NCBI GenBank assembly: GCA_945860955.1
Contig: CAMATH010000059.1
Coordinates: 1 to 48,243 of the forward strand
Source of the DNA: Planctomicrobium piriforme
GTDB taxonomy: Bacteria > Planctomycetota > Planctomycetia > Planctomycetales > Planctomycetaceae
Reading direction: 5' to 3'
DNA: 48,243 bases
In this document: piece after piece, positions 1 through 48,243 of the stretch
Layout of the letters: each line of letters begins with the position of its first letter
Numbering within the stretch: the stretch's first letter is position 1
The notes under the pieces: model-generated
The model's database searches: none
Seen by the model: the letters and a program-made list of their open reading frames with translations, nothing else
What the model was told of the DNA's origin: nothing
Translations under genes and position numbers: made by a program

Positions 1-77
1 GGCGTCTGCTCCGCCGCCGGGATCTCGATTCCCGCGATGACGATCGGTTGGATTGGCTGGGGGTCTGACTGGCTCAT
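1..77 (-). CDS. N-terminal start of a leftward gene, possibly a succinylglutamate desuccinylase/aspartoacylase-family protein (partial)
   Basis: Reading leftward from an ATG at 77-75, the frame stays open to the window edge and begins MSQSDPQPIQPIVIAGIEIP. The pattern of a short polar start followed by a hydrophobic strand and I-E-I-P resembles the beginning of succinylglutamate desuccinylase/aspartoacylase-like metallohydrolases, but 25 residues are too few to be sure. A second ATG lies 7 bases upstream in another frame and gives a less protein-like product. The gene is divergent from the methylase that starts at 135, leaving only 57 bp between them. The family call is inference. Confidence 0.4.
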   Translation of the reverse strand, partial: MSQSDPQPIQPIVIAGIEIPAAEQT

Positions 78-134
78 GCGCCATACATTCCCCGAAAAAC
101 CGACTTTGAGTAAATACCAGTTTCCGAGGGGTTA

Positions 135-2672
135 TTGAGCAGTTACGCAGCTCTTCGCATCGTGACACAAGAGGTCGAAAGTGAAAGCACGCTCAAAACG
201 TCGCTCGCAACCCTTACCCGGGTACTCGACGTCGTACAATGGGAGACGATCAGCCAGGGAGAATCCGAAGCGTGGCTGTATTTCTACGAAGAGTTCCTCG
301 AAGTCTACGATAACTCGCTTCGAAAAAAGACTGGTTCCTATTACACGCCGCCGCAAGTTGTGAGCGCGATGGTGCGACTCGTCGACGAGGCACTGCAGAG
401 TCCGCGCCTATTCGGCCTCTCTGGCGGGCTGGCATCGAATGAAGTGACAGTTGCGGATCCAGCCGTCGGGACGGGTACGTTTATGCTCGGAACATTGCGC
501 AGAATCGCAGAGACGATCGCGGATCACGAAGGCGATGGCGCGGTACCAGGCGCGATCAATGCCGCGTTGGCTAGACTGATTGCGTTTGAGATGCAACTAG
601 GGCCGTTCGCTGTCGCGCAGCTTCGAATTCTGGCGGAAGTCAGCGCACTGACGAACGGGGCAGCAACGGTAACGCCACGGATGTTCGTGACGGACACGCT
701 CGGCGATCCTTTCGTCGAAGATGAATGGCTCCCCAATACATACGCTCCGATTGCCGAATCACGACAACGGGCGAACGAAATCAAAAAACGAGAGAAAATA
801 ACCGTCGTACTTGGCAATCCGCCCTACAAGGAGAAAGCCATGGGACTCGGAGCATGGGTCGAAAAGGAACTCCTCAGTCGCTGGATGCCACCGTCTGTAT
901 GGGGGGTGAGTACGCATGCCAAGCATCTCCGCAATCTCTATATCTACTTCTGGCGATGGGCGACCTACAAGGTATTCGATCACGACCCGGATGCAGATAC
1001 GGGAATCGTCTGCTTCATCACAGTCGCAGGCTTCTTGAACGGTCCGGGGTTTCAGAGGATGCGAGAGTACCTGCGTCAACGTGCGAACGAAATCTGGGTA
1101 ATCGACTGCTCCCCGGAAGGACATCAGCCGGATGTCCCCACACGAATTTTCCAGGGCGTTCAACAGCCAGTCTGTATTGTCCTCGTGTCGCGAGTGCGCA
1201 GGGATGATTCAAACCCGGCCATCGTTCACTTTCGAGCTCTCCCACTGGGTTCCCGCGAGGGGAAATTTGACGCGATTTCGAAGATCGCCCTCGACGATGG
1301 AAACTGGGTGGAGTGCGCCACCGATTGGCGAGCCGCATTTCTGCCGGCCGCCACCGGTGAATGGTCGACGTTTCCGGCGCTGGAAGACTATTTCATTTAC
1401 AATGGCTCGGGGGTCATGCCGGGGCGAACTTGGGTCATTGCACCCGATTCCGCCACCCTCAATCGTCGTTGGGACCTGCTGGTTCATGCCCCAAAGGAGC
1501 AGATTGAAGACTTGTTTTACCCCCACCTTCGCAACGGTGAACCCGGCGACAAGCACAGCATGAAAACGGTCGCACAGGGGCTCGCGGGTCACGAGAGTCG
1601 CGCCCTGCCGGTAGCGAAAGATACGGGCGTGTGCATGAAGCCGGTTCGCTATGCATTTCGCTCTTTCGACCGGCAATGGATCATTCCGGACAGCCGCCTA
1701 ATCAACCAGCCCAACCCACAGCTCTGGGAATGGCATTCCGGATGCCAGGTGTATCTGACGGCGCTAAGCCGCACTTCTCCATCTGCCGGTCCGGCCGTAA
1801 CAATTACCTCATTGATTCCTGACCTCGATCATTTCAAGGGCTCATTCGGCGGACGTGTATTCCCGCTCTGGCAGGCGGCAGATGGTCGGATGTCGAACTT
1901 TCGGCCAGCACTTCTCAAATTCTTGAGCCAAAATTACGGCCAGCCGGTCAACGACGAGGACCTGATCGCGTATCTCGCTGCGGTTACCGCCAATCCCGCA
2001 TTTACACAACGATTCCAGCCTGACTTGGTTCAGCCAGGTTTGAGAGTTCCTCTGACCGCGGATGCCGACCTGTTCCGCGAAACTGTGCGACTGGGTCGCC
2101 ACGTGATCTGGCTGCACACGTTTGGCGAGCGGTTCACTGCACCCGCCGAGGGGCGTCCAAAGGGACCGCCACGACTCCCCAAAGTACAGGCCCCGCGCAT
2201 CCCAGCAGATGGAGCCATTCCCGACTCGCCGGATTCGATGCCGGAGATTATCGACTATGATGTTGCCCAGCAGCGGCTGCTGATCGGGGACGGCTACGTT
2301 GAACGCGTTTCACAAGCCGTCTGGAACTATGAAGTCTCTGGCAAGCAAATCCTCCGCCAGTGGTTCAGCTACCGACAAAAGGACCGCGAACGCCCCGTGA
2401 TGGGAGATCGACGCCCCCCGTCGAAACTTGAAGATATCAAAGCCGACCACTGGCTTGCCGAATATACGACTGATTTGATCGATTTGCTGAATGTCCTGGG
2501 GTTATTGGTTCAACTGGAGCCCCAGCAAGCAGCGCTGCTTGAGCGGATTTGTAGCGGGCGATTGTTTTCAGTCACCGAACTCAATGAGAAACACTCTCTG
2601 GAACGCCCCGCGCCACGGAAAGCAATGAAGCTGGCTCGCGGACAGCGGACCATGCTTGATGAAGAGGACTGA
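135..2672 (+). CDS. Type ISP-like DNA adenine methylase/specificity protein, probably 5'-truncated
   Basis: This is an N6-adenine DNA methyltransferase of the single-chain type ISP restriction-modification class. Motif I (SAM binding) is DPAVGTGTF at residues 108-116 and the catalytic NPPY motif is at 228-231. The conserved YFYEEFL...YYTP block that normally precedes motif I is at about 49-71. The long C-terminal half (about 390-800) matches the position of the target-recognition domain. Known single-chain members carry an Mrr-like nuclease and helicase, or at least a few hundred extra residues, before the methylase; here fewer than 50 residues precede YFYE. The start is a TTG at 135 and the frame is closed by a TAA at 111-113, so no longer version is possible. 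I see no separate restriction gene nearby. It could be an orphan methylase or a decayed R-M gene. Confidence 0.85.
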   Translation: MSSYAALRIVTQEVESESTLKTSLATLTRVLDVVQWETISQGESEAWLYFYEEFLEVYDNSLRKKTGSYYTPPQVVSAMVRLVDEALQSPRLFGLSGGLASNEVTVADPAVGTGTFMLGTLRRIAETIADHEGDGAVPGAINAALARLIAFEMQLGPFAVAQLRILAEVSALTNGAATVTPRMFVTDTLGDPFVEDEWLPNTYAPIAESRQRANEIKKREKITVVLGNPPYKEKAMGLGAWVEKELLSRWMPPSVWGVSTHAKHLRNLYIYFWRWATYKVFDHDPDADTGIVCFITVAGFLNGPGFQRMREYLRQRANEIWVIDCSPEGHQPDVPTRIFQGVQQPVCIVLVSRVRRDDSNPAIVHFRALPLGSREGKFDAISKIALDDGNWVECATDWRAAFLPAATGEWSTFPALEDYFIYNGSGVMPGRTWVIAPDSATLNRRWDLLVHAPKEQIEDLFYPHLRNGEPGDKHSMKTVAQGLAGHESRALPVAKDTGVCMKPVRYAFRSFDRQWIIPDSRLINQPNPQLWEWHSGCQVYLTALSRTSPSAGPAVTITSLIPDLDHFKGSFGGRVFPLWQAADGRMSNFRPALLKFLSQNYGQPVNDEDLIAYLAAVTANPAFTQRFQPDLVQPGLRVPLTADADLFRETVRLGRHVIWLHTFGERFTAPAEGRPKGPPRLPKVQAPRIPADGAIPDSPDSMPEIIDYDVAQQRLLIGDGYVERVSQAVWNYEVSGKQILRQWFSYRQKDRERPVMGDRRPPSKLEDIKADHWLAEYTTDLIDLLNVLGLLVQLEPQQAALLERICSGRLFSVTELNEKHSLERPAPRKAMKLARGQRTMLDEED

Positions 2673-2834
2673 TCAAACCGCGAATTGAACTGGCATCATC
2701 TCCCATTCGTCGTCGTGGGCGACGTTTCGGGCGATCGCGTTCTTCCTGGGATCGTGGTCGGATCGTCGAGATTGCGATTGTGACCGTTATTGCTTCCCCA
2801 CGATTTTCCGAGGCCTCTTTCGGCCGCGACTGGT
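2673..2834. other. Spacer between the methylase and a leftward small gene
   Basis: Nothing convincing was found. Reading frames here are open on several strands by GC bias only, with no recognisable protein. Confidence 0.4.
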
Positions 2835-3047
2835 TCAAACTGTTGTCGAGGCACACCCGGACGTCGTCGCAAAAAACTCGAGGATCCGCCCCCGCACTTC
2901 CGCCGGCAGGTCGGGCCAGCGAGAAATCAGATCGAGAATGCTGGAATCTGCTGCAATCGCATGCTCCAGTGCGTGCATCCGTGCGTGCATTGATTTGCGC
3001 GCCTCGGTTTCTCCCGATAAATTCGGGGGTGTTCGATTCCCATCCAC
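2835..3047 (-). CDS. Small planctomycete protein with a WPxLPxxxR-type C-terminus (70 aa)
   Basis: The product has a Met/His/Ala-rich middle (MHARMHALEHA) followed by a helix-like tail containing WPDLPAEVRGRILEF. From memory, short planctomycete proteins ending in a WPxLPExxRxxI motif are common next to integrases and in accessory DNA; I cannot run the search here. No catalytic motif is visible. Another leftward frame (3054-3272) ends 6 bases before this ATG, which could make a two-gene unit, but its codon use is less convincing and its start overlaps that of the rightward gene at 3271, so I do not call it. The function is unknown. Confidence 0.45.
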   Translation of the reverse strand: MDGNRTPPNLSGETEARKSMHARMHALEHAIAADSSILDLISRWPDLPAEVRGRILEFFATTSGCASTTV

Positions 3048-3270
3048 TTCCGTTCAGTTCGTCAAAAATGGCAACCCTATTTCCACGACGCAGCTTGAAT
3101 GGCGCGAATTGGCGGATATCGATTTGCATTGGGGCCGGGAGCGGTCGCGCGATCGGGTGGAAACGATTGGCCCGGACGTAGGAACGGTCTCTGGTGAGTT
3201 CCAGCCGGCCAGCGCGTTTGTCCGAACAAAAAGGATGCGTTCGTCCTCTTCGAAAACAGGAAGTTGAGCC

Positions 3271-3492
3271 ATGCCCGTACTCTTCGCCCAGGCCGCCGAC
3301 GATCAATTCGCACTCGCGCTTTGCGTGGGAGCCGTCCTTCTCTCCGCGGGCATCATGTTCGTGACTCCCGTCTTCACTCGCATGACCGGGCAGATCCGTC
3401 TTCACCAGCCCGAACAGACTCCCGAATGGTCGGCCGGTTCGGTTGGTGAGCTGGCGGTACAGGAAGTTCGTGTGAGCGAGAAGGCGGCGTAG
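3271..3492 (+). CDS. Small single-pass membrane protein (73 aa), function unknown
   Basis: The sequence has one hydrophobic helix (about residues 12-34, ALALCVGAVLLSAGIMFVTP) and a short polar C-terminal tail, so it should be a small membrane protein. Third codon positions are strongly G/C as in the neighbouring real genes. An AGGAAG sequence lies about 8 bases before the ATG and can serve as ribosome binding site. I recognise no family. Confidence 0.5.
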   Translation: MPVLFAQAADDQFALALCVGAVLLSAGIMFVTPVFTRMTGQIRLHQPEQTPEWSAGSVGELAVQEVRVSEKAA

Positions 3493-3514
3493 GTGGCGGG
3501 ATTGGGGCGGGGTT

Positions 3515-3539
3515 CAGGGAGTTGACGCTCCCCGCTCGC
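3515..3539 (+). repeat. Short dispersed palindromic repeat, copy 1
   Basis: Twenty-five bases (beginning CAGGGAGTTGACG) that reappear in variant form at 16426-16451. The core folds as GGGAG/CTCCC here and as GGGGC/GCCCC in the other copy, so both sides of the stem changed together. It lies 23 bases after the stop of the small membrane gene. Confidence 0.5.
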
Positions 3540-3641
3540 GTGGGTGAAACTCGAAAGTCTTTGAGACGACAATCGCTGGCACGTGTGTTACGATCCCGTG
3601 TCGTACCACTCCCGCGATCTCTCTGCTCTCGGAGACTGCTC

Positions 3642-6038
3642 ATGCCTGTTCGCCCTCGCTTGGCGCGTCTGTTTCTTGGGTTGATTCTGGCGCTCTCCCT
3701 CTTCGCGCCGACCCACGCCGCCGACGAGAAGCCGAAGGAGTTCTTGAAGATTGTCCGGGTCGAGGTTCAGCCGCTGGTGGCGGCGACGGAACGCCTGGTC
3801 GAAGCGTTGGACTTTGTGGGATCGCCGCTCTCCGACGCCGACAAGGCCAAACTGAAAGAGGCGGCCCGTGACGCCGATCCTCTGATCACCGTCGCGGCGA
3901 TCCAGAAGATCCTCGATCCCCTCTGTGTCGTTGGTGTGACCATCAACGCCGAGAGCCGGGTTTCGGTGATCGAAGGGCCGGCGAAGAAAGAGCTGACACA
4001 GCAGGGGTGGCGGACGTTCCTGGTGAAGGTGCAGAACCAGGCGGGGATCACTCCGGAACTCAAAATCGAAAGCCCCAATCTCGCGCCGTTGTACAAACGG
4101 AGCAGCGGTTCCCCCAACCCCAAACTCGAAGTGACGCCGGCCGACGTTCCCAACCGCTGGCTCGACGCGGCGTTTTTTAGCAGCCAGCCCCTCAAGCCAA
4201 CTCTATCGGGCCTGGAGCTGGAATATCGCGTGTTGCAGCTCTACAGTCGGGAGGTGGGGAAGCGGGAAGCGAGCCTGGGATTCAACGTCGGGCAGGGGAC
4301 ACAGGATATCGGCTTCCGCAACACGGTGCCGGTGCTGTTCAACTCGCTGCCGGCGGTGGAGCTGGTGCTGGGGGTTCGCGATTTTGACGGCAAGCCTTCG
4401 ACGGCGGCGTTTGTGTTTCGCGACAAACTGGGGCGGGTCTATCCCAACCCCGCGCGCCGGCTCGCTCCCGACTTCTTCTTTCACAATCAGATTTACCGTG
4501 CCGACGGCGAATCGATTCACCTGCCGCCGGGCGAATATCAGGTCGAAGTCTCGCGTGGTCCGGAATATCGCACCGCGAATCACACCATCACGGTGAAGGC
4601 GGGAGTCACCAGCCAGAAGCAGGATTTCCAGCTCAGTCGCTGGATTCACCCGGCGACCCGCGGCTGGTACTCGGGAGACCATCATGTTCACGCCGCTGGC
4701 TGCGCCCACTATGAAAACCCGACCGAGGGAGTCACGCCAGCCGACATGATGCGGCACATTCTGGGTGAAGACCTGAATGTGGGTTGCGTTCTCAGTTGGG
4801 GACCGTGCTGGTATACGCAGAAGCAGTATTTCGAAGGAAAGACATCGGCGTTGTCCCGTCCAAATTATCTGATGCGATACGACGTGGAGGTGAGTGGTTT
4901 TCCCTCATCGCACGCCGGCCATTTGTGTCTGTTGCGATTGACGGAAGACGACTACCCCGGTGCTGACTACATCGAACAGTGGCCAAGCTGGACACAGCCG
5001 GTCCTGGCCTGGGGCAAAAAACAGGGGGGCATTGTGGGCTACAGCCACTCCGGCTGGGGACTGGAATTGCCCGACCTGATGCCCGATGGCACCCGGCAGT
5101 TTCGCGGTCGCAACCCGGCGGGATGGCAGGGAAAGGCGGCGGACAAACTCCCCGACCTGGCGATGCCCCGTTTTGACGGCATCGGGGCGAACGAGTACGT
5201 CGTGACCACCGCGACCGGTGTGTGTGATTTCATCTCCGCCGTCGACACTCCCCCGATCTGGGAGCTCAACGTCTGGTACCACACGTTGAACTGCGGGATG
5301 ACATCGCGAATCAGCGGTGAGACCGACTTCCCGTGCATCTATGGGGACAAAGTCGGTCTGGGTCGTATCTATGTAAAACTCGACAACAAGGAAGAGCTGA
5401 ACTACGACAACTGGGTGCTGGGGCTGAAGAATGGTCGCAGTTACTGCGGCGATGGTTTGAGTCACCTGCTCGATTTCAAGGTGAACGATGTCGCCGTGGG
5501 TGAACCGGGATCGGGAGGCAAGATCAGCACGTTGTCACTCGACAAGTCGGCGAAGGTCAAAGCGACATTCGATGTCGCCGCGTATTTGGCGAACGAAAAG
5601 CCAACGGCCGAGACGGAAGCGATTCGGAAGCGTCGACTCGATGAAAAGCCCTACTGGAGCCTGGAGCGGTCGCGGGTGAAAGAGTCGCGTGAAGTCCCTG
5701 TAGAAGTGATTGTCAACGGGGTGCCGGTCGCGACGAAGAGCATTCTGGCCGACGGTCGGAAGCAGTCGCTGTCATTCGATCTGGAGATCACCCAGTCGAG
5801 CTGGGTGGCGGTTCGGATTTTCCCCAGCGTGCATACGAATCCGATCTGGGTGGAAGTGGCGGGGGAACCGGTGCGGGCGAGTCGCAAGAGCGCTCAATGG
5901 TGTCTCGACGCGGTCGACGTCTGCTGGAATGCGAAGAAGGGGAACATTCGCGAAGCCGAACGAGCCGACGCGCAAGCGGCCTACGACGAAGCTCGCAAGA
6001 TCTACGGAAAGGTCAAGGACGAAGCGCAGGGGGAGTGA
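3642..6038 (+). CDS. Exported CehA/McbA-like PHP-type metallohydrolase (798 aa)
   Basis: The frame is open from 3522, but I place the start at the ATG at 3642. It follows GGAGA and opens a clear signal peptide (MPVRPRLARLFLGLILALSL, then FAPTHA before ADEK). The catalytic hallmark is GDHHVH near residues 345-350, the PHP-like metal-binding strand of the CehA/McbA family, followed by further His/Asp/Cys-rich segments (AAGCAHYENPTEG, GYSHSGWG). The first 300 or so residues look like beta-rich ligand or carrier domains. CehA/McbA proteins hydrolyse carbamates or related esters in some bacteria, but many family members have unknown substrates, so no substrate is claimed. It probably acts in the periplasm. 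No operon partner is visible: a 750-bp gap follows. Confidence 0.8.
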   Translation: MPVRPRLARLFLGLILALSLFAPTHAADEKPKEFLKIVRVEVQPLVAATERLVEALDFVGSPLSDADKAKLKEAARDADPLITVAAIQKILDPLCVVGVTINAESRVSVIEGPAKKELTQQGWRTFLVKVQNQAGITPELKIESPNLAPLYKRSSGSPNPKLEVTPADVPNRWLDAAFFSSQPLKPTLSGLELEYRVLQLYSREVGKREASLGFNVGQGTQDIGFRNTVPVLFNSLPAVELVLGVRDFDGKPSTAAFVFRDKLGRVYPNPARRLAPDFFFHNQIYRADGESIHLPPGEYQVEVSRGPEYRTANHTITVKAGVTSQKQDFQLSRWIHPATRGWYSGDHHVHAAGCAHYENPTEGVTPADMMRHILGEDLNVGCVLSWGPCWYTQKQYFEGKTSALSRPNYLMRYDVEVSGFPSSHAGHLCLLRLTEDDYPGADYIEQWPSWTQPVLAWGKKQGGIVGYSHSGWGLELPDLMPDGTRQFRGRNPAGWQGKAADKLPDLAMPRFDGIGANEYVVTTATGVCDFISAVDTPPIWELNVWYHTLNCGMTSRISGETDFPCIYGDKVGLGRIYVKLDNKEELNYDNWVLGLKNGRSYCGDGLSHLLDFKVNDVAVGEPGSGGKISTLSLDKSAKVKATFDVAAYLANEKPTAETEAIRKRRLDEKPYWSLERSRVKESREVPVEVIVNGVPVATKSILADGRKQSLSFDLEITQSSWVAVRIFPSVHTNPIWVEVAGEPVRASRKSAQWCLDAVDVCWNAKKGNIREAERADAQAAYDEARKIYGKVKDEAQGE

Positions 6039-6579
6039 CGGCTGCGGTGTGAGACAGGTCGAAGACACATCCGATCCCAACTTGCCAGAATTGAAAAGGC
6101 GAGGCTCGGGAAATGGCGTTCGCCGAGGAAAACGTGGAACAATTTGAGCCAATGTCGCGCGGCACCAGACTCAAACCCTCGACCTCAGTGTGCCAACCGA
6201 GTTGGAAATCGGTCAATGGAGCGCTTTTCGTTCCGCCAGCCTTCCCACTTGCGTCCGGATTCAATTCTGGCAGAAGTCTTCTGCTTGAATTTCTGGCGCA
6301 AATCTCATGTCAGTCCATGGCGATCGCCCAAAAGACCTTTGGGATTTGTGTATAAACGACAGGCTGCGACACCCGGCTACTTTATGGCATCCTCACCAGG
6401 CTGCGACCGGCGGCTGCGCCGCGCGGGAGGCTGAACTGTCGACCGTTGATTTTCGCGCAAGACAAGCGAAGCTGCGCACAACGGAAAATGGAACACTCAC
6501 TTCGAACCGATGGTTCGGCTTCTAAGCGTGAGGATCGCAAACCACGAATTCTTTTGGGGACGGATCCAAAGACGCGACA
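6039..6579. other. Non-coding stretch between convergent genes
   Basis: Short frames exist on both strands but none has a start with ribosome binding site, a recognisable motif or consistent codon bias. Base composition is slightly lower in GC than the flanking genes. It may hold decayed coding sequence. Confidence 0.4.
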
Positions 6580-6610
6580 AACCCCGGCGCAGAAAAACTG
6601 CGTCGGGGTT
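6580..6610 (-). terminator. Strong hairpin, likely terminator of the peptidyl-prolyl isomerase gene
   Basis: Thirteen-base arms (AACCCCGGCGCAG and CTGCGTCGGGGTT) close over a five-base A loop with one G-T wobble. It lies between convergent genes, about 180 bp beyond the stop of the leftward isomerase gene. The downstream U tract is weak on both strands, so termination by this hairpin is an inference. Confidence 0.5.
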
Positions 6611-6708
6611 CGCGGCAGAGGCGATCCCGGCAGCGGGTGAGATCGCTTCCGGGATCCACAGGAGTCTCTTCGTCGCGTAGCGCGACGTGCGTTGAAGTGG
6701 AACGAGCT

Positions 6709-6773
6709 GGCTGTTGACGCGTCCGACCGGCAACTGCGGTACATCCAGGCGAGCCGCTGAGCGTCTCGCCTAC
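6709..6773 (+). repeat. Dispersed palindromic repeat (GGCTGTTG...CTCGCCTAC), copy 1
   Basis: About 65 bases that match 37698-37767 with small indels: both start GGCTGTTG, contain TCCGACCGGCA, and end AGGCGAG-(11 bases)-CTCGCCT-AC. The two 7-base arms form a hairpin in both copies. This copy lies 19 bases past the isomerase stop codon; the other lies within the PSD1 coding sequence. Confidence 0.65.
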
Positions 6774-6792
6774 CACGAGTTCCCTGGTGCGA

Positions 6793-7965
6793 TCACTTGG
6801 TCGTCTTCGGCTTCGCGGCGGTCTTGGTTGTCGGCTTCGCGGGGCTGGCTTCTTCGGCACTCGCGCCGGTCACCTCATCCCCCTTGGCTCCCTTGCCGGC
6901 CGTCGCGCCCGCGGGACGAACAGCGCCCTTCTTGGCACCGGCCGACTTCTTGTCTCCACCCTGAACCGTCCCGGTGAGAATGTTCTCGACACGGGCGTCG
7001 TCTTTCAGGCCTTCGAACACTTTGGCGACCGACTGCTGAATCTTTTCTTCGGTGAGCTGTTCACGCAGAATGCCTTCGACATCCGCCAGATCCTTCACGA
7101 CCTGTTCGGTCCGGCCTTCACACAGCACAATCATGAACTGATTCACGCCCACCTGAACGACGGGGGAAATCTCCCCTTCCTTCATTTTGAAGACCACGTC
7201 TTCCAGCTTGTCGTTTCCGGCATATTTCGGAATCGGGGGAATCACACCGTCGAGCGAACGGCTGTTCGGGTCGATCGAGAATTCGCGGGCGAATCGGCCG
7301 AAGTCCTCGGGGGCGCCGGTGACTTTGGTGTGAACTTCGCGGGCGCGGCGGGGATTGTCGAGAACAATCGCCCGGGCTTTCACGCGGGGGCCGTAGTTCC
7401 GCACGAAGGCGTGCTGCAATTCCTTGTCGCCGATTTCGACTTTTTCACCCGCCAGCTTGCGCAGGGCGAGCATCGGCCAAATGATGTCGTTGTAGTACTG
7501 CGCCGGAGTCACGTTCCGCTCGGACTGCAGCATCTTCAGCCAGTTCTCTTCGTCGAGGTTGAACTTCTTGGCGATGCGGTTGACTTCGCCCTTCACTTCG
7601 GCTTCGCTGACCGAGATGCCGTGCTGGTCGCACGCCTGCTGAATGATGCGGCGGTTGATGAGATTGTCGAGGATCTCGGCACCATGCCGACGGACGCACT
7701 CTTGAGCGAGATCGTCGTAGGTGACTTTGTCGGTGGAACCGCCCGATTTAATGGTCGCGACGATCTTTTCGCGGGGGGCGGCGGATTCGGAGGAACGGTT
7801 GGCGGTGGCTTTGCCGGCACCGTCTTCCGAACGGGCTCCGGTGGGACGCATGAACTGGAACGCGACCCCGGCCCCCAGCAGGACGACCGCGGTGCCAGCG
7901 ACGGCCCAGGTCCAATTGCGTTTGCCACCAGCCGCGCCGGCGGTCGCGAGATTCTTCTCAACCAT
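6793..7965 (-). CDS. Membrane-anchored peptidyl-prolyl cis-trans isomerase, SurA/PrsA/PpiC type
   Basis: The protein begins with a short cytoplasmic tail and one membrane helix (about residues 18-37, TWAVAGTAVVLLGAGVAFQF), so it is anchored with its bulk outside the cytoplasm. Residues 70-170 form a SurA-N-like helical region (DLAQECVRRHGAEILDNLINRR). A parvulin-type rotamase domain follows at about 175-290, with the typical stretches REFSIDPNSRSLDG, IPP and MKEGEISPVVQV. The C-terminal 60 residues are Ala/Lys/Pro-rich and probably disordered. Such proteins help fold exported proteins. A large rightward open frame over the same DNA is an artefact of GC bias. The next leftward gene upstream is the surface protein, which could be a client, though that is only inference. 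Confidence 0.85.
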   Translation of the reverse strand: MVEKNLATAGAAGGKRNWTWAVAGTAVVLLGAGVAFQFMRPTGARSEDGAGKATANRSSESAAPREKIVATIKSGGSTDKVTYDDLAQECVRRHGAEILDNLINRRIIQQACDQHGISVSEAEVKGEVNRIAKKFNLDEENWLKMLQSERNVTPAQYYNDIIWPMLALRKLAGEKVEIGDKELQHAFVRNYGPRVKARAIVLDNPRRAREVHTKVTGAPEDFGRFAREFSIDPNSRSLDGVIPPIPKYAGNDKLEDVVFKMKEGEISPVVQVGVNQFMIVLCEGRTEQVVKDLADVEGILREQLTEEKIQQSVAKVFEGLKDDARVENILTGTVQGGDKKSAGAKKGAVRPAGATAGKGAKGDEVTGASAEEASPAKPTTKTAAKPKTTK

Positions 7966-8144
7966 GATTACGGTTCACTCCCTGAAAAACGCCCTGCCAG
8001 CGGGCCGGATTCTCTTCCCCTGGGTCGAGTGCCCATCCGTGGGCACGAGGGGGTCCGGCTTATAGGTGAACCGAAAAAACGGGTCAAGCGCGGTTTTTTG
8101 AAAACTTGAGTCTTTTTTGAGATTTTTCCGCATTGAAAATAAAA

Positions 8145-8167
8145 CTGGGGGGACACTTTCCCCCCAG
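8145..8167 (-). terminator. Rho-independent terminator of the surface-protein gene
   Basis: A perfect 9-bp stem (CTGGGGGGA / TCCCCCCAG) with a 5-base loop is followed, on the leftward strand, by TTTTATTTTC. It begins 27 bases past the stop codon of the surface-protein gene. This is a textbook intrinsic terminator and separates that gene from the isomerase gene transcribed in the same direction. Confidence 0.88.
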
Positions 8168-8193
8168 CTTACGAATTGGCACTCAAACAGGCG

Positions 8194-10743
8194 TTATGCG
8201 AAGACCAGGTCAAAATTCGTGCGAGTGAGTTTGGCGAGATTGATTGACCAGAGTCCATTCACCGTCAGCGTCCCGTTGGGGGTTCCCCCCGAGAATAGAA
8301 CCGTCGACGCGAACAGAACCTGATTCACGGTCGACGTCTTGTTCGACATCAGGACGGTCGCGCTCGACCCGGTCATATACGCTTTGAACGTACTCTTGAA
8401 ATTGGTCGGCAGGTAAGTCGGATCGGTTCCAATGGTCATCCGCGCCGCCGCCCCACCAGCGGTCATCACGAACGGGCCGGTGAACGTCCCGCCGTCGATC
8501 GCGATCTGGTCCCGCACAAACGCGGGACTCGTTCCCAGATCGATCGAGGTGGTCGTGGTGGAACTGAAGGTCGCGTTGGCGATCGCCAGCGAATCGGGGC
8601 CGTTACCGGTACTCAGCGTGACCGCTCCGGTGACGACGAGCGGGGTGCCGAACCCTTGCAGGGTGACGACATCCCCCGCATAGACCGCGCGGCTGGTTTT
8701 CACATTCAACGTCCCGCCGATGGAGCTGACGCCGTAAATCGTCGAATTCGAGAAGACCTCGAATTTGTTCGGATTGACGGTATTAAGGCTGTTGTCGTAG
8801 GCGACGTTGCCGGTGATTGTGACGCCGTCGTCAATGTGCAGCCCTGAGACACCATTCCCCGTGTCGGTCATGGTGACGTCTTTCTTGATCGCCGTCTTGC
8901 CGCCAGCGGGATTCCCCCCCAGCGGGCCAGCGATGTTGACCTGCTTCATACCGGCACCCGACGCGGTCACAGCGACCGAACCGGTCACGGTCAACGCGCC
9001 GCCGTTGTTTGTGCTGCCGTAAACATTCAGCGTACCGGCGGAGGCACCGAAGTTCTCGATGATCGATCCGCCAATCGTGGTGTTCCCCGGAGTGGCGTTG
9101 ATCGTGACCGTCGAGAGGCCGTTCGTGGCCCCGTTGATCGTCAGATCTCCCGTCATTGACAGCCCCGAGACGGTCACATCACTGATTCCGGTTCCCAGCG
9201 TGATGGTGAGATTGGCCAGCGAATTCAGCAGAATCGACTGCGAGGCGGCCGTGGTGGTCAGATAGGTGATCTGCGTGTTGAGCCCGGCCGTGATGACCAC
9301 CTTCGAAGTGGATCGCGTCACGGTAAACACGGGATTTCGGGCGTCGGTCGACGTCAGCGTCAGGTTATTTCCGACCAGTACCGCTTTGACGGTCGCCTTC
9401 ACCGCCGTCGGAGCCGTGGTTGTGAAATTCGTCTTCACGAACTTCGAATTGGTGATCGTCCATAACCCTTGAACGTAGTAGGTTCCCGGGCTGGCACCAC
9501 CGACGAACGTGACGTTCGAATTGAAGTTCACTTCGCTGCTGGTCGAACTGGCGTTCGAAATGTAGATCTGGGAAAAGGCTCCCGTGAGATAAGCGGCGAA
9601 CGTTCCCTTGAACGTCGTGGGACCAAACGTTTTGTCCGTCCCCAGGTCGAGTTCCGCCGACGCCCCCGAGGCGCTCACCGTCACCCCCGTCGCGAACGTC
9701 GAGCCATCGATTTTCATGATGTCCCGGCTGTAGCTGGGACTGGTCCCCGCGTTGAGCGACAGGGCGCTGGTGAACGACGTGTTTTGCAACGTCAGCTTGT
9801 CGGCCCCCGCCCCGGTGACAATGGTGGCGACCCCGGTGACGACCAGTGGTGTCCCGAACCCCACGAGCTGAACCGTGTTGCCCGCGTAATTCGCCGAGCT
9901 GGTTTTGATATTCAGCGTTCCACCAATCGTAGTGACACCGTACGCGAGGGAATTCGAGAAAATCTCGACTTTGTTCGCGCTGACGTTGTTCACCGAGTTG
10001 TCGAACGACACATTGCCGGTGATCTTGACGCCGTCATCAATATGAAAACCGGACGTTCCGAAGCCCGTGTCGAGAACGTTGACACTTCCCCCAATGAACA
10101 ATTTCCCGCCGGAGGGATTGTTCGCCAGCGGACCGGCCAGATTGACCTGATGCGCCCCTGCGCCGTTTTCGATGACGTTGACCGACCCGGTCACCGTCAA
10201 ACTTCCGCCAAAATTGGCGCTGCCGAACAGGTTGAACGTCGAAACTTCACTGCCAAGATTGGCGTTGATCGAACCGCCAATGGTCGTGGCCAGCGTTCCG
10301 GCGTTGACCGTGACGAACGCCTTGCCCGTGGCGGTACCATTGATCGTCAGATCGCCGGTCATGCTCAGGCCGACGACATTGACGGTGTTGATTCCCGCCC
10401 CCAAGTTGACCGTCAGACTCTTCACCGTCGCCAGCGAAATCGTCTGCGTGCTGAGGATGCTGGTTCCAAACGTGATCTGCGAACCGGCAACCGCCGAGAT
10501 GAGGACGTTGTTCACGTTCGTCGTCGAACGGGTGATCGTTAACCCAGTGTCGTAATTGTCGGTCGATGTGAGCGTGAGCGCCCCGCTGATATTCGTCAAC
10601 GTGAAATTCGGAACAGCGGCCGCGAGCAGCGCCCGCGACTCCAGCACCTCGGCCCCGATCCCAGCGGAAACAAGTCGGGTCGGACGACGTCGACGCACAG
10701 ACGAACGGGAGAACAAACGTGCCCAGTTTTGGCGAAGATTCAT
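8194..10743 (-). CDS. Large exported repeat protein with LEPR-XLL-type N-terminus (849 aa)
   Basis: The frame opens at 10860, but the ATG at 10743 gives the usual start for this protein class: a basic stretch (SSVRRRRPTRL) followed by EVLESRALLAA at residues 32-42. This is a variant of the LEPR-XLL motif found at the N-terminus of giant planctomycete surface proteins. The rest is Ser/Thr/Gly/Asn/Val-rich beta sequence with no cysteine-rich or catalytic motif. It consists of two long units of about 390 residues: LTLTSTD...TRST...GDLTING...TTIGGSI...HIDDGVTITGNV...GTPLVVTG recurs in the same order at roughly 50-440 and 455-849. A beta-helix or adhesin-like fold is likely. A dedicated terminator follows it. 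The role in the cell surface is family inference. Confidence 0.8.
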   Translation of the reverse strand: MNLRQNWARLFSRSSVRRRRPTRLVSAGIGAEVLESRALLAAAVPNFTLTNISGALTLTSTDNYDTGLTITRSTTNVNNVLISAVAGSQITFGTSILSTQTISLATVKSLTVNLGAGINTVNVVGLSMTGDLTINGTATGKAFVTVNAGTLATTIGGSINANLGSEVSTFNLFGSANFGGSLTVTGSVNVIENGAGAHQVNLAGPLANNPSGGKLFIGGSVNVLDTGFGTSGFHIDDGVKITGNVSFDNSVNNVSANKVEIFSNSLAYGVTTIGGTLNIKTSSANYAGNTVQLVGFGTPLVVTGVATIVTGAGADKLTLQNTSFTSALSLNAGTSPSYSRDIMKIDGSTFATGVTVSASGASAELDLGTDKTFGPTTFKGTFAAYLTGAFSQIYISNASSTSSEVNFNSNVTFVGGASPGTYYVQGLWTITNSKFVKTNFTTTAPTAVKATVKAVLVGNNLTLTSTDARNPVFTVTRSTSKVVITAGLNTQITYLTTTAASQSILLNSLANLTITLGTGISDVTVSGLSMTGDLTINGATNGLSTVTINATPGNTTIGGSIIENFGASAGTLNVYGSTNNGGALTVTGSVAVTASGAGMKQVNIAGPLGGNPAGGKTAIKKDVTMTDTGNGVSGLHIDDGVTITGNVAYDNSLNTVNPNKFEVFSNSTIYGVSSIGGTLNVKTSRAVYAGDVVTLQGFGTPLVVTGAVTLSTGNGPDSLAIANATFSSTTTTSIDLGTSPAFVRDQIAIDGGTFTGPFVMTAGGAAARMTIGTDPTYLPTNFKSTFKAYMTGSSATVLMSNKTSTVNQVLFASTVLFSGGTPNGTLTVNGLWSINLAKLTRTNFDLVFA

Positions 10744-11175
10744 CGCGACCACTCTCTGATTTGAGGAAATCTGAACGGGAACGGAATCCCCGTTACCAAC
10801 CACCCATTCTGTTGAATCGTCACAGGTCCAACTCGGACACGACGAAAAACAGTCACTCATGGGGTTTTCACTCTAGAGATTCAACACCGCCCCATTCGGA
10901 TGAGAGTCTACTGATTATAAGATCAGTCTACATGGATCCGATGCGGTGAATTCTCAAGAACGCCCGGTGTCGCCCAAAAACCGAACGAACCGGGGGGCTT
11001 TCGCAGCCCGCCGGGAGCGCACCCGTCACGAGCGCGCTCCATTCGGCCTATAGGGATTGTATGTCCGTGTCCAGCGGCGGGTCAAATCGGGTTTCGGCGG
11101 CTCGCCCCGAGGCAATGAGAATGGTAACTTGACCCCCCCTCAGCGAGTCCTACGCCCAGGAGCAGTGGAATCAAC
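10744..11175. promoter_or_regulatory. Divergent intergenic region between the surface-protein gene and the exporter operon
   Basis: This 432-bp region should hold promoters for both directions. AT-rich stretches occur at about 10905-10930 (ACTGATTATAAGATCAGTC, itself a palindrome ACTGAT-TATAAG-ATCAGT). An inverted repeat GGAGCGC...GCGCTCC lies at about 11015-11041. I cannot assign exact -10 and -35 boxes with confidence. Confidence 0.4.
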
Positions 11176-12300
11176 ATGCGCAACAAGTCGTTTATGGAAC
11201 GAGTCGGACGCTTCGTCCTGCTGGCCGTCGTCGTTTTCGTCGCTTGGGGGGCCTACCAGCGACAAGAACGCAAGAAACTCAAGCTCCCCGATGGAATCGT
11301 CTGGGGGAACGGGCGGATCGAGGCGATTCAGGTTGATATCGCCTCAAAATCCAGCGGCCGCATCGAAGAGGTTCTCGTCAAAGAAGGGGACTTGGTGGAA
11401 GTCGATCAGGTTCTCTGTCGGATGGACACCGCGGAACTCGACGCGACTCTCGAAAACCGCAAGGCCCAGCTTGCGAAAGCGGAGGAAGACGCGGCTGAGG
11501 CGGAAGCCGATGTCGTGCAAAAGGAAGCGAGCGCTTCCCTTGCCGAAAAGAGCTTTGCGCGGGCCGAAACCCTGAAGAAACGCAACGCGATCTCGGACCA
11601 GAGCTACGACGAAGACAAGACCCGGCGCGAGGCCGCCGCCGCTCAGGTCAATGTTGCCAAAGCCCGGGTGCGTTCGACCCTGCAAGGGGTCTCGGCCGCC
11701 GAGGCGGAGGTGAAGCGGATTCAGTCACAGTGGGACGATACCGTTTTAAAAAGTCCGGTCAAAGGTCGGGTGTTGTACCGCATGAAAGAACCGGGTTCGG
11801 TCGTCGGGGCGGGAGAGAAAATGTTGACCGTTCTCGATCTCAGCGACATCTACATGGAGATTTTTCTTCCCGCTCAGGAAGCCGCGCGGGCTCATGTGGG
11901 GGCCGAGGCCCGATTGGTGTTTGACGCCGCCCCCGAATACGCCGCCGAGGCCCATGTGTCGTTCGTCTCACCCGAGGCGCAATTCACCCCCAAGCAGGTG
12001 GAAACCCGCAGCGAGCGCGACAAGCAGCAATTTCGGCTGAAGCTGCAAATCCCGCCGGAAAAGGTCGCGCCGTACATCAACCGGATCAAAACCGGCGTCC
12101 GCGGACTGGGGTATGTGCGGCTCGACGACAAGGCAGTCTGGCCCGCTGCGCTGGAACGACGTTTTCCCCCGCCGGCAGCCTCTTCCGCCAAAACGACTGC
12201 CCCTTCGTCCGCTGGGGTTAGCCCAGCCCCCAAACCAGCCGAGACGCCAACCGAAGACGCCGAGTCCCCTGCGAAAACCGCCCCTGCGGAGTCACCGTAA
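11176..12300 (+). CDS. yhiI: HlyD-family membrane-fusion protein of an ABC exporter (YhiI-like)
   Basis: One N-terminal membrane helix (residues about 12-28) is followed by the split biotinyl-lipoyl domain (GRIEAIQVDIASKSSGRIEEVLVKEGDLVEVDQVLCRMD at about 40-80). A long Ala/Glu-rich coiled-coil hairpin follows (about 85-180) and then the second lipoyl half (DTVLKSPVKGRVLYRMKEPGSVVGAGEKML). The C-terminus is a Pro/Ala-rich tail of about 50 residues. It links the inner-membrane exporter to the outer membrane or cell exterior. The next two genes encode an RbbA-like ATPase-permease and a YhhJ-like permease, the same order as the yhiI-rbbA-yhhJ operon of enteric bacteria. The symbol is by analogy, and the substrate is unknown. 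Confidence 0.85.
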   Translation: MRNKSFMERVGRFVLLAVVVFVAWGAYQRQERKKLKLPDGIVWGNGRIEAIQVDIASKSSGRIEEVLVKEGDLVEVDQVLCRMDTAELDATLENRKAQLAKAEEDAAEAEADVVQKEASASLAEKSFARAETLKKRNAISDQSYDEDKTRREAAAAQVNVAKARVRSTLQGVSAAEAEVKRIQSQWDDTVLKSPVKGRVLYRMKEPGSVVGAGEKMLTVLDLSDIYMEIFLPAQEAARAHVGAEARLVFDAAPEYAAEAHVSFVSPEAQFTPKQVETRSERDKQQFRLKLQIPPEKVAPYINRIKTGVRGLGYVRLDDKAVWPAALERRFPPPAASSAKTTAPSSAGVSPAPKPAETPTEDAESPAKTAPAESP

Positions 12301-12412
12301 CGAGGTGGCGGCTTCACTCCGCAGAGGCTCAGAGTTTGTGCCCCGCCTCGGCTTGTGCCTCGACAGATTCTTCCATCCGAATTCTCTCCCCTGAGCATTT
12401 CAGGTCTGCTTC
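12301..12412 (+). other. Spacer inside the exporter operon
   Basis: This 112-bp spacer has no recognisable gene. It is long for an operon spacer, but all three exporter genes run in the same direction and no clear terminator is visible. Confidence 0.4.
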
Positions 12413-15271
12413 ATGACCCAGCGCGACCGATCGATTGCCAGCGTCGTCGGTGTCTCGCACCATTATGGCAAGACTCAGGCGCTCAAAAACATCTCGATCG
12501 AAATCCCCGCGGGGAAAATGGTCGGGCTGATTGGCCCCGATGGTGTCGGCAAGTCGACGCTCATGGGGCTGATTTCCGGTTCCCGAAAGATTCAGTCGGG
12601 CCAGGTGTTGGTTCTGGGGGGGGACATGTCGAATCAACGGCATCGAACCGCCGTCTGCCCCCAGATCGCGTACATGCCGCAGGGACTGGGGAAAAACCTC
12701 TATTTTGAATTGAGCGTCTTCGAGAATATCGATTTTTTCGCCCGCTTGTTCGGCCAATCCAAGGCAGAACGCGTGGCCCGCATCGAGTCTCTCCTGAAAG
12801 CGACCGGACTCGATCCCTTTCCCGATCGACCGGTGGGGAAACTCTCAGGGGGGATGAAACAAAAAGTCGGATTGTGCAGCGCGCTGGTTCATGACCCCGA
12901 TCTGTTACTGCTCGACGAACCGACCACAGGCGTCGACCCTCTTTCGCGACGGCAGTTCTGGGCGCTGATTGACGCGATTCGGGAACAGCGTCCGTCGATG
13001 AGCGTGCTCGTCTCGACCGCTTACATGGACGAAGCCGAGCAGTTTGACTGGACCATCGCCATGGACGACGGCGCGATTCTCGCGAGCGATTCGCCCACAC
13101 GCCTGATGGAACAGACGAAATCCAAAAACCTGGAAGAGGCGTTTGTCAAACTGCTTCCTCCCGAGAAACGGGGAGATGGCCACTCTCTGGAGATTCCCCC
13201 GCGCAAGGACGTCGCGGCCGAGCCGGCGATTGTCGCGAAAAACGTCTCCATGCGTTTCGGTTCGTTCACTGCGGTCAACAACGTGAGCTTTTCGATCGAA
13301 CGGGGAGAGATCTTCGGGTTTCTCGGTTCGAACGGCTGCGGAAAAACGACCACCATGAAGATTCTGACCGGGCTCCTCCCGGCGACCGAAGGCGAGGCGC
13401 TGCTCTTCGGGAAGAAAGTCGACGCGAACGACCTCGAGACCCGTCGACGTGTCGGCTACATGTCGCAGGCGTTTTCGTTGTACACGGAACTCACCGTCAG
13501 TCAAAACCTGTGGCTCCACGCTCGGCTGTTTCATCTGGAAGTCGCCGAAGCCCGCGAACGAATTGACGAACTTGTCCGGCGGTTCGGATTGAGTGAGTAC
13601 TTTGACGCCCTGGCGGCCAGCCTGCCGCTCGGGGTGAGGCAGCGGTTGTCACTCGCCGTCGCCATCATCCACCGGCCCGAAATGCTGATTCTTGACGAAC
13701 CGACATCGGGGGTCGACCCGGTCGCCCGCGATGAATTCTGGGAGCTGCTGATCGAACTGTCGCGAAATGAGAATGTCACCATTTTCATCTCGACGCATTT
13801 CATGAACGAGGCACTGCGCTGTGACCGGATCTCGCTGATGCACGCGGGGACGGTTCTTGCCTGCGACAAGCCGGCGGATCTCGTCGCCAAATCGGGCCTG
13901 CCCACTCTTGAGGAAGCGTTCATTCATTGCATTGAGCAGGCGATTCCCGCAGGGCAGGAGACGAAGCAACAGGACCTGGCGGCGCTGTTCGCACCGTCGG
14001 CTCATGGGGGCGCTGGAGGGAACGGGGCGAGCCGCTCTTCTGACCCCCATGCGGTTGTCAGCGGTGATCCGCAACACGACGCGAGCAGTCCGCCATCGAA
14101 TCCCGCGACAGGTCACACCGCGACAGCCCACGCCGAGTCGCGATTCCATCTGGGGCGGGCGCTCGCGTATGCGCACCGTGAGACGCTGGAAATCCGCCGG
14201 GATCCGGTTCGGCTCGCGTTCGCCTTCATCGGGTCGGCGCTTCTGATGCTGGTTCTGGGATTCGGGATCACCACCGACGTTGAGAACATCAAGTTCTCGT
14301 ACCTCGATCGCGATCAAACGCCCGAGAGCCGGGAGTTTCTGGCGGCCTATCAGGGCTCTCGCTACTTTCAGGAAATCGCCCCCGCGATCCAGACTCAAGA
14401 AGAATCGCTAGAGCGGCTGCGAGCGAACACACTGTCGGTCGCGCTGGAAATTCCCAAGGATTTTGGCAAGGACTTGAAATCGGGCCGCCAGCCCGAGGTG
14501 GCGGCGTCGATCGACGGTTCCAATCCGTTTCGCTCGGAAACAATGAAGGATTACACCACCAGTGTCGCGACCACCTATCTGGAGGATCTGGCGAAACGCA
14601 CCTCGGAGGCGAAGTTCTCCGGCCCGGCCGTGCGAATCCAACCGCGATTCAAATACAACCCCACCTTCGACAGCATCTACGCGATGGTTCCCAGTGTGCC
14701 GGCGCTGTTGCTGATCCTTATCCCTGCGACACTGATGGCCGTCAGCATTGTGCGGGAAAAGGAACTGGGCTCGATCTCGAACTTCTACACCACGCCAACC
14801 ACCAAGCTCGAGTTTCTGGTTGGGAAGCAACTTCCCTATCTGGCGATCGGCATGATCAACTTCTGTGTGTTGACGGCGATGGCCCTCCTGGTGTTTCACG
14901 TCCCCATCAAGGGGAGCGGGTTGACGCTGCTGTTGTGTACGCTGCTGTACGTCGCGGCGACCACGGGAATCGGCCAGTTGATTTCGACATTCACCTCCAG
15001 TCAGGTCGCGGCGGTGTTCGTGACCACAGTCGTCACGATGCTTCCAACGGTTCAGTTTTCAGGATTGATGCAACCGGTGTCGACACAGGAGGGAAGTGCC
15101 CGGCTGATTGGCACCCTCTGGCCGACAACCTATTACATGCACGCCAGCGTCGGGGCGTATACGAAGGGACTGCTATTCCCCGACCTCGCGTTCGATGCCC
15201 TGGCCCTGGGACTGTTCGTTCCGGTGCTGACAGTGGTGACCTGCTATCTGCTCACGAAGCAGGAGGCTTGA
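12413..15271 (+). CDS. rbbA: RbbA-like protein: two ABC ATPase domains fused to an ABC-2 permease (952 aa)
   Basis: Domain order is ABC1, ABC2, permease. ABC1 has Walker A GPDGVGKST (41-49), signature LSGGM (144-148) and Walker B LLLLDEP (164-170). ABC2 has Walker A GSNGCGKTT (305-313), Walker B LILDEP, and in place of LSGG the degenerate signature LPLGVRQRLS (404-413). That degenerate signature is characteristic of RbbA/YhiH, described in E. coli as a ribosome-associated ATPase fused to a transporter. A linker rich in Gly/Ala/Ser/His (about 525-580) leads to an ABC-2 permease with an N-terminal helix (AFAFIGSALLMLVLGFGI), a large extracytoplasmic loop and five C-terminal helices. It ends one base before the ATG of the YhhJ-like partner. 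Whether it binds ribosomes here is unknown. Confidence 0.9.
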   Translation: MTQRDRSIASVVGVSHHYGKTQALKNISIEIPAGKMVGLIGPDGVGKSTLMGLISGSRKIQSGQVLVLGGDMSNQRHRTAVCPQIAYMPQGLGKNLYFELSVFENIDFFARLFGQSKAERVARIESLLKATGLDPFPDRPVGKLSGGMKQKVGLCSALVHDPDLLLLDEPTTGVDPLSRRQFWALIDAIREQRPSMSVLVSTAYMDEAEQFDWTIAMDDGAILASDSPTRLMEQTKSKNLEEAFVKLLPPEKRGDGHSLEIPPRKDVAAEPAIVAKNVSMRFGSFTAVNNVSFSIERGEIFGFLGSNGCGKTTTMKILTGLLPATEGEALLFGKKVDANDLETRRRVGYMSQAFSLYTELTVSQNLWLHARLFHLEVAEARERIDELVRRFGLSEYFDALAASLPLGVRQRLSLAVAIIHRPEMLILDEPTSGVDPVARDEFWELLIELSRNENVTIFISTHFMNEALRCDRISLMHAGTVLACDKPADLVAKSGLPTLEEAFIHCIEQAIPAGQETKQQDLAALFAPSAHGGAGGNGASRSSDPHAVVSGDPQHDASSPPSNPATGHTATAHAESRFHLGRALAYAHRETLEIRRDPVRLAFAFIGSALLMLVLGFGITTDVENIKFSYLDRDQTPESREFLAAYQGSRYFQEIAPAIQTQEESLERLRANTLSVALEIPKDFGKDLKSGRQPEVAASIDGSNPFRSETMKDYTTSVATTYLEDLAKRTSEAKFSGPAVRIQPRFKYNPTFDSIYAMVPSVPALLLILIPATLMAVSIVREKELGSISNFYTTPTTKLEFLVGKQLPYLAIGMINFCVLTAMALLVFHVPIKGSGLTLLLCTLLYVAATTGIGQLISTFTSSQVAAVFVTTVVTMLPTVQFSGLMQPVSTQEGSARLIGTLWPTTYYMHASVGAYTKGLLFPDLAFDALALGLFVPVLTVVTCYLLTKQEA

Positions 15272-15272
15272 G

Positions 15273-16397
15273 ATGAAACGACTGGCGACGATTTTCTGGC
15301 TGGGAACGAAGGAACTCCGCAGTTTGCGTCATGATGTGGTGCTGGTCGTCTTCGTGATCTACTCGTTCACCCTGGCGATCTACAGCCAGGCGACAGGAAC
15401 CTCGTCGGAGGTTCACAACGCGTCGATCGCCTTCGTGGATGAGGATGATTCGGCGCTGTCGCGGCAACTGTTCAACGCGTTCTATCCGCCGCGGTTCCTC
15501 AGGCCGGTGAAAATCGTCCCCCAGGATGTCGAACATGCGATGGACCAGGGAAAATACATTTTCGTCGTGGAGATTCCCCCGCGGTTCGAGGCCGACGCGC
15601 GTGCCGGCCGGCATCCGGAACTGCTGCTCAATGTTGACGCGACGGCGATGCTGCAGGCGGGGGTGGGATCGTCGTACATCTCCAACATCATCCTGAGCGA
15701 GACGACCACGTTTCTGCAGCGGAGTGACGAGCGGGCCGGGCCGGCGGTTTCTGTTGTCACCCGCCGCGAGTTCAATCCCAATGGAACCACGTCGTGGTTC
15801 ACCGGTGTGGTGGCAATCATCAACCAGGTCTCCCTGCTAACCATGGTGCTGACGGGAGCCGCGCTGCTGCGTGAACGGGAACAGGGGACCATCGAACATC
15901 TGCTGGTCATGCCGCTGACTGCGTTCGATATCGCGATGGCGAAGGTCTGGGCGAACGGTCTGGTGATTCTGGTCGCGGTCGCGGTGTCGCTGTTTGTGGT
16001 TGTGCGGACGGTTCTCGCAGTACCGATCGCCGGCTCTCCGATGCTGTTTCTGGCGGGGGTGGTGCTGTACCTGTTTTTCGCGACCGCGCTCGGAATCTTC
16101 ATGGGGACGGTGGCGCGCACAATGGCACAGTTCGCCCTCTTGGTGATTGTGACCGTGATTGTGTTGCAGTTGCTTTCCGGGGGGAATACGCCGGTGGAGA
16201 GTCAGCCAATGTGGCTGCAGCGGATCACGTTCTTTCTCCCTTCCCGGAGCTTCGTGAGTTTCTCACAGGCGATCATCTATCGCGGAGCGGGGTTGCGGAT
16301 TGTCTGGCCCGACTTTGTCCTGGTGACGTTGATGGGGTTGGCGTTTTTCGTTTACAGCCTCCGGCGGTTTCGGTTGGCGATCGCCGCGAGTAAGTAG
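15273..16397 (+). CDS. yhhJ: ABC-2 type permease, YhhJ-like partner of the RbbA-type exporter
   Basis: Topology is one N-terminal helix (VVLVVFVIYSFTLAIYSQA), an extracytoplasmic loop of about 150 residues, and five or six C-terminal helices (from about residue 175). The conserved REREQGTIEHLLVMPLTAFDIAMAKVW segment marks ABC-2 permeases of the YhfM/YhhJ group. The ATG follows AGGAGG by 6 bases, and the previous stop ends one base before it, so translation is probably coupled. It should form the second half of the membrane channel with the permease part of the RbbA-like protein. Confidence 0.88.
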   Translation: MKRLATIFWLGTKELRSLRHDVVLVVFVIYSFTLAIYSQATGTSSEVHNASIAFVDEDDSALSRQLFNAFYPPRFLRPVKIVPQDVEHAMDQGKYIFVVEIPPRFEADARAGRHPELLLNVDATAMLQAGVGSSYISNIILSETTTFLQRSDERAGPAVSVVTRREFNPNGTTSWFTGVVAIINQVSLLTMVLTGAALLREREQGTIEHLLVMPLTAFDIAMAKVWANGLVILVAVAVSLFVVVRTVLAVPIAGSPMLFLAGVVLYLFFATALGIFMGTVARTMAQFALLVIVTVIVLQLLSGGNTPVESQPMWLQRITFFLPSRSFVSFSQAIIYRGAGLRIVWPDFVLVTLMGLAFFVYSLRRFRLAIAASK

Positions 16398-16425
16398 GTG
16401 ACAGGTTGCGAGTGTTGTCGCGCGG

Positions 16426-16451
16426 CAGGGGGCTGACGCCGCCCCGCTCGC
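16426..16451 (+). repeat. Short dispersed palindromic repeat, copy 2
   Basis: Twenty-six bases matching 3515-3539 except for substitutions that preserve a 5-bp stem (GGGGC/GCCCC here). It lies between the exporter operon and the ApbE gene, just before the GGAGAAGGAG ribosome binding site of the latter. Confidence 0.5.
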
Positions 16452-16469
16452 CTGGAGAAGGAGTTCACA

Positions 16470-17585
16470 ATGACGTCCAGGCGGGAGTTTTTGACGGGGC
16501 GGCCGTTTCGGGATGAGGGAGACGACAATGTCGAACCGGTGGTGGCCGATCTGGCGCTGTTGCCGGCGAACACGATTCGGCTTGCCTGCACGGCGATGGC
16601 GTCGGACTTTGAGGTGATTTTGAATCCCGGATCCGGTGGCCGACTGGAAGGGGCCTCGGCGGCGCTGCACGAGGTGGACCGTCTGGAGGACCAGTTGTCC
16701 GTCTACCGGCCGATGTCGGAACTGTCGCGTTTGAATGCCCGGGGGGCGACGGAAGAAGTCGTTGTGGAATCGCGGCTGTTTGAGCTGATCGAACGCGCCC
16801 TGCAACTGGCCGGGGAAACGGAGGGGGCGTTTGATCCGACGGCGGGTCGAATGGTCACCTTGTGGCGGACATGTCGTCGGGATCGCCGACTGCCGACGGA
16901 ATCGGAACTGGAAGCGGCGCGGCGAAGCGTCGGTTCCTGCCACGTCCAACTGGATCTCCAACGGAAATCGGTTCGGTTCGATTCGCCGGGCATCGAACTC
17001 AACTTCAATGCCATGGGAAAAGGCTACGCACTCGACCGGGCCGGAGAGTTATTGGAGCAATGGTTCGAGAACGAACTGAGGCGGCAGTCGGAGTCTGGTC
17101 CTGGCGAACCGCCAATTCCAAGATCGGCCGCGAATTCGTGGCTGATGCACGGTGGCTATAGCAGCCTGCTGGCCCGGGGATCGTTGGCGGGGGTCGACGG
17201 TTGGCCGGTGGCGATTCGACACCCGCTGCTCCCGGGGAGGACCCTGGCGACTGTCTGGCTGAAAGACCGCGGGCTGTCGACCAGCGGCGCCGGGGTGCAG
17301 TTTTTCCGGCACCAGGGAAAGCGGTATGGGCATATTGTCGATCCGAGAACCGGCTGGCCGGCGGAGGGGATGCTGTCGGCGACGGTTTTGGCGCCTGACG
17401 CGGCGACCGCTGAAGCATTGTCCACCGCATTTTTTGTGTTGGGGGTCGAAACAGCCCGTTCGTATTGCCATAATCACACGGAAGTCGCTGCGCTGCTTGT
17501 TCCCGCTCCCGCGTCTGGGGGGCGGGTCGAGCCCATTGTTTGCGGCTTGTCGGATTCGGAACTGATGTTCCCCCTTGATCACTAG
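16470..17585 (+). CDS. apbE: FAD:protein FMN transferase (ApbE)
   Basis: ApbE links FMN covalently to a Thr or Ser of exported flavoproteins, using FAD and Mg2+. Conserved blocks are visible in order: TAMASDFEVIL (about 36-46), DRLEDQLSVYRPMSELSRLN, DPTAGRMVTLWR, LNFNAMGKGYALDRA (about 177-191), MHGGYSSLLARG, LSTSGAGVQFF, and the metal/nucleotide motif HIVDPRTGWPA with DAATAEALSTAFFVLG. The length (371 aa) is normal. There is no clear signal peptide or lipobox at the N-terminus, which starts MTSRREFLTG; this has a Tat-like RR but no hydrophobic core. A strong GGAGAAGGAG ribosome binding site precedes the ATG. The DoxX-like gene starts 15 bases downstream, so the two are probably one unit. Confidence 0.92.
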   Translation: MTSRREFLTGRPFRDEGDDNVEPVVADLALLPANTIRLACTAMASDFEVILNPGSGGRLEGASAALHEVDRLEDQLSVYRPMSELSRLNARGATEEVVVESRLFELIERALQLAGETEGAFDPTAGRMVTLWRTCRRDRRLPTESELEAARRSVGSCHVQLDLQRKSVRFDSPGIELNFNAMGKGYALDRAGELLEQWFENELRRQSESGPGEPPIPRSAANSWLMHGGYSSLLARGSLAGVDGWPVAIRHPLLPGRTLATVWLKDRGLSTSGAGVQFFRHQGKRYGHIVDPRTGWPAEGMLSATVLAPDAATAEALSTAFFVLGVETARSYCHNHTEVAALLVPAPASGGRVEPIVCGLSDSELMFPLDH

Positions 17586-17600
17586 CCCCCTGAACCGCCT

Positions 17601-18887
17601 GTGTCCGCTCGCCCAACACACGTTTCACTTTTGGCCTGCCTGCTGCTGGTGCTGCTGCGGGTTTCGATTGGTTGGCAGTTTCTGTACGAAGGGGTGTGGA
17701 AGCTGAACACCCAAAAGACCGCCAAGCCATGGACCGCCGAGGGGTATCTGGCAAATGCCAAGGGACCGTTTCGCGATTACTTCCGCGGCATGGTCGATGA
17801 CCCCGACGGGCTGAAGAAGCTCGATTACGACGCCACTATCGCCCGGCTGGATCTATGGCGGGCGAATTTCGAGTTGTTCTTCGGCCTCAACGACGACCAG
17901 AAAACCAAGCTGACTTTGCTGCTGGATGGCGCACCGGAGTTTCGTACCCGATTGAACGGTCTTCCCAAGGGAATCGACCTCAAGAAGTTCAAGCCCATCG
18001 GGAAATATAAGCCCGACGTCGAGAAGCCGGGGGTCACCTACGACCAGAAAAACAAGCAGCTTGTGGTGAACTTTCACCTGATTGGTGAAGAACGCGACGC
18101 GCTGGTGGCTTTGGCGGGAGTCGACGCCGCCGAAGGTGCCAAAGATGCGACACCAGACGCCTCTGCCGACGCGGCAGCCTCGAAGGGGCCAAAGCTCTCG
18201 CCAGCCGAACGGACGGCCTGGGTCAAGGCGGTTGACAAGCTCTACGAAGAATGTGGCAAGCTGGCGCTGAAAGAACGCATTCAGGTCTGGCTGAAGGAAG
18301 ACACCGCCCGGCTCGGGCAGGTGGTCGGGAGTCGAACCGAGCGGGTCGGTGAAGTCGATGTCTATCGCCAGATGCTCGACCGGTATAACGAGGAGTGGCA
18401 GGTCGCCAAGACCGATTACCAGTTCGACCACCAAGACAATCGCTACGCGAAACTGATGGCGAAGAAGGCCGAGTTGGTCGGCCCGATTGACGGCGCGATC
18501 AAGGAATTCGAAACCAAGGCGACCGCGCTGCTCGAAGTCCCCCAGCTCAAGAAGGGGTCATTGCCCCTCCCGCCGACTCAGATTCGTCAGGTCGATCTGA
18601 TGACCATGTGGTCGCTGACGGTACTCGGGATCCTGCTCATCGTCGGGCTATTCACCCGGCCGGCCGCTCTGGCCGCCGCAGGGCTGATGGTGATGTTCTA
18701 CCTTCCCATGCCTCCTTGGCCCGGAGTCCCCGAGCCTCCCGGACCCGAACACTCGCTGTTTGTCAACAAGAACATCATCGAAGCGTTCGCCTTGCTGGCG
18801 ATCGCCGCGTTGCCAACCGGTCGCTGGATCGGCCTCGACGCGCTGCTGGCTAGGATTTTTTCGCGTTCCCCGGCGAAAAAGTCGTAG
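17601..18887 (+). CDS. DoxX-like membrane protein with a large internal insertion (428 aa)
   Basis: A GTG start 15 bases after the ApbE stop opens a first helix with the DoxX signature LLRVSIGWQFLYEGVWKL (about 15-35). The remaining DoxX helices appear only at the C-terminus (about 330-415: MWSLTVLGILLIVGLFTRPAALAAAGLMVMFYL...NIIEAFALLAIAALPTGRWIGLD). Between them is a polar, charged segment of about 290 residues with coiled-coil character, which should lie outside the cytoplasm. Ordinary DoxX proteins have about 130-170 residues. Association with ApbE suggests a role in extracytoplasmic redox or flavin chemistry, but that is inference. Confidence 0.82.
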   Translation: MSARPTHVSLLACLLLVLLRVSIGWQFLYEGVWKLNTQKTAKPWTAEGYLANAKGPFRDYFRGMVDDPDGLKKLDYDATIARLDLWRANFELFFGLNDDQKTKLTLLLDGAPEFRTRLNGLPKGIDLKKFKPIGKYKPDVEKPGVTYDQKNKQLVVNFHLIGEERDALVALAGVDAAEGAKDATPDASADAAASKGPKLSPAERTAWVKAVDKLYEECGKLALKERIQVWLKEDTARLGQVVGSRTERVGEVDVYRQMLDRYNEEWQVAKTDYQFDHQDNRYAKLMAKKAELVGPIDGAIKEFETKATALLEVPQLKKGSLPLPPTQIRQVDLMTMWSLTVLGILLIVGLFTRPAALAAAGLMVMFYLPMPPWPGVPEPPGPEHSLFVNKNIIEAFALLAIAALPTGRWIGLDALLARIFSRSPAKKS

Positions 18888-18951
18888 GCTCCATCTGATA
18901 CCGCACTCACTTTCTCCAACCTCCCGCCCGCAACCGACAGAGGGTTGAAAC

Positions 18952-20496
18952 ATGCAACTGACCGCCGAACAACGCGCCATTGGCGCTCAGAATTTCCAGG
19001 ACGCCGTCGACCAGGCGGGAGTCTCCCGACGGGCGTTTTTGCAGGCCGCCGCCGCCGTTCCGGCGCTCGGCGCGTTTTATTTCGGCTACGAGAAACTGAC
19101 CGGAACGCCGCTCAAAGTCGGGTTCATCGGAACGGGAGACGAAGGTTCGGTACTGTTGACGCAGCACCCGCCCGAGTATTTCGACATCGTGGCGATTGCC
19201 GACCTGCGACCGTCAAATCAGAAACGGGCGTTCATTGGCGACAACAATGAACACCGCGTCGGCTTGAACAAAAAGCTCGGGTTGTCCACCGCCAGCAAGA
19301 TCAAGGTGTACGACAATCACGAGCAACTGCTCGCCGACCCGACGATCGAAGCGGTCGTCATCGCCACGCCGCTGAACACGCACAGCAAGATCGCGATCGA
19401 CGCGATGAAGGCGGGCAAGCATGTGCTGTGCGAAAAGCTGATGGCACATAGCATTGCCGAGTGCAAAGAGATGATTCGCGTCTCGCGCGAAACCAACCGC
19501 ATGCTGGCGGTCGGGCATCAGCGGCACTACAGCATTCTGTACGCGAACGCCAACGATCTGGTGTCGCAAGGGTTGCTGGGAGACATCAAGTTCATTCGCG
19601 CGAGCTGGCACCGCAACAACAGCTTTCCGAATTCCGATAGCTGGATGAAGAAGATTCCGGGCGAAGACGCGAAGCTCGCCGACGTGCAGAAGTGGGGCTT
19701 CGAATCGATCGACCAGCTCATCAACTGGCGATTGTTCCGCAAGACGGGGGGCGGCCTGATGGCCGAACTCGGCAGCCACCAGCTCGACGCGTGCAGCATT
19801 TTCCTGTCGCAAGGCCGGTCGGAAGTGCATCCGGTCTCGGTTCAGGGATTTGGCGGCAAGAACTTCTATGGTGTGAAGGGGGTCGGCTCCGAGGACAAGC
19901 AGAAAGATCCTCGCGAGATCGACGATCAGGTGTATGTCACCCTGGAATTCCCGGGGAAGAATTACGAGGAAGATCACAACGACATCGCGATCGTGACCTA
20001 CTCGTCGATCAACACCAACCGCATGGAGCCGTACGGCGAGACCATTTACGGCAGCCGGGGAACCCTGGTGACCGAGCTGGAGCAGAAGGTGATGCTCTAC
20101 AAGGAAGAAGGGGGCGACTCGGGAGCGGGGGGACCGGGCCAGCGGTTGCGGGTCGTGCAGCGGGAATCGGGCGGGGGGGCGGTCGTTTCGACCAGCCCCA
20201 GCCTGGCCCCGGCCGCCGCGGCGGCAACCGGACCGGCGAACGAAGAAAAGGTGAGCCGGGGGTACACGGAAGAAATGGAACACTTCGCCTGGTGCATTCG
20301 CAACAACATTCCGCTGGGAACACCGCGTGAACAGCGCGGATTGCGTTGCCCAGGGGAACGGGCGATGGCGGACGCCATCATGGCGATCACCTCGAACCTG
20401 GCGATGAAGCACAAAAAGCGGATTGTGTTCAAGCACGAGTGGTTCGACCCAAACAACCCGGCGGTCCCCGAAACCGATCCCGAAGTGGTCGGCTAA
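18952..20496 (+). CDS. Tat-exported Gfo/Idh/MocA-family oxidoreductase (514 aa)
   Basis: [16 protein letters not shown] at about 25-40 is a Tat-type signal, so the protein is probably exported already folded with its cofactor. The nucleotide-binding start is [15 protein letters not shown]. The second half is the alpha/beta domain typical of Gfo/Idh/MocA enzymes, which act on sugars or sugar derivatives with NAD(P). The usual EKP motif reads CEKLMAHS here, keeping the catalytic Lys but replacing Pro by Leu. Further conserved stretches are GHQRHY and [15 protein letters not shown] Gly/Ser/Ala-rich insert (about 385-425) lies before the C-terminal [14 protein letters not shown] segment. Planctomycetes carry many such exported paralogues; the substrate is unknown. 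Confidence 0.88.
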
Positions 20497-20533
20497 GTCG
20501 GCGGTCCGCGACTTTGCTTCGTTGGGGAATCCC

Positions 20534-20641
20534 ATGGCCCGCTGGCCCGATGACACCCGCTCGACGGCGACCACCGCCGTCCTGATCTTCATGATTCTGC
20601 CCGCGCTCTGCTGGCTGGCCTGGAGGTACGTGCGCGGGTGA
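20534..20641 (+). CDS. Single-helix membrane micropeptide (35 aa)
   Basis: From the ATG at 20534 the product is a short polar start, one membrane helix (TTAVLIFMILPALCWLAW) and RYVRG at the end. It follows the oxidoreductase by 37 bases on the same strand. Codon choice is G/C-ending. Such tiny membrane peptides are often missed; the function is unknown. Confidence 0.45.
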   Translation: MARWPDDTRSTATTAVLIFMILPALCWLAWRYVRG

Positions 20642-20734
20642 GGATCCGTCCGGGGTCAATTCCTTCGTTTGTTAGTGTTCATCGCGACGCGGCTCCTGAG
20701 AAATTCCGAGCGGGAGATCCGTTGCGGTGTTCAC

Positions 20735-21421
20735 TCAGGTGGCGGCCTGCTGGTTCGCAGGGTGCGCGGCCTTTGCCATGGCGCCAAACACGAATCTGCC
20801 AATCTGATCGCGTCGGGCGGCGTAGGTTGACTCTTCCTCCGCAGTATCATCCGCCACTTTCGGATCGACAAACTTCGCGGGGATCCGAATCGCCGCCCCC
20901 GAGACATTCGGACAGCCGGCATCCGCCTCGTCGCAGACCATGACGGCGGCAAACTCCGCGTGCGGATTCGGTGGAGTCCCGTAGTGCTTGGAAAAGTCGA
21001 GCATCTGCCCTTTTGATTCTCCCGCGTCGGCTCCCCAGCGGATTCGATAAATCGGATTCTCGATCCCGTCCGCTCCTCGATGTGCCAGTTCGCCGGTCGG
21101 TTCGATTTCGATTCCCAGTGCGCAGAGCGTCGCGATCGTTCGCCGATTGAGCGCGCTCGGCGCGGTTCCGCCGCTGTAACAATGCACCCCGGGTAACTGG
21201 TACCACACGGCGGCGACGTTCCCCAAGACCGCTCCCAGCACACTGCGTCGCGAATTCCCCGTGCAGACAAAAATCACCGGAGCCGGCAGTCGGTTTGCGA
21301 CCCGCGACCGAATCCAGTCAGCCAAAGCAGTTCCCGCGGATTCATATTCCCCGCCTTCCAATGGCCCCAATGTGGAAATCCGTTCGGCGGCGCGAGCGAC
21401 TGCGGGCAAGAGCAGCGACAT
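20735..21421 (-). CDS. Low-molecular-weight phosphatase/arsenate-reductase-like protein with atypical P-loop (228 aa)
   Basis: The ATG at 21421 is chosen because GAGG lies 6 bases upstream and the family-like part begins after it; a longer frame from 21520 adds a sequence without features. The P-loop is VCTGNSRRS (Cys53, Arg59, a CX5RS motif), as in low-MW tyrosine phosphatases and thioredoxin-linked arsenate reductases, whose usual form is VCxxNxCRS. Here the second Cys of the loop is replaced by Arg. A possible acid loop is CDEADAGCP, and FVDP lies further on. It is longer than typical ArsC (about 135 aa), with an N-terminal helical segment of about 45 residues. Activity cannot be told from sequence. 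Confidence 0.7.
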   Translation of the reverse strand: MSLLLPAVARAAERISTLGPLEGGEYESAGTALADWIRSRVANRLPAPVIFVCTGNSRRSVLGAVLGNVAAVWYQLPGVHCYSGGTAPSALNRRTIATLCALGIEIEPTGELAHRGADGIENPIYRIRWGADAGESKGQMLDFSKHYGTPPNPHAEFAAVMVCDEADAGCPNVSGAAIRIPAKFVDPKVADDTAEEESTYAARRDQIGRFVFGAMAKAAHPANQQAAT

Positions 21422-21678
21422 ATTCAACCTCACTGAGGAATGGCTTCCCGGTCTGACGCGGCAAAAAAACCGCGCCGGCGGAATCCGCACGAACATAACG
21501 ATTTCCGCGGATTCCCCCAAGGACTACGGTTGTCCGCCTGCCAATTCCGCCCGATCGGACTCAGATCTTACTCCTTTCTGACCGTGCCAAATCACACGAC
21601 AGTCGACTATACTTACCGAAATTCGACCGGTGCGTCGCCGATCGATCGTGTTGATTCCGTCCGCGAAAAATCCATCAC

Positions 21679-23025
21679 ATGCGCTGGGAGCAGAAGGTCG
21701 AATTCGCGGCGCTCAGCGATATTGGCTTTCGTCGGCGAAATAGCCAGGATTCCTACGCCGTCCAGATCGCGCCCGATGCGGAGGCATGGGAATCGCGCGG
21801 GCATCTGTTCCTGGTGGCGGATGGCATGGGAGGGCACGCCGTCGGCGAGCTTGCAAGCAAAATCGCCGCCGACACCATTCCGCATACCTATTCCAAACTC
21901 CTGGAAAAATCTCCCAGTGAGGCGCTGTGCGCCGCGGTGATCGCGGGCAACGCGGCGATCAATGAACGGGGTGAACTGAATCGCGATTTCACCCGCATGG
22001 GAACCACCTGCACAACGCTGGTGCTGTTCAACGAAGGGGCGGTTGTCGCCCATGTGGGAGACAGCCGTTGCTACCGGATTCGCGGCGGAAAGATCGACCA
22101 ACTGACGTTTGATCACAGCCTGCAATGGGAGTTGCTCAAACAGGGAACGATGTCGCCGGAAGAGATCTTTCGGAACGAACCCCGCAACGTGATCACCCGC
22201 AGTCTGGGCCCGGGGCCGCAAGTCGAGGTCGACGTTGAAGGTCCGTTTGATGTCGAAGCCCAAGATGTTTATCTGCTGTGCAGTGACGGCCTGACGGGCC
22301 AGGTGTCTGACCCCGAAATCGGAGCGATCGCCGGCTCGCTGGCACCAGCCGACGCCTGTCGGATGCTCGTGAATCTCGCCAATCTGCGTGGCGGTCCCGA
22401 TAACATCACCGTCGTTGTGGCGCGGGTCGGTCCCTTGCCAGAACATGCGCTGGAGTGGAGTTCCGACGAGATCCCCGCGATCCCCCGCCGTTCGCTGGAG
22501 GGCTGGCGCTGGATTCTCGCCTGGGTCGCCGTCGTGTCAGCGTTTCTGGTCGGGTTGGTCCTGGTCCCCACGTCATTGAGTATCGTCGGCCACCTCCTGA
22601 TGGCGGCGGCCAATCTGGCGTGTGGCGGTCTGATTCTGTTCCGGTTGCGTCAACGACGCACTGAGCAGACGCGGTCGCTGGTTCCCGAAATGGCACCGGG
22701 AAAACCGTACCGAACCGCGAGCGCCGAACTGACCCCACAATTCCTGGGGGAGATCGCCTCCCTGGAAAGCGCGCTGCAACGGACAGCACAGGACGACGGC
22801 TGGGCCATCGACTGGACGCAATACGACACCACGTTTCAGCAGGCGAAGACGCACTTGGCGGCCAAGCGCCACAGTGAGGCGTTGCGAATGCTGTCCAAAG
22901 GACTGCAATTGCTGATGGAAGGCATTCAGCAGATCCGCAAACAGCGTGATCAGGCACTGCGCTGGGGCGTGCGTCCGTCCCAACCGGGGAGCGACCCTGG
23001 CTCGGCCCGGCCAGGTGGATCGTGA
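21679..23025 (+). CDS. PP2C-family serine/threonine phosphatase with membrane helices (448 aa)
   Basis: The N-terminal 250 residues carry the PP2C metal-site motifs: RRRNSQDSY (about 18-26), LVADGMGGH (45-53, metal-binding Asp48), GDSRCYRIRGG, CSDGLTG and GGPDNITVVVARV. Two membrane helices follow (about 275-320: WILAWVAVVSAFLVGLVLV and LLMAAANLACGGLILF), then a helical cytoplasmic C-terminus (about 365-435). Bacterial PP2C enzymes of this type reverse Hanks-type kinase phosphorylation or act in stress signalling. No kinase gene is in the window. The next gene (23115) is close and could be co-transcribed. Confidence 0.88.
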   Translation: MRWEQKVEFAALSDIGFRRRNSQDSYAVQIAPDAEAWESRGHLFLVADGMGGHAVGELASKIAADTIPHTYSKLLEKSPSEALCAAVIAGNAAINERGELNRDFTRMGTTCTTLVLFNEGAVVAHVGDSRCYRIRGGKIDQLTFDHSLQWELLKQGTMSPEEIFRNEPRNVITRSLGPGPQVEVDVEGPFDVEAQDVYLLCSDGLTGQVSDPEIGAIAGSLAPADACRMLVNLANLRGGPDNITVVVARVGPLPEHALEWSSDEIPAIPRRSLEGWRWILAWVAVVSAFLVGLVLVPTSLSIVGHLLMAAANLACGGLILFRLRQRRTEQTRSLVPEMAPGKPYRTASAELTPQFLGEIASLESALQRTAQDDGWAIDWTQYDTTFQQAKTHLAAKRHSEALRMLSKGLQLLMEGIQQIRKQRDQALRWGVRPSQPGSDPGSARPGGS

Positions 23026-23114
23026 CTGTCTCCACAACGGCCAATACCCCGCGCTCTTGAATCGCGCGGATCCCCAATTCTCCAGTACCGTTCAAGCTTC
23101 ATCCCACCCCAATC

Positions 23115-23570
23115 ATGTCGGCCCGTTACTCGAAACACGGCATCTCGTTCATCTACCCTCCGCGCTGGGAACTCGCCGAGCATGCCGAACCCGGGCAGGT
23201 GACGATCACCATCAGCAGCCCCGGAACATCGTTCCTCACGCTGTGCCTGTTCACCGATCGACCCGAGCCCACAGAAGTCGCCGAAGCGGCCCTGGACGCG
23301 TTTCGTGAAGAGTACCCGGAACTGGACGTTTATCGCGCGCAGGCGCGCGTTGGCAAACGGTCGGCGGTCGCCTGGGATGTCGAGTTCTTTTGTCTCGAGA
23401 TGACCAACTCGGCCCGTGTGAGAGCGTTCAAGTCTCCGCGCTTCACGGGCCTGTTGCTCTGGCAGGGAACGGACGCCGAGTTTGAACAGACCGACCCGAT
23501 GTTCGAAAAAATCGCCCGTAGCGTGCGATGCGTGGAGATCGATGACGCGGGTGATGAACCGGAAGAGTGA
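23115..23570 (+). CDS. Conserved-looking small soluble protein (151 aa), possibly DcrB/PsbP-like
   Basis: The sequence shows alternating beta-strand and helix character (YSKHGISFIYPPRWELAEHAEPGQVTITISSPG...FLTLCLFTDR). It ends with a short helix and an acidic tail (DDAGDEPEE). The start resembles DcrB/PsbP-fold proteins, which often begin with xxHGISFxYPxxW, but this is weak. It has no signal peptide. It lies 89 bases after the PP2C gene on the same strand. Confidence 0.6.
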   Translation: MSARYSKHGISFIYPPRWELAEHAEPGQVTITISSPGTSFLTLCLFTDRPEPTEVAEAALDAFREEYPELDVYRAQARVGKRSAVAWDVEFFCLEMTNSARVRAFKSPRFTGLLLWQGTDAEFEQTDPMFEKIARSVRCVEIDDAGDEPEE

Positions 23571-23627
23571 GTTTTCCGACCACTATCGGTGTCGGTGTTT
23601 CGAATGTCGCGGGGTGGTATGGATTGA

Positions 23628-25619
23628 TCACGAACCGACGGAAGCGTCCGCCGCGAAGACGCGGGCACCGGGGATCGCCATGATCTTGCGTGCCAGTGGG
23701 CGGAAACCGCCGTGCGGAGCAATGATCAGCACCCGGCCGGGAAGATTGACTTTGTTGATCAACCGCGTCGTCAGCGCCTGATCGAGATCAGAGTTCGATC
23801 GGCGAAAGAAACCGGTCGGGCTGGTATGCCCGACCAGCACAAACAACCTCTGGTTCTTGAAGTGAGTCAATCGCTTTTGGACCAGCCAGGCCGAATGCGA
23901 TTCCGACTCGCTCCGCAGCGATTGTTGCAGTGACTCCAGTTCGCATTCACTCAGTCCATGCGGAATGAAGGTGTCGGCGGGGGTGACGCTGCCCCGTTCT
24001 CGTCCAGCGGCCGCCTTCGCGGTTTCAAATCGACTGAGCCGTTCGCGAATCTCGCGGACACGGTCTCCCTGTCCCCGTTTCTGAAAATGGGCCGCCAGAA
24101 GTTCACAGGCGGTCGGAATCAGTTCGTTATCCTCCTCGTCGAGAATCCGCCGCAGGAAGATCTCTCCGTCGACGTCGCCGTTGGCGAGGAGATGTGACCC
24201 GAGTGTGGCATTACCCCCGGCGTGAGTCGGACGGACCGCAAGAAACTGCCTCAGGAGGGGAACCGCCTCATTCGCCCCTTGCAGTTCCCACACCGTGCGA
24301 ATATGCCGCCAGAGTTTTTCCGCGTCGATTTCCGCAGAAGGTGGCGGCACGGAGACCTCGACGCGGGATTCCGGCTCTGCCTCTCGCGCGGCGGCGTTCC
24401 AATCCGCCGTCGCTTCCAGCCGCTTTTCGAGGCGTCGCGCCTCATGATACGCCCCCTGCCAGCTCAGCTCGTTGGCCTGTTGCCATTCGCGATTCACGTC
24501 GTCGGTGATTTTCCGAAACGCGTTCCCCAGCAAGGTCCGATCGGCTGATTGCGCCGGAAGTCCCGGAAATCCCCGTTCCGTGAATCGCGTCACCGAGATC
24601 CCCAGTGATTTGAGTCGATCAGCGAGACTCGGATGGGTATCCACATTTCCGGTGAGCCCCTGGGCGGCCAGGTCCAGCCAGCGATTCGCGTCGGTGACAG
24701 TCGGAGGGGTTAGAAAGAATCTCTCCAGGAAGTCGACATAATCGTCCGCAACCCGGGGTTCCGTTTTCGCTCGCTGACGGATTTCTTCCCAGAACCTGTC
24801 CTTCATTCGGTTGGAGAAGCACTCAATCCGAAACAGCGCGGCCACCGTCGTTTCAACACCCGCCCACTCCGCCGCCTTGCGGTCGGCTTCGTATTCATTC
24901 GATCGCGACAGCACAAACGCATACGCGTTGAAACGTGGCCAGAACCAGTCGACAAACCACAAGATCGTCCGTCGCATTCCACTCACAAGGGACGACGACG
25001 ACGGATTGTGCAACTCGGCGAAGACCCGCGACCAGGTCTGCCTCAAGCGGTAGATCCAGGTGCCGAACCGGTCGTGCCCCGCGACGGAGTGTGCGAATTC
25101 ATGAGCCAAGACCGAAGAGAACTGCTCAGGGGAGAGAACCCGCATCAGTGGCAGCCCCAACGTGAGATAGCTGCGATTCCATCCGAACACCCCCAGCCGG
25201 GGGATCACCTGCACGCTGGCGTTCAAATCCGGGTCGATGCGCACATGATCGAACGGTTTCGCCCCGAGTTGGACTCGCAGCGAATCGAGGAGGTCGAACA
25301 GTGCGGGGACTTCGCCGCGCGTCAGTTCCCGGGATTTCTCCGACTCGATGGGAACCCAGAGGAAAGCCGCCAACTGCGCGAATGCGAACGGCAGCAATAC
25401 GGAGACCATCGCCAGTAGAAAAATACTCGGTTCCTTGCCACCCAGAAACGCTCCCAGAATCAGCCCGGCGGCGATCAACAACACCACCATCAACAACGCG
25501 ACAAACCCCGCGTAGCCCACGACTACCAGGATGGCAATGCGAAATCTCAGCGCAAGGGGCCGGGTTCCGTAGCGTGCCTGGACACGGTTGACGAGATTGT
25601 CGAATTGTTCGCTGGTCAT
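23628..25619 (-). CDS. M48-family membrane zinc metallopeptidase with long C-terminal region (663 aa)
   Basis: I start the protein at the ATG at 25619, which overlaps the stop of the upstream TPR gene by 4 bases (ATGA), rather than at 25736 inside that gene. Two membrane helices (about 28-58 and 66-90) are followed by the zinc motif HEFAH (173-177), with the third ligand in SNEYEADRKAAEW. This is the Ste24/HtpX arrangement. The remaining 350 or so residues are helical and include a TPR-like stretch. M48 enzymes degrade or process membrane proteins. The overlapping gene start suggests translational coupling with the zinc-ribbon TPR protein, so the two probably work together. Confidence 0.88.
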   Translation of the reverse strand: MTSEQFDNLVNRVQARYGTRPLALRFRIAILVVVGYAGFVALLMVVLLIAAGLILGAFLGGKEPSIFLLAMVSVLLPFAFAQLAAFLWVPIESEKSRELTRGEVPALFDLLDSLRVQLGAKPFDHVRIDPDLNASVQVIPRLGVFGWNRSYLTLGLPLMRVLSPEQFSSVLAHEFAHSVAGHDRFGTWIYRLRQTWSRVFAELHNPSSSSLVSGMRRTILWFVDWFWPRFNAYAFVLSRSNEYEADRKAAEWAGVETTVAALFRIECFSNRMKDRFWEEIRQRAKTEPRVADDYVDFLERFFLTPPTVTDANRWLDLAAQGLTGNVDTHPSLADRLKSLGISVTRFTERGFPGLPAQSADRTLLGNAFRKITDDVNREWQQANELSWQGAYHEARRLEKRLEATADWNAAAREAEPESRVEVSVPPPSAEIDAEKLWRHIRTVWELQGANEAVPLLRQFLAVRPTHAGGNATLGSHLLANGDVDGEIFLRRILDEEDNELIPTACELLAAHFQKRGQGDRVREIRERLSRFETAKAAAGRERGSVTPADTFIPHGLSECELESLQQSLRSESESHSAWLVQKRLTHFKNQRLFVLVGHTSPTGFFRRSNSDLDQALTTRLINKVNLPGRVLIIAPHGGFRPLARKIMAIPGARVFAADASVGS

Positions 25620-28174
25620 TGCATTCCGACGGCGCGTTTCACCAGCAGGTACGGGGCCTGGCGGCTGACGTTCAACTTCGCGGCCCGCTGATTGAGTTCC
25701 GTCCTGCGCACTGGAAACTTCTGCGCCAGCGCGCACAAGAACAGCGGAGTCTCATGCAATCGCATCAGGATGCCATCCAGTTCCGCGTCCGTTGGTGGAG
25801 TCTCTCGAGTCAGCAAATCTGCTGCCCGCCGCATATCCCCATCCCCCGTCCGCAACTTGTCGCAGGCGAGTCCGCGCCATCGCTCCGCGTCCACGTGATT
25901 CTGCACCAGAGAATACGCTAGACTCATCGAGAGCATCTCCGACCAACCATCCAGCGCCGTTTGAAATCCGTCGATCTTCGCCACCCTGTCAGCGTCACCG
26001 CGGGCAAGCAGGAGATCGATGTCGCTCGTCGGGAGGGACGGCGAATTCCCATTCTTCAGGCGTACGGGATCCAGATCGCCGCAGACGTAATCGAGCATCG
26101 ATTGAAACCGCGCTGCCGTTTCGGGACTCCGCGCGAGGCCGGTATTCGCCATCCATTGATTCACAGCTTGCCGGGCGTCATTGAACTTTCCCTGGGCGGC
26201 GAGACAGTCGGCAAGCCGGTACACCGTCTGAAGCGCGTCGACAAGATCTGGACTCTGAATCTGCTGTCGGTAGAACGGCTCTTGCGCCCCGGCTTCACCC
26301 ACAGCCAGCCGGACGAGGTGCCACAGGTACCGGTAGGAGGGGTCATTCGAGAGCGCCCCAGCTCCTTTTTCACACAGCCGTTTCGCCTCGACCCAGTCAC
26401 CGCGGTTCGCCGCGTCGAACGCGAGTCCCATCGCCGGCCAGCCGAGTTGGGGGTCTTTTGTCTCGGCGAGATGGTAGTACTTCAACTGGTCGGCCCAGTC
26501 GAGACTGACCCGGCCGCGCAGGTACAGCAACATCGCGTCGTCCGGAGCCTGAGCCAACTGGGCGTCGTATTCCGGCACCAGCGCCGCCTCGTTGGCCGCG
26601 ACCGAGTCGAGGTTTTGATACGCCCGATGCCACGGAACAGAAATCGGCTTTCGCCACAAACCCTCTTTCAGAAACGCGGCGACCCGCGACGCATGCTCGC
26701 CAGCCACATTCTGCGTGTAAATCTGCAAAAGTGCGGTATCCCTGGGATTCCGTTTGAGGTGTCCCTCGGCGAACGTCAAGGCGACATTCGGTTCCGCGGA
26801 ATTCCGCAGTCCCAGAAAGAGCGAGGAGGGGGGGACCGCTTCCGTTCCCACATGAATCTTCGTGATCTCCTCGTTCTTCCCTTTGACTTTCATGGTGTTG
26901 GGAGGGGGTTCGAACGCATAGTCGACGTGCGGCACATAACTGAATTCCGCCGACAGAACTTCGGACTCTCCCGGTCGGGGGTTGGCCGCGTAATGCAGCA
27001 CGGCTTTGTAAATCACCGCGGCGTTGGCGACGTTGTAAATCCACACCGGACTGGAGGTCCAACGGGTCCAGTAACCAGACTGGAGGGTGATCTCGGCGGT
27101 CTGCGTCACCGGTCCTGTGAGACTGATTCGATGCGTTCCTTCGGAAATCGGAAGGAGAGCTCGCGAACCTGGGTTGACCGGTACCGCGGGACCACCGTCG
27201 ATCGAGGCGCTGGCGATGTCGGCGAATCCGTTGACGACGGTCAGCATGCGATGCCGGCGGTGATATTCGTTCAATCCCGCCATTCCCAACATGAACAAGA
27301 GTGCGACGGATCCCCAGAAGGCGGTGCGGGCGACCCACGGCGGATTCCGCCCGCTCTTCCCGTCGAACAGTCCCCGCACGGAAAATGGCCGTTCGGGCAA
27401 CAGCGATTTTTCGGGCTGGACCGCACGCTCGGACTTCGCGACCAGTTTGCGAAACGCATGCTGATCACCAATCGTCGGTCGCTCCCGCAGCAAATGCCCG
27501 CAGAGTTCCAGCACCCGTTCGTGATTTCCCGCTTTCTGGTACGACTGGGCGAGTGTCTCCAGAAGCCCCACGTTGTGATGCTGCCCGGCCCCCGGCAGTC
27601 GCAGGTAATCCAGCAGTTCGTACGCTTCGTCCAGTTGGTTTTGACCGATCTTGCGCCACGCCAGGTGGAACCGCACTTCCGTGATTTCCGGCTGCAACGC
27701 ATGCGCCTGTTCGTAGAGCGGAGTCGAGTCTGCGGTGCGCCCCATCTGGTCGAGATGTGCCGCGAGCCCTTGCAGCAGGTCGACACTGTCGGGATGCGCC
27801 TGGATCGCCGACGCGCGGAATTTGTCCGCCTCGTTGTGCATGTGAAATGTCAGAAACTGCGCATGCACGGCAAGTGCCGCGTCGACCGACAGTTCGGCGC
27901 GATATTTCTCCATCGCTCCCGAAACGGCCAACTGGCGGGACATCTCATACTCTTCCGGCTTGACCACCCAGTGGCGATTGCAGCGGGGGCAGTAATCCAG
28001 CAGCCGGACCCGCTTGAGCGGAATCACCGGAATGAAAATGATCACGAACCAGAGCCGGGTCGTGTACGTCTGGAGATTGACATGAGCGCCGCAGTGCTGA
28101 CACGTTCCCTGTCGGCTCGCCGCGTCTTTCTTGCCGTAGTAGTGAGTTCCGATTCCATTGACAGTCGTCGGCAT
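25616..28174 (-). CDS. Membrane protein with N-terminal zinc ribbon and tetratricopeptide repeats (852 aa)
   Basis: A zinc ribbon is formed by CQHC (25-28) and CPRC (62-65), with a hydrophobic stretch between the two knuckles (WFVIIFIPVIPL, 42-53). TPR-like helical repeats follow (about 80-250: SVDLLQGLAAHLDQMGRTADSTPLYEQAHALQPEITEVRFHLAW-type units), then a membrane helix near 280-298 (FWGSVALLFMLGMAGL). A beta-rich extracytoplasmic part (about 300-430) and a second helical repeat block complete it. It is translationally coupled to the M48 peptidase by a 4-base overlap. No catalytic residues are visible; it may present substrates to the peptidase, which is inference. A very long rightward frame over it is an artefact. 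Confidence 0.8.
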   Translation of the reverse strand: MPTTVNGIGTHYYGKKDAASRQGTCQHCGAHVNLQTYTTRLWFVIIFIPVIPLKRVRLLDYCPRCNRHWVVKPEEYEMSRQLAVSGAMEKYRAELSVDAALAVHAQFLTFHMHNEADKFRASAIQAHPDSVDLLQGLAAHLDQMGRTADSTPLYEQAHALQPEITEVRFHLAWRKIGQNQLDEAYELLDYLRLPGAGQHHNVGLLETLAQSYQKAGNHERVLELCGHLLRERPTIGDQHAFRKLVAKSERAVQPEKSLLPERPFSVRGLFDGKSGRNPPWVARTAFWGSVALLFMLGMAGLNEYHRRHRMLTVVNGFADIASASIDGGPAVPVNPGSRALLPISEGTHRISLTGPVTQTAEITLQSGYWTRWTSSPVWIYNVANAAVIYKAVLHYAANPRPGESEVLSAEFSYVPHVDYAFEPPPNTMKVKGKNEEITKIHVGTEAVPPSSLFLGLRNSAEPNVALTFAEGHLKRNPRDTALLQIYTQNVAGEHASRVAAFLKEGLWRKPISVPWHRAYQNLDSVAANEAALVPEYDAQLAQAPDDAMLLYLRGRVSLDWADQLKYYHLAETKDPQLGWPAMGLAFDAANRGDWVEAKRLCEKGAGALSNDPSYRYLWHLVRLAVGEAGAQEPFYRQQIQSPDLVDALQTVYRLADCLAAQGKFNDARQAVNQWMANTGLARSPETAARFQSMLDYVCGDLDPVRLKNGNSPSLPTSDIDLLLARGDADRVAKIDGFQTALDGWSEMLSMSLAYSLVQNHVDAERWRGLACDKLRTGDGDMRRAADLLTRETPPTDAELDGILMRLHETPLFLCALAQKFPVRRTELNQRAAKLNVSRQAPYLLVKRAVGMQ

Positions 28175-28536
28175 CTGCGCAATCTCCCCGGGAATTCCTG
28201 TCGCTCAGAATCAAGGGCTCCGCAGTACCAGTCCGCGGAGCGAAGATCACCGGCAAGACTTATATCGCGGCGGGGAATCGACTGCGAGGGAGTGGTCACC
28301 TGGCTTTCAGTTGGTCCCGACGACAAAGCGGATGTTCGTCGCGCCATGTGGCGGACGGCGTTCCTACGACGCCGCGGTCTGGACGTTCGGCGGCAGAGTT
28401 GAGCGGAGACAGATTGAAACACCGCATCGGAAACGTCTGCTCGCTCGACGCTGAAGTCAAATGACGGGTGACGGTTTCCGGCCTAACCGCCGGCTGCGCC
28501 GTCGGGCGCGACGCCGCAGGAGCGTCGTCGCGACAA
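28175..28536. other. Intergenic region between the 2OG oxygenase and the TPR gene, both leftward
   Basis: No gene was found. The region should contain the promoter of the oxygenase-side end or a terminator of the TPR-gene-side transcript. A GC-rich inverted motif CCGG-CCTAAC-CGCCGG lies at about 28478-28495. Several GTCGTCGCGAC-type palindromes lie near 28528-28540. Function unclear. Confidence 0.35.
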
Positions 28537-30951
28537 TCAACCGGACAGCCAACCCTCGAGTTCAACAATTGTCTCAAAGTCCAGCAGATCCTTCTCGTAT
28601 TGCTGGACTGCGCGCAAATGCGATGCTTTGTTCTTCTTGCACACCAGGGTGTGTGGCGTGCCGCGGGTTTCCGTTCGATGATCGACGTCGCAGTTGTCGG
28701 TGAGAATCGTTGATGTGACGTGGTTCCGCTGTGCGGCCGCCGCCTTCAATCGGAACTCCTGCTGATTCGGAGCTCGGAGGAATTCGCCGAATTTCCGACA
28801 GTGTTCGCAAGCACACGAAAGGTTCGCCGGTCGAACCCACGTTGTCGGTTTTTGGGGCGCGGATGCCGTCAGCGCCTCATATTCCGCCCGGCACCACTCG
28901 ACCCATTCGCCAAGCGGTTCACACTGCGATTTGAATTTTGGAGGGAGTGAAGACCAAAGAGCCGTCAGGGCCGGCACATGAACATCGCGCAAGCCATACA
29001 GATTCTGGTGGCTCTTGACATGCGTAAGCAGCCGGGCGAACGGAGGGGCCTGCTCGCACAGCAGGAACACTCGCGTCAATTGCGCCAGGAGCGCGACACG
29101 ATCCTCGGTTTCGCGCCGCCAACTCAGGTCGTCGTCCCTTAGATCCATCGCCTCGACCGCGGTGACGGCCGTTTCAAAGAGCCGGCTGGCAAGTGAAGCG
29201 AGTGCTGGCGATTTTTTCGCTTCCACTCCGACCATTTCCAGCAGTTTCGCATTCCGACCCGCGGTTTCCAGGCTGGTGTTTTTCAGGACGGTTGACAGAG
29301 ACGGTTCGAACGCATCCCAGCCGAGTCGGCGACACGCGGCCAGGAATGCCGCGCCCGGTTCGATCGCGGCGTCTTCCGCGACGACCTTTTCCAAGACCTC
29401 TGCGATCAGGTCGGGTTGATCGAGCGTCGCCACCGCATCCAGAAATCCACTGGCGTCGGCAGGTTCCTCGGTGCCGTTGTGCCACGTCGGCTCGGGGGGC
29501 TTCCAGCGTTCGACAATCATCTGGGCGAGTTTTCGACATTGCTCCAAGAGAGCGGGAGCGTTCTTCTTGGCCGACCGCTTCCAGGAAGTCACCAGTTTTT
29601 GAAACGCCAGAACGGCGAACGCGCCGCCGGAATCACACAGCAGTTCAAACTGGTTTTGGCTGGACCAGAGTACCACGGCGGCACGGCGGTACCAGCGCTC
29701 CAGCGTCATGCCTTCATTGCCCGTGTAACCTTCGTATTCTTCCTCGGAGATGACCCGCTTCAGTGGGATTGGTGAAACGACTTCCTCTTCCAGAACCTTT
29801 GTCTTCCGCAACGACATCTTGTCGCCGTTGGCGTCGATCCAATGCTCGGCAGTCAGACTCCAGTCGTACAGCTCTCCCATCGAGTGTGTACTCTGGATTC
29901 CGCCGTTTTTGTCGCGTACCGGTTCGTCGTCCTCGTAATCGTCCCCGTCGTATTCATCGTCGTCATCGTCATCGTCATCATCGTAATACCGGCGACGCCC
30001 GTATCGCCTTCGAGATTCGTACTCGTCATAGCCGTCTTCCGACGAACCCGACTCCCACAACGTCAATTGGACGAGCGCGACTTCGCAGCCTGACTTCTCC
30101 GCCGCCTGCCGCAAAACGCGGGCCTTCAACGCGTCGGCACCTTTCAGCATTTCCCACGCGAGGCCTGTCTGCGTGTATTGGTGATCGAGCGCCACGACCA
30201 GTTTTTTCGAATCGCCGGCGACGACCCATTTCGTGATGATGTCGCGGATCGTCTGCTCATGGGACGAAACAGACGGGGCGGCGATTGCCTTCGCTTTTTT
30301 CTTGCTCTTGAGGGTCAGGTTGTAGATCAGACTCAGGCGGTGCCCCGATTTCAATGGACGCACTTCGTGTTCACAGTCGGCGTAGAATGCCGCGTAGTGC
30401 AGCCGTAATTTCTTTTCTCGGGCTTCCTTGAAATCGACCTGTGTTTCTTCGCCGTCGTGCCGAACGACCAGTTCGCCCCCTTGAAACTTCGCCGGCAACG
30501 TGAGCACCAGCGTGGCGACCATTCCGTCCAACTTTTCGCCGTCGCGATGCGGAAGAAAGAAGCCCCCCGCCTCGTAGAGCAACAGATCGTACAGGTGAGC
30601 CGACAGTGATTTGGGCTCAAGCCCCAAGCCGGTCGCGACCGCCGACGAGATGGTTGCGAGAGTGTCACTCCAATCGGGGTTCGTGATTTCGAATCGGTCG
30701 GGAGACAGCTTCCAGACCCGGCGAACCTTGGTATCGACCAGCGTCGCTTCGCCCTTTCCGTACGGTGCCTGCACACACTGCTTTTTGAGCCGACCGGCTT
30801 CCGCCGGCGTCAGCGGCAAACCGACGCTCCCCACCCCGGTAACCTGAAGCCCGGGCAGGACCAAGGGAATGGTACCCTGTACGCAAAACGTCCCCGGGCG
30901 GTCGATCCTCTCGATCGCTTTGGTCAGTTCTTCCTGAATCAACTCGGCCAT
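28537..30951 (-). CDS. 2-oxoglutarate/Fe(II)-dependent dioxygenase with long C-terminal region (804 aa)
   Basis: The oxygenase fold with its metal and co-substrate residues is clear: HRD (His135, Asp137), His195 in CEHEVRPL, and Arg205 in SGHRLSLIYNL for 2-oxoglutarate binding. The stretch YEAGGFFLPHRD...GMVATLVLTLP...FQGGELVVRHDGEE is typical of prolyl-4-hydroxylase-like enzymes. A low-complexity acidic segment (about 315-350) contains nine consecutive Asp. The remaining 450 residues are helical with several W/C-containing segments and no known motif that I can name. The substrate is unknown. No signal peptide, so it is cytoplasmic. A small helical gene lies just upstream on the same strand. 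Confidence 0.85.
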   Translation of the reverse strand: MAELIQEELTKAIERIDRPGTFCVQGTIPLVLPGLQVTGVGSVGLPLTPAEAGRLKKQCVQAPYGKGEATLVDTKVRRVWKLSPDRFEITNPDWSDTLATISSAVATGLGLEPKSLSAHLYDLLLYEAGGFFLPHRDGEKLDGMVATLVLTLPAKFQGGELVVRHDGEETQVDFKEAREKKLRLHYAAFYADCEHEVRPLKSGHRLSLIYNLTLKSKKKAKAIAAPSVSSHEQTIRDIITKWVVAGDSKKLVVALDHQYTQTGLAWEMLKGADALKARVLRQAAEKSGCEVALVQLTLWESGSSEDGYDEYESRRRYGRRRYYDDDDDDDDDEYDGDDYEDDEPVRDKNGGIQSTHSMGELYDWSLTAEHWIDANGDKMSLRKTKVLEEEVVSPIPLKRVISEEEYEGYTGNEGMTLERWYRRAAVVLWSSQNQFELLCDSGGAFAVLAFQKLVTSWKRSAKKNAPALLEQCRKLAQMIVERWKPPEPTWHNGTEEPADASGFLDAVATLDQPDLIAEVLEKVVAEDAAIEPGAAFLAACRRLGWDAFEPSLSTVLKNTSLETAGRNAKLLEMVGVEAKKSPALASLASRLFETAVTAVEAMDLRDDDLSWRRETEDRVALLAQLTRVFLLCEQAPPFARLLTHVKSHQNLYGLRDVHVPALTALWSSLPPKFKSQCEPLGEWVEWCRAEYEALTASAPQKPTTWVRPANLSCACEHCRKFGEFLRAPNQQEFRLKAAAAQRNHVTSTILTDNCDVDHRTETRGTPHTLVCKKNKASHLRAVQQYEKDLLDFETIVELEGWLSG

Positions 30952-30981
30952 TGACGGTCCCTGAACTTGAAAATCAACCGG

Positions 30982-31419
30982 TCAGCCAGCGACACCAACA
31001 TCCAGGTTCGCCGCTTCACTGATCAGAACGGTTTCCAGATGATTGTGATCGAGCAGCGCCTCCATCCATTCCGCCAGCTCCTCCCGCAGGTCATTCGCCA
31101 CGGGGCCAATCCACTCATTCTCTGAAATCCGCCGATGCAACTGCCTCAGACGGGCGTAAAGCCGATCGTGGTTGCGTTCCAGGCTTTCGACCTGCCGATC
31201 CCAGTTGGGATGCCGGTCTCGCACAAATTCCAGATAGCCATCTTCGCGAGCCAATTCGAACTCGCGAGGAAGCATGTCGACCAGCACTTCGAGGACGGCC
31301 AGCAGCCAGCGGCGGTTTTCGGGGTCAGGGGATTCTTCGAGGAGATCCCGCAAATCTCCCAGCAGCAGGTACTCGAGATGGCTGTACTGTTCCAGCAGGT
31401 GTGTGTTCTCAACGTTCAT
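30982..31419 (-). CDS. Helical protein of unknown function, hemerythrin-like in character (145 aa)
   Basis: I start at the ATG at 31419, preceded by AAAGGAG 8 bases upstream; the longer frame from 31599 adds unrelated sequence. The protein is almost all helix with scattered His and acidic residues, e.g. HLEYLLLGDLRDLLEE, NHDRLYARLRQLHRRI and LLDHNHLETVLISEAANLD. The H...HxxxE pattern at the end is reminiscent of hemerythrin-like or DUF helical bundles, but the full ligand set cannot be verified. Probably co-transcribed with the downstream dioxygenase gene, 30 bases away. An iron-binding role would fit that neighbour but is only inference. Confidence 0.65.
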   Translation of the reverse strand: MNVENTHLLEQYSHLEYLLLGDLRDLLEESPDPENRRWLLAVLEVLVDMLPREFELAREDGYLEFVRDRHPNWDRQVESLERNHDRLYARLRQLHRRISENEWIGPVANDLREELAEWMEALLDHNHLETVLISEAANLDVGVAG

Positions 31420-31693
31420 TTCTCGAACTCCTTTCGTCGAACTGAGTCGACGCCTCGTGATGTGATGACAGAATGGATCGAGGCTTGGCGGGAAAGAGAT
31501 CCCCGCCAATTTTGATTTTGCCAATCCCGTCGCCGGATTGCCAGAGAATTCCCGCGGGAATTCTCGATCTTTTCTTGGCGACTCGCCTCGGCTTGTCATA
31601 GGATCGGGAATACCCGCTACGTTTCGCGCGTCCTATTTTCACGCAGTTCAGAAGTTGACTCGAACTGCGCCTGTCGGAAAGTAGTCGTTGATG

Positions 31694-31717
31694 ACCGCTT
31701 CCTGACGGGCGCGGCTC
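31694..31717 (+). repeat. Solitary 24-bp half of the perfect inverted repeat found in the PSD1 gene
   Basis: These 24 bases are identical to the right arm (37622-37645) of the palindrome within the PSD1 gene, starting ACCGCTTCCTGACGGG. The left arm is decayed: GGAAAGTAGTCGTTG lies where the GGAAGCGGTAGCCGAC of the complete copy would be. The repeat lies 70 bases before the lipoprotein gene, so may overlap its promoter region. Confidence 0.75.
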
Positions 31718-31787
31718 TGCGTCATTTTTTCGTTAGAGGTCGCGAGAACTGTCAGACTTCACAAAACCATTCGCCAAAGCCCTCACC

Positions 31788-33248
31788 ATGTCGCTCGCCA
31801 GTCGTGTTCGTCGTTGGGTCTGCCTCTGTTGCCCGCTATTGGTCGTGGCGACATTCGTCGGCTGTGGGGGGCAGGCGATTCATATTGAGACGAAGATCCA
31901 TCCCAACGGCTCGATCGATCGCGCGTTCTGTCAGCCGAGCGAGACAATTCCCGCCGCGTCGCTCGACGAACAGCTCTGGACCAAAGTGAGAGAGGTCAAG
32001 GCCGTTCCACGGGGGCCGTTGGAGACACCGATCCGGGAACTGGCTCCCCCGGGGAAAATGGGCGAGGCGACCGCGGTCGTGGCGTGGGGGACGTTTCTTT
32101 CGATCGCCGATCTGCCAGAACATTTCCTGCATCCCTCTGTGGGTGCGCGTGAGCCGAGCCGACTGAAACCGGCCTTGGAACTGGTCGACCATGGCCTGAT
32201 CACGGAGGGAACGTGGCAGGAATCTCTGAACGATGAGGTCTCGGGGGAGGACCAGCGGGCCGCCTGTCAGGAGCTGGCCGAGCTGGGATCGCGGTTGCTC
32301 CCGAAGACGCTCGCGCTCTGGATGGAGCGGGAAATCAATGAAGAGGTGAATGCGACCGCGTTGGCGGACTGGATGCGTGGGGAGGGAGCCCGCCTGGTGA
32401 CTGAACTGGCGTTTGTGATCTATGACGCGGGGTTGCGAAAGAAGCTTTATTCCGACGAAGCGTACGTGCAATCCCGGTTATTGGCTGTGGCCCGCCACCA
32501 TGGAATCCCCCTGACGTCCGACACCGAGGGAGAAGAAGAAGTAGACGACGAAGACGAGAAGCGAAAAGCGGAGTTGGAAGCTCAGCTCTTTGATTTGCTC
32601 AAACGGGCGGTTCGGACCAAAGACGGTGGTCCGATTCCACGGGAGCGATTTCAGCGGCTGTTCGAGATTGGAACGAATGGATGGCCGAACCCAAATCTGG
32701 TTCCCGTGTACACCACAGAGCAGGTGGCCGAGGAACACAAGAAACTCGTGGCATTGTTTAAGACCGTGCGCGGAGAGGTATTTGGTCCGGGCGAGGCCGG
32801 CGACGCGAAATTCGATGCGAAGCTGGCGGAATTGCGAGAGCGGATTCTGGGACTTTACACGTTTACTCCGCCGGTCAACTTTCACTGTCGACTGGAAGTG
32901 CCCGGACACGTTCTCAGCACCAATGGCGTGGTCACCGACTCGGGACAGGTGGAGTGGAGTTTCGAGGGGAAGGAAGCGTTTCCCTCGGTGTATGTGATGG
33001 AGTGTCACTGGGTGGCCCCTTCCAAAGACGCCAAGATGCCAGATTCAGTCGCGCAGGCGATCAAGAACCCAAAGAACCTGGTGGAGCTGCTGCGGCTGGT
33101 GAAGGCGAACTCCCTGATCGCCACCGCGGTCGAAGAATGCGCCAAGACAGGTGATCTGAAGCCGTTGAAGCAGCGGGCGATAGAGACCTTCCTCCTCCCC
33201 GAGCGGCGGACGGTCGAAAAGACGCTGAAGCTCTTGGGGGAAAAATGA
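31788..33248 (+). CDS. Lipoprotein of unknown function (486 aa)
   Basis: The N-terminus has a basic start, a hydrophobic core and a lipobox-like FVGC at residues 23-26 (Cys26 would be lipid-modified after cleavage), followed by GGQ. The mature protein is hydrophilic, with helical segments, an acidic stretch near residue 245 (EGEEEVDDEDEKRKAE) and a beta-rich part around 360-410 (YTFTPPVNFHCRLEVPGHVLSTNGVVTDSGQVEWSFEGKEAFP). No enzymatic motif is visible. It converges with the DUF1501 gene across the four-hairpin repeat. Confidence 0.8.
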   Translation: MSLASRVRRWVCLCCPLLVVATFVGCGGQAIHIETKIHPNGSIDRAFCQPSETIPAASLDEQLWTKVREVKAVPRGPLETPIRELAPPGKMGEATAVVAWGTFLSIADLPEHFLHPSVGAREPSRLKPALELVDHGLITEGTWQESLNDEVSGEDQRAACQELAELGSRLLPKTLALWMEREINEEVNATALADWMRGEGARLVTELAFVIYDAGLRKKLYSDEAYVQSRLLAVARHHGIPLTSDTEGEEEVDDEDEKRKAELEAQLFDLLKRAVRTKDGGPIPRERFQRLFEIGTNGWPNPNLVPVYTTEQVAEEHKKLVALFKTVRGEVFGPGEAGDAKFDAKLAELRERILGLYTFTPPVNFHCRLEVPGHVLSTNGVVTDSGQVEWSFEGKEAFPSVYVMECHWVAPSKDAKMPDSVAQAIKNPKNLVELLRLVKANSLIATAVEECAKTGDLKPLKQRAIETFLLPERRTVEKTLKLLGEK

Positions 33249-33383
33249 CCGGGCGGGTGCGGGAGGGTGAGACTGGGGTGATGATAATTCGGTATTGACG
33301 GTCGCGTTTTCCGTCTTGTGAGTTCGTATATTTGTTGCGCCGTCCCGGCGGCGCGAACTGGGAGTTCATGAGACATGCGCCGG

Positions 33384-33715
33384 GAGACCCCATCCGGCTC
33401 GCCCGGATGGTGAATGAGATCGGCAGCTAGAAAAATCGCTCGAATTCGCGCCAGACCCCATCCACCTCGTGTGGATGGTGAATCAGATCCTCGCTCTGTC
33501 GATCAAGTTTGACGTGCGTTGAAAAACGCGTAAAAAGCGACCTTATTAACGTCCGGGTCAAACTCGTCGATTCGATCATTCAACCGAAGCGTGTTTGGCA
33601 GAGCGAAGATCTTGTTCACCAATCCACACAAGGTGGATGGGGTCCAGTTTTGAAACCTGCGTTGTCTAGCCACCGATCTGATTCACCATCCGGACAAGCC
33701 GGATGGGGTCTGGAC
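33384..33715. repeat. Mirror-symmetric four-hairpin repeat between convergent genes
   Basis: Four hairpins with 8-bp stems and 5-base loops lie at 33390-33410, 33458-33478, 33619-33640 and 33686-33706. The outer two have stem CCATCCGG/CCGGATGG and the inner two CCATCCAC/GTGGATGG (the third has one bulged A). The first two read as GACCC...hairpin...TGAAT and the last two are the reverse complement. Spacing is 68 bp on the left and 67 bp on the right, and flanking sequence (e.g. CGCTCTG, GTTTGAC) is also mirrored. The whole is therefore an inverted duplication of a two-hairpin unit around a roughly 100-bp centre. Confidence 0.85.
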
Positions 33716-33731
33716 TACGCACAGGGAAAAT

Positions 33732-35120
33732 TCAGACCAGGATCTCGTGAACGACCCGGCCGTACAGGTCGGTGAGGCGGTAGTCCCGGCCGGCGTGGCG
33801 GTAGGTGAGGCGTTCGTGGTCGAGGCCCATGAGGTGCAGAATCGTCGCGTGCAGGTCGTGAACATGCACCTTGTCCTGCACCGCGCGAAAGCCGAAGTCG
33901 TCGGTCGCGCCGTACGCCATCCCTCCCCTCACGCCAGCTCCCGCCAGCCACATCGTGAATCCCCAGTGGTTGTGATCGCGACCGTTGCCGCTCTCGCTCG
34001 TGGGGGTCCGTCCGAACTCACCTCCCCAGACCACCAGCGTGTCATCCAATAACCCCGTTCGCTTGAGGTCAGCGAGCAAAGCGGCGATCGGGCGGTCAAT
34101 GTCGGCACACAGCTTCCGCGTCAGTTCATCATGCGTGCGATGCGTGTCCCAGGGCTGACCGTCCCCATAGTACACCTGCACCAGCCGGACACCCCGCTCC
34201 ACCAGTCTGCGGGCGAGCAGACATCCGTTGGAGAAATGACTGCTGCCGTACTCTTCACGCAAGGCAGCCGGTTCGCGGGCGAGATCGAACGCGTCCGAGG
34301 CGGCGAACTGCATCCGGAACGCAGTCTCCATCGCGCGAATCCGTCCCTCCAGCGCCGGGTCGGCGTCACGCGTCGCCAGGTGCTCGGTGTTCAATTCACG
34401 CAGGAACGCCAGTTGCTTCCGCTGACTGTCGATATCCAGCACCGGGTTCTTCAAGAACGGCACCATCTTATCGGGAGCCAGATCACTGTGGTTGATGTAT
34501 GTTCCCTGATGCTGCGCCGGCAGAAAACTGTTCGTCCACATTTCCGAAAAACGGACCGGCCTCCCCGGGCACAGCACGACATAGCCCGGCAGATTCTCGT
34601 TCTCACTCCCCAGTCCATACAACATCCACGACCCCATGCTCGGACGAAGCGGAGTGATCGTGCCGTTGTTCATCATGAACAGCGCCGGCCCGTGATTTGG
34701 GTTGTCGGTATGCATCGACCGCAACACACACAGGTCGTCGGCATGGGCGCTCAGCCGCGGGAGCAGGTCGCTGATCTCCAATCCGCTCGTCCCGTGCCGG
34801 TCGTATTTGTACGGGACCGCCATCAGCCCCCCGGTCGCGTTCTCGGTCCGCAGTTGAACCTCCTGCGGACGCTGGCCGGCGAACTCGTTGATTCGCGGCT
34901 TCGGGTCGAACAGATCCCCCTGAAACGGGCCGCCGTTCATAAAGAGCTGGATGACCCGTTTGACCTTCGGCACAGTCAACGGGCGGGGCTGCGCAGTTTC
35001 CGCGGCGCGCAACGCCCCCGCCAGCCCCAGGGTGGCGAATCCTCCTCCGACCGTCCCCAGCCAGTCGCGTCGCGACAACGGGGAGAGACCGGGTGATGAG
35101 ATCGATTCCAGCAATGACAT
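33732..35120 (-). CDS. DUF1501 protein (sulfatase-like), Tat-exported
   Basis: DUF1501 proteins are a planctomycete-expanded branch of the alkaline phosphatase/sulfatase superfamily and nearly always pair with a PSD1 cytochrome-like gene, as here. I start at the ATG at 35120, which gives a Tat signal (SPLSRRDWLGTVGGGFATLGLAGALRA). The hallmark stretches are RVIQLFMNGGPFQGDLFDPKP, HGTSGLEISDLLPRLSAHADDLCVLRSMHTDNPNHGPA, and VVWGGEFGRTPTSESGNGRDHNHWGFTMWLAGAGVRGG, with the final part DLHATILHLMGLDHERLTYRHAGRDYRLTD. All catalytic-region His/Asp residues of the family appear present. It starts 4 bases after the PSD1 stop. The natural substrate is unknown. Confidence 0.93.
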   Translation of the reverse strand: MSLLESISSPGLSPLSRRDWLGTVGGGFATLGLAGALRAAETAQPRPLTVPKVKRVIQLFMNGGPFQGDLFDPKPRINEFAGQRPQEVQLRTENATGGLMAVPYKYDRHGTSGLEISDLLPRLSAHADDLCVLRSMHTDNPNHGPALFMMNNGTITPLRPSMGSWMLYGLGSENENLPGYVVLCPGRPVRFSEMWTNSFLPAQHQGTYINHSDLAPDKMVPFLKNPVLDIDSQRKQLAFLRELNTEHLATRDADPALEGRIRAMETAFRMQFAASDAFDLAREPAALREEYGSSHFSNGCLLARRLVERGVRLVQVYYGDGQPWDTHRTHDELTRKLCADIDRPIAALLADLKRTGLLDDTLVVWGGEFGRTPTSESGNGRDHNHWGFTMWLAGAGVRGGMAYGATDDFGFRAVQDKVHVHDLHATILHLMGLDHERLTYRHAGRDYRLTDLYGRVVHEILV

Positions 35121-35124
35121 GGGC

Positions 35125-37923
35125 TTAGTCCACAAACGCGAATTCGTTGCTTTCCAGAAGCGCCTGGGCGAGGCGAGTCCAACGGGTCTCGAGAGGCGTC
35201 TCCGGAGTGTCCGGTTTCAAAAAGTCCGCCACACGCCGCGACTCTTCCGAAGTGGGGGTGCGGGAGTACAGAATTCTCCAGGCGACGAGCGTTTGCGCGG
35301 TGACATCGGACGGCGCTTCACGCACGACCCGTGCGGCCAGTCCCTGCGCCATGGCAATGAGCATCGGGCTGTTGAGCGCGAACAATTGCTGCAACGGAGT
35401 CGTCGTGACGTCGCGATGCGACGAATGTTGCGTCGGATCGGGAAAATCATGCAGCCGCAACACCGCGCTCAGTTCCCGGCGTTTGATGTTTCCGTACACC
35501 GTTCGGCGGAAATTAGAGAGGTCATCGAGCGATCGATCGGGGCCACCAATTTCATTTCGCAACCGGTCGGTCGCGACCAGCATCGAGTCGCGCCACGCTT
35601 CGACATCGAGTCGTCGGCGGTTCATCCGCCACAGCAGATGATTGTCGGGGTCGACGGCGTGGGCCGCGGCGTTCGATCGGCTCGACTGTCGAAACGCCGC
35701 CGACAGCAGCAACTCGCGATGCAGCCATTTCAACGACCAGCCATTCGCGATGAACCGGGCGGCCAGATCGTCGAGCAGTTCCGGATGCGTCGGCGGCGCG
35801 CCGGTCGTGCCGAAGTTGCTGGGGGTCTCGACCAAACCCCGCCCGAAATGGTGTCTCCAGACCCGATTGACAATCACCCGGGCGGTCAGTGAGGCCGACT
35901 GTGTGCTGAACGCGCGGGCCAGATCGAGCCGACCGCTTCCGGTCTGGAAGTCGGCCGGTTTGTCGTCGGGGGTCAGCACCCGCAGGAATCGCCTGGGGAC
36001 GGTCGCGCCGGCGTTCGCCGGGTTCCCGCGAATCTGCAAGGCGACGTTCTGCGCCTCGCCCGTCCGGTATTCGATTTTCGTGCGATCGGGACCGTCGGGA
36101 AGAATTTGCAAGGCCGCGTCCTCGACACCGTAGACGAGGGGAGCCGACAGTTGTGGCGTTGCCTGTTCGATCGCCGTGATCCGTGCCGTCAGTTCGAGAA
36201 CTTCCTGTTCGAGTTCCGGCGTTTGCGGCTGTTTTCCCTTGAGGGCGTCGCGCTGCCGGTTCAGTTCCTCGAGTTGCTGGCGGACATGGGCGGCGATACG
36301 GGCATCGCGTTCGGGCAAGACGGCTCGTGGTGTCATGCGCGTGGAAGCAAGAACGCCAGCCAGGGCGTAGTAATCTTCGGTTGAGATCGGATCCTGTTTG
36401 TGATCGTGGCAACGGGCGCAGGCGACCGTCAGCCCCAGCACGGTCCCCGACAGCATTTGAATGTGTTCTTCCCATTCGTCAGCGACCACGGTCTTGATCA
36501 CGGTGGGATCGAGCTTCAGTTCTTTCCAGTAGGAAGGACTCAGGCCCAGCATGCCGAGCGCTGCGAGATCGGACGTCGCCGCGTCGGGCATCTGGTCGGC
36601 GGCGAGTTGCAGTTGCAGGAACCGGTCGTACGGCACATCGGCGTTCAGCGCTTCGACCACCCAGTCGCGATACATCCACGCGCGGGCCTGTTTATCCTGC
36701 GTCCACATTTCCAGCGTGTCGGCATAGCGGACCAGATCGAGCCACAACCGTCCCCAGCGCTCGCCGTACTGGGGGGAATCGAGCAATCGCTCGACTCGGC
36801 GTTCGTACGCGTCGGGAGAGGTGTCGTTGAGGAATTCCTCGATCTCCGCCGCATTGGGTGGCAGCCCGATGAGATCGTAATTCAGGCGGCGCAACAACGT
36901 CCGCCGGTCGGCTTCGTGAGCAGGCTCGAGATTCGCCCGTTCGATTTCGTGGAGCAGAAACGAGTCGATGCGCTGGCGGGACCAGACTTGGTTTTTCGTC
37001 ACCGGAACGGGATGTTCTCGCACTGGCTGGAACGACCAGAACTGTCGGCCGGCCGTGAAGTCGATGCCAGCCTTATGCGGCGCGGCGGGAGACGCGTCGC
37101 CGCCAGGGAACACGGCCCCCCGGCGGATCCACTCCGTCAGAAGTTCGACTTCTTTTGCGGAGAGTTTACCGCGCGGCGGCATCTGCAACGATTCGTTGGC
37201 GTAAGATATTGCTTCAATCAACAGACTCTCTTCGGGTTTGCCGGGGACGATGGCGGGACCGGTGTCACCCCCGGTGAGCAGGCCGGCACGGGAATTGAGG
37301 ACCAATCCACCTTTGATCGCGACCGGTTCGTTGGGATCATTCGCGTGACAGGAGTAACACTTCCCGACGAGCAATGGCCGGATCTTCGCTTCGAAGAACG
37401 CGACATCCTCGGGACTGGGTTGGGCGACATCGGGCGTCGCTTCGTTTGCCGCCGGGGTCGGTGGCGTCGATTCGGGAGCGGGAGTCTCCAGCAGAGCGAT
37501 CGCGATGGGAGTCGCGCTAACATCGGGAACAGCATCTCGGGAGGGCGAGGCTCCTGCCGAGCCGCGGTGTGAAGCAGTCTCCCTTCGCGGAGCCGCGCCC
37601 GTCAGGAAGCGGTAGCCGACAACCGCTTCCTGACGGGCGCGGCTCGGTTTGTCTGTTCTTTTTGTCGCCATGAGCGACACATGATTTCGCGCGAACCGGC
37701 TGTTGTGTGACGCTTCCGACCGGCACCTGGCGGTGCGCTGAGGCGAGCCGCGGAGCGTCTCGCCTACAAAAAGGACGCTGGCCGGCACCTGCGGTGCGGT
37801 GGGTTCGCTGCGGTCGATTTCGCCGGCCCGACATCCATTCCCCGGCACCAGCGCGACGGCAACACACAGACCCCCCAAGCGAATGAGCAGGGATCGCAAC
37901 ACAACACGCGCATTTAAGGGCAT
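35125..37923 (-). CDS. Planctomycete cytochrome PSD1-domain protein (PSCyt1-DUF1549-DUF1553) with repeat-derived N-terminal insert
   Basis: Order of parts: signal peptide (about 1-33), an unusual segment of about 110 residues (50-160), the PSCyt1 haem domain with CYSCH (189-193), then DUF1549 and DUF1553 (e.g. RRLNYDLIGLPP, YGERWGRLWLDLVRYADT, RVIVNRVWRHHFGRGLVETPSNFG, LHRELLLSAAFRQSS). Such proteins pair with DUF1501 partners and are exported haem proteins of unknown substrate. The 50-160 segment is not part of the family. Its DNA is largely made of dispersed palindromic repeats (37590-37645, 37698-37767 and a GGAGGGCGAGGCTCC-type motif near 37542-37562), translated in frame as ...RFLTGAAPRRE...RGSAGASPSR. 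The frame is intact, so the insert is tolerated or is a linker. Confidence 0.9.
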   Translation of the reverse strand: MPLNARVVLRSLLIRLGGLCVAVALVPGNGCRAGEIDRSEPTAPQVPASVLFVGETLRGSPQRTARCRSEASHNSRFARNHVSLMATKRTDKPSRARQEAVVGYRFLTGAAPRRETASHRGSAGASPSRDAVPDVSATPIAIALLETPAPESTPPTPAANEATPDVAQPSPEDVAFFEAKIRPLLVGKCYSCHANDPNEPVAIKGGLVLNSRAGLLTGGDTGPAIVPGKPEESLLIEAISYANESLQMPPRGKLSAKEVELLTEWIRRGAVFPGGDASPAAPHKAGIDFTAGRQFWSFQPVREHPVPVTKNQVWSRQRIDSFLLHEIERANLEPAHEADRRTLLRRLNYDLIGLPPNAAEIEEFLNDTSPDAYERRVERLLDSPQYGERWGRLWLDLVRYADTLEMWTQDKQARAWMYRDWVVEALNADVPYDRFLQLQLAADQMPDAATSDLAALGMLGLSPSYWKELKLDPTVIKTVVADEWEEHIQMLSGTVLGLTVACARCHDHKQDPISTEDYYALAGVLASTRMTPRAVLPERDARIAAHVRQQLEELNRQRDALKGKQPQTPELEQEVLELTARITAIEQATPQLSAPLVYGVEDAALQILPDGPDRTKIEYRTGEAQNVALQIRGNPANAGATVPRRFLRVLTPDDKPADFQTGSGRLDLARAFSTQSASLTARVIVNRVWRHHFGRGLVETPSNFGTTGAPPTHPELLDDLAARFIANGWSLKWLHRELLLSAAFRQSSRSNAAAHAVDPDNHLLWRMNRRRLDVEAWRDSMLVATDRLRNEIGGPDRSLDDLSNFRRTVYGNIKRRELSAVLRLHDFPDPTQHSSHRDVTTTPLQQLFALNSPMLIAMAQGLAARVVREAPSDVTAQTLVAWRILYSRTPTSEESRRVADFLKPDTPETPLETRWTRLAQALLESNEFAFVD
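37590..37645. repeat. Perfect 24-bp inverted repeat with 8-base loop, inside the PSD1 coding sequence
   Basis: Left arm 37590-37613 and right arm 37622-37645 are exact reverse complements of 24 bases (right arm begins ACCGCTTCCTGACGGG), around the loop AGCCGACA. The same 24 bases occur alone at 31694-31717. On the coding strand it is translated in frame within the PSD1 N-terminal insert. In RNA it would form a very stable hairpin in the 5' part of the PSD1 mRNA. Confidence 0.9.
37698..37767. repeat. Dispersed palindromic repeat (GGCTGTTG...CTCGCCTAC), copy 2
   Basis: Matches 6709-6773 over about 65 bases with small indels and the same terminal hairpin AGGCGAG/CTCGCCT. It is located within the PSD1 coding sequence, and translates in frame (GETLRGSPQRTARCRSEASH on the leftward strand). 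Confidence 0.7.
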
Positions 37924-38103
37924 CGTTTGGGCACCGCGGGACGGTTCAGCCGACAGGTGAGGAATTCCTGGCGGCGCATCAGCTTTCCTTGATGCTACCC
38001 GTCACCGGGGGGAAGCTCAAGAAGCCGGTCAACCCCGGCGCGGGCGAACTGTCTTGGCGGACGGCGGTCGGTCGTTGATGGCAATCCTGCGACGAAAACT
38101 GGG
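37924..38103. other. Divergent spacer between PSD1 and the toxin-antitoxin operon
   Basis: No gene seen. It should contain the PSD1 promoter; no clear boxes are recognised on the leftward strand. Confidence 0.4.
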
Positions 38104-38140
38104 TTGTAACCCTCCGGAAATCTGGCTACAATCTAGCCAG
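38104..38140 (+). promoter_or_regulatory. Promoter and palindromic operator of the ParE/Phd operon
   Basis: A -35-like TTGTAA (38104-38109) and a -10-like TACAAT (38127-38132) are spaced by 17 bases. A perfect palindrome CTGGCTA-CAATC-TAGCCAG (38122-38140) covers the -10 box and ends one base before the toxin ATG at 38142. A second, weaker palindrome GGGTT-GT-AACCC (38101-38112) overlaps the -35 box. Phd-type antitoxins bind such palindromes to repress their own operon. Transcription would start almost at the ATG, leaving a very short or no leader. Confidence 0.65.
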
Positions 38141-38141
38141 A

Positions 38142-38456
38142 ATGCGATACGAAATCGTGTTGGCGCCGGAAGCTGTGGAGGATCTGAAGGGTCTGCCGGC
38201 GAAGGACCGTTCTGAGGTCAAAGACGCGCTGGAGCGTCATTTACGCCACGGTCCGACCGCTGTCAGCCAGAGTCGTATCAAGCGCTTGCGAGGGATTTCC
38301 CGTCCACAATACCGCTTGCGCGTGGGTGACGCGATTCGGGTGTTCTACGACGTAACGGAAATCTGTGTTGAAGTCCTGGCGATTGTCGTGAAGGCGGAAG
38401 CCGACGCATGGCTGGAAAGGTTTGGCGAACGCGATGAAGAAAGTGGCCCTGTCTGA
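38142..38456 (+). CDS. RelE/ParE-superfamily toxin (104 aa)
   Basis: The sequence has the RelE/ParE fold pattern: YEIVLAPEAVEDLKGLP, a helical hairpin, RLRGISRPQYRLRVGDAIRVFYDVTEICVEVLAIVVKAEADAWL. The core segment RLRVGDxIRVFYDV is characteristic. Toxins of this superfamily cleave mRNA on the ribosome (RelE) or inhibit gyrase (ParE); which one applies cannot be told. The antitoxin gene starts within its last 23 bases, so the toxin comes first, the reverse of the usual order for many type II pairs. Confidence 0.88.
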   Translation: MRYEIVLAPEAVEDLKGLPAKDRSEVKDALERHLRHGPTAVSQSRIKRLRGISRPQYRLRVGDAIRVFYDVTEICVEVLAIVVKAEADAWLERFGERDEESGPV

Positions 38457-38703
38457 AGTCAAGGACGACTTGTCGAAATACTTGCGCATCGCGGAGGGAG
38501 AGGAAATCATCATCACACGTCACGGCAAGCCGGCCGGCGTTCTGGTGGGCTTCGCTTCTGAAGACGATTGGCTGGAATACCAACTGGAAAACGACCCGCG
38601 TTTTCTAGAGCGGATCGAGCAGGCGCGTCGCAGTTTGCGGGCGGGAAAAGGGGTGAGGCTCGAAGATCTTGAGGTTTCGCCCCCAACGGACCAACCGTCC
38701 TGA
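38434..38703 (+). CDS. Phd/YefM-type antitoxin (89 aa)
   Basis: I choose the ATG at 38434 over the TTG at 38422. MKKVALSEVKDDLSKYLRIAEGEEIIITRHGKPAGVLVGF is the classic Phd/YefM N-terminal DNA-binding fold, with a C-terminal helix (ERIEQARRSLRAGKG) that should wrap the toxin. It overlaps the toxin gene by 23 bases, so translation is coupled. Confidence 0.9.
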   Translation: MKKVALSEVKDDLSKYLRIAEGEEIIITRHGKPAGVLVGFASEDDWLEYQLENDPRFLERIEQARRSLRAGKGVRLEDLEVSPPTDQPS

Positions 38704-38880
38704 TGTTACCAGGCGAACCGCAGTGCCCAACCATCCGTTGCGCCGATGCCACAGGCCGCGCGGCTTCTGAAATCCACATCGTTCACGTCGGCCGCGTGAA
38801 CGGGGCCGTTCGGCGTGATGAGCGTCACTGATGAAATGCACCCACACTGCCACGGCGCGAAACAAACGAGGGTTACCGAA
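38704..38880 (-). pseudogene. Possible remnant of a leftward gene before the nitrilase
   Basis: On the leftward strand, a coding-like frame of about 40 codons (38706-38829) reads TLITPNGPVHAADVNDVDFR...GWALRFAW and stops at 38706, with G/C-ending codons. The frame lacks a convincing beginning. It could be the 3' end of a lost gene. No family is recognised. Confidence 0.2.
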
Positions 38881-39678
38881 ATGAGTACGGTTCGCATCGC
38901 TCTCGCGAACGTCCGTGTTCCTGCGACTCCGCGGGAGTCCGTGCTGTTGGCAACTTCAACGGTCGCCGCGGCGGGACAAGAAGGGGCGCTCGTGGTCTGT
39001 TTTCCCGAGTGTTTCGTTCCCGGATATCGATGGCCCGGCTCGACCGCACAACCGCCAGATCCCGCGTTTCTAGAGCGAGCCTGGTCCGAAGTGGCAAATG
39101 CGGCCAAGGGTGCCAACATCACGGTCATCTTGGGCACGGAGCGCATGACGAACCGCGGCTTGCAGATCACTGCGTGTGTCATCAACCCGGACGGCACGAT
39201 CGCGGGCTGGCAAGACAAAGTGCAGCTCGATCCTTCGGAAGACGCAATCTATCCCGCATTCGGCATGGAACGTCGAGTATTCACCGCCGGGCCACTCTCC
39301 TTCGGTGTGGTGATTTGCCACGAAGGGTGGAGATATCCGGAAACGGTGCGGTGGGCTGTACGAAGAGGCGCGCAGGTCGTATTTCACCCACATGCGCATG
39401 TCGCCGAGCCCGGAGGCTATCGTCCCGTAACATTCGCCGATCCCGCCAACACATTCCATGAGAAGGCGCTCTTGTGTCGCGCGGCGGAGAACACGTGTTA
39501 CATCGCCTCGGTGAACTGCGCGAGCGAGGGTGTCGGGATCACATCGGCCGTCGTGCGTCCGGACGGTACGCTGCAGTGCTATCAACCCTATGGGCAAGCG
39601 GGACTGCTCGTGGCCGACCTGGACCTCAGCACCGCGACAGGACTGCTTGCCTCACGGTGCCGAACTTCGCCGCTGTAG
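38881..39678 (+). CDS. Carbon-nitrogen hydrolase (nitrilase superfamily), 265 aa
   Basis: The ATG at 38881 starts MSTVRIALANVRVP. The catalytic triad is present: Glu43 in CFPECFVPGY, Lys113 in GWQDKVQLDPSE, and Cys146 in GVVICHEGWRYPE. Length and layout fit amidase-like members of the superfamily (hydrolysis of amides or N-carbamoyl compounds); the substrate is unknown. The longer frame from 38815 adds a His/Cys-containing sequence without family features. A GCCTAAC box typical of integron attC sites lies 33 bases after the stop, so this could be a captured cassette. Confidence 0.88.
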   Translation: MSTVRIALANVRVPATPRESVLLATSTVAAAGQEGALVVCFPECFVPGYRWPGSTAQPPDPAFLERAWSEVANAAKGANITVILGTERMTNRGLQITACVINPDGTIAGWQDKVQLDPSEDAIYPAFGMERRVFTAGPLSFGVVICHEGWRYPETVRWAVRRGAQVVFHPHAHVAEPGGYRPVTFADPANTFHEKALLCRAAENTCYIASVNCASEGVGITSAVVRPDGTLQCYQPYGQAGLLVADLDLSTATGLLASRCRTSPL

Positions 39679-39710
39679 AAGACGTTGATACCGACTTTGA
39701 ACTCCGAGCG

Positions 39711-39721
39711 GCCTAACAAGA
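39711..39721 (+). other. GCCTAAC box after the nitrilase, attC-left-end-like
   Basis: GCGGCCTAACAAG matches the left R'' consensus (RYYYAAC) of integron attC sites and is placed where an attC should begin after a cassette gene. No matching GTTRRRY right end is visible before the next gene, so the site would be broken. Confidence 0.3.
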
Positions 39722-39736
39722 CATTGCGCCGGAAAA

Positions 39737-39877
39737 TGGGACGTACTCAACCGGGCGGTGGCGGGCCTAACGATCTTCGAGAAGCCTGAGGATGATGCAA
39801 CACCGCATCAAGAACGTGAAGTGCGCGATGCGATTGCGGAAGTCGAAGCGAGCGACACCGAGGAACCTGAGTCATGA
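39737..39877 (+). pseudogene. 3' fragment of a gene overlapping the HicB-like gene by 4 bases
   Basis: The reading frame WDVLNRAVAGLTIFEKPEDD...EVRDAIAEVEASDTEEPES ends in a TGA that shares ATGA with the next start codon. The acidic C-terminal tail and G/C-ending codons look like real protein. The frame has no credible start. It was probably the upstream partner of the HicB-like gene, now truncated. I do not recognise its family. Confidence 0.4.
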
Positions 39878-40104
39878 CTGACACCGCGCGATACGTGAAA
39901 ATTGTCGAATGGTCCGATGAAGATGGTGCGTTTGTCGGCCAGTGTCCCGGATTGATTGGTCCTTGCTGTCACGGTCCGGACGAATCCGAGGTCTATCGTG
40001 AGCTGTGCCAGATTGTCGAAGACTGGGTCCGTCTGCTGCGAAGCGAAGGGCGTCCACTTCCGCCGCCGACAGCCGGAAAAAACGTCTCGCGGCTGATTGC
40101 GTGA
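39874..40104 (+). CDS. HicB-like small protein (76 aa)
   Basis: YVKIVEWSDEDGAFVGQCPGLIGPCCHGPDESEVYRELCQIVEDWVRLLRSEG follows the HicB fold pattern (partial RNase H-like strand with an E/D-rich turn and G-x-C-P-G). HicB proteins are antitoxins for HicA, but no HicA-like gene is visible next to it. The ATG overlaps the previous frame's stop (ATGA). A Pro-rich end (PLPPPTAGKN) replaces the DNA-binding tail found in some HicBs. Confidence 0.65.
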   Translation: MTDTARYVKIVEWSDEDGAFVGQCPGLIGPCCHGPDESEVYRELCQIVEDWVRLLRSEGRPLPPPTAGKNVSRLIA

Positions 40105-40117
40105 CTTTGTCGAGTCG

Positions 40118-40183
40118 CGAGTCTCGGCGATCCACACCCGGATGCGTCAGGAAAGCCCGAACTTTCTTCGGCCCCATTTTTCC
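40118..40183 (-). pseudogene. Integron-integrase remnant A
   Basis: Leftward frame GKMGPKKVRAFLTHPGVDRRDS matches the EMGxxEVxAFLTHLAVxxxVS block in the N-terminal (SAM-like) domain of integron integrases and related tyrosine recombinases. Only about 22 codons remain. The 3' end of the matching sequence (GGTGTGGATCGCCGAGACTCG) is identical in remnant B, though the flanking sequences differ. The 5' side runs directly into the left end of the TIR element at 40202. Confidence 0.55.
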
Positions 40184-40201
40184 TTGGATGCCGATTCGCA
40201 G

Positions 40202-40416
40202 CCCGGTGACACCCACCAGCCAGAGATTCGAAATCGCCGGCGGCATGGCGTAACCAATTATTGAGTAGGCAGTCGCGTCGCATTCTACGGAATCGATACC
40301 GGGTCATGCGTCGGGGCCGATCGGTGACCAGCGAATTGTCCGGTAACCGATGACGCTCAGGGAGGTTCCGGCGATTGGCCAAGGATTACTCATGCTGGCT
40401 GGTGGATGTCACCGGG
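40202..40416 (+). mobile_element. 215-bp TIR element, copy 1
   Basis: Terminal inverted repeats of 20 bp, left 40202-40221 (CCCGGTGACACCCACCAGCC) and right 40397-40416, match at 19 of 20 positions. The interior is the same as in copies 2 and 3, in the same orientation, with scattered substitutions. It has no gene of its own. A conserved ATCGGTGACC...GGTAACCGAT hairpin lies inside. It inserts beside integrase remnant A. No obvious target duplication was found. Confidence 0.85.
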
Positions 40417-40565
40417 TTTATAATGGGGATTGTGAACCCTGTGCGAAACTGAACGACAGGTCGGTCCAAGGGGACAGTCCGACCTCGCGGCCTTAATCCG
40501 CGGTTGCAACGGACCCGTTGTGCGGGCCGCTGAACGTCGAAGCGAGCGACCGGAGGAGAGACACT
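40417..40565. other. Spacer with two inverted repeats before the membrane-protein gene
   Basis: An inverted repeat AGGTCGG...CCGACCT lies at about 40460-40487 and CGCGG-CCTTAAT-CCGCG at about 40488-40504. Both could be regulatory or remnants of cassette-end palindromes. A GGAGGA ribosome binding site (40550s) ends the stretch. Confidence 0.35.
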
Positions 40566-41027
40566 GTGACACCAGTCTTTGTGACGCGATTGACGATCGC
40601 AGCTTGCCTGCTCTCGGCTGTGGTGGAGGCCGCCTTGGTCTGTAATGCCACGACCAGCATGTCGCTGATGGACGCCCCCATCGTCCTGTTCATCGTTGGC
40701 CCCTATCTTTGTCTCGCGTTGGTTGCGTGGTTGCAACGCGGAAAACTGGCTGCCTCGTGGGCCATACTCGCAATTGCTTTGGGACTTGCTGGCTGGGGGC
40801 TCTACATCCTTGGCGAGGACAGTTATCGATACCACACCGACGCGAATTACCGGAAACTTCAGCGCATGGCTGCGTTCTTCGTGCCGCTCACACAATATGT
40901 GGCGGTCGCACTGGCAGGTACGGCGTCGCTGTTCAGTTACCTGAGTTCACTGGAGAACAGGCCAACGACCGAGGTCGGACCAGGGGATGCACGCGAGCGG
41001 CGGGAATCGCGTCAACCGGGGTCGTGA
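40566..41027 (+). CDS. Multi-pass membrane protein of unknown function (153 aa)
   Basis: I start at the GTG at 40566, with GGAGGA 9 bases upstream. Four membrane helices are apparent: TRLTIAACLLSAVVEAALV, APIVLFIVGPYLCLALVAW, WAILAIALGLAGWGLYIL and TQYVAVALAGTASLFSYL. The loop between the third and fourth is basic/polar (EDSYRYHTDANYRKLQRMA). The C-terminus is a charged tail. No family is recognised. The isolated location in a decayed region suggests a captured gene. Confidence 0.65.
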   Translation: MTPVFVTRLTIAACLLSAVVEAALVCNATTSMSLMDAPIVLFIVGPYLCLALVAWLQRGKLAASWAILAIALGLAGWGLYILGEDSYRYHTDANYRKLQRMAAFFVPLTQYVAVALAGTASLFSYLSSLENRPTTEVGPGDARERRESRQPGS

Positions 41028-41174
41028 ATCCATGGCCGCCCCCGCGTGATTCCTTTCGAGCCGGCACAAAAGGGGCTGGTCTCATAGAATGACTTGTCGG
41101 GCTGCGACGTGATGCTGTTTTCATCAGACCTCGACGAAAACGAGTTTGCACACAGGGTGACGTGTTTCACATAC
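41028..41174. other. Spacer without recognised gene
   Basis: No gene or clear signal. The left side of the second integrase remnant begins immediately after. Confidence 0.35.
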
Positions 41175-41380
41175 CGAGTCTCGGCGATCCACACCCCAAT
41201 GCGTCAGGCATGCCCGAACTTCGGTCGGCCCCATTTCCCTCGAGTGCCGCTTGTTGTAAAACAGGATGAGCCGCTTGCCCCCGGGCGACACTGTAATACT
41301 CCGTCCGATACGGCAGACGTTTTACGCGGCAGGCCCGCGCGACCTGGTCAAGAAATCGGGCTTGGTCGCGATTGGGAAGA
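41175..41380 (-). pseudogene. Integron-integrase remnant B, N-terminal domain with a frameshift
   Basis: Reading leftward: DQARFLDQVARACRVKRLPYRTE in one frame, then after a shift GKRLILFYNKRHSREMGPT and EVRACLTHWGVDRRDS in another. Together they follow the canonical order of integron-integrase N-termini: LLDQVR...CRVKHxSxRTE...YxxWIRRFILFHxKRHPREMGxxEVxAFLTHLAV. No DNA-binding or catalytic (R-H-R-Y) part is nearby. The match ends at the same 21-bp sequence (GGTGTGGATCGCCGAGACTCG) as remnant A. The gene must be non-functional. Confidence 0.75.
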
Positions 41381-41489
41381 CTGCAGCTCAGCATGGGAGC
41401 CGGGTGCGATGTAACATGGGATTCCAACCAGCGATCCGTCGCAACTCGTTTGGCAGTCTGAGATCACTCGTTGAGATAGCATTCCGCAC

Positions 41490-42134
41490 ATGACACCCGA
41501 GCAACTCATCAAAGAAGGACGGAAACTTCAACGGCCCTGCGTGTTTCTTCGTCCACAGGGCGCAGGACCGGTTGCGGCCATTTGGCACGAGCGGGACGAC
41601 AGAGAGATTGAGTCCACTGGCCATCATTGTTGGCTCACCGTGGACGCTCGCCATATTCCGGGTTTGCCGTCGTCCGTTTCCGGTTACATCAGCGTTTTCA
41701 CCGACGAGGTGAAGTGTCAGGGCGGGCGAGTTGAGGTTTCGCGTTCTTGGCCAAAGCGCGGGGGCACGGAGTTGTTCGCACACACCGCTTCCGTGTTGCC
41801 ACCGATTGATGCCGTGTTTGCACGGGGCTCAGAGACTGTTGGAAAGTGGATACGCTCACACGGTTGGGAGCGCACCGACCGCTACAACGACAATTTCAAG
41901 GACGCAGCCATTGTGCTGGAGTATGAGCGCGTGTGGCAGCGAGAGTTTCCCATCTACTTCGAGTCCGACATTCACGCAGTGCTCGGAGGCTGGCACTTTC
42001 CCATGGCGGACGATGACTGGCACGGTTTTCTTGATGAGCAGTTGATGGTATTTACGATTCGCAATTCCGAGCCGTGGGTCGAGGCCTGGCGAACGAGGAC
42101 GGGCCAGTTCCGAGTGATTCAGAGGATTACATGA
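41490..42134 (+). CDS. Hypothetical protein (214 aa)
   Basis: An ATG-started frame with G/C-rich third positions and an intact end 6 bases before TIR element copy 2. The sequence is rich in Trp, His and acidic residues (e.g. GHHCWLTVDARHIPGLP, GGWHFPMADDDWHGFLDEQLMVFTIRNSEPWVEAW) and has no signal peptide or membrane helix. No family is recognised. It lies in the decayed integron-like region and may be a captured gene. Confidence 0.65.
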   Translation: MTPEQLIKEGRKLQRPCVFLRPQGAGPVAAIWHERDDREIESTGHHCWLTVDARHIPGLPSSVSGYISVFTDEVKCQGGRVEVSRSWPKRGGTELFAHTASVLPPIDAVFARGSETVGKWIRSHGWERTDRYNDNFKDAAIVLEYERVWQREFPIYFESDIHAVLGGWHFPMADDDWHGFLDEQLMVFTIRNSEPWVEAWRTRTGQFRVIQRIT

Positions 42135-42140
42135 AAGGAG

Positions 42141-42355
42141 CCCGGTGACACTTACCCGCCAGATATTGGAAATCGCCGGCGGCATGGTGTAACCAATTAT
42201 TGTGTAGGCAGTTGCGTCGCATTCTACGGAATCAGTACCGGGTTATGCGTCGGGGCCGATCGGTGACCAGCGAGTTGTCCGGTAAACAATTACACTCAGG
42301 GAGGTTCCGACGATTGGCCAAGGAATACTCATGCTGGCTGGTGGGTGTCACCAGG
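42141..42355 (+). mobile_element. 215-bp TIR element, copy 2
   Basis: The left end (42141-42160) differs at a few positions from the other two (CTTACCCGCC instead of CACCCACC(A/C)GCC); the right end is 42336-42355. Same orientation and length as copy 1. It begins 6 bases after the stop codon of the 214-aa protein and ends about 40 bases before the stop of the AAA+ ATPase gene. Confidence 0.85.
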
Positions 42356-42397
42356 TTCATCTCGAGCTGCAAATGCGGTAGGTCGGACACGGCTCCC

Positions 42398-43396
42398 TCA
42401 TTCAACCGGATTGGAATTGGAATGCCGCATTCGTGCCCTTGCCCGCAGCGTGTCGGCCAACGCGACTCCTGTGATTTCTGACGTGTCGCTCAAGACAGCC
42501 GAGCGAGCGCTTTCTTCACACGCGCGGATGACTTCGGCATGGCTCAAGCCTTCGGCCGCCGATGTGACCGACTTCCAGCGAACGCCGACCAATTGGAATG
42601 GTGCGAGGCGGTTTTCAATCAGTGCCCGCACCGCCGCTCCGTCGGGGATTTCGTAGCGAATCACATCGTCGAATCGGCGGAACAACGCCTCGTCGAGCAT
42701 GCCGACGAAGTTCGTGGCCGCGATGATCAGGCTGTCGCTGTCGTCTCGCTCCAGGAACTGCAGGAACGAATTGACCACCCGGCGAATCTCTCCCACGTCG
42801 TTCGTTGAGTTTCGGGCGGCCCCGATCGCATCGAACTCGTCGAACAGGTACACCCCCCTCGTTTCAGCCATCGCATCAAATACCAGGTGCAGCTTGGCCG
42901 CCGTCTCGCCCATGAACTTCGTGATCAGCGCATGGAGCTGAACAAACATCAGCGGTAATTGGCACTCGCCAGCCAATGCCGCGGCGGTCATTGTTTTGCC
43001 GACACCCGGGGGACCAATCAATAGCAGCCGGCGCTTGGGCGCAAGACCGTGGAACCGCAACCGGTCGCGCTGGTGCTGTTGATGGACGACCGACTGGAGT
43101 TGCGCGCGAGCCGCCGGGGAAAGCACCATGTCGACCAGCCGGGTTTGCGGATACGACGCAGAAACCAAGCCGGCGAGTTCGCCGGTTGGGCGGGCGATCG
43201 GAACCGCGCGGGGGCTGCCTGCCGGGGCCTGCGGCCGTCGGCTCTGTTCGACATGCGCCCGCAATTCTTCGGCGAGCCGGGTGTTGCCTTGGCGGGCGCT
43301 GTGGGCGGCGATCTGCAATGCGACGGACCGAAACTGCTCGTCGTCGTGCGACGAGTGGCTGCGGATCAGTGCTTTGACTTGTTCGGCGGTGGCCAC
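42398..43396 (-). CDS. AAA+ ATPase (332 aa), orphan member of a family often paired with an S8 peptidase
   Basis: I start at the GTG at 43396, giving the family-like beginning ATAEQVKALIRSHSSHDDEQFRSVALQIAAHSARQ; a frame continues upstream but into TIR element copy 3. Walker A is GPPGVGKT (128-135), Walker B VYLFDEFD (182-189), sensor-1 Asn229 in LIIAATN, and an arginine-finger region LFRRFDD follows. From memory this family is frequently adjacent to a subtilisin-like (S8) peptidase gene; no such gene is here. Both flanks are TIR elements in the same orientation, so a partner may have been lost or the gene was moved. No ribosome binding site is clear. Confidence 0.85.
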   Translation of the reverse strand: MATAEQVKALIRSHSSHDDEQFRSVALQIAAHSARQGNTRLAEELRAHVEQSRRPQAPAGSPRAVPIARPTGELAGLVSASYPQTRLVDMVLSPAARAQLQSVVHQQHQRDRLRFHGLAPKRRLLLIGPPGVGKTMTAAALAGECQLPLMFVQLHALITKFMGETAAKLHLVFDAMAETRGVYLFDEFDAIGAARNSTNDVGEIRRVVNSFLQFLERDDSDSLIIAATNFVGMLDEALFRRFDDVIRYEIPDGAAVRALIENRLAPFQLVGVRWKSVTSAAEGLSHAEVIRACEESARSAVLSDTSEITGVALADTLRARARMRHSNSNPVE

Positions 43397-43547
43397 GGGA
43401 GATTCAGAAGGGGGGGATGCGGTATTGAGTGAGGCAAGAAGGCCGGGACACAGCAGTGGTGAGTCTATCGCTGGCCGTCCGCGCCTGCCATGCCAAGTCG
43501 GGATCGTACACTCTGCAATTCGTCCTCGCGCGATCCACCGCTCGCAG
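43397..43547. other. Upstream region of the AAA+ ATPase gene, bounded by TIR element copy 3
   Basis: Should hold the ATPase promoter. No clear boxes are recognised. Confidence 0.35.
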
Positions 43548-43760
43548 CCCGGTGACACCCACCCGCCAGATATTGGAAATCGCCGGCGGCATGGTGTAGC
43601 CAATTATTGTGTAGACAGTCGCGTCGCATTCTACGGAATCTATACCGGGGTATGCGTTCGGGCCGATTGGTGACCAGCGAATTGTCCGTAACCGATTACG
43701 CTCAGGGAGGGGCCGGCGATTGCCCAAGGATCACTCATGCTGGCTGGTGGGTGTCACCGG
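43548..43760 (+). mobile_element. 213-bp TIR element, copy 3
   Basis: Left end 43548-43567, right end 43742-43760; same interior order and orientation as copies 1 and 2. Its right end runs directly into a DUF5615-like gene remnant, so it interrupts or borders that gene. Confidence 0.85.
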
Positions 43761-43881
43761 AAACATCAGCAATCGGGAGCTCGAGGCGTTGTTAGTGCCG
43801 GCCATTCCGGCGATCGTCCGCGAATTCGAATCGCAGTCGTTCCTTGAACTCGGTCGGACTGGAATTGTCATTCGCGGGTAA
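43756..43881 (+). pseudogene. C-terminal remnant of a DUF5615-like (PIN-related) gene
   Basis: TGNISNRELEALLVPAIPAI...FLELGRTGIVIRG ending in TAA resembles the C-terminus of DUF5615 PIN-like proteins, whose last part reads TGNxxNxxL...IPAIVxxFxxxxxxELxRTxLVIH. Only about 41 codons are left. The T of TGN is encoded by the right end of TIR element copy 3, which replaces the upstream gene. DUF5615 genes usually follow a small antitoxin-like gene; none remains here. Confidence 0.55.
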
Positions 43882-43966
43882 GAAGTCGTCCTCGTGGCCG
43901 AAAAATCGGTTCAATCGGAGCTGCGGTTACGAGTGAATCTTGGAACAGACAACAGGTCAGGAACCT

Positions 43967-44203
43967 TTATCGATCCCCGGTGCCGGCCTTCCGCGGTCTT
44001 CCACGGGGAATCAGCGTCGATTCCAGGCGCAGTTCCGCCGCCGTCTGCTGCGTCCAATGGCCGTCGCCGTAGGGGTGCCCGCGCTGGATCGCCGTGCGGA
44101 TCGCCGCCGCTTCGGCTTCCGTCTGCGGAGTGTTGACGTGTTGCGACCAGTTGCCGGAGCGCCGAATCGGCCAGGCCGTCAACAGTTCGGCACGTGGCCC
44201 CTT
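43967..44203 (-). pseudogene. C-terminal remnant of an IS200-like/REP-associated (RAYT) transposase
   Basis: Leftward frame ELLTAWPIRRSGNW, HVNTPQTEAEAAAIRTAIQRG, PYGDGHWTQQTAAELRL, ESTLIPRGRPRKA matches the conserved end of planctomycete RAYT proteins (typically ...LLxxWPVxRPxxWxxHVxTPQTExExxAxRxxVxRGxPFGxxxWTxxTAxxLGLESTLRPRGRPxK). The HUH and catalytic Tyr parts are missing; upstream, the frame runs into unrelated sequence. RAYTs are known to be associated with REP palindromes. Confidence 0.75.
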
Positions 44204-44558
44204 TTCGTGGAGGCCTGCCGGCTTCCCCAGGGCCACGACGCACAACCTCCGAAAGATTCCAAAGAATGCTTCGTCATTTGCTGTCCGGCACGAAGTGACA
44301 CCATTCGGATGGAGACTTTCCATTTTTGCCTGTTGGGTGTCACCCGGCTCTGCACGACCCGCGACGCGATGATGCTGCTTGTCTGTCTGGCCTGATCGCC
44401 TACAACTTAACGCGCCCACAGTCGCGTGCAGACCGCATTGGCTCGTCCCGTTCCGCTTCGGGCCGGTCGAGTGGTCTGACGTCCCCTGACGTCGGGCTCG
44501 TGGCAGTCACTTCTTAATCGACCTGAAAACTGACACCTTCCGGATCACTGGAGGCCTC
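44204..44558. other. Gene-free stretch upstream of the PQQ-repeat gene
   Basis: At 44328-44347, GCCTGTTGGGTGTCACCCGG resembles the right end of the TIR elements (about 16 of 20 matches) and may be a single-end remnant or a related family. The stretch should also hold the PQQ gene's promoter; none is pinned down. Confidence 0.35.
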
Positions 44559-45899
44559 ATGATTCGATTGTTCCTCGCCTCGGCCGTGGGCCTTTGCCTC
44601 TGTCTTTCCAGTCCCGCGACCGCCGACGATTGGCCGCAGTTCCGCGGCCCGAGCGGGTCCGGATCGACGAAGGGGGCGGCTCTGCCGACCGAGTGGTCGG
44701 CGGACAAGAACCTCGCCTGGAAGGTGAAACTGCCAGGCACCGGTTTGTCGCAGCCGGTGGTGGTCGGGGACAAGCTGTTCGTCACCGCCGCCGTCGCTGA
44801 CAATCTCAGCAAGCCAAAGAGCTTCGGCCAGGGGGTCATCGAAACCGGGCGGGAGAAGCTACCGGACGTGGAGATCGACTGGCAGGTGGTCGCCCTGGAC
44901 CGAACGACCGGCAAGACTCTCTGGGCGAAGTCGGCAACGAAGGGCAAGCCGAAGTACCCGGTCCACGCGTGCAACAGCTACGCCACCGAGACGCCCTGCG
45001 CCGACGACGAACGGGTGTTCGCCTACTTTGGAGCGACGGGGACAGTCGCGGCGTTCGACCACGCCGGCAACGAGGTGTGGAAGGCAGAACTCGGCGCATA
45101 CCCGACCGTGGTCAATTGGGGAAGTGGGTCGTCACCAACTCTCGGCGGGGGCAAGGTTTTCGTCACCAGCTTCAGCCAGGAATCGGCGTTCGTCGTCGCT
45201 CTCGACGGCAAGACCGGGAAGGAGTCGTGGCGGTTCAAGTGGGGGGACACCGGCGTGGCGACCTCCTGGAGTTCGCCGCTGGCATGGGCGAACAGCAAGC
45301 GATCCGAGTTGGCAGTCTGTGGTCCCGGGTGGGTATCGGGACTCGACCTCGACACAGGGGACGAACTCTGGCGGTTGTCCGGGTTCCAGCCATTCTCCTC
45401 GTCCCCGACCGTCGACGGCGACATCCTCTACATCTCCAACGGCGGTCAGAGTTCGACCGGCCCGCTGCTCGGCATCAAGGCTGGGGCGAGTGGGGACATC
45501 ACCACGAGGCAGGGCGAGAAGCCAAGTGAGTTCGTTGCCTGGGACGTGACAGCCGGGGGCGCAGGCTGGTCCTCCCCGCTCGCGCACAATGGTTATCTGT
45601 ATGTCCCCGGCAAGGGCGTACTTACCTGCTATAACGCGCAGACCGGGAAGGAGCAGTACAAGGAGCGCCTGCCGAATCTGAATCGGCTGATTGCCTGCCC
45701 GGTCGGAACCGGGGACCAGGTGCTCGTTCTGAACGAGGACGGGTCGACTGCGATTATCAAAGCCGGGCCGAAGTTCGAGGTGGTCGGCACCGGTAAGCTC
45801 GATGACAACTTCTGGTCATCCCCGGCAGTCGCGGGCGGCGACCTCTTTCTCCGCGGGGTCGATCACCTGTACTGCGTTCGCCAGGCGAAGTCCAAGTGA
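44559..45899 (+). CDS. Exported PQQ-type beta-propeller protein (446 aa)
   Basis: MIRLFLASAVGLCLCLSSPATA is a signal peptide, followed by DDWPQFRGPSGSG, the usual start of planctomycete PQQ-like beta-propeller proteins. Blades carry the repeated pattern ALDRTTGKTLWA, AFDHAGNEVWKAELG, ALDGKTGKESWRFKW, GLDLDTGDELWRLSG. The fold resembles quinoprotein dehydrogenases, but these proteins usually lack the PQQ-binding and catalytic residues and may only bind other proteins. It is an extracytoplasmic protein of unknown role. An attC-like palindrome lies 3' of it. Confidence 0.88.
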   Translation: MIRLFLASAVGLCLCLSSPATADDWPQFRGPSGSGSTKGAALPTEWSADKNLAWKVKLPGTGLSQPVVVGDKLFVTAAVADNLSKPKSFGQGVIETGREKLPDVEIDWQVVALDRTTGKTLWAKSATKGKPKYPVHACNSYATETPCADDERVFAYFGATGTVAAFDHAGNEVWKAELGAYPTVVNWGSGSSPTLGGGKVFVTSFSQESAFVVALDGKTGKESWRFKWGDTGVATSWSSPLAWANSKRSELAVCGPGWVSGLDLDTGDELWRLSGFQPFSSSPTVDGDILYISNGGQSSTGPLLGIKAGASGDITTRQGEKPSEFVAWDVTAGGAGWSSPLAHNGYLYVPGKGVLTCYNAQTGKEQYKERLPNLNRLIACPVGTGDQVLVLNEDGSTAIIKAGPKFEVVGTGKLDDNFWSSPAVAGGDLFLRGVDHLYCVRQAKSK

Positions 45900-45970
45900 T
45901 GTGTCATCTTGGCTGAGACGGGGTGGCAAGTGTAAGATCATATGGACCATTCGCCAGATTCCTCGGCCAC

Positions 45971-46069
45971 GCCGAAGCAGGCGCTGCACCTGACCCGGCC
46001 CGCAGTATTGCTTTCTAGAAATTCATAGCTCACCCAGGCGGGCCGGTCAGGTGAGCTTCATCGTTAGTC
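45971..46069 (+). other. attC-like imperfect palindrome (integron cassette end)
   Basis: Left arm GCACCTGACCCGGCCCGC (45987-46002) and right arm GCGGGCCGGTCAGGTG (46039-46052) are complementary over about 15 bases, with one extra base on the left. That is the extrahelical base expected in attC. Outer parts are GAAGC/GCTTC. The right end is GTTAGTC (46063-46069), matching the R' consensus GTTRRRY; the left end is decayed. The next gene's ATG is 14 bases further on, as in a cassette array. Confidence 0.6.
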
Positions 46070-46082
46070 CGCTTCACACGCC

Positions 46083-46370
46083 ATGAAACGACTCGCACCA
46101 CTTCTCCTCGCTCTGCTTTTCTGCGGCTGCTCTGGTCAAGAGCGCGTCACGCCCTCCGAGTTCAAGAAGCAGTATGCTGAGGTCGGGAAGACCCAGTCCA
46201 TGCACAGCGTCACCTACCTCGGTCGCCGCGACGGACGGGCTTACATCAACCGCAGTTCGATGTCCACGGTCAGCGTCCGAACAATCGCAAAACCGCGAAG
46301 TGATCCGTTTCGACACCGTTTGCGTTCAGAAGCCAACGCGGCACTCCGCGGTCTCAATCACAACCCATGA
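46083..46370 (+). CDS. Small lipoprotein-type cassette gene (95 aa), C-terminus possibly altered
   Basis: MKRLAPLLLALLFCGCSGQ is a lipoprotein signal with the lipobox LFCGC or FCGC (Cys16). The next segment VTPSEFKKQYAEVGKTQSMHSVTYLGRRDGRAYINRSSMS is conserved-looking; from memory similar small lipoproteins occur in planctomycete genomes. After residue 65 the sequence turns basic and irregular (VRTIAKPRSDPFRHRLRSEANAALRG), which suggests a frameshift. The gene begins right after an attC-like site, consistent with a cassette. There is no obvious ribosome binding site. Confidence 0.5.
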   Translation: MKRLAPLLLALLFCGCSGQERVTPSEFKKQYAEVGKTQSMHSVTYLGRRDGRAYINRSSMSTVSVRTIAKPRSDPFRHRLRSEANAALRGLNHNP

Positions 46371-46561
46371 TGTGACTGCCTGTATAGGTTGCGAGCACGG
46401 ACGTTTTTGTGGCGGAACTCGGCCCCCGCGGTCAATGCGAAGCCGATCGAGAACGGAGTCATTGTTTGGCTTATCTTGTCTCAGAAACGGAAGTTCGCCA
46501 AGAAACTTGAAATAAAGACGACACAGCCATTCCCCAAGATGACGGAGTCCAACAACCAGCC
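46371..46561. other. Gene-free stretch
   Basis: No gene found. If this was an integron cassette, an attC should end here, but no clear palindrome is visible. Confidence 0.35.
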
Positions 46562-47500
46562 ATGACCAATCCTCAACACACGAATCTCACATGGGCCCAG
46601 GAAAACGGTTACGAGTTCAAGGCCGAATCCGATGGTGTAATCTTCGAAGGTGCCCGCAGCCTTCATATCTCCAGGAAGGCGGAAGGTTTCCGGGATCACG
46701 TTCTCGGAGAATATCGAAACAGGCCGTTCGAAATACTCGATGTTGAGTGTAGGGTGCATGTTGACGGTGAGTACGGATCTGTCTGGAAGACGGTCGTTCT
46801 GATTCCCACCGATGGACTCGACCTCCCGAATTTCGACCTGCTTCCTCGCCGCGAAACGGGGGGAATGAATTTCCTGGGCGTCAAAGGCCTGGATCTGAAA
46901 CTGGCTCCAACCGCAACACAGGATGAGAGGCAATTGGTCGATGCGTTTAACAAGAACTACAGCCTCTTCGGCGGCGGCGCTTTTGAGGCCATGGAGGCCT
47001 CGATCAAGTCCGCCGACCATCTCGTCCCCAGCCTTGCAGACATGGCCTCGATCTGCAAACCCGGTGTCCTGCGATTCCTCTCCACTGCTGTCACCGGATT
47101 CATCGAGGTGAAGGACGGATACCTGTCGATCCGCGCTCCCGAAACCCGGGTCATCACGGGTGCGTTCAGTGATATCATCCTGCAGGGAAGGGAACGCGAA
47201 AGCTTGCTGGCCGTCGCCAACGATTTGCTCGATGTACTTGCAAACGCCGCGAGCGAGGCCCCCCTTAGCGGACTGTCGCTGGAGAATACCTTCAACCCCT
47301 TCCAATTCCTAGGCGGCGTCATCGGAGGCGTCGTCGGCTTCTGTCTGGGCGGCTTTAGTGGTATCATTCTGTTATTTCTGCCTAAAGATAACTATCCGTT
47401 ACCGCCCAGCGACAACTATTTGTTCCTGATCCCTGTGCTGGCGTTGGGCGGAGCCTTCCTGGGTAATTTTCTTGGCAAGACGTTGATGCGGCCCAAGTGA
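46562..47500 (+). CDS. Hypothetical protein with C-terminal membrane helices (312 aa)
   Basis: The N-terminal 240 residues are soluble, with mixed strand/helix character and several Asp/Gly-rich turns. Two C-terminal membrane helices follow (about 255-280, FLGGVIGGVVGFCLGGFSGIILLFL, and about 290-308, YLFLIPVLALGGAFLGNFLG). No known domain is recognised. It is an isolated gene in the accessory region. Confidence 0.75.
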   Translation: MTNPQHTNLTWAQENGYEFKAESDGVIFEGARSLHISRKAEGFRDHVLGEYRNRPFEILDVECRVHVDGEYGSVWKTVVLIPTDGLDLPNFDLLPRRETGGMNFLGVKGLDLKLAPTATQDERQLVDAFNKNYSLFGGGAFEAMEASIKSADHLVPSLADMASICKPGVLRFLSTAVTGFIEVKDGYLSIRAPETRVITGAFSDIILQGRERESLLAVANDLLDVLANAASEAPLSGLSLENTFNPFQFLGGVIGGVVGFCLGGFSGIILLFLPKDNYPLPPSDNYLFLIPVLALGGAFLGNFLGKTLMRPK

Positions 47501-47511
47501 CCCATCAAGGC

Positions 47512-47529
47512 CAGCCAACCGTTTGGCTG
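47512..47529 (+). terminator. Hairpin after the membrane protein
   Basis: CAGCCAA-CCGT-TTGGCTG is a perfect 7-bp stem with a 4-base loop, 11 bases past the stop codon. No clear U tract follows, so terminator function is uncertain. Confidence 0.4.
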
Positions 47530-47708
47530 ACTGGATACTTGGATCTGTCGGGACGAATCATCGCCGGCACGGGAGCGGCAGGGAAAAGCGAATTTTTCAA
47601 TCATCATCGACATCCGCCCCCCTGTGATGCGAGTCGTTCGGCACAAGCAGCAAGACGGATGGAAACTGTGTTCGCCGACCAACAACAACCCGTGAAGAGG
47701 ATCAAACG

Positions 47709-48096
47709 GTGACCACACGTACTTTGGTGCTTCTACTGGCATCCGTGGTGTTTCCCTGCGGTGCATCGACATCGCACGCGCAGGCTGACAAGGCCGCCCT
47801 ACCGGCGAAGCCGCTCAAGGTGTTCATCCTCGCGGGGCAGTCGAACATGCAGGGGCACGCGAGTGTCTCCACGTTCGACAGCTTGGCCGACGATCCCAAG
47901 ACCATTCCGCTGTTAAAGGAGATGCGGGACAAGGACGGCAAGCCGAAAGTGTGCGACAGGTTGTGGATCACGTCGGTCGGCTGCCTCGGCAACGCGTATG
48001 ACGACCTGCAAGAACAAACCAGCAAGCTGACCGCCGGGTTCGGCGCGGGGGGCAAAAACAACATCGGCCCGGAGTTCACGTTCGGGCTGTCCATGC
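47709..48096 (+). pseudogene. Sialate O-acetylesterase (SASA)-type gene, 5' part only, interrupted by an IS66-type element
   Basis: A GTG at 47709 preceded by AGAGGA starts a signal peptide (MTTRTLVLLLASVVFPC, with a possible cleavage at SHA/QA) and then KVFILAGQSNMQGHAS, the GQSNM nucleophile motif (Ser45 expected) of SASA/GDSL-like acetylesterases. The frame reads family-like to IGPEFTFGLSM (48090s), then turns into IS-derived sequence. Enzymes of this type remove O-acetyl groups from sialic acids or plant xylan. The gene is disrupted at 48096; the 8 bases before the break (48089-48096) are the likely target duplication. Confidence 0.8.
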
Positions 48097-48243
48097 GTAA
48101 CCGTTCACGGGTCGGAATGATCCGAGGGACAATTTGGCCTTCGCGCAAACGGAAAAATCAGCGACATCACCGCCATGTCGCTGTCGCAACCTCCGATCAC
48201 TCCCGAACAGATCGCCGCCTTGCCGCCCGAGTTTCGGGCTTTG
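48097..48243 (+). mobile_element. Left end of an IS66-family element (continues beyond the window)
   Basis: The sequence from 48097, GTAACCGTTCACGGG, has the GTAA start and the CGTTCA pattern of IS66-type inverted repeats. Directly after it, a new frame begins at 48175 with the start of an IS66-type transposase. The rest of the element is outside the window. Confidence 0.7.
48175..48243 (+). CDS. IS66-family transposase, N-terminal start (partial)
   Basis: MSLSQPPITPEQIAALPPEF (then RAL) is the beginning of IS66 TnpC-type transposases in planctomycetes, as recalled: ...PPITxEQIAALPPEFRALLxAV. Only 23 codons are inside the window. The frame contains no stop to the edge. Confidence 0.7.
   Translation, partial: MSLSQPPITPEQIAALPPEFRAL

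Follow-up and report, generated by a model that had tools for sequence, protein, structure and literature searches.

Catalysis by the IS608 transposase dimer combines the tyrosine of one subunit with the HUH motif of the other, and the sharing of active sites in IS608 TnpA is reportedly the subject, to judge from its title, of a 2005 study by Ronning et al. The ends of IS608 carry hairpins on the same strand. Related systems are described in the part of Quentin et al. (2018; PMC6006769) available to us, in which the tyrosine motif of the RAYT/REP transposases is given as Y---NP. According to the same part of that article, class 3 TnpA_Y1 occurs in Planctomycetes, Acidobacteria and Proteobacteria, has the motifs Y----Q and NHVH and a CnGA foot, and appears in a table row with lengths of 178 and 155; its genes are flanked by atypical hairpins, which may occur in large numbers within the host (PMC6006769). 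The CGTC-tagged REPs have 8–9 bp stems, 4–5 nt loops, a CGTC foot and A/T pairs at the first two stem positions, and form dimers of opposite orientation; no dedicated transposase is known for them in the available portion of their description (Di Nocera et al. 2013; PMC3733652). Neither a fused two-domain Y1 transposase nor the repeat described below was named in the titles and abstract openings of the literature searched.

The window analyzed here is a 48,243-nucleotide stretch of the Planctomicrobium piriforme genome (GCA_945860955.1, contig CAMATH010000059.1). It contains a four-hairpin element located between two convergent genes, with the following features.

33384..33715, no strand: whole four-hairpin element, A+ B+ B- A-; the outer limits are approximate, the flanks of related copies having been compared
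33386..33410, plus strand: hairpin A, with GACC foot, stem CCATCCGG/CCGGATGG and loop CTCGC
33454..33478, plus strand: hairpin B, with stem CCATCCAC/GTGGATGG and loop CTCGT
33479..33619, no strand: central spacer separating the inverted hairpin pairs
33620..33644, minus strand: hairpin B', with stem CCATCCAC, loop CTTGT and a T of the 3' arm bulged or mismatched
33686..33710, minus strand: hairpin A', with stem CCATCCGG and loop CTTGT
31788..33248, plus strand: upstream convergent gene (context)
33732..35135, minus strand: downstream convergent gene (context), putatively a DUF1501 gene

The hairpin coordinates comprise GACC plus 21 nt, and every hairpin of the window has the GACC foot, an 8-bp stem and a 5-nt loop. 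The initial annotation had proposed an A-B-B'-A' series with loops CTCGC, CTCGT and CTTGT between convergent genes. The series is real (33386–33710), and its loops read CTCGC, CTCGT, CTTGT and CTTGT. The two-base-pair change from A to B, said to affect both arms, was located at the two innermost pairs of the stem (GG/CC versus AC/GT). The proposed spacing of 67–68 bp in each half holds for the left half, where the hairpins start 68 bp apart, but not for the right half, where the distance is 66 bp. The stem of B' is imperfect near the foot, because its 3' arm reads GGATTGG; this extra T is typical of the commonest B hairpins (33 + 21 of the copies examined have GGATTG versus 9 + 4 with GGATGG). 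The right half had also been described as an inverted copy of the left half, flanks included, and the element indeed matches its own reverse complement with 71% identity over most of its length (query positions 16–342 of 361). A single DNA strand of the element folds at -105.9 kcal/mol (z = -15.7 versus 100 shuffles). Scanning of the whole window for 8-bp stems with seven or more pairs and a CYYGY loop revealed four hairpins, all belonging to the element.

The repeat is not confined to this locus. The hairpin pattern (up to two mismatches) was found 101 + 102 times in the 8.4-Mb genome of P. piriforme, compared to 2 + 4 times with a reversed control, although the total of 203 versus 6 is an upper figure, since each C-type hairpin registers on both strands. 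A BLAST search with the element as query gave 129 pieces in the same genome. The window and 50 further loci fetched from this genome, which represent a part of all pattern matches, contained 54 hairpin clusters, at least one of which (L059:599-623) is likely a chance match. Complete A+B+B-C- units, i.e. two inverted hairpin pairs, constitute 18 of the 54 clusters. The A+B+B-A- arrangement occurs once, in the window, and this variant is divergent from the units that adjoin the transposase gene described below; the remaining clusters are shorter or mixed. The shorter ones look like deletions between hairpins. According to a home-made gene finder, 51 of the 54 clusters lie outside genes. Of the 43 clusters with both neighboring genes called, 13 are placed between convergent, 29 between co-directional and one between divergent genes, while the 47 background gene pairs of three reference stretches comprise 9 convergent, 31 co-directional and 7 divergent pairs.

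A search based only on the hairpin flanks returned 174 distinct 21-mers, mostly unpaired chance matches, and also other paired stems with the same flanks: CCTACCCC, CCTGTCCC (with one G-T pair) and CCTGCCAC. Loci L061, L081, L089 and L117 carry extra hairpins with stems CCTGCCTC, CCTACCCC, CCTGTCCC and CCTGCCAC and GACC/TGAAT-like flanks. Hairpins of this kind, with other stems and similar GACC and TGAAT flanks, may represent older families of this system.

The P. piriforme genome contains 13 matches to the Y1_Tnp profile, and complete hairpin units are present beside only one of them (C60:31116-31919), with one unit on each side of the gene. At another Y1_Tnp locus, L051, there is one half-matching hairpin. 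The gene C60:31116-31919 encodes a protein of 267 aa, a single chain in which Y1_Tnp matches two stretches; it is the only gene of the genome with two such domains and the only match of its family there. The dispersal of the repeat, the mostly intergenic position of its clusters and the complete units flanking a Y1/HUH transposase gene together support the suggestion, made in the initial annotation, of a REP/BIME-like transposition unit.

Relatives of the fused transposase were detected in 24 of the 150 genomes of the family, P. piriforme included, with one match in 20 of these 24 genomes and two or three in the other four. In a scan of the phylum 25 of 294 genomes matched. Most of the profile was covered in P. 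piriforme and only three further genomes (G273, G223 and G288); the other matches were partial, as ordinary single-domain proteins would give. A second scan yielded 22 named loci, nearly all of them labeled Planctomycetaceae, Pirellulaceae or otherwise as planctomycetes, including strain CA13 and Rubripirellula obstinata. Two metagenome bins, labeled Nitrospinia and Kuenenia (L159 and L172), also contained the fused transposase, whole or as a fragment; these occurrences reflect either transfer between phyla or mis-binning. The protein of L165 (labeled Schlesneria) is identical to that of L136 from G124, a genome of the same family as the window. Together with the other names, this puts the window among the Planctomycetes. 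A contig search with the P. piriforme protein alone as query confirmed no relative.

The association of the hairpins with this gene was examined at 39 transposase loci, using the same rule as for the window (8-bp stem, seven or more pairs, CYYGY loop) within 500 bp of the gene. These loci are not all independent, since related genomes are among them, though the gene sequences differ. At least one hairpin was found at 33 of the 39 loci; none was found within this distance at L145, L146, L148, L161, L167 and L174, the last being that of Rubripirellula obstinata. The gene of strain CA13 (L164) does have nearby CYYGY hairpins. In total the flanks contained 159 hairpins, compared to 20 base shuffles that averaged 0.0, and the 12 other Y1 loci of the P. 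piriforme genome, used as a control, hold two such hairpins in all. The nearest hairpins were oriented plus upstream and minus downstream at 18 of the 39 loci, minus upstream and plus downstream at 6, and otherwise or on one side only at 9. The P. piriforme locus shows minus upstream and plus downstream, a consequence of the full units on either side of the gene.

When any loop was allowed, CYYGY was present in 60 of 66 perfect hairpins (21 loci, 700-bp flanks) and in 71 of 84 (28 loci, genes with 700 bp around them), these two sets of loci sharing part of their genes. Neighboring hairpins on the same strand were 64–85 bp apart in 63 of 72 cases. The stems differ between genera: 152 distinct hairpins from 35 transposase loci of other genomes have 45 different stems, with C kept at position -2 in 146 and T at position +10 in 113 of them. 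The pairing proposed earlier to be conserved while the sequence changes is thus supported more strongly by these 45 stems than by the A-to-B difference. As the rule used to collect the 152 hairpins presupposed both pairing and loop, it is the loop enrichment, the pitch and the gene-adjacent position that carry the argument. Dispersal beyond the gene flanks was examined in the genus of P. piriforme and in genomes G147 and G149. G147 has a unit whose stems are quite different, and it too is dispersed in that genome (48 pieces). A search of G149 with the unit of L132 found nothing; the hairpins of G149 have other stems.

To characterize the fused protein, its motifs were first read from alignments. 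In 18 aligned members, Y and Q are invariant in the N-half and D, H and H in the C-half; in a second set of 18 named members, which shares some genes with the first, Y, Q, H and H are invariant. The motifs were also read in 35 genes up to the stop codon, leaving out broken or partial genes (L131, L146, L148, L149, L152, L154, L171–L173 and L175) and duplicate fetches. The N-half contains YxxxQ in all 35 (33 by script, and L142 and L145, which matched from query residue 38–39, by eye) and HUH in none, while the C-half contains HUH in 34, the exception being L137 with DHLP. After the last strand of the C-half (4 to 46 residues) YxxxQ is absent from all 35 genes. A tyrosine is found in this tail in four of them; it was considered as a second YxxxQ and rejected, as it belongs to an EYD motif in L142, L145 and L161 and to a later HYASG in L133. 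Counted from the start of the match, the proteins are 254–298 aa long in 33 of the 35 cases, and two are truncated (231 and 235 aa).

Each half was then compared with known Y1 domains. With a threshold of E up to 1, the N-half alone matched Y1_Tnp in all 18 members, covering in the first member profile positions 32–121, the tyrosine end. The C-half alone matched in 16 of 18 at the same threshold, covering in the first member positions 22–79, the HUH part, with 20.9 bits, below the cut-off of 23. In an alignment with PDB entries, the IS608 transposase aligned to the N-half (30–137) and other IS200-type transposases to the C-half. The predicted full-length structure (pLDDT 91.2, pTM 0.89) consists of two domains with the same order of strands and helices. 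The C-half of this model resembles Y1 transposases with Z of 7.9–10.0. The N-half folded alone is of lower confidence (pLDDT 79, pTM 0.65); its fold matches 15 Y1 entries with Z of 10.1–11.6, the next other fold scoring 8.3. A direct profile comparison of the two halves with hhalign was not significant (probability 0.14 of 100, E 0.43), with the register in agreement.

Since the tyrosine and HUH are shared across subunits in an IS608-type dimer, the simplest inference is that the fusion has kept one of the two shared sites, so that the fused protein would hold the motifs for a single composite site, made of the N-half tyrosine and the C-half HUH. We consider it quite probable that the four-hairpin element is a non-autonomous REP/REPIN-like repeat, whose hairpins are the ends recognized by the fused transposase described above, a single-chain Y1 (HUH) protein with two domains and one gene copy elsewhere in the genome. 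The two halves of the protein may pack like the IS608 TnpA dimer and form one composite active site, in which the tyrosine of one domain would face the HUH of the other. Such an enzyme would bind the hairpins in single-stranded DNA, cut near their foot and then move or copy the unit.

In this scheme the window copy would be an older, divergent copy that lies between two gene ends and is also found at this site in a sister species. Genome G002 has the element at the orthologous site with the left A hairpin missing; the two matching parts share an overlap of 37 bases there, which recombination between the A and B repeats would be expected to produce. Contig C69 of G002 carries another A-B-B-A copy. 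Three candidates for an empty site were rejected: the window site of G002, where the element is present with one hairpin fewer; that of G011, where the downstream gene aligns from window position 33724 with none of these hairpins and the intergenic DNA is too different; and the G002 site of the C6:83.4-kb copy, where the element is absent, but the flank has diverged too. No clean empty site or transposition event was seen at the sites compared in G002 and G011. At the position of the transposase gene, G002 has only a remnant (71 bp at 79% identity and 23 bp, in order), and no intact relative of the fused transposase was found in this draft genome of about 90% completeness. The remnant (L217, G002:C505) directly follows the neighboring gene, which we take to be EF-G-like, where P. 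piriforme has the intact transposase. Copies can thus outlive the enzyme, as G002 keeps the repeats with a remnant and no intact transposase found.

Multiplication of the units probably involved a second mobile system as well, since 10 of the 18 complete units of P. piriforme lie inside a MITE with terminal inverted repeats (TACTCCRCRCGGC), mostly with TA flanks. This MITE, presumably IS630-like, is an abundant family (e.g. L061:1482-1992, i.e. C6:30481-30991, and also among L177–L196) with varied contents, some copies having GTAGGACGGGTCTCTGACCCGTCC-like inner hairpins. Loci L106, L107 and L108 hold very short one-hairpin derivatives, and in L107 and L108 both terminal repeats of the MITE are retained, a pattern that a deletion between hairpins, removing the interior of the unit, would leave behind. 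The hairpin cassette could accordingly be a passenger of the MITE, with the hairpins as inert cargo. Within the 50 loci there are 17 elements with both terminal repeats, 10 of them holding complete units (506–528 bp) and 7 of 151–438 bp; the terminal repeat pattern (up to two mismatches) occurs 111 + 115 times in the genome versus 2 + 7 times in the control, and there are elements with these repeats that have other contents or only hairpin fragments. However, the repeat was seen neither beside the window copy, nor beside either unit at the transposase gene, nor, for the nearest relatives of the window copy, within the 45 bases that adjoin their hairpins on the outside, and in many genera the transposase is flanked by hairpins built in the same way. 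Inert cargo is possible yet rather unlikely as an explanation of the repeat; it may hold for some copies alongside recognition by the fused transposase.

The initial annotation had also considered a bidirectional transcription barrier, and the element might act between convergent genes as a terminator or RNA stabilizer, like some REPs used by the host. The hairpins lie 138 and 22 bp from the two convergent gene ends, the element folds strongly (z = -15.7), and divergent placement is rare (one of 43 scored copies versus 7 of 47 background pairs). Nevertheless, a terminator and promoter scan of positions 33200–33800 revealed nothing, a terminator-like site included, an Rfam search of positions 33000–34100 gave no match up to E = 1, and 29 of the 43 copies are located between co-directional genes. 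This function, which leaves both the link to the transposase and the genus-specific stems unexplained, is unsupported by the sequence and appears improbable. It is very improbable that the hairpins are dispersed binding structures for a host protein (e.g. gyrase or a nucleoid protein) unlinked to transposition: the clusters are mostly intergenic and REPs do serve as binding sites for host proteins (according to the available part of PMC6006769), but such a role would not lead one to expect, across genera, hairpins of matching loop and pitch next to one transposase family.

Recognition of the hairpins by the fused transposase bears on the spread of REP-like repeats and on the routes by which a dimeric single-strand transposase may become monomeric or domesticated. 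A dimer in a single chain, left with one composite site, could be an intermediate or a side branch. The system offers pairs of enzyme and hairpin in which the stem sequence varies while loop and pitch are constant and, if the proposal is true, it would explain dispersed intergenic repeat families in planctomycete genomes. It is moderately likely that we are dealing with a distinct class of HUH transposase, namely a fused asymmetric Y1 dimer with one of two possible sites, together with a new type of end, consisting of two hairpins spaced by ~70 bp, inverted at the other side, with a fixed CYYGY loop and stems that drift between genera by compensatory change; the window element would then be a non-autonomous copy.

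Like REP/REPIN/REPtron with RAYT (TnpA_REP, class 2; Quentin et al. 2018), it comprises short, mostly intergenic hairpins dispersed as inverted pairs, hairpins that flank a Y1 transposase gene (with dispersal shown only in the P. piriforme genome and G147) and a single gene per genome in 20 of the 24 matching genomes. Unlike RAYT/REP, it has YxxxQ in place of Y---NP, a two-domain protein, often two hairpins per side, and a score of 20.8 bits against the NCBIfam model REP_Tyr_transpos (cut-off 80; P. piriforme protein only). The GT[AG]G foot was not found within 8 nt of the stem in any of the 152 hairpins from 35 loci of other genomes, and the CnGA foot in only seven, so neither foot was retained as a hallmark. 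A planctomycete host and a hairpin-flanked gene are shared with class 3 TnpA_Y1, which is distinguished by its Y----Q (Y---Q here), by its foot and by the two domains of the present protein. The CGTC-tagged REPs have stems and loops of similar size and dimers of opposite orientation, but differ in their CGTC foot and in their first two stem positions, which are C-G pairs here in 150 and 139 of the 152 hairpins. The HUH and YxxxQ motifs and the Y1 fold of both halves are those of the IS200/IS605 TnpA proteins (class 1; IS608 and ISDra2), with a marginal score of 55.8 bits against the NCBIfam model transpos_IS200 (cut-off 55; P. piriforme protein only), and an active site would be shared between two domains as in the IS608 TnpA dimer. 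In contrast to class 1, the two motifs are located in separate domains rather than in one of ~150 aa, the two domains form a single chain whose motifs suffice for only one composite site, and the hairpins are often doubled and inverted on two sides. The system works like REP/REPtron, yet the RAYT/REP marks tested (foot, tyrosine motif and model score) fail. By motif, it is nearer to class 1 TnpA, and it differs from class 3 by motif, foot and number of domains.
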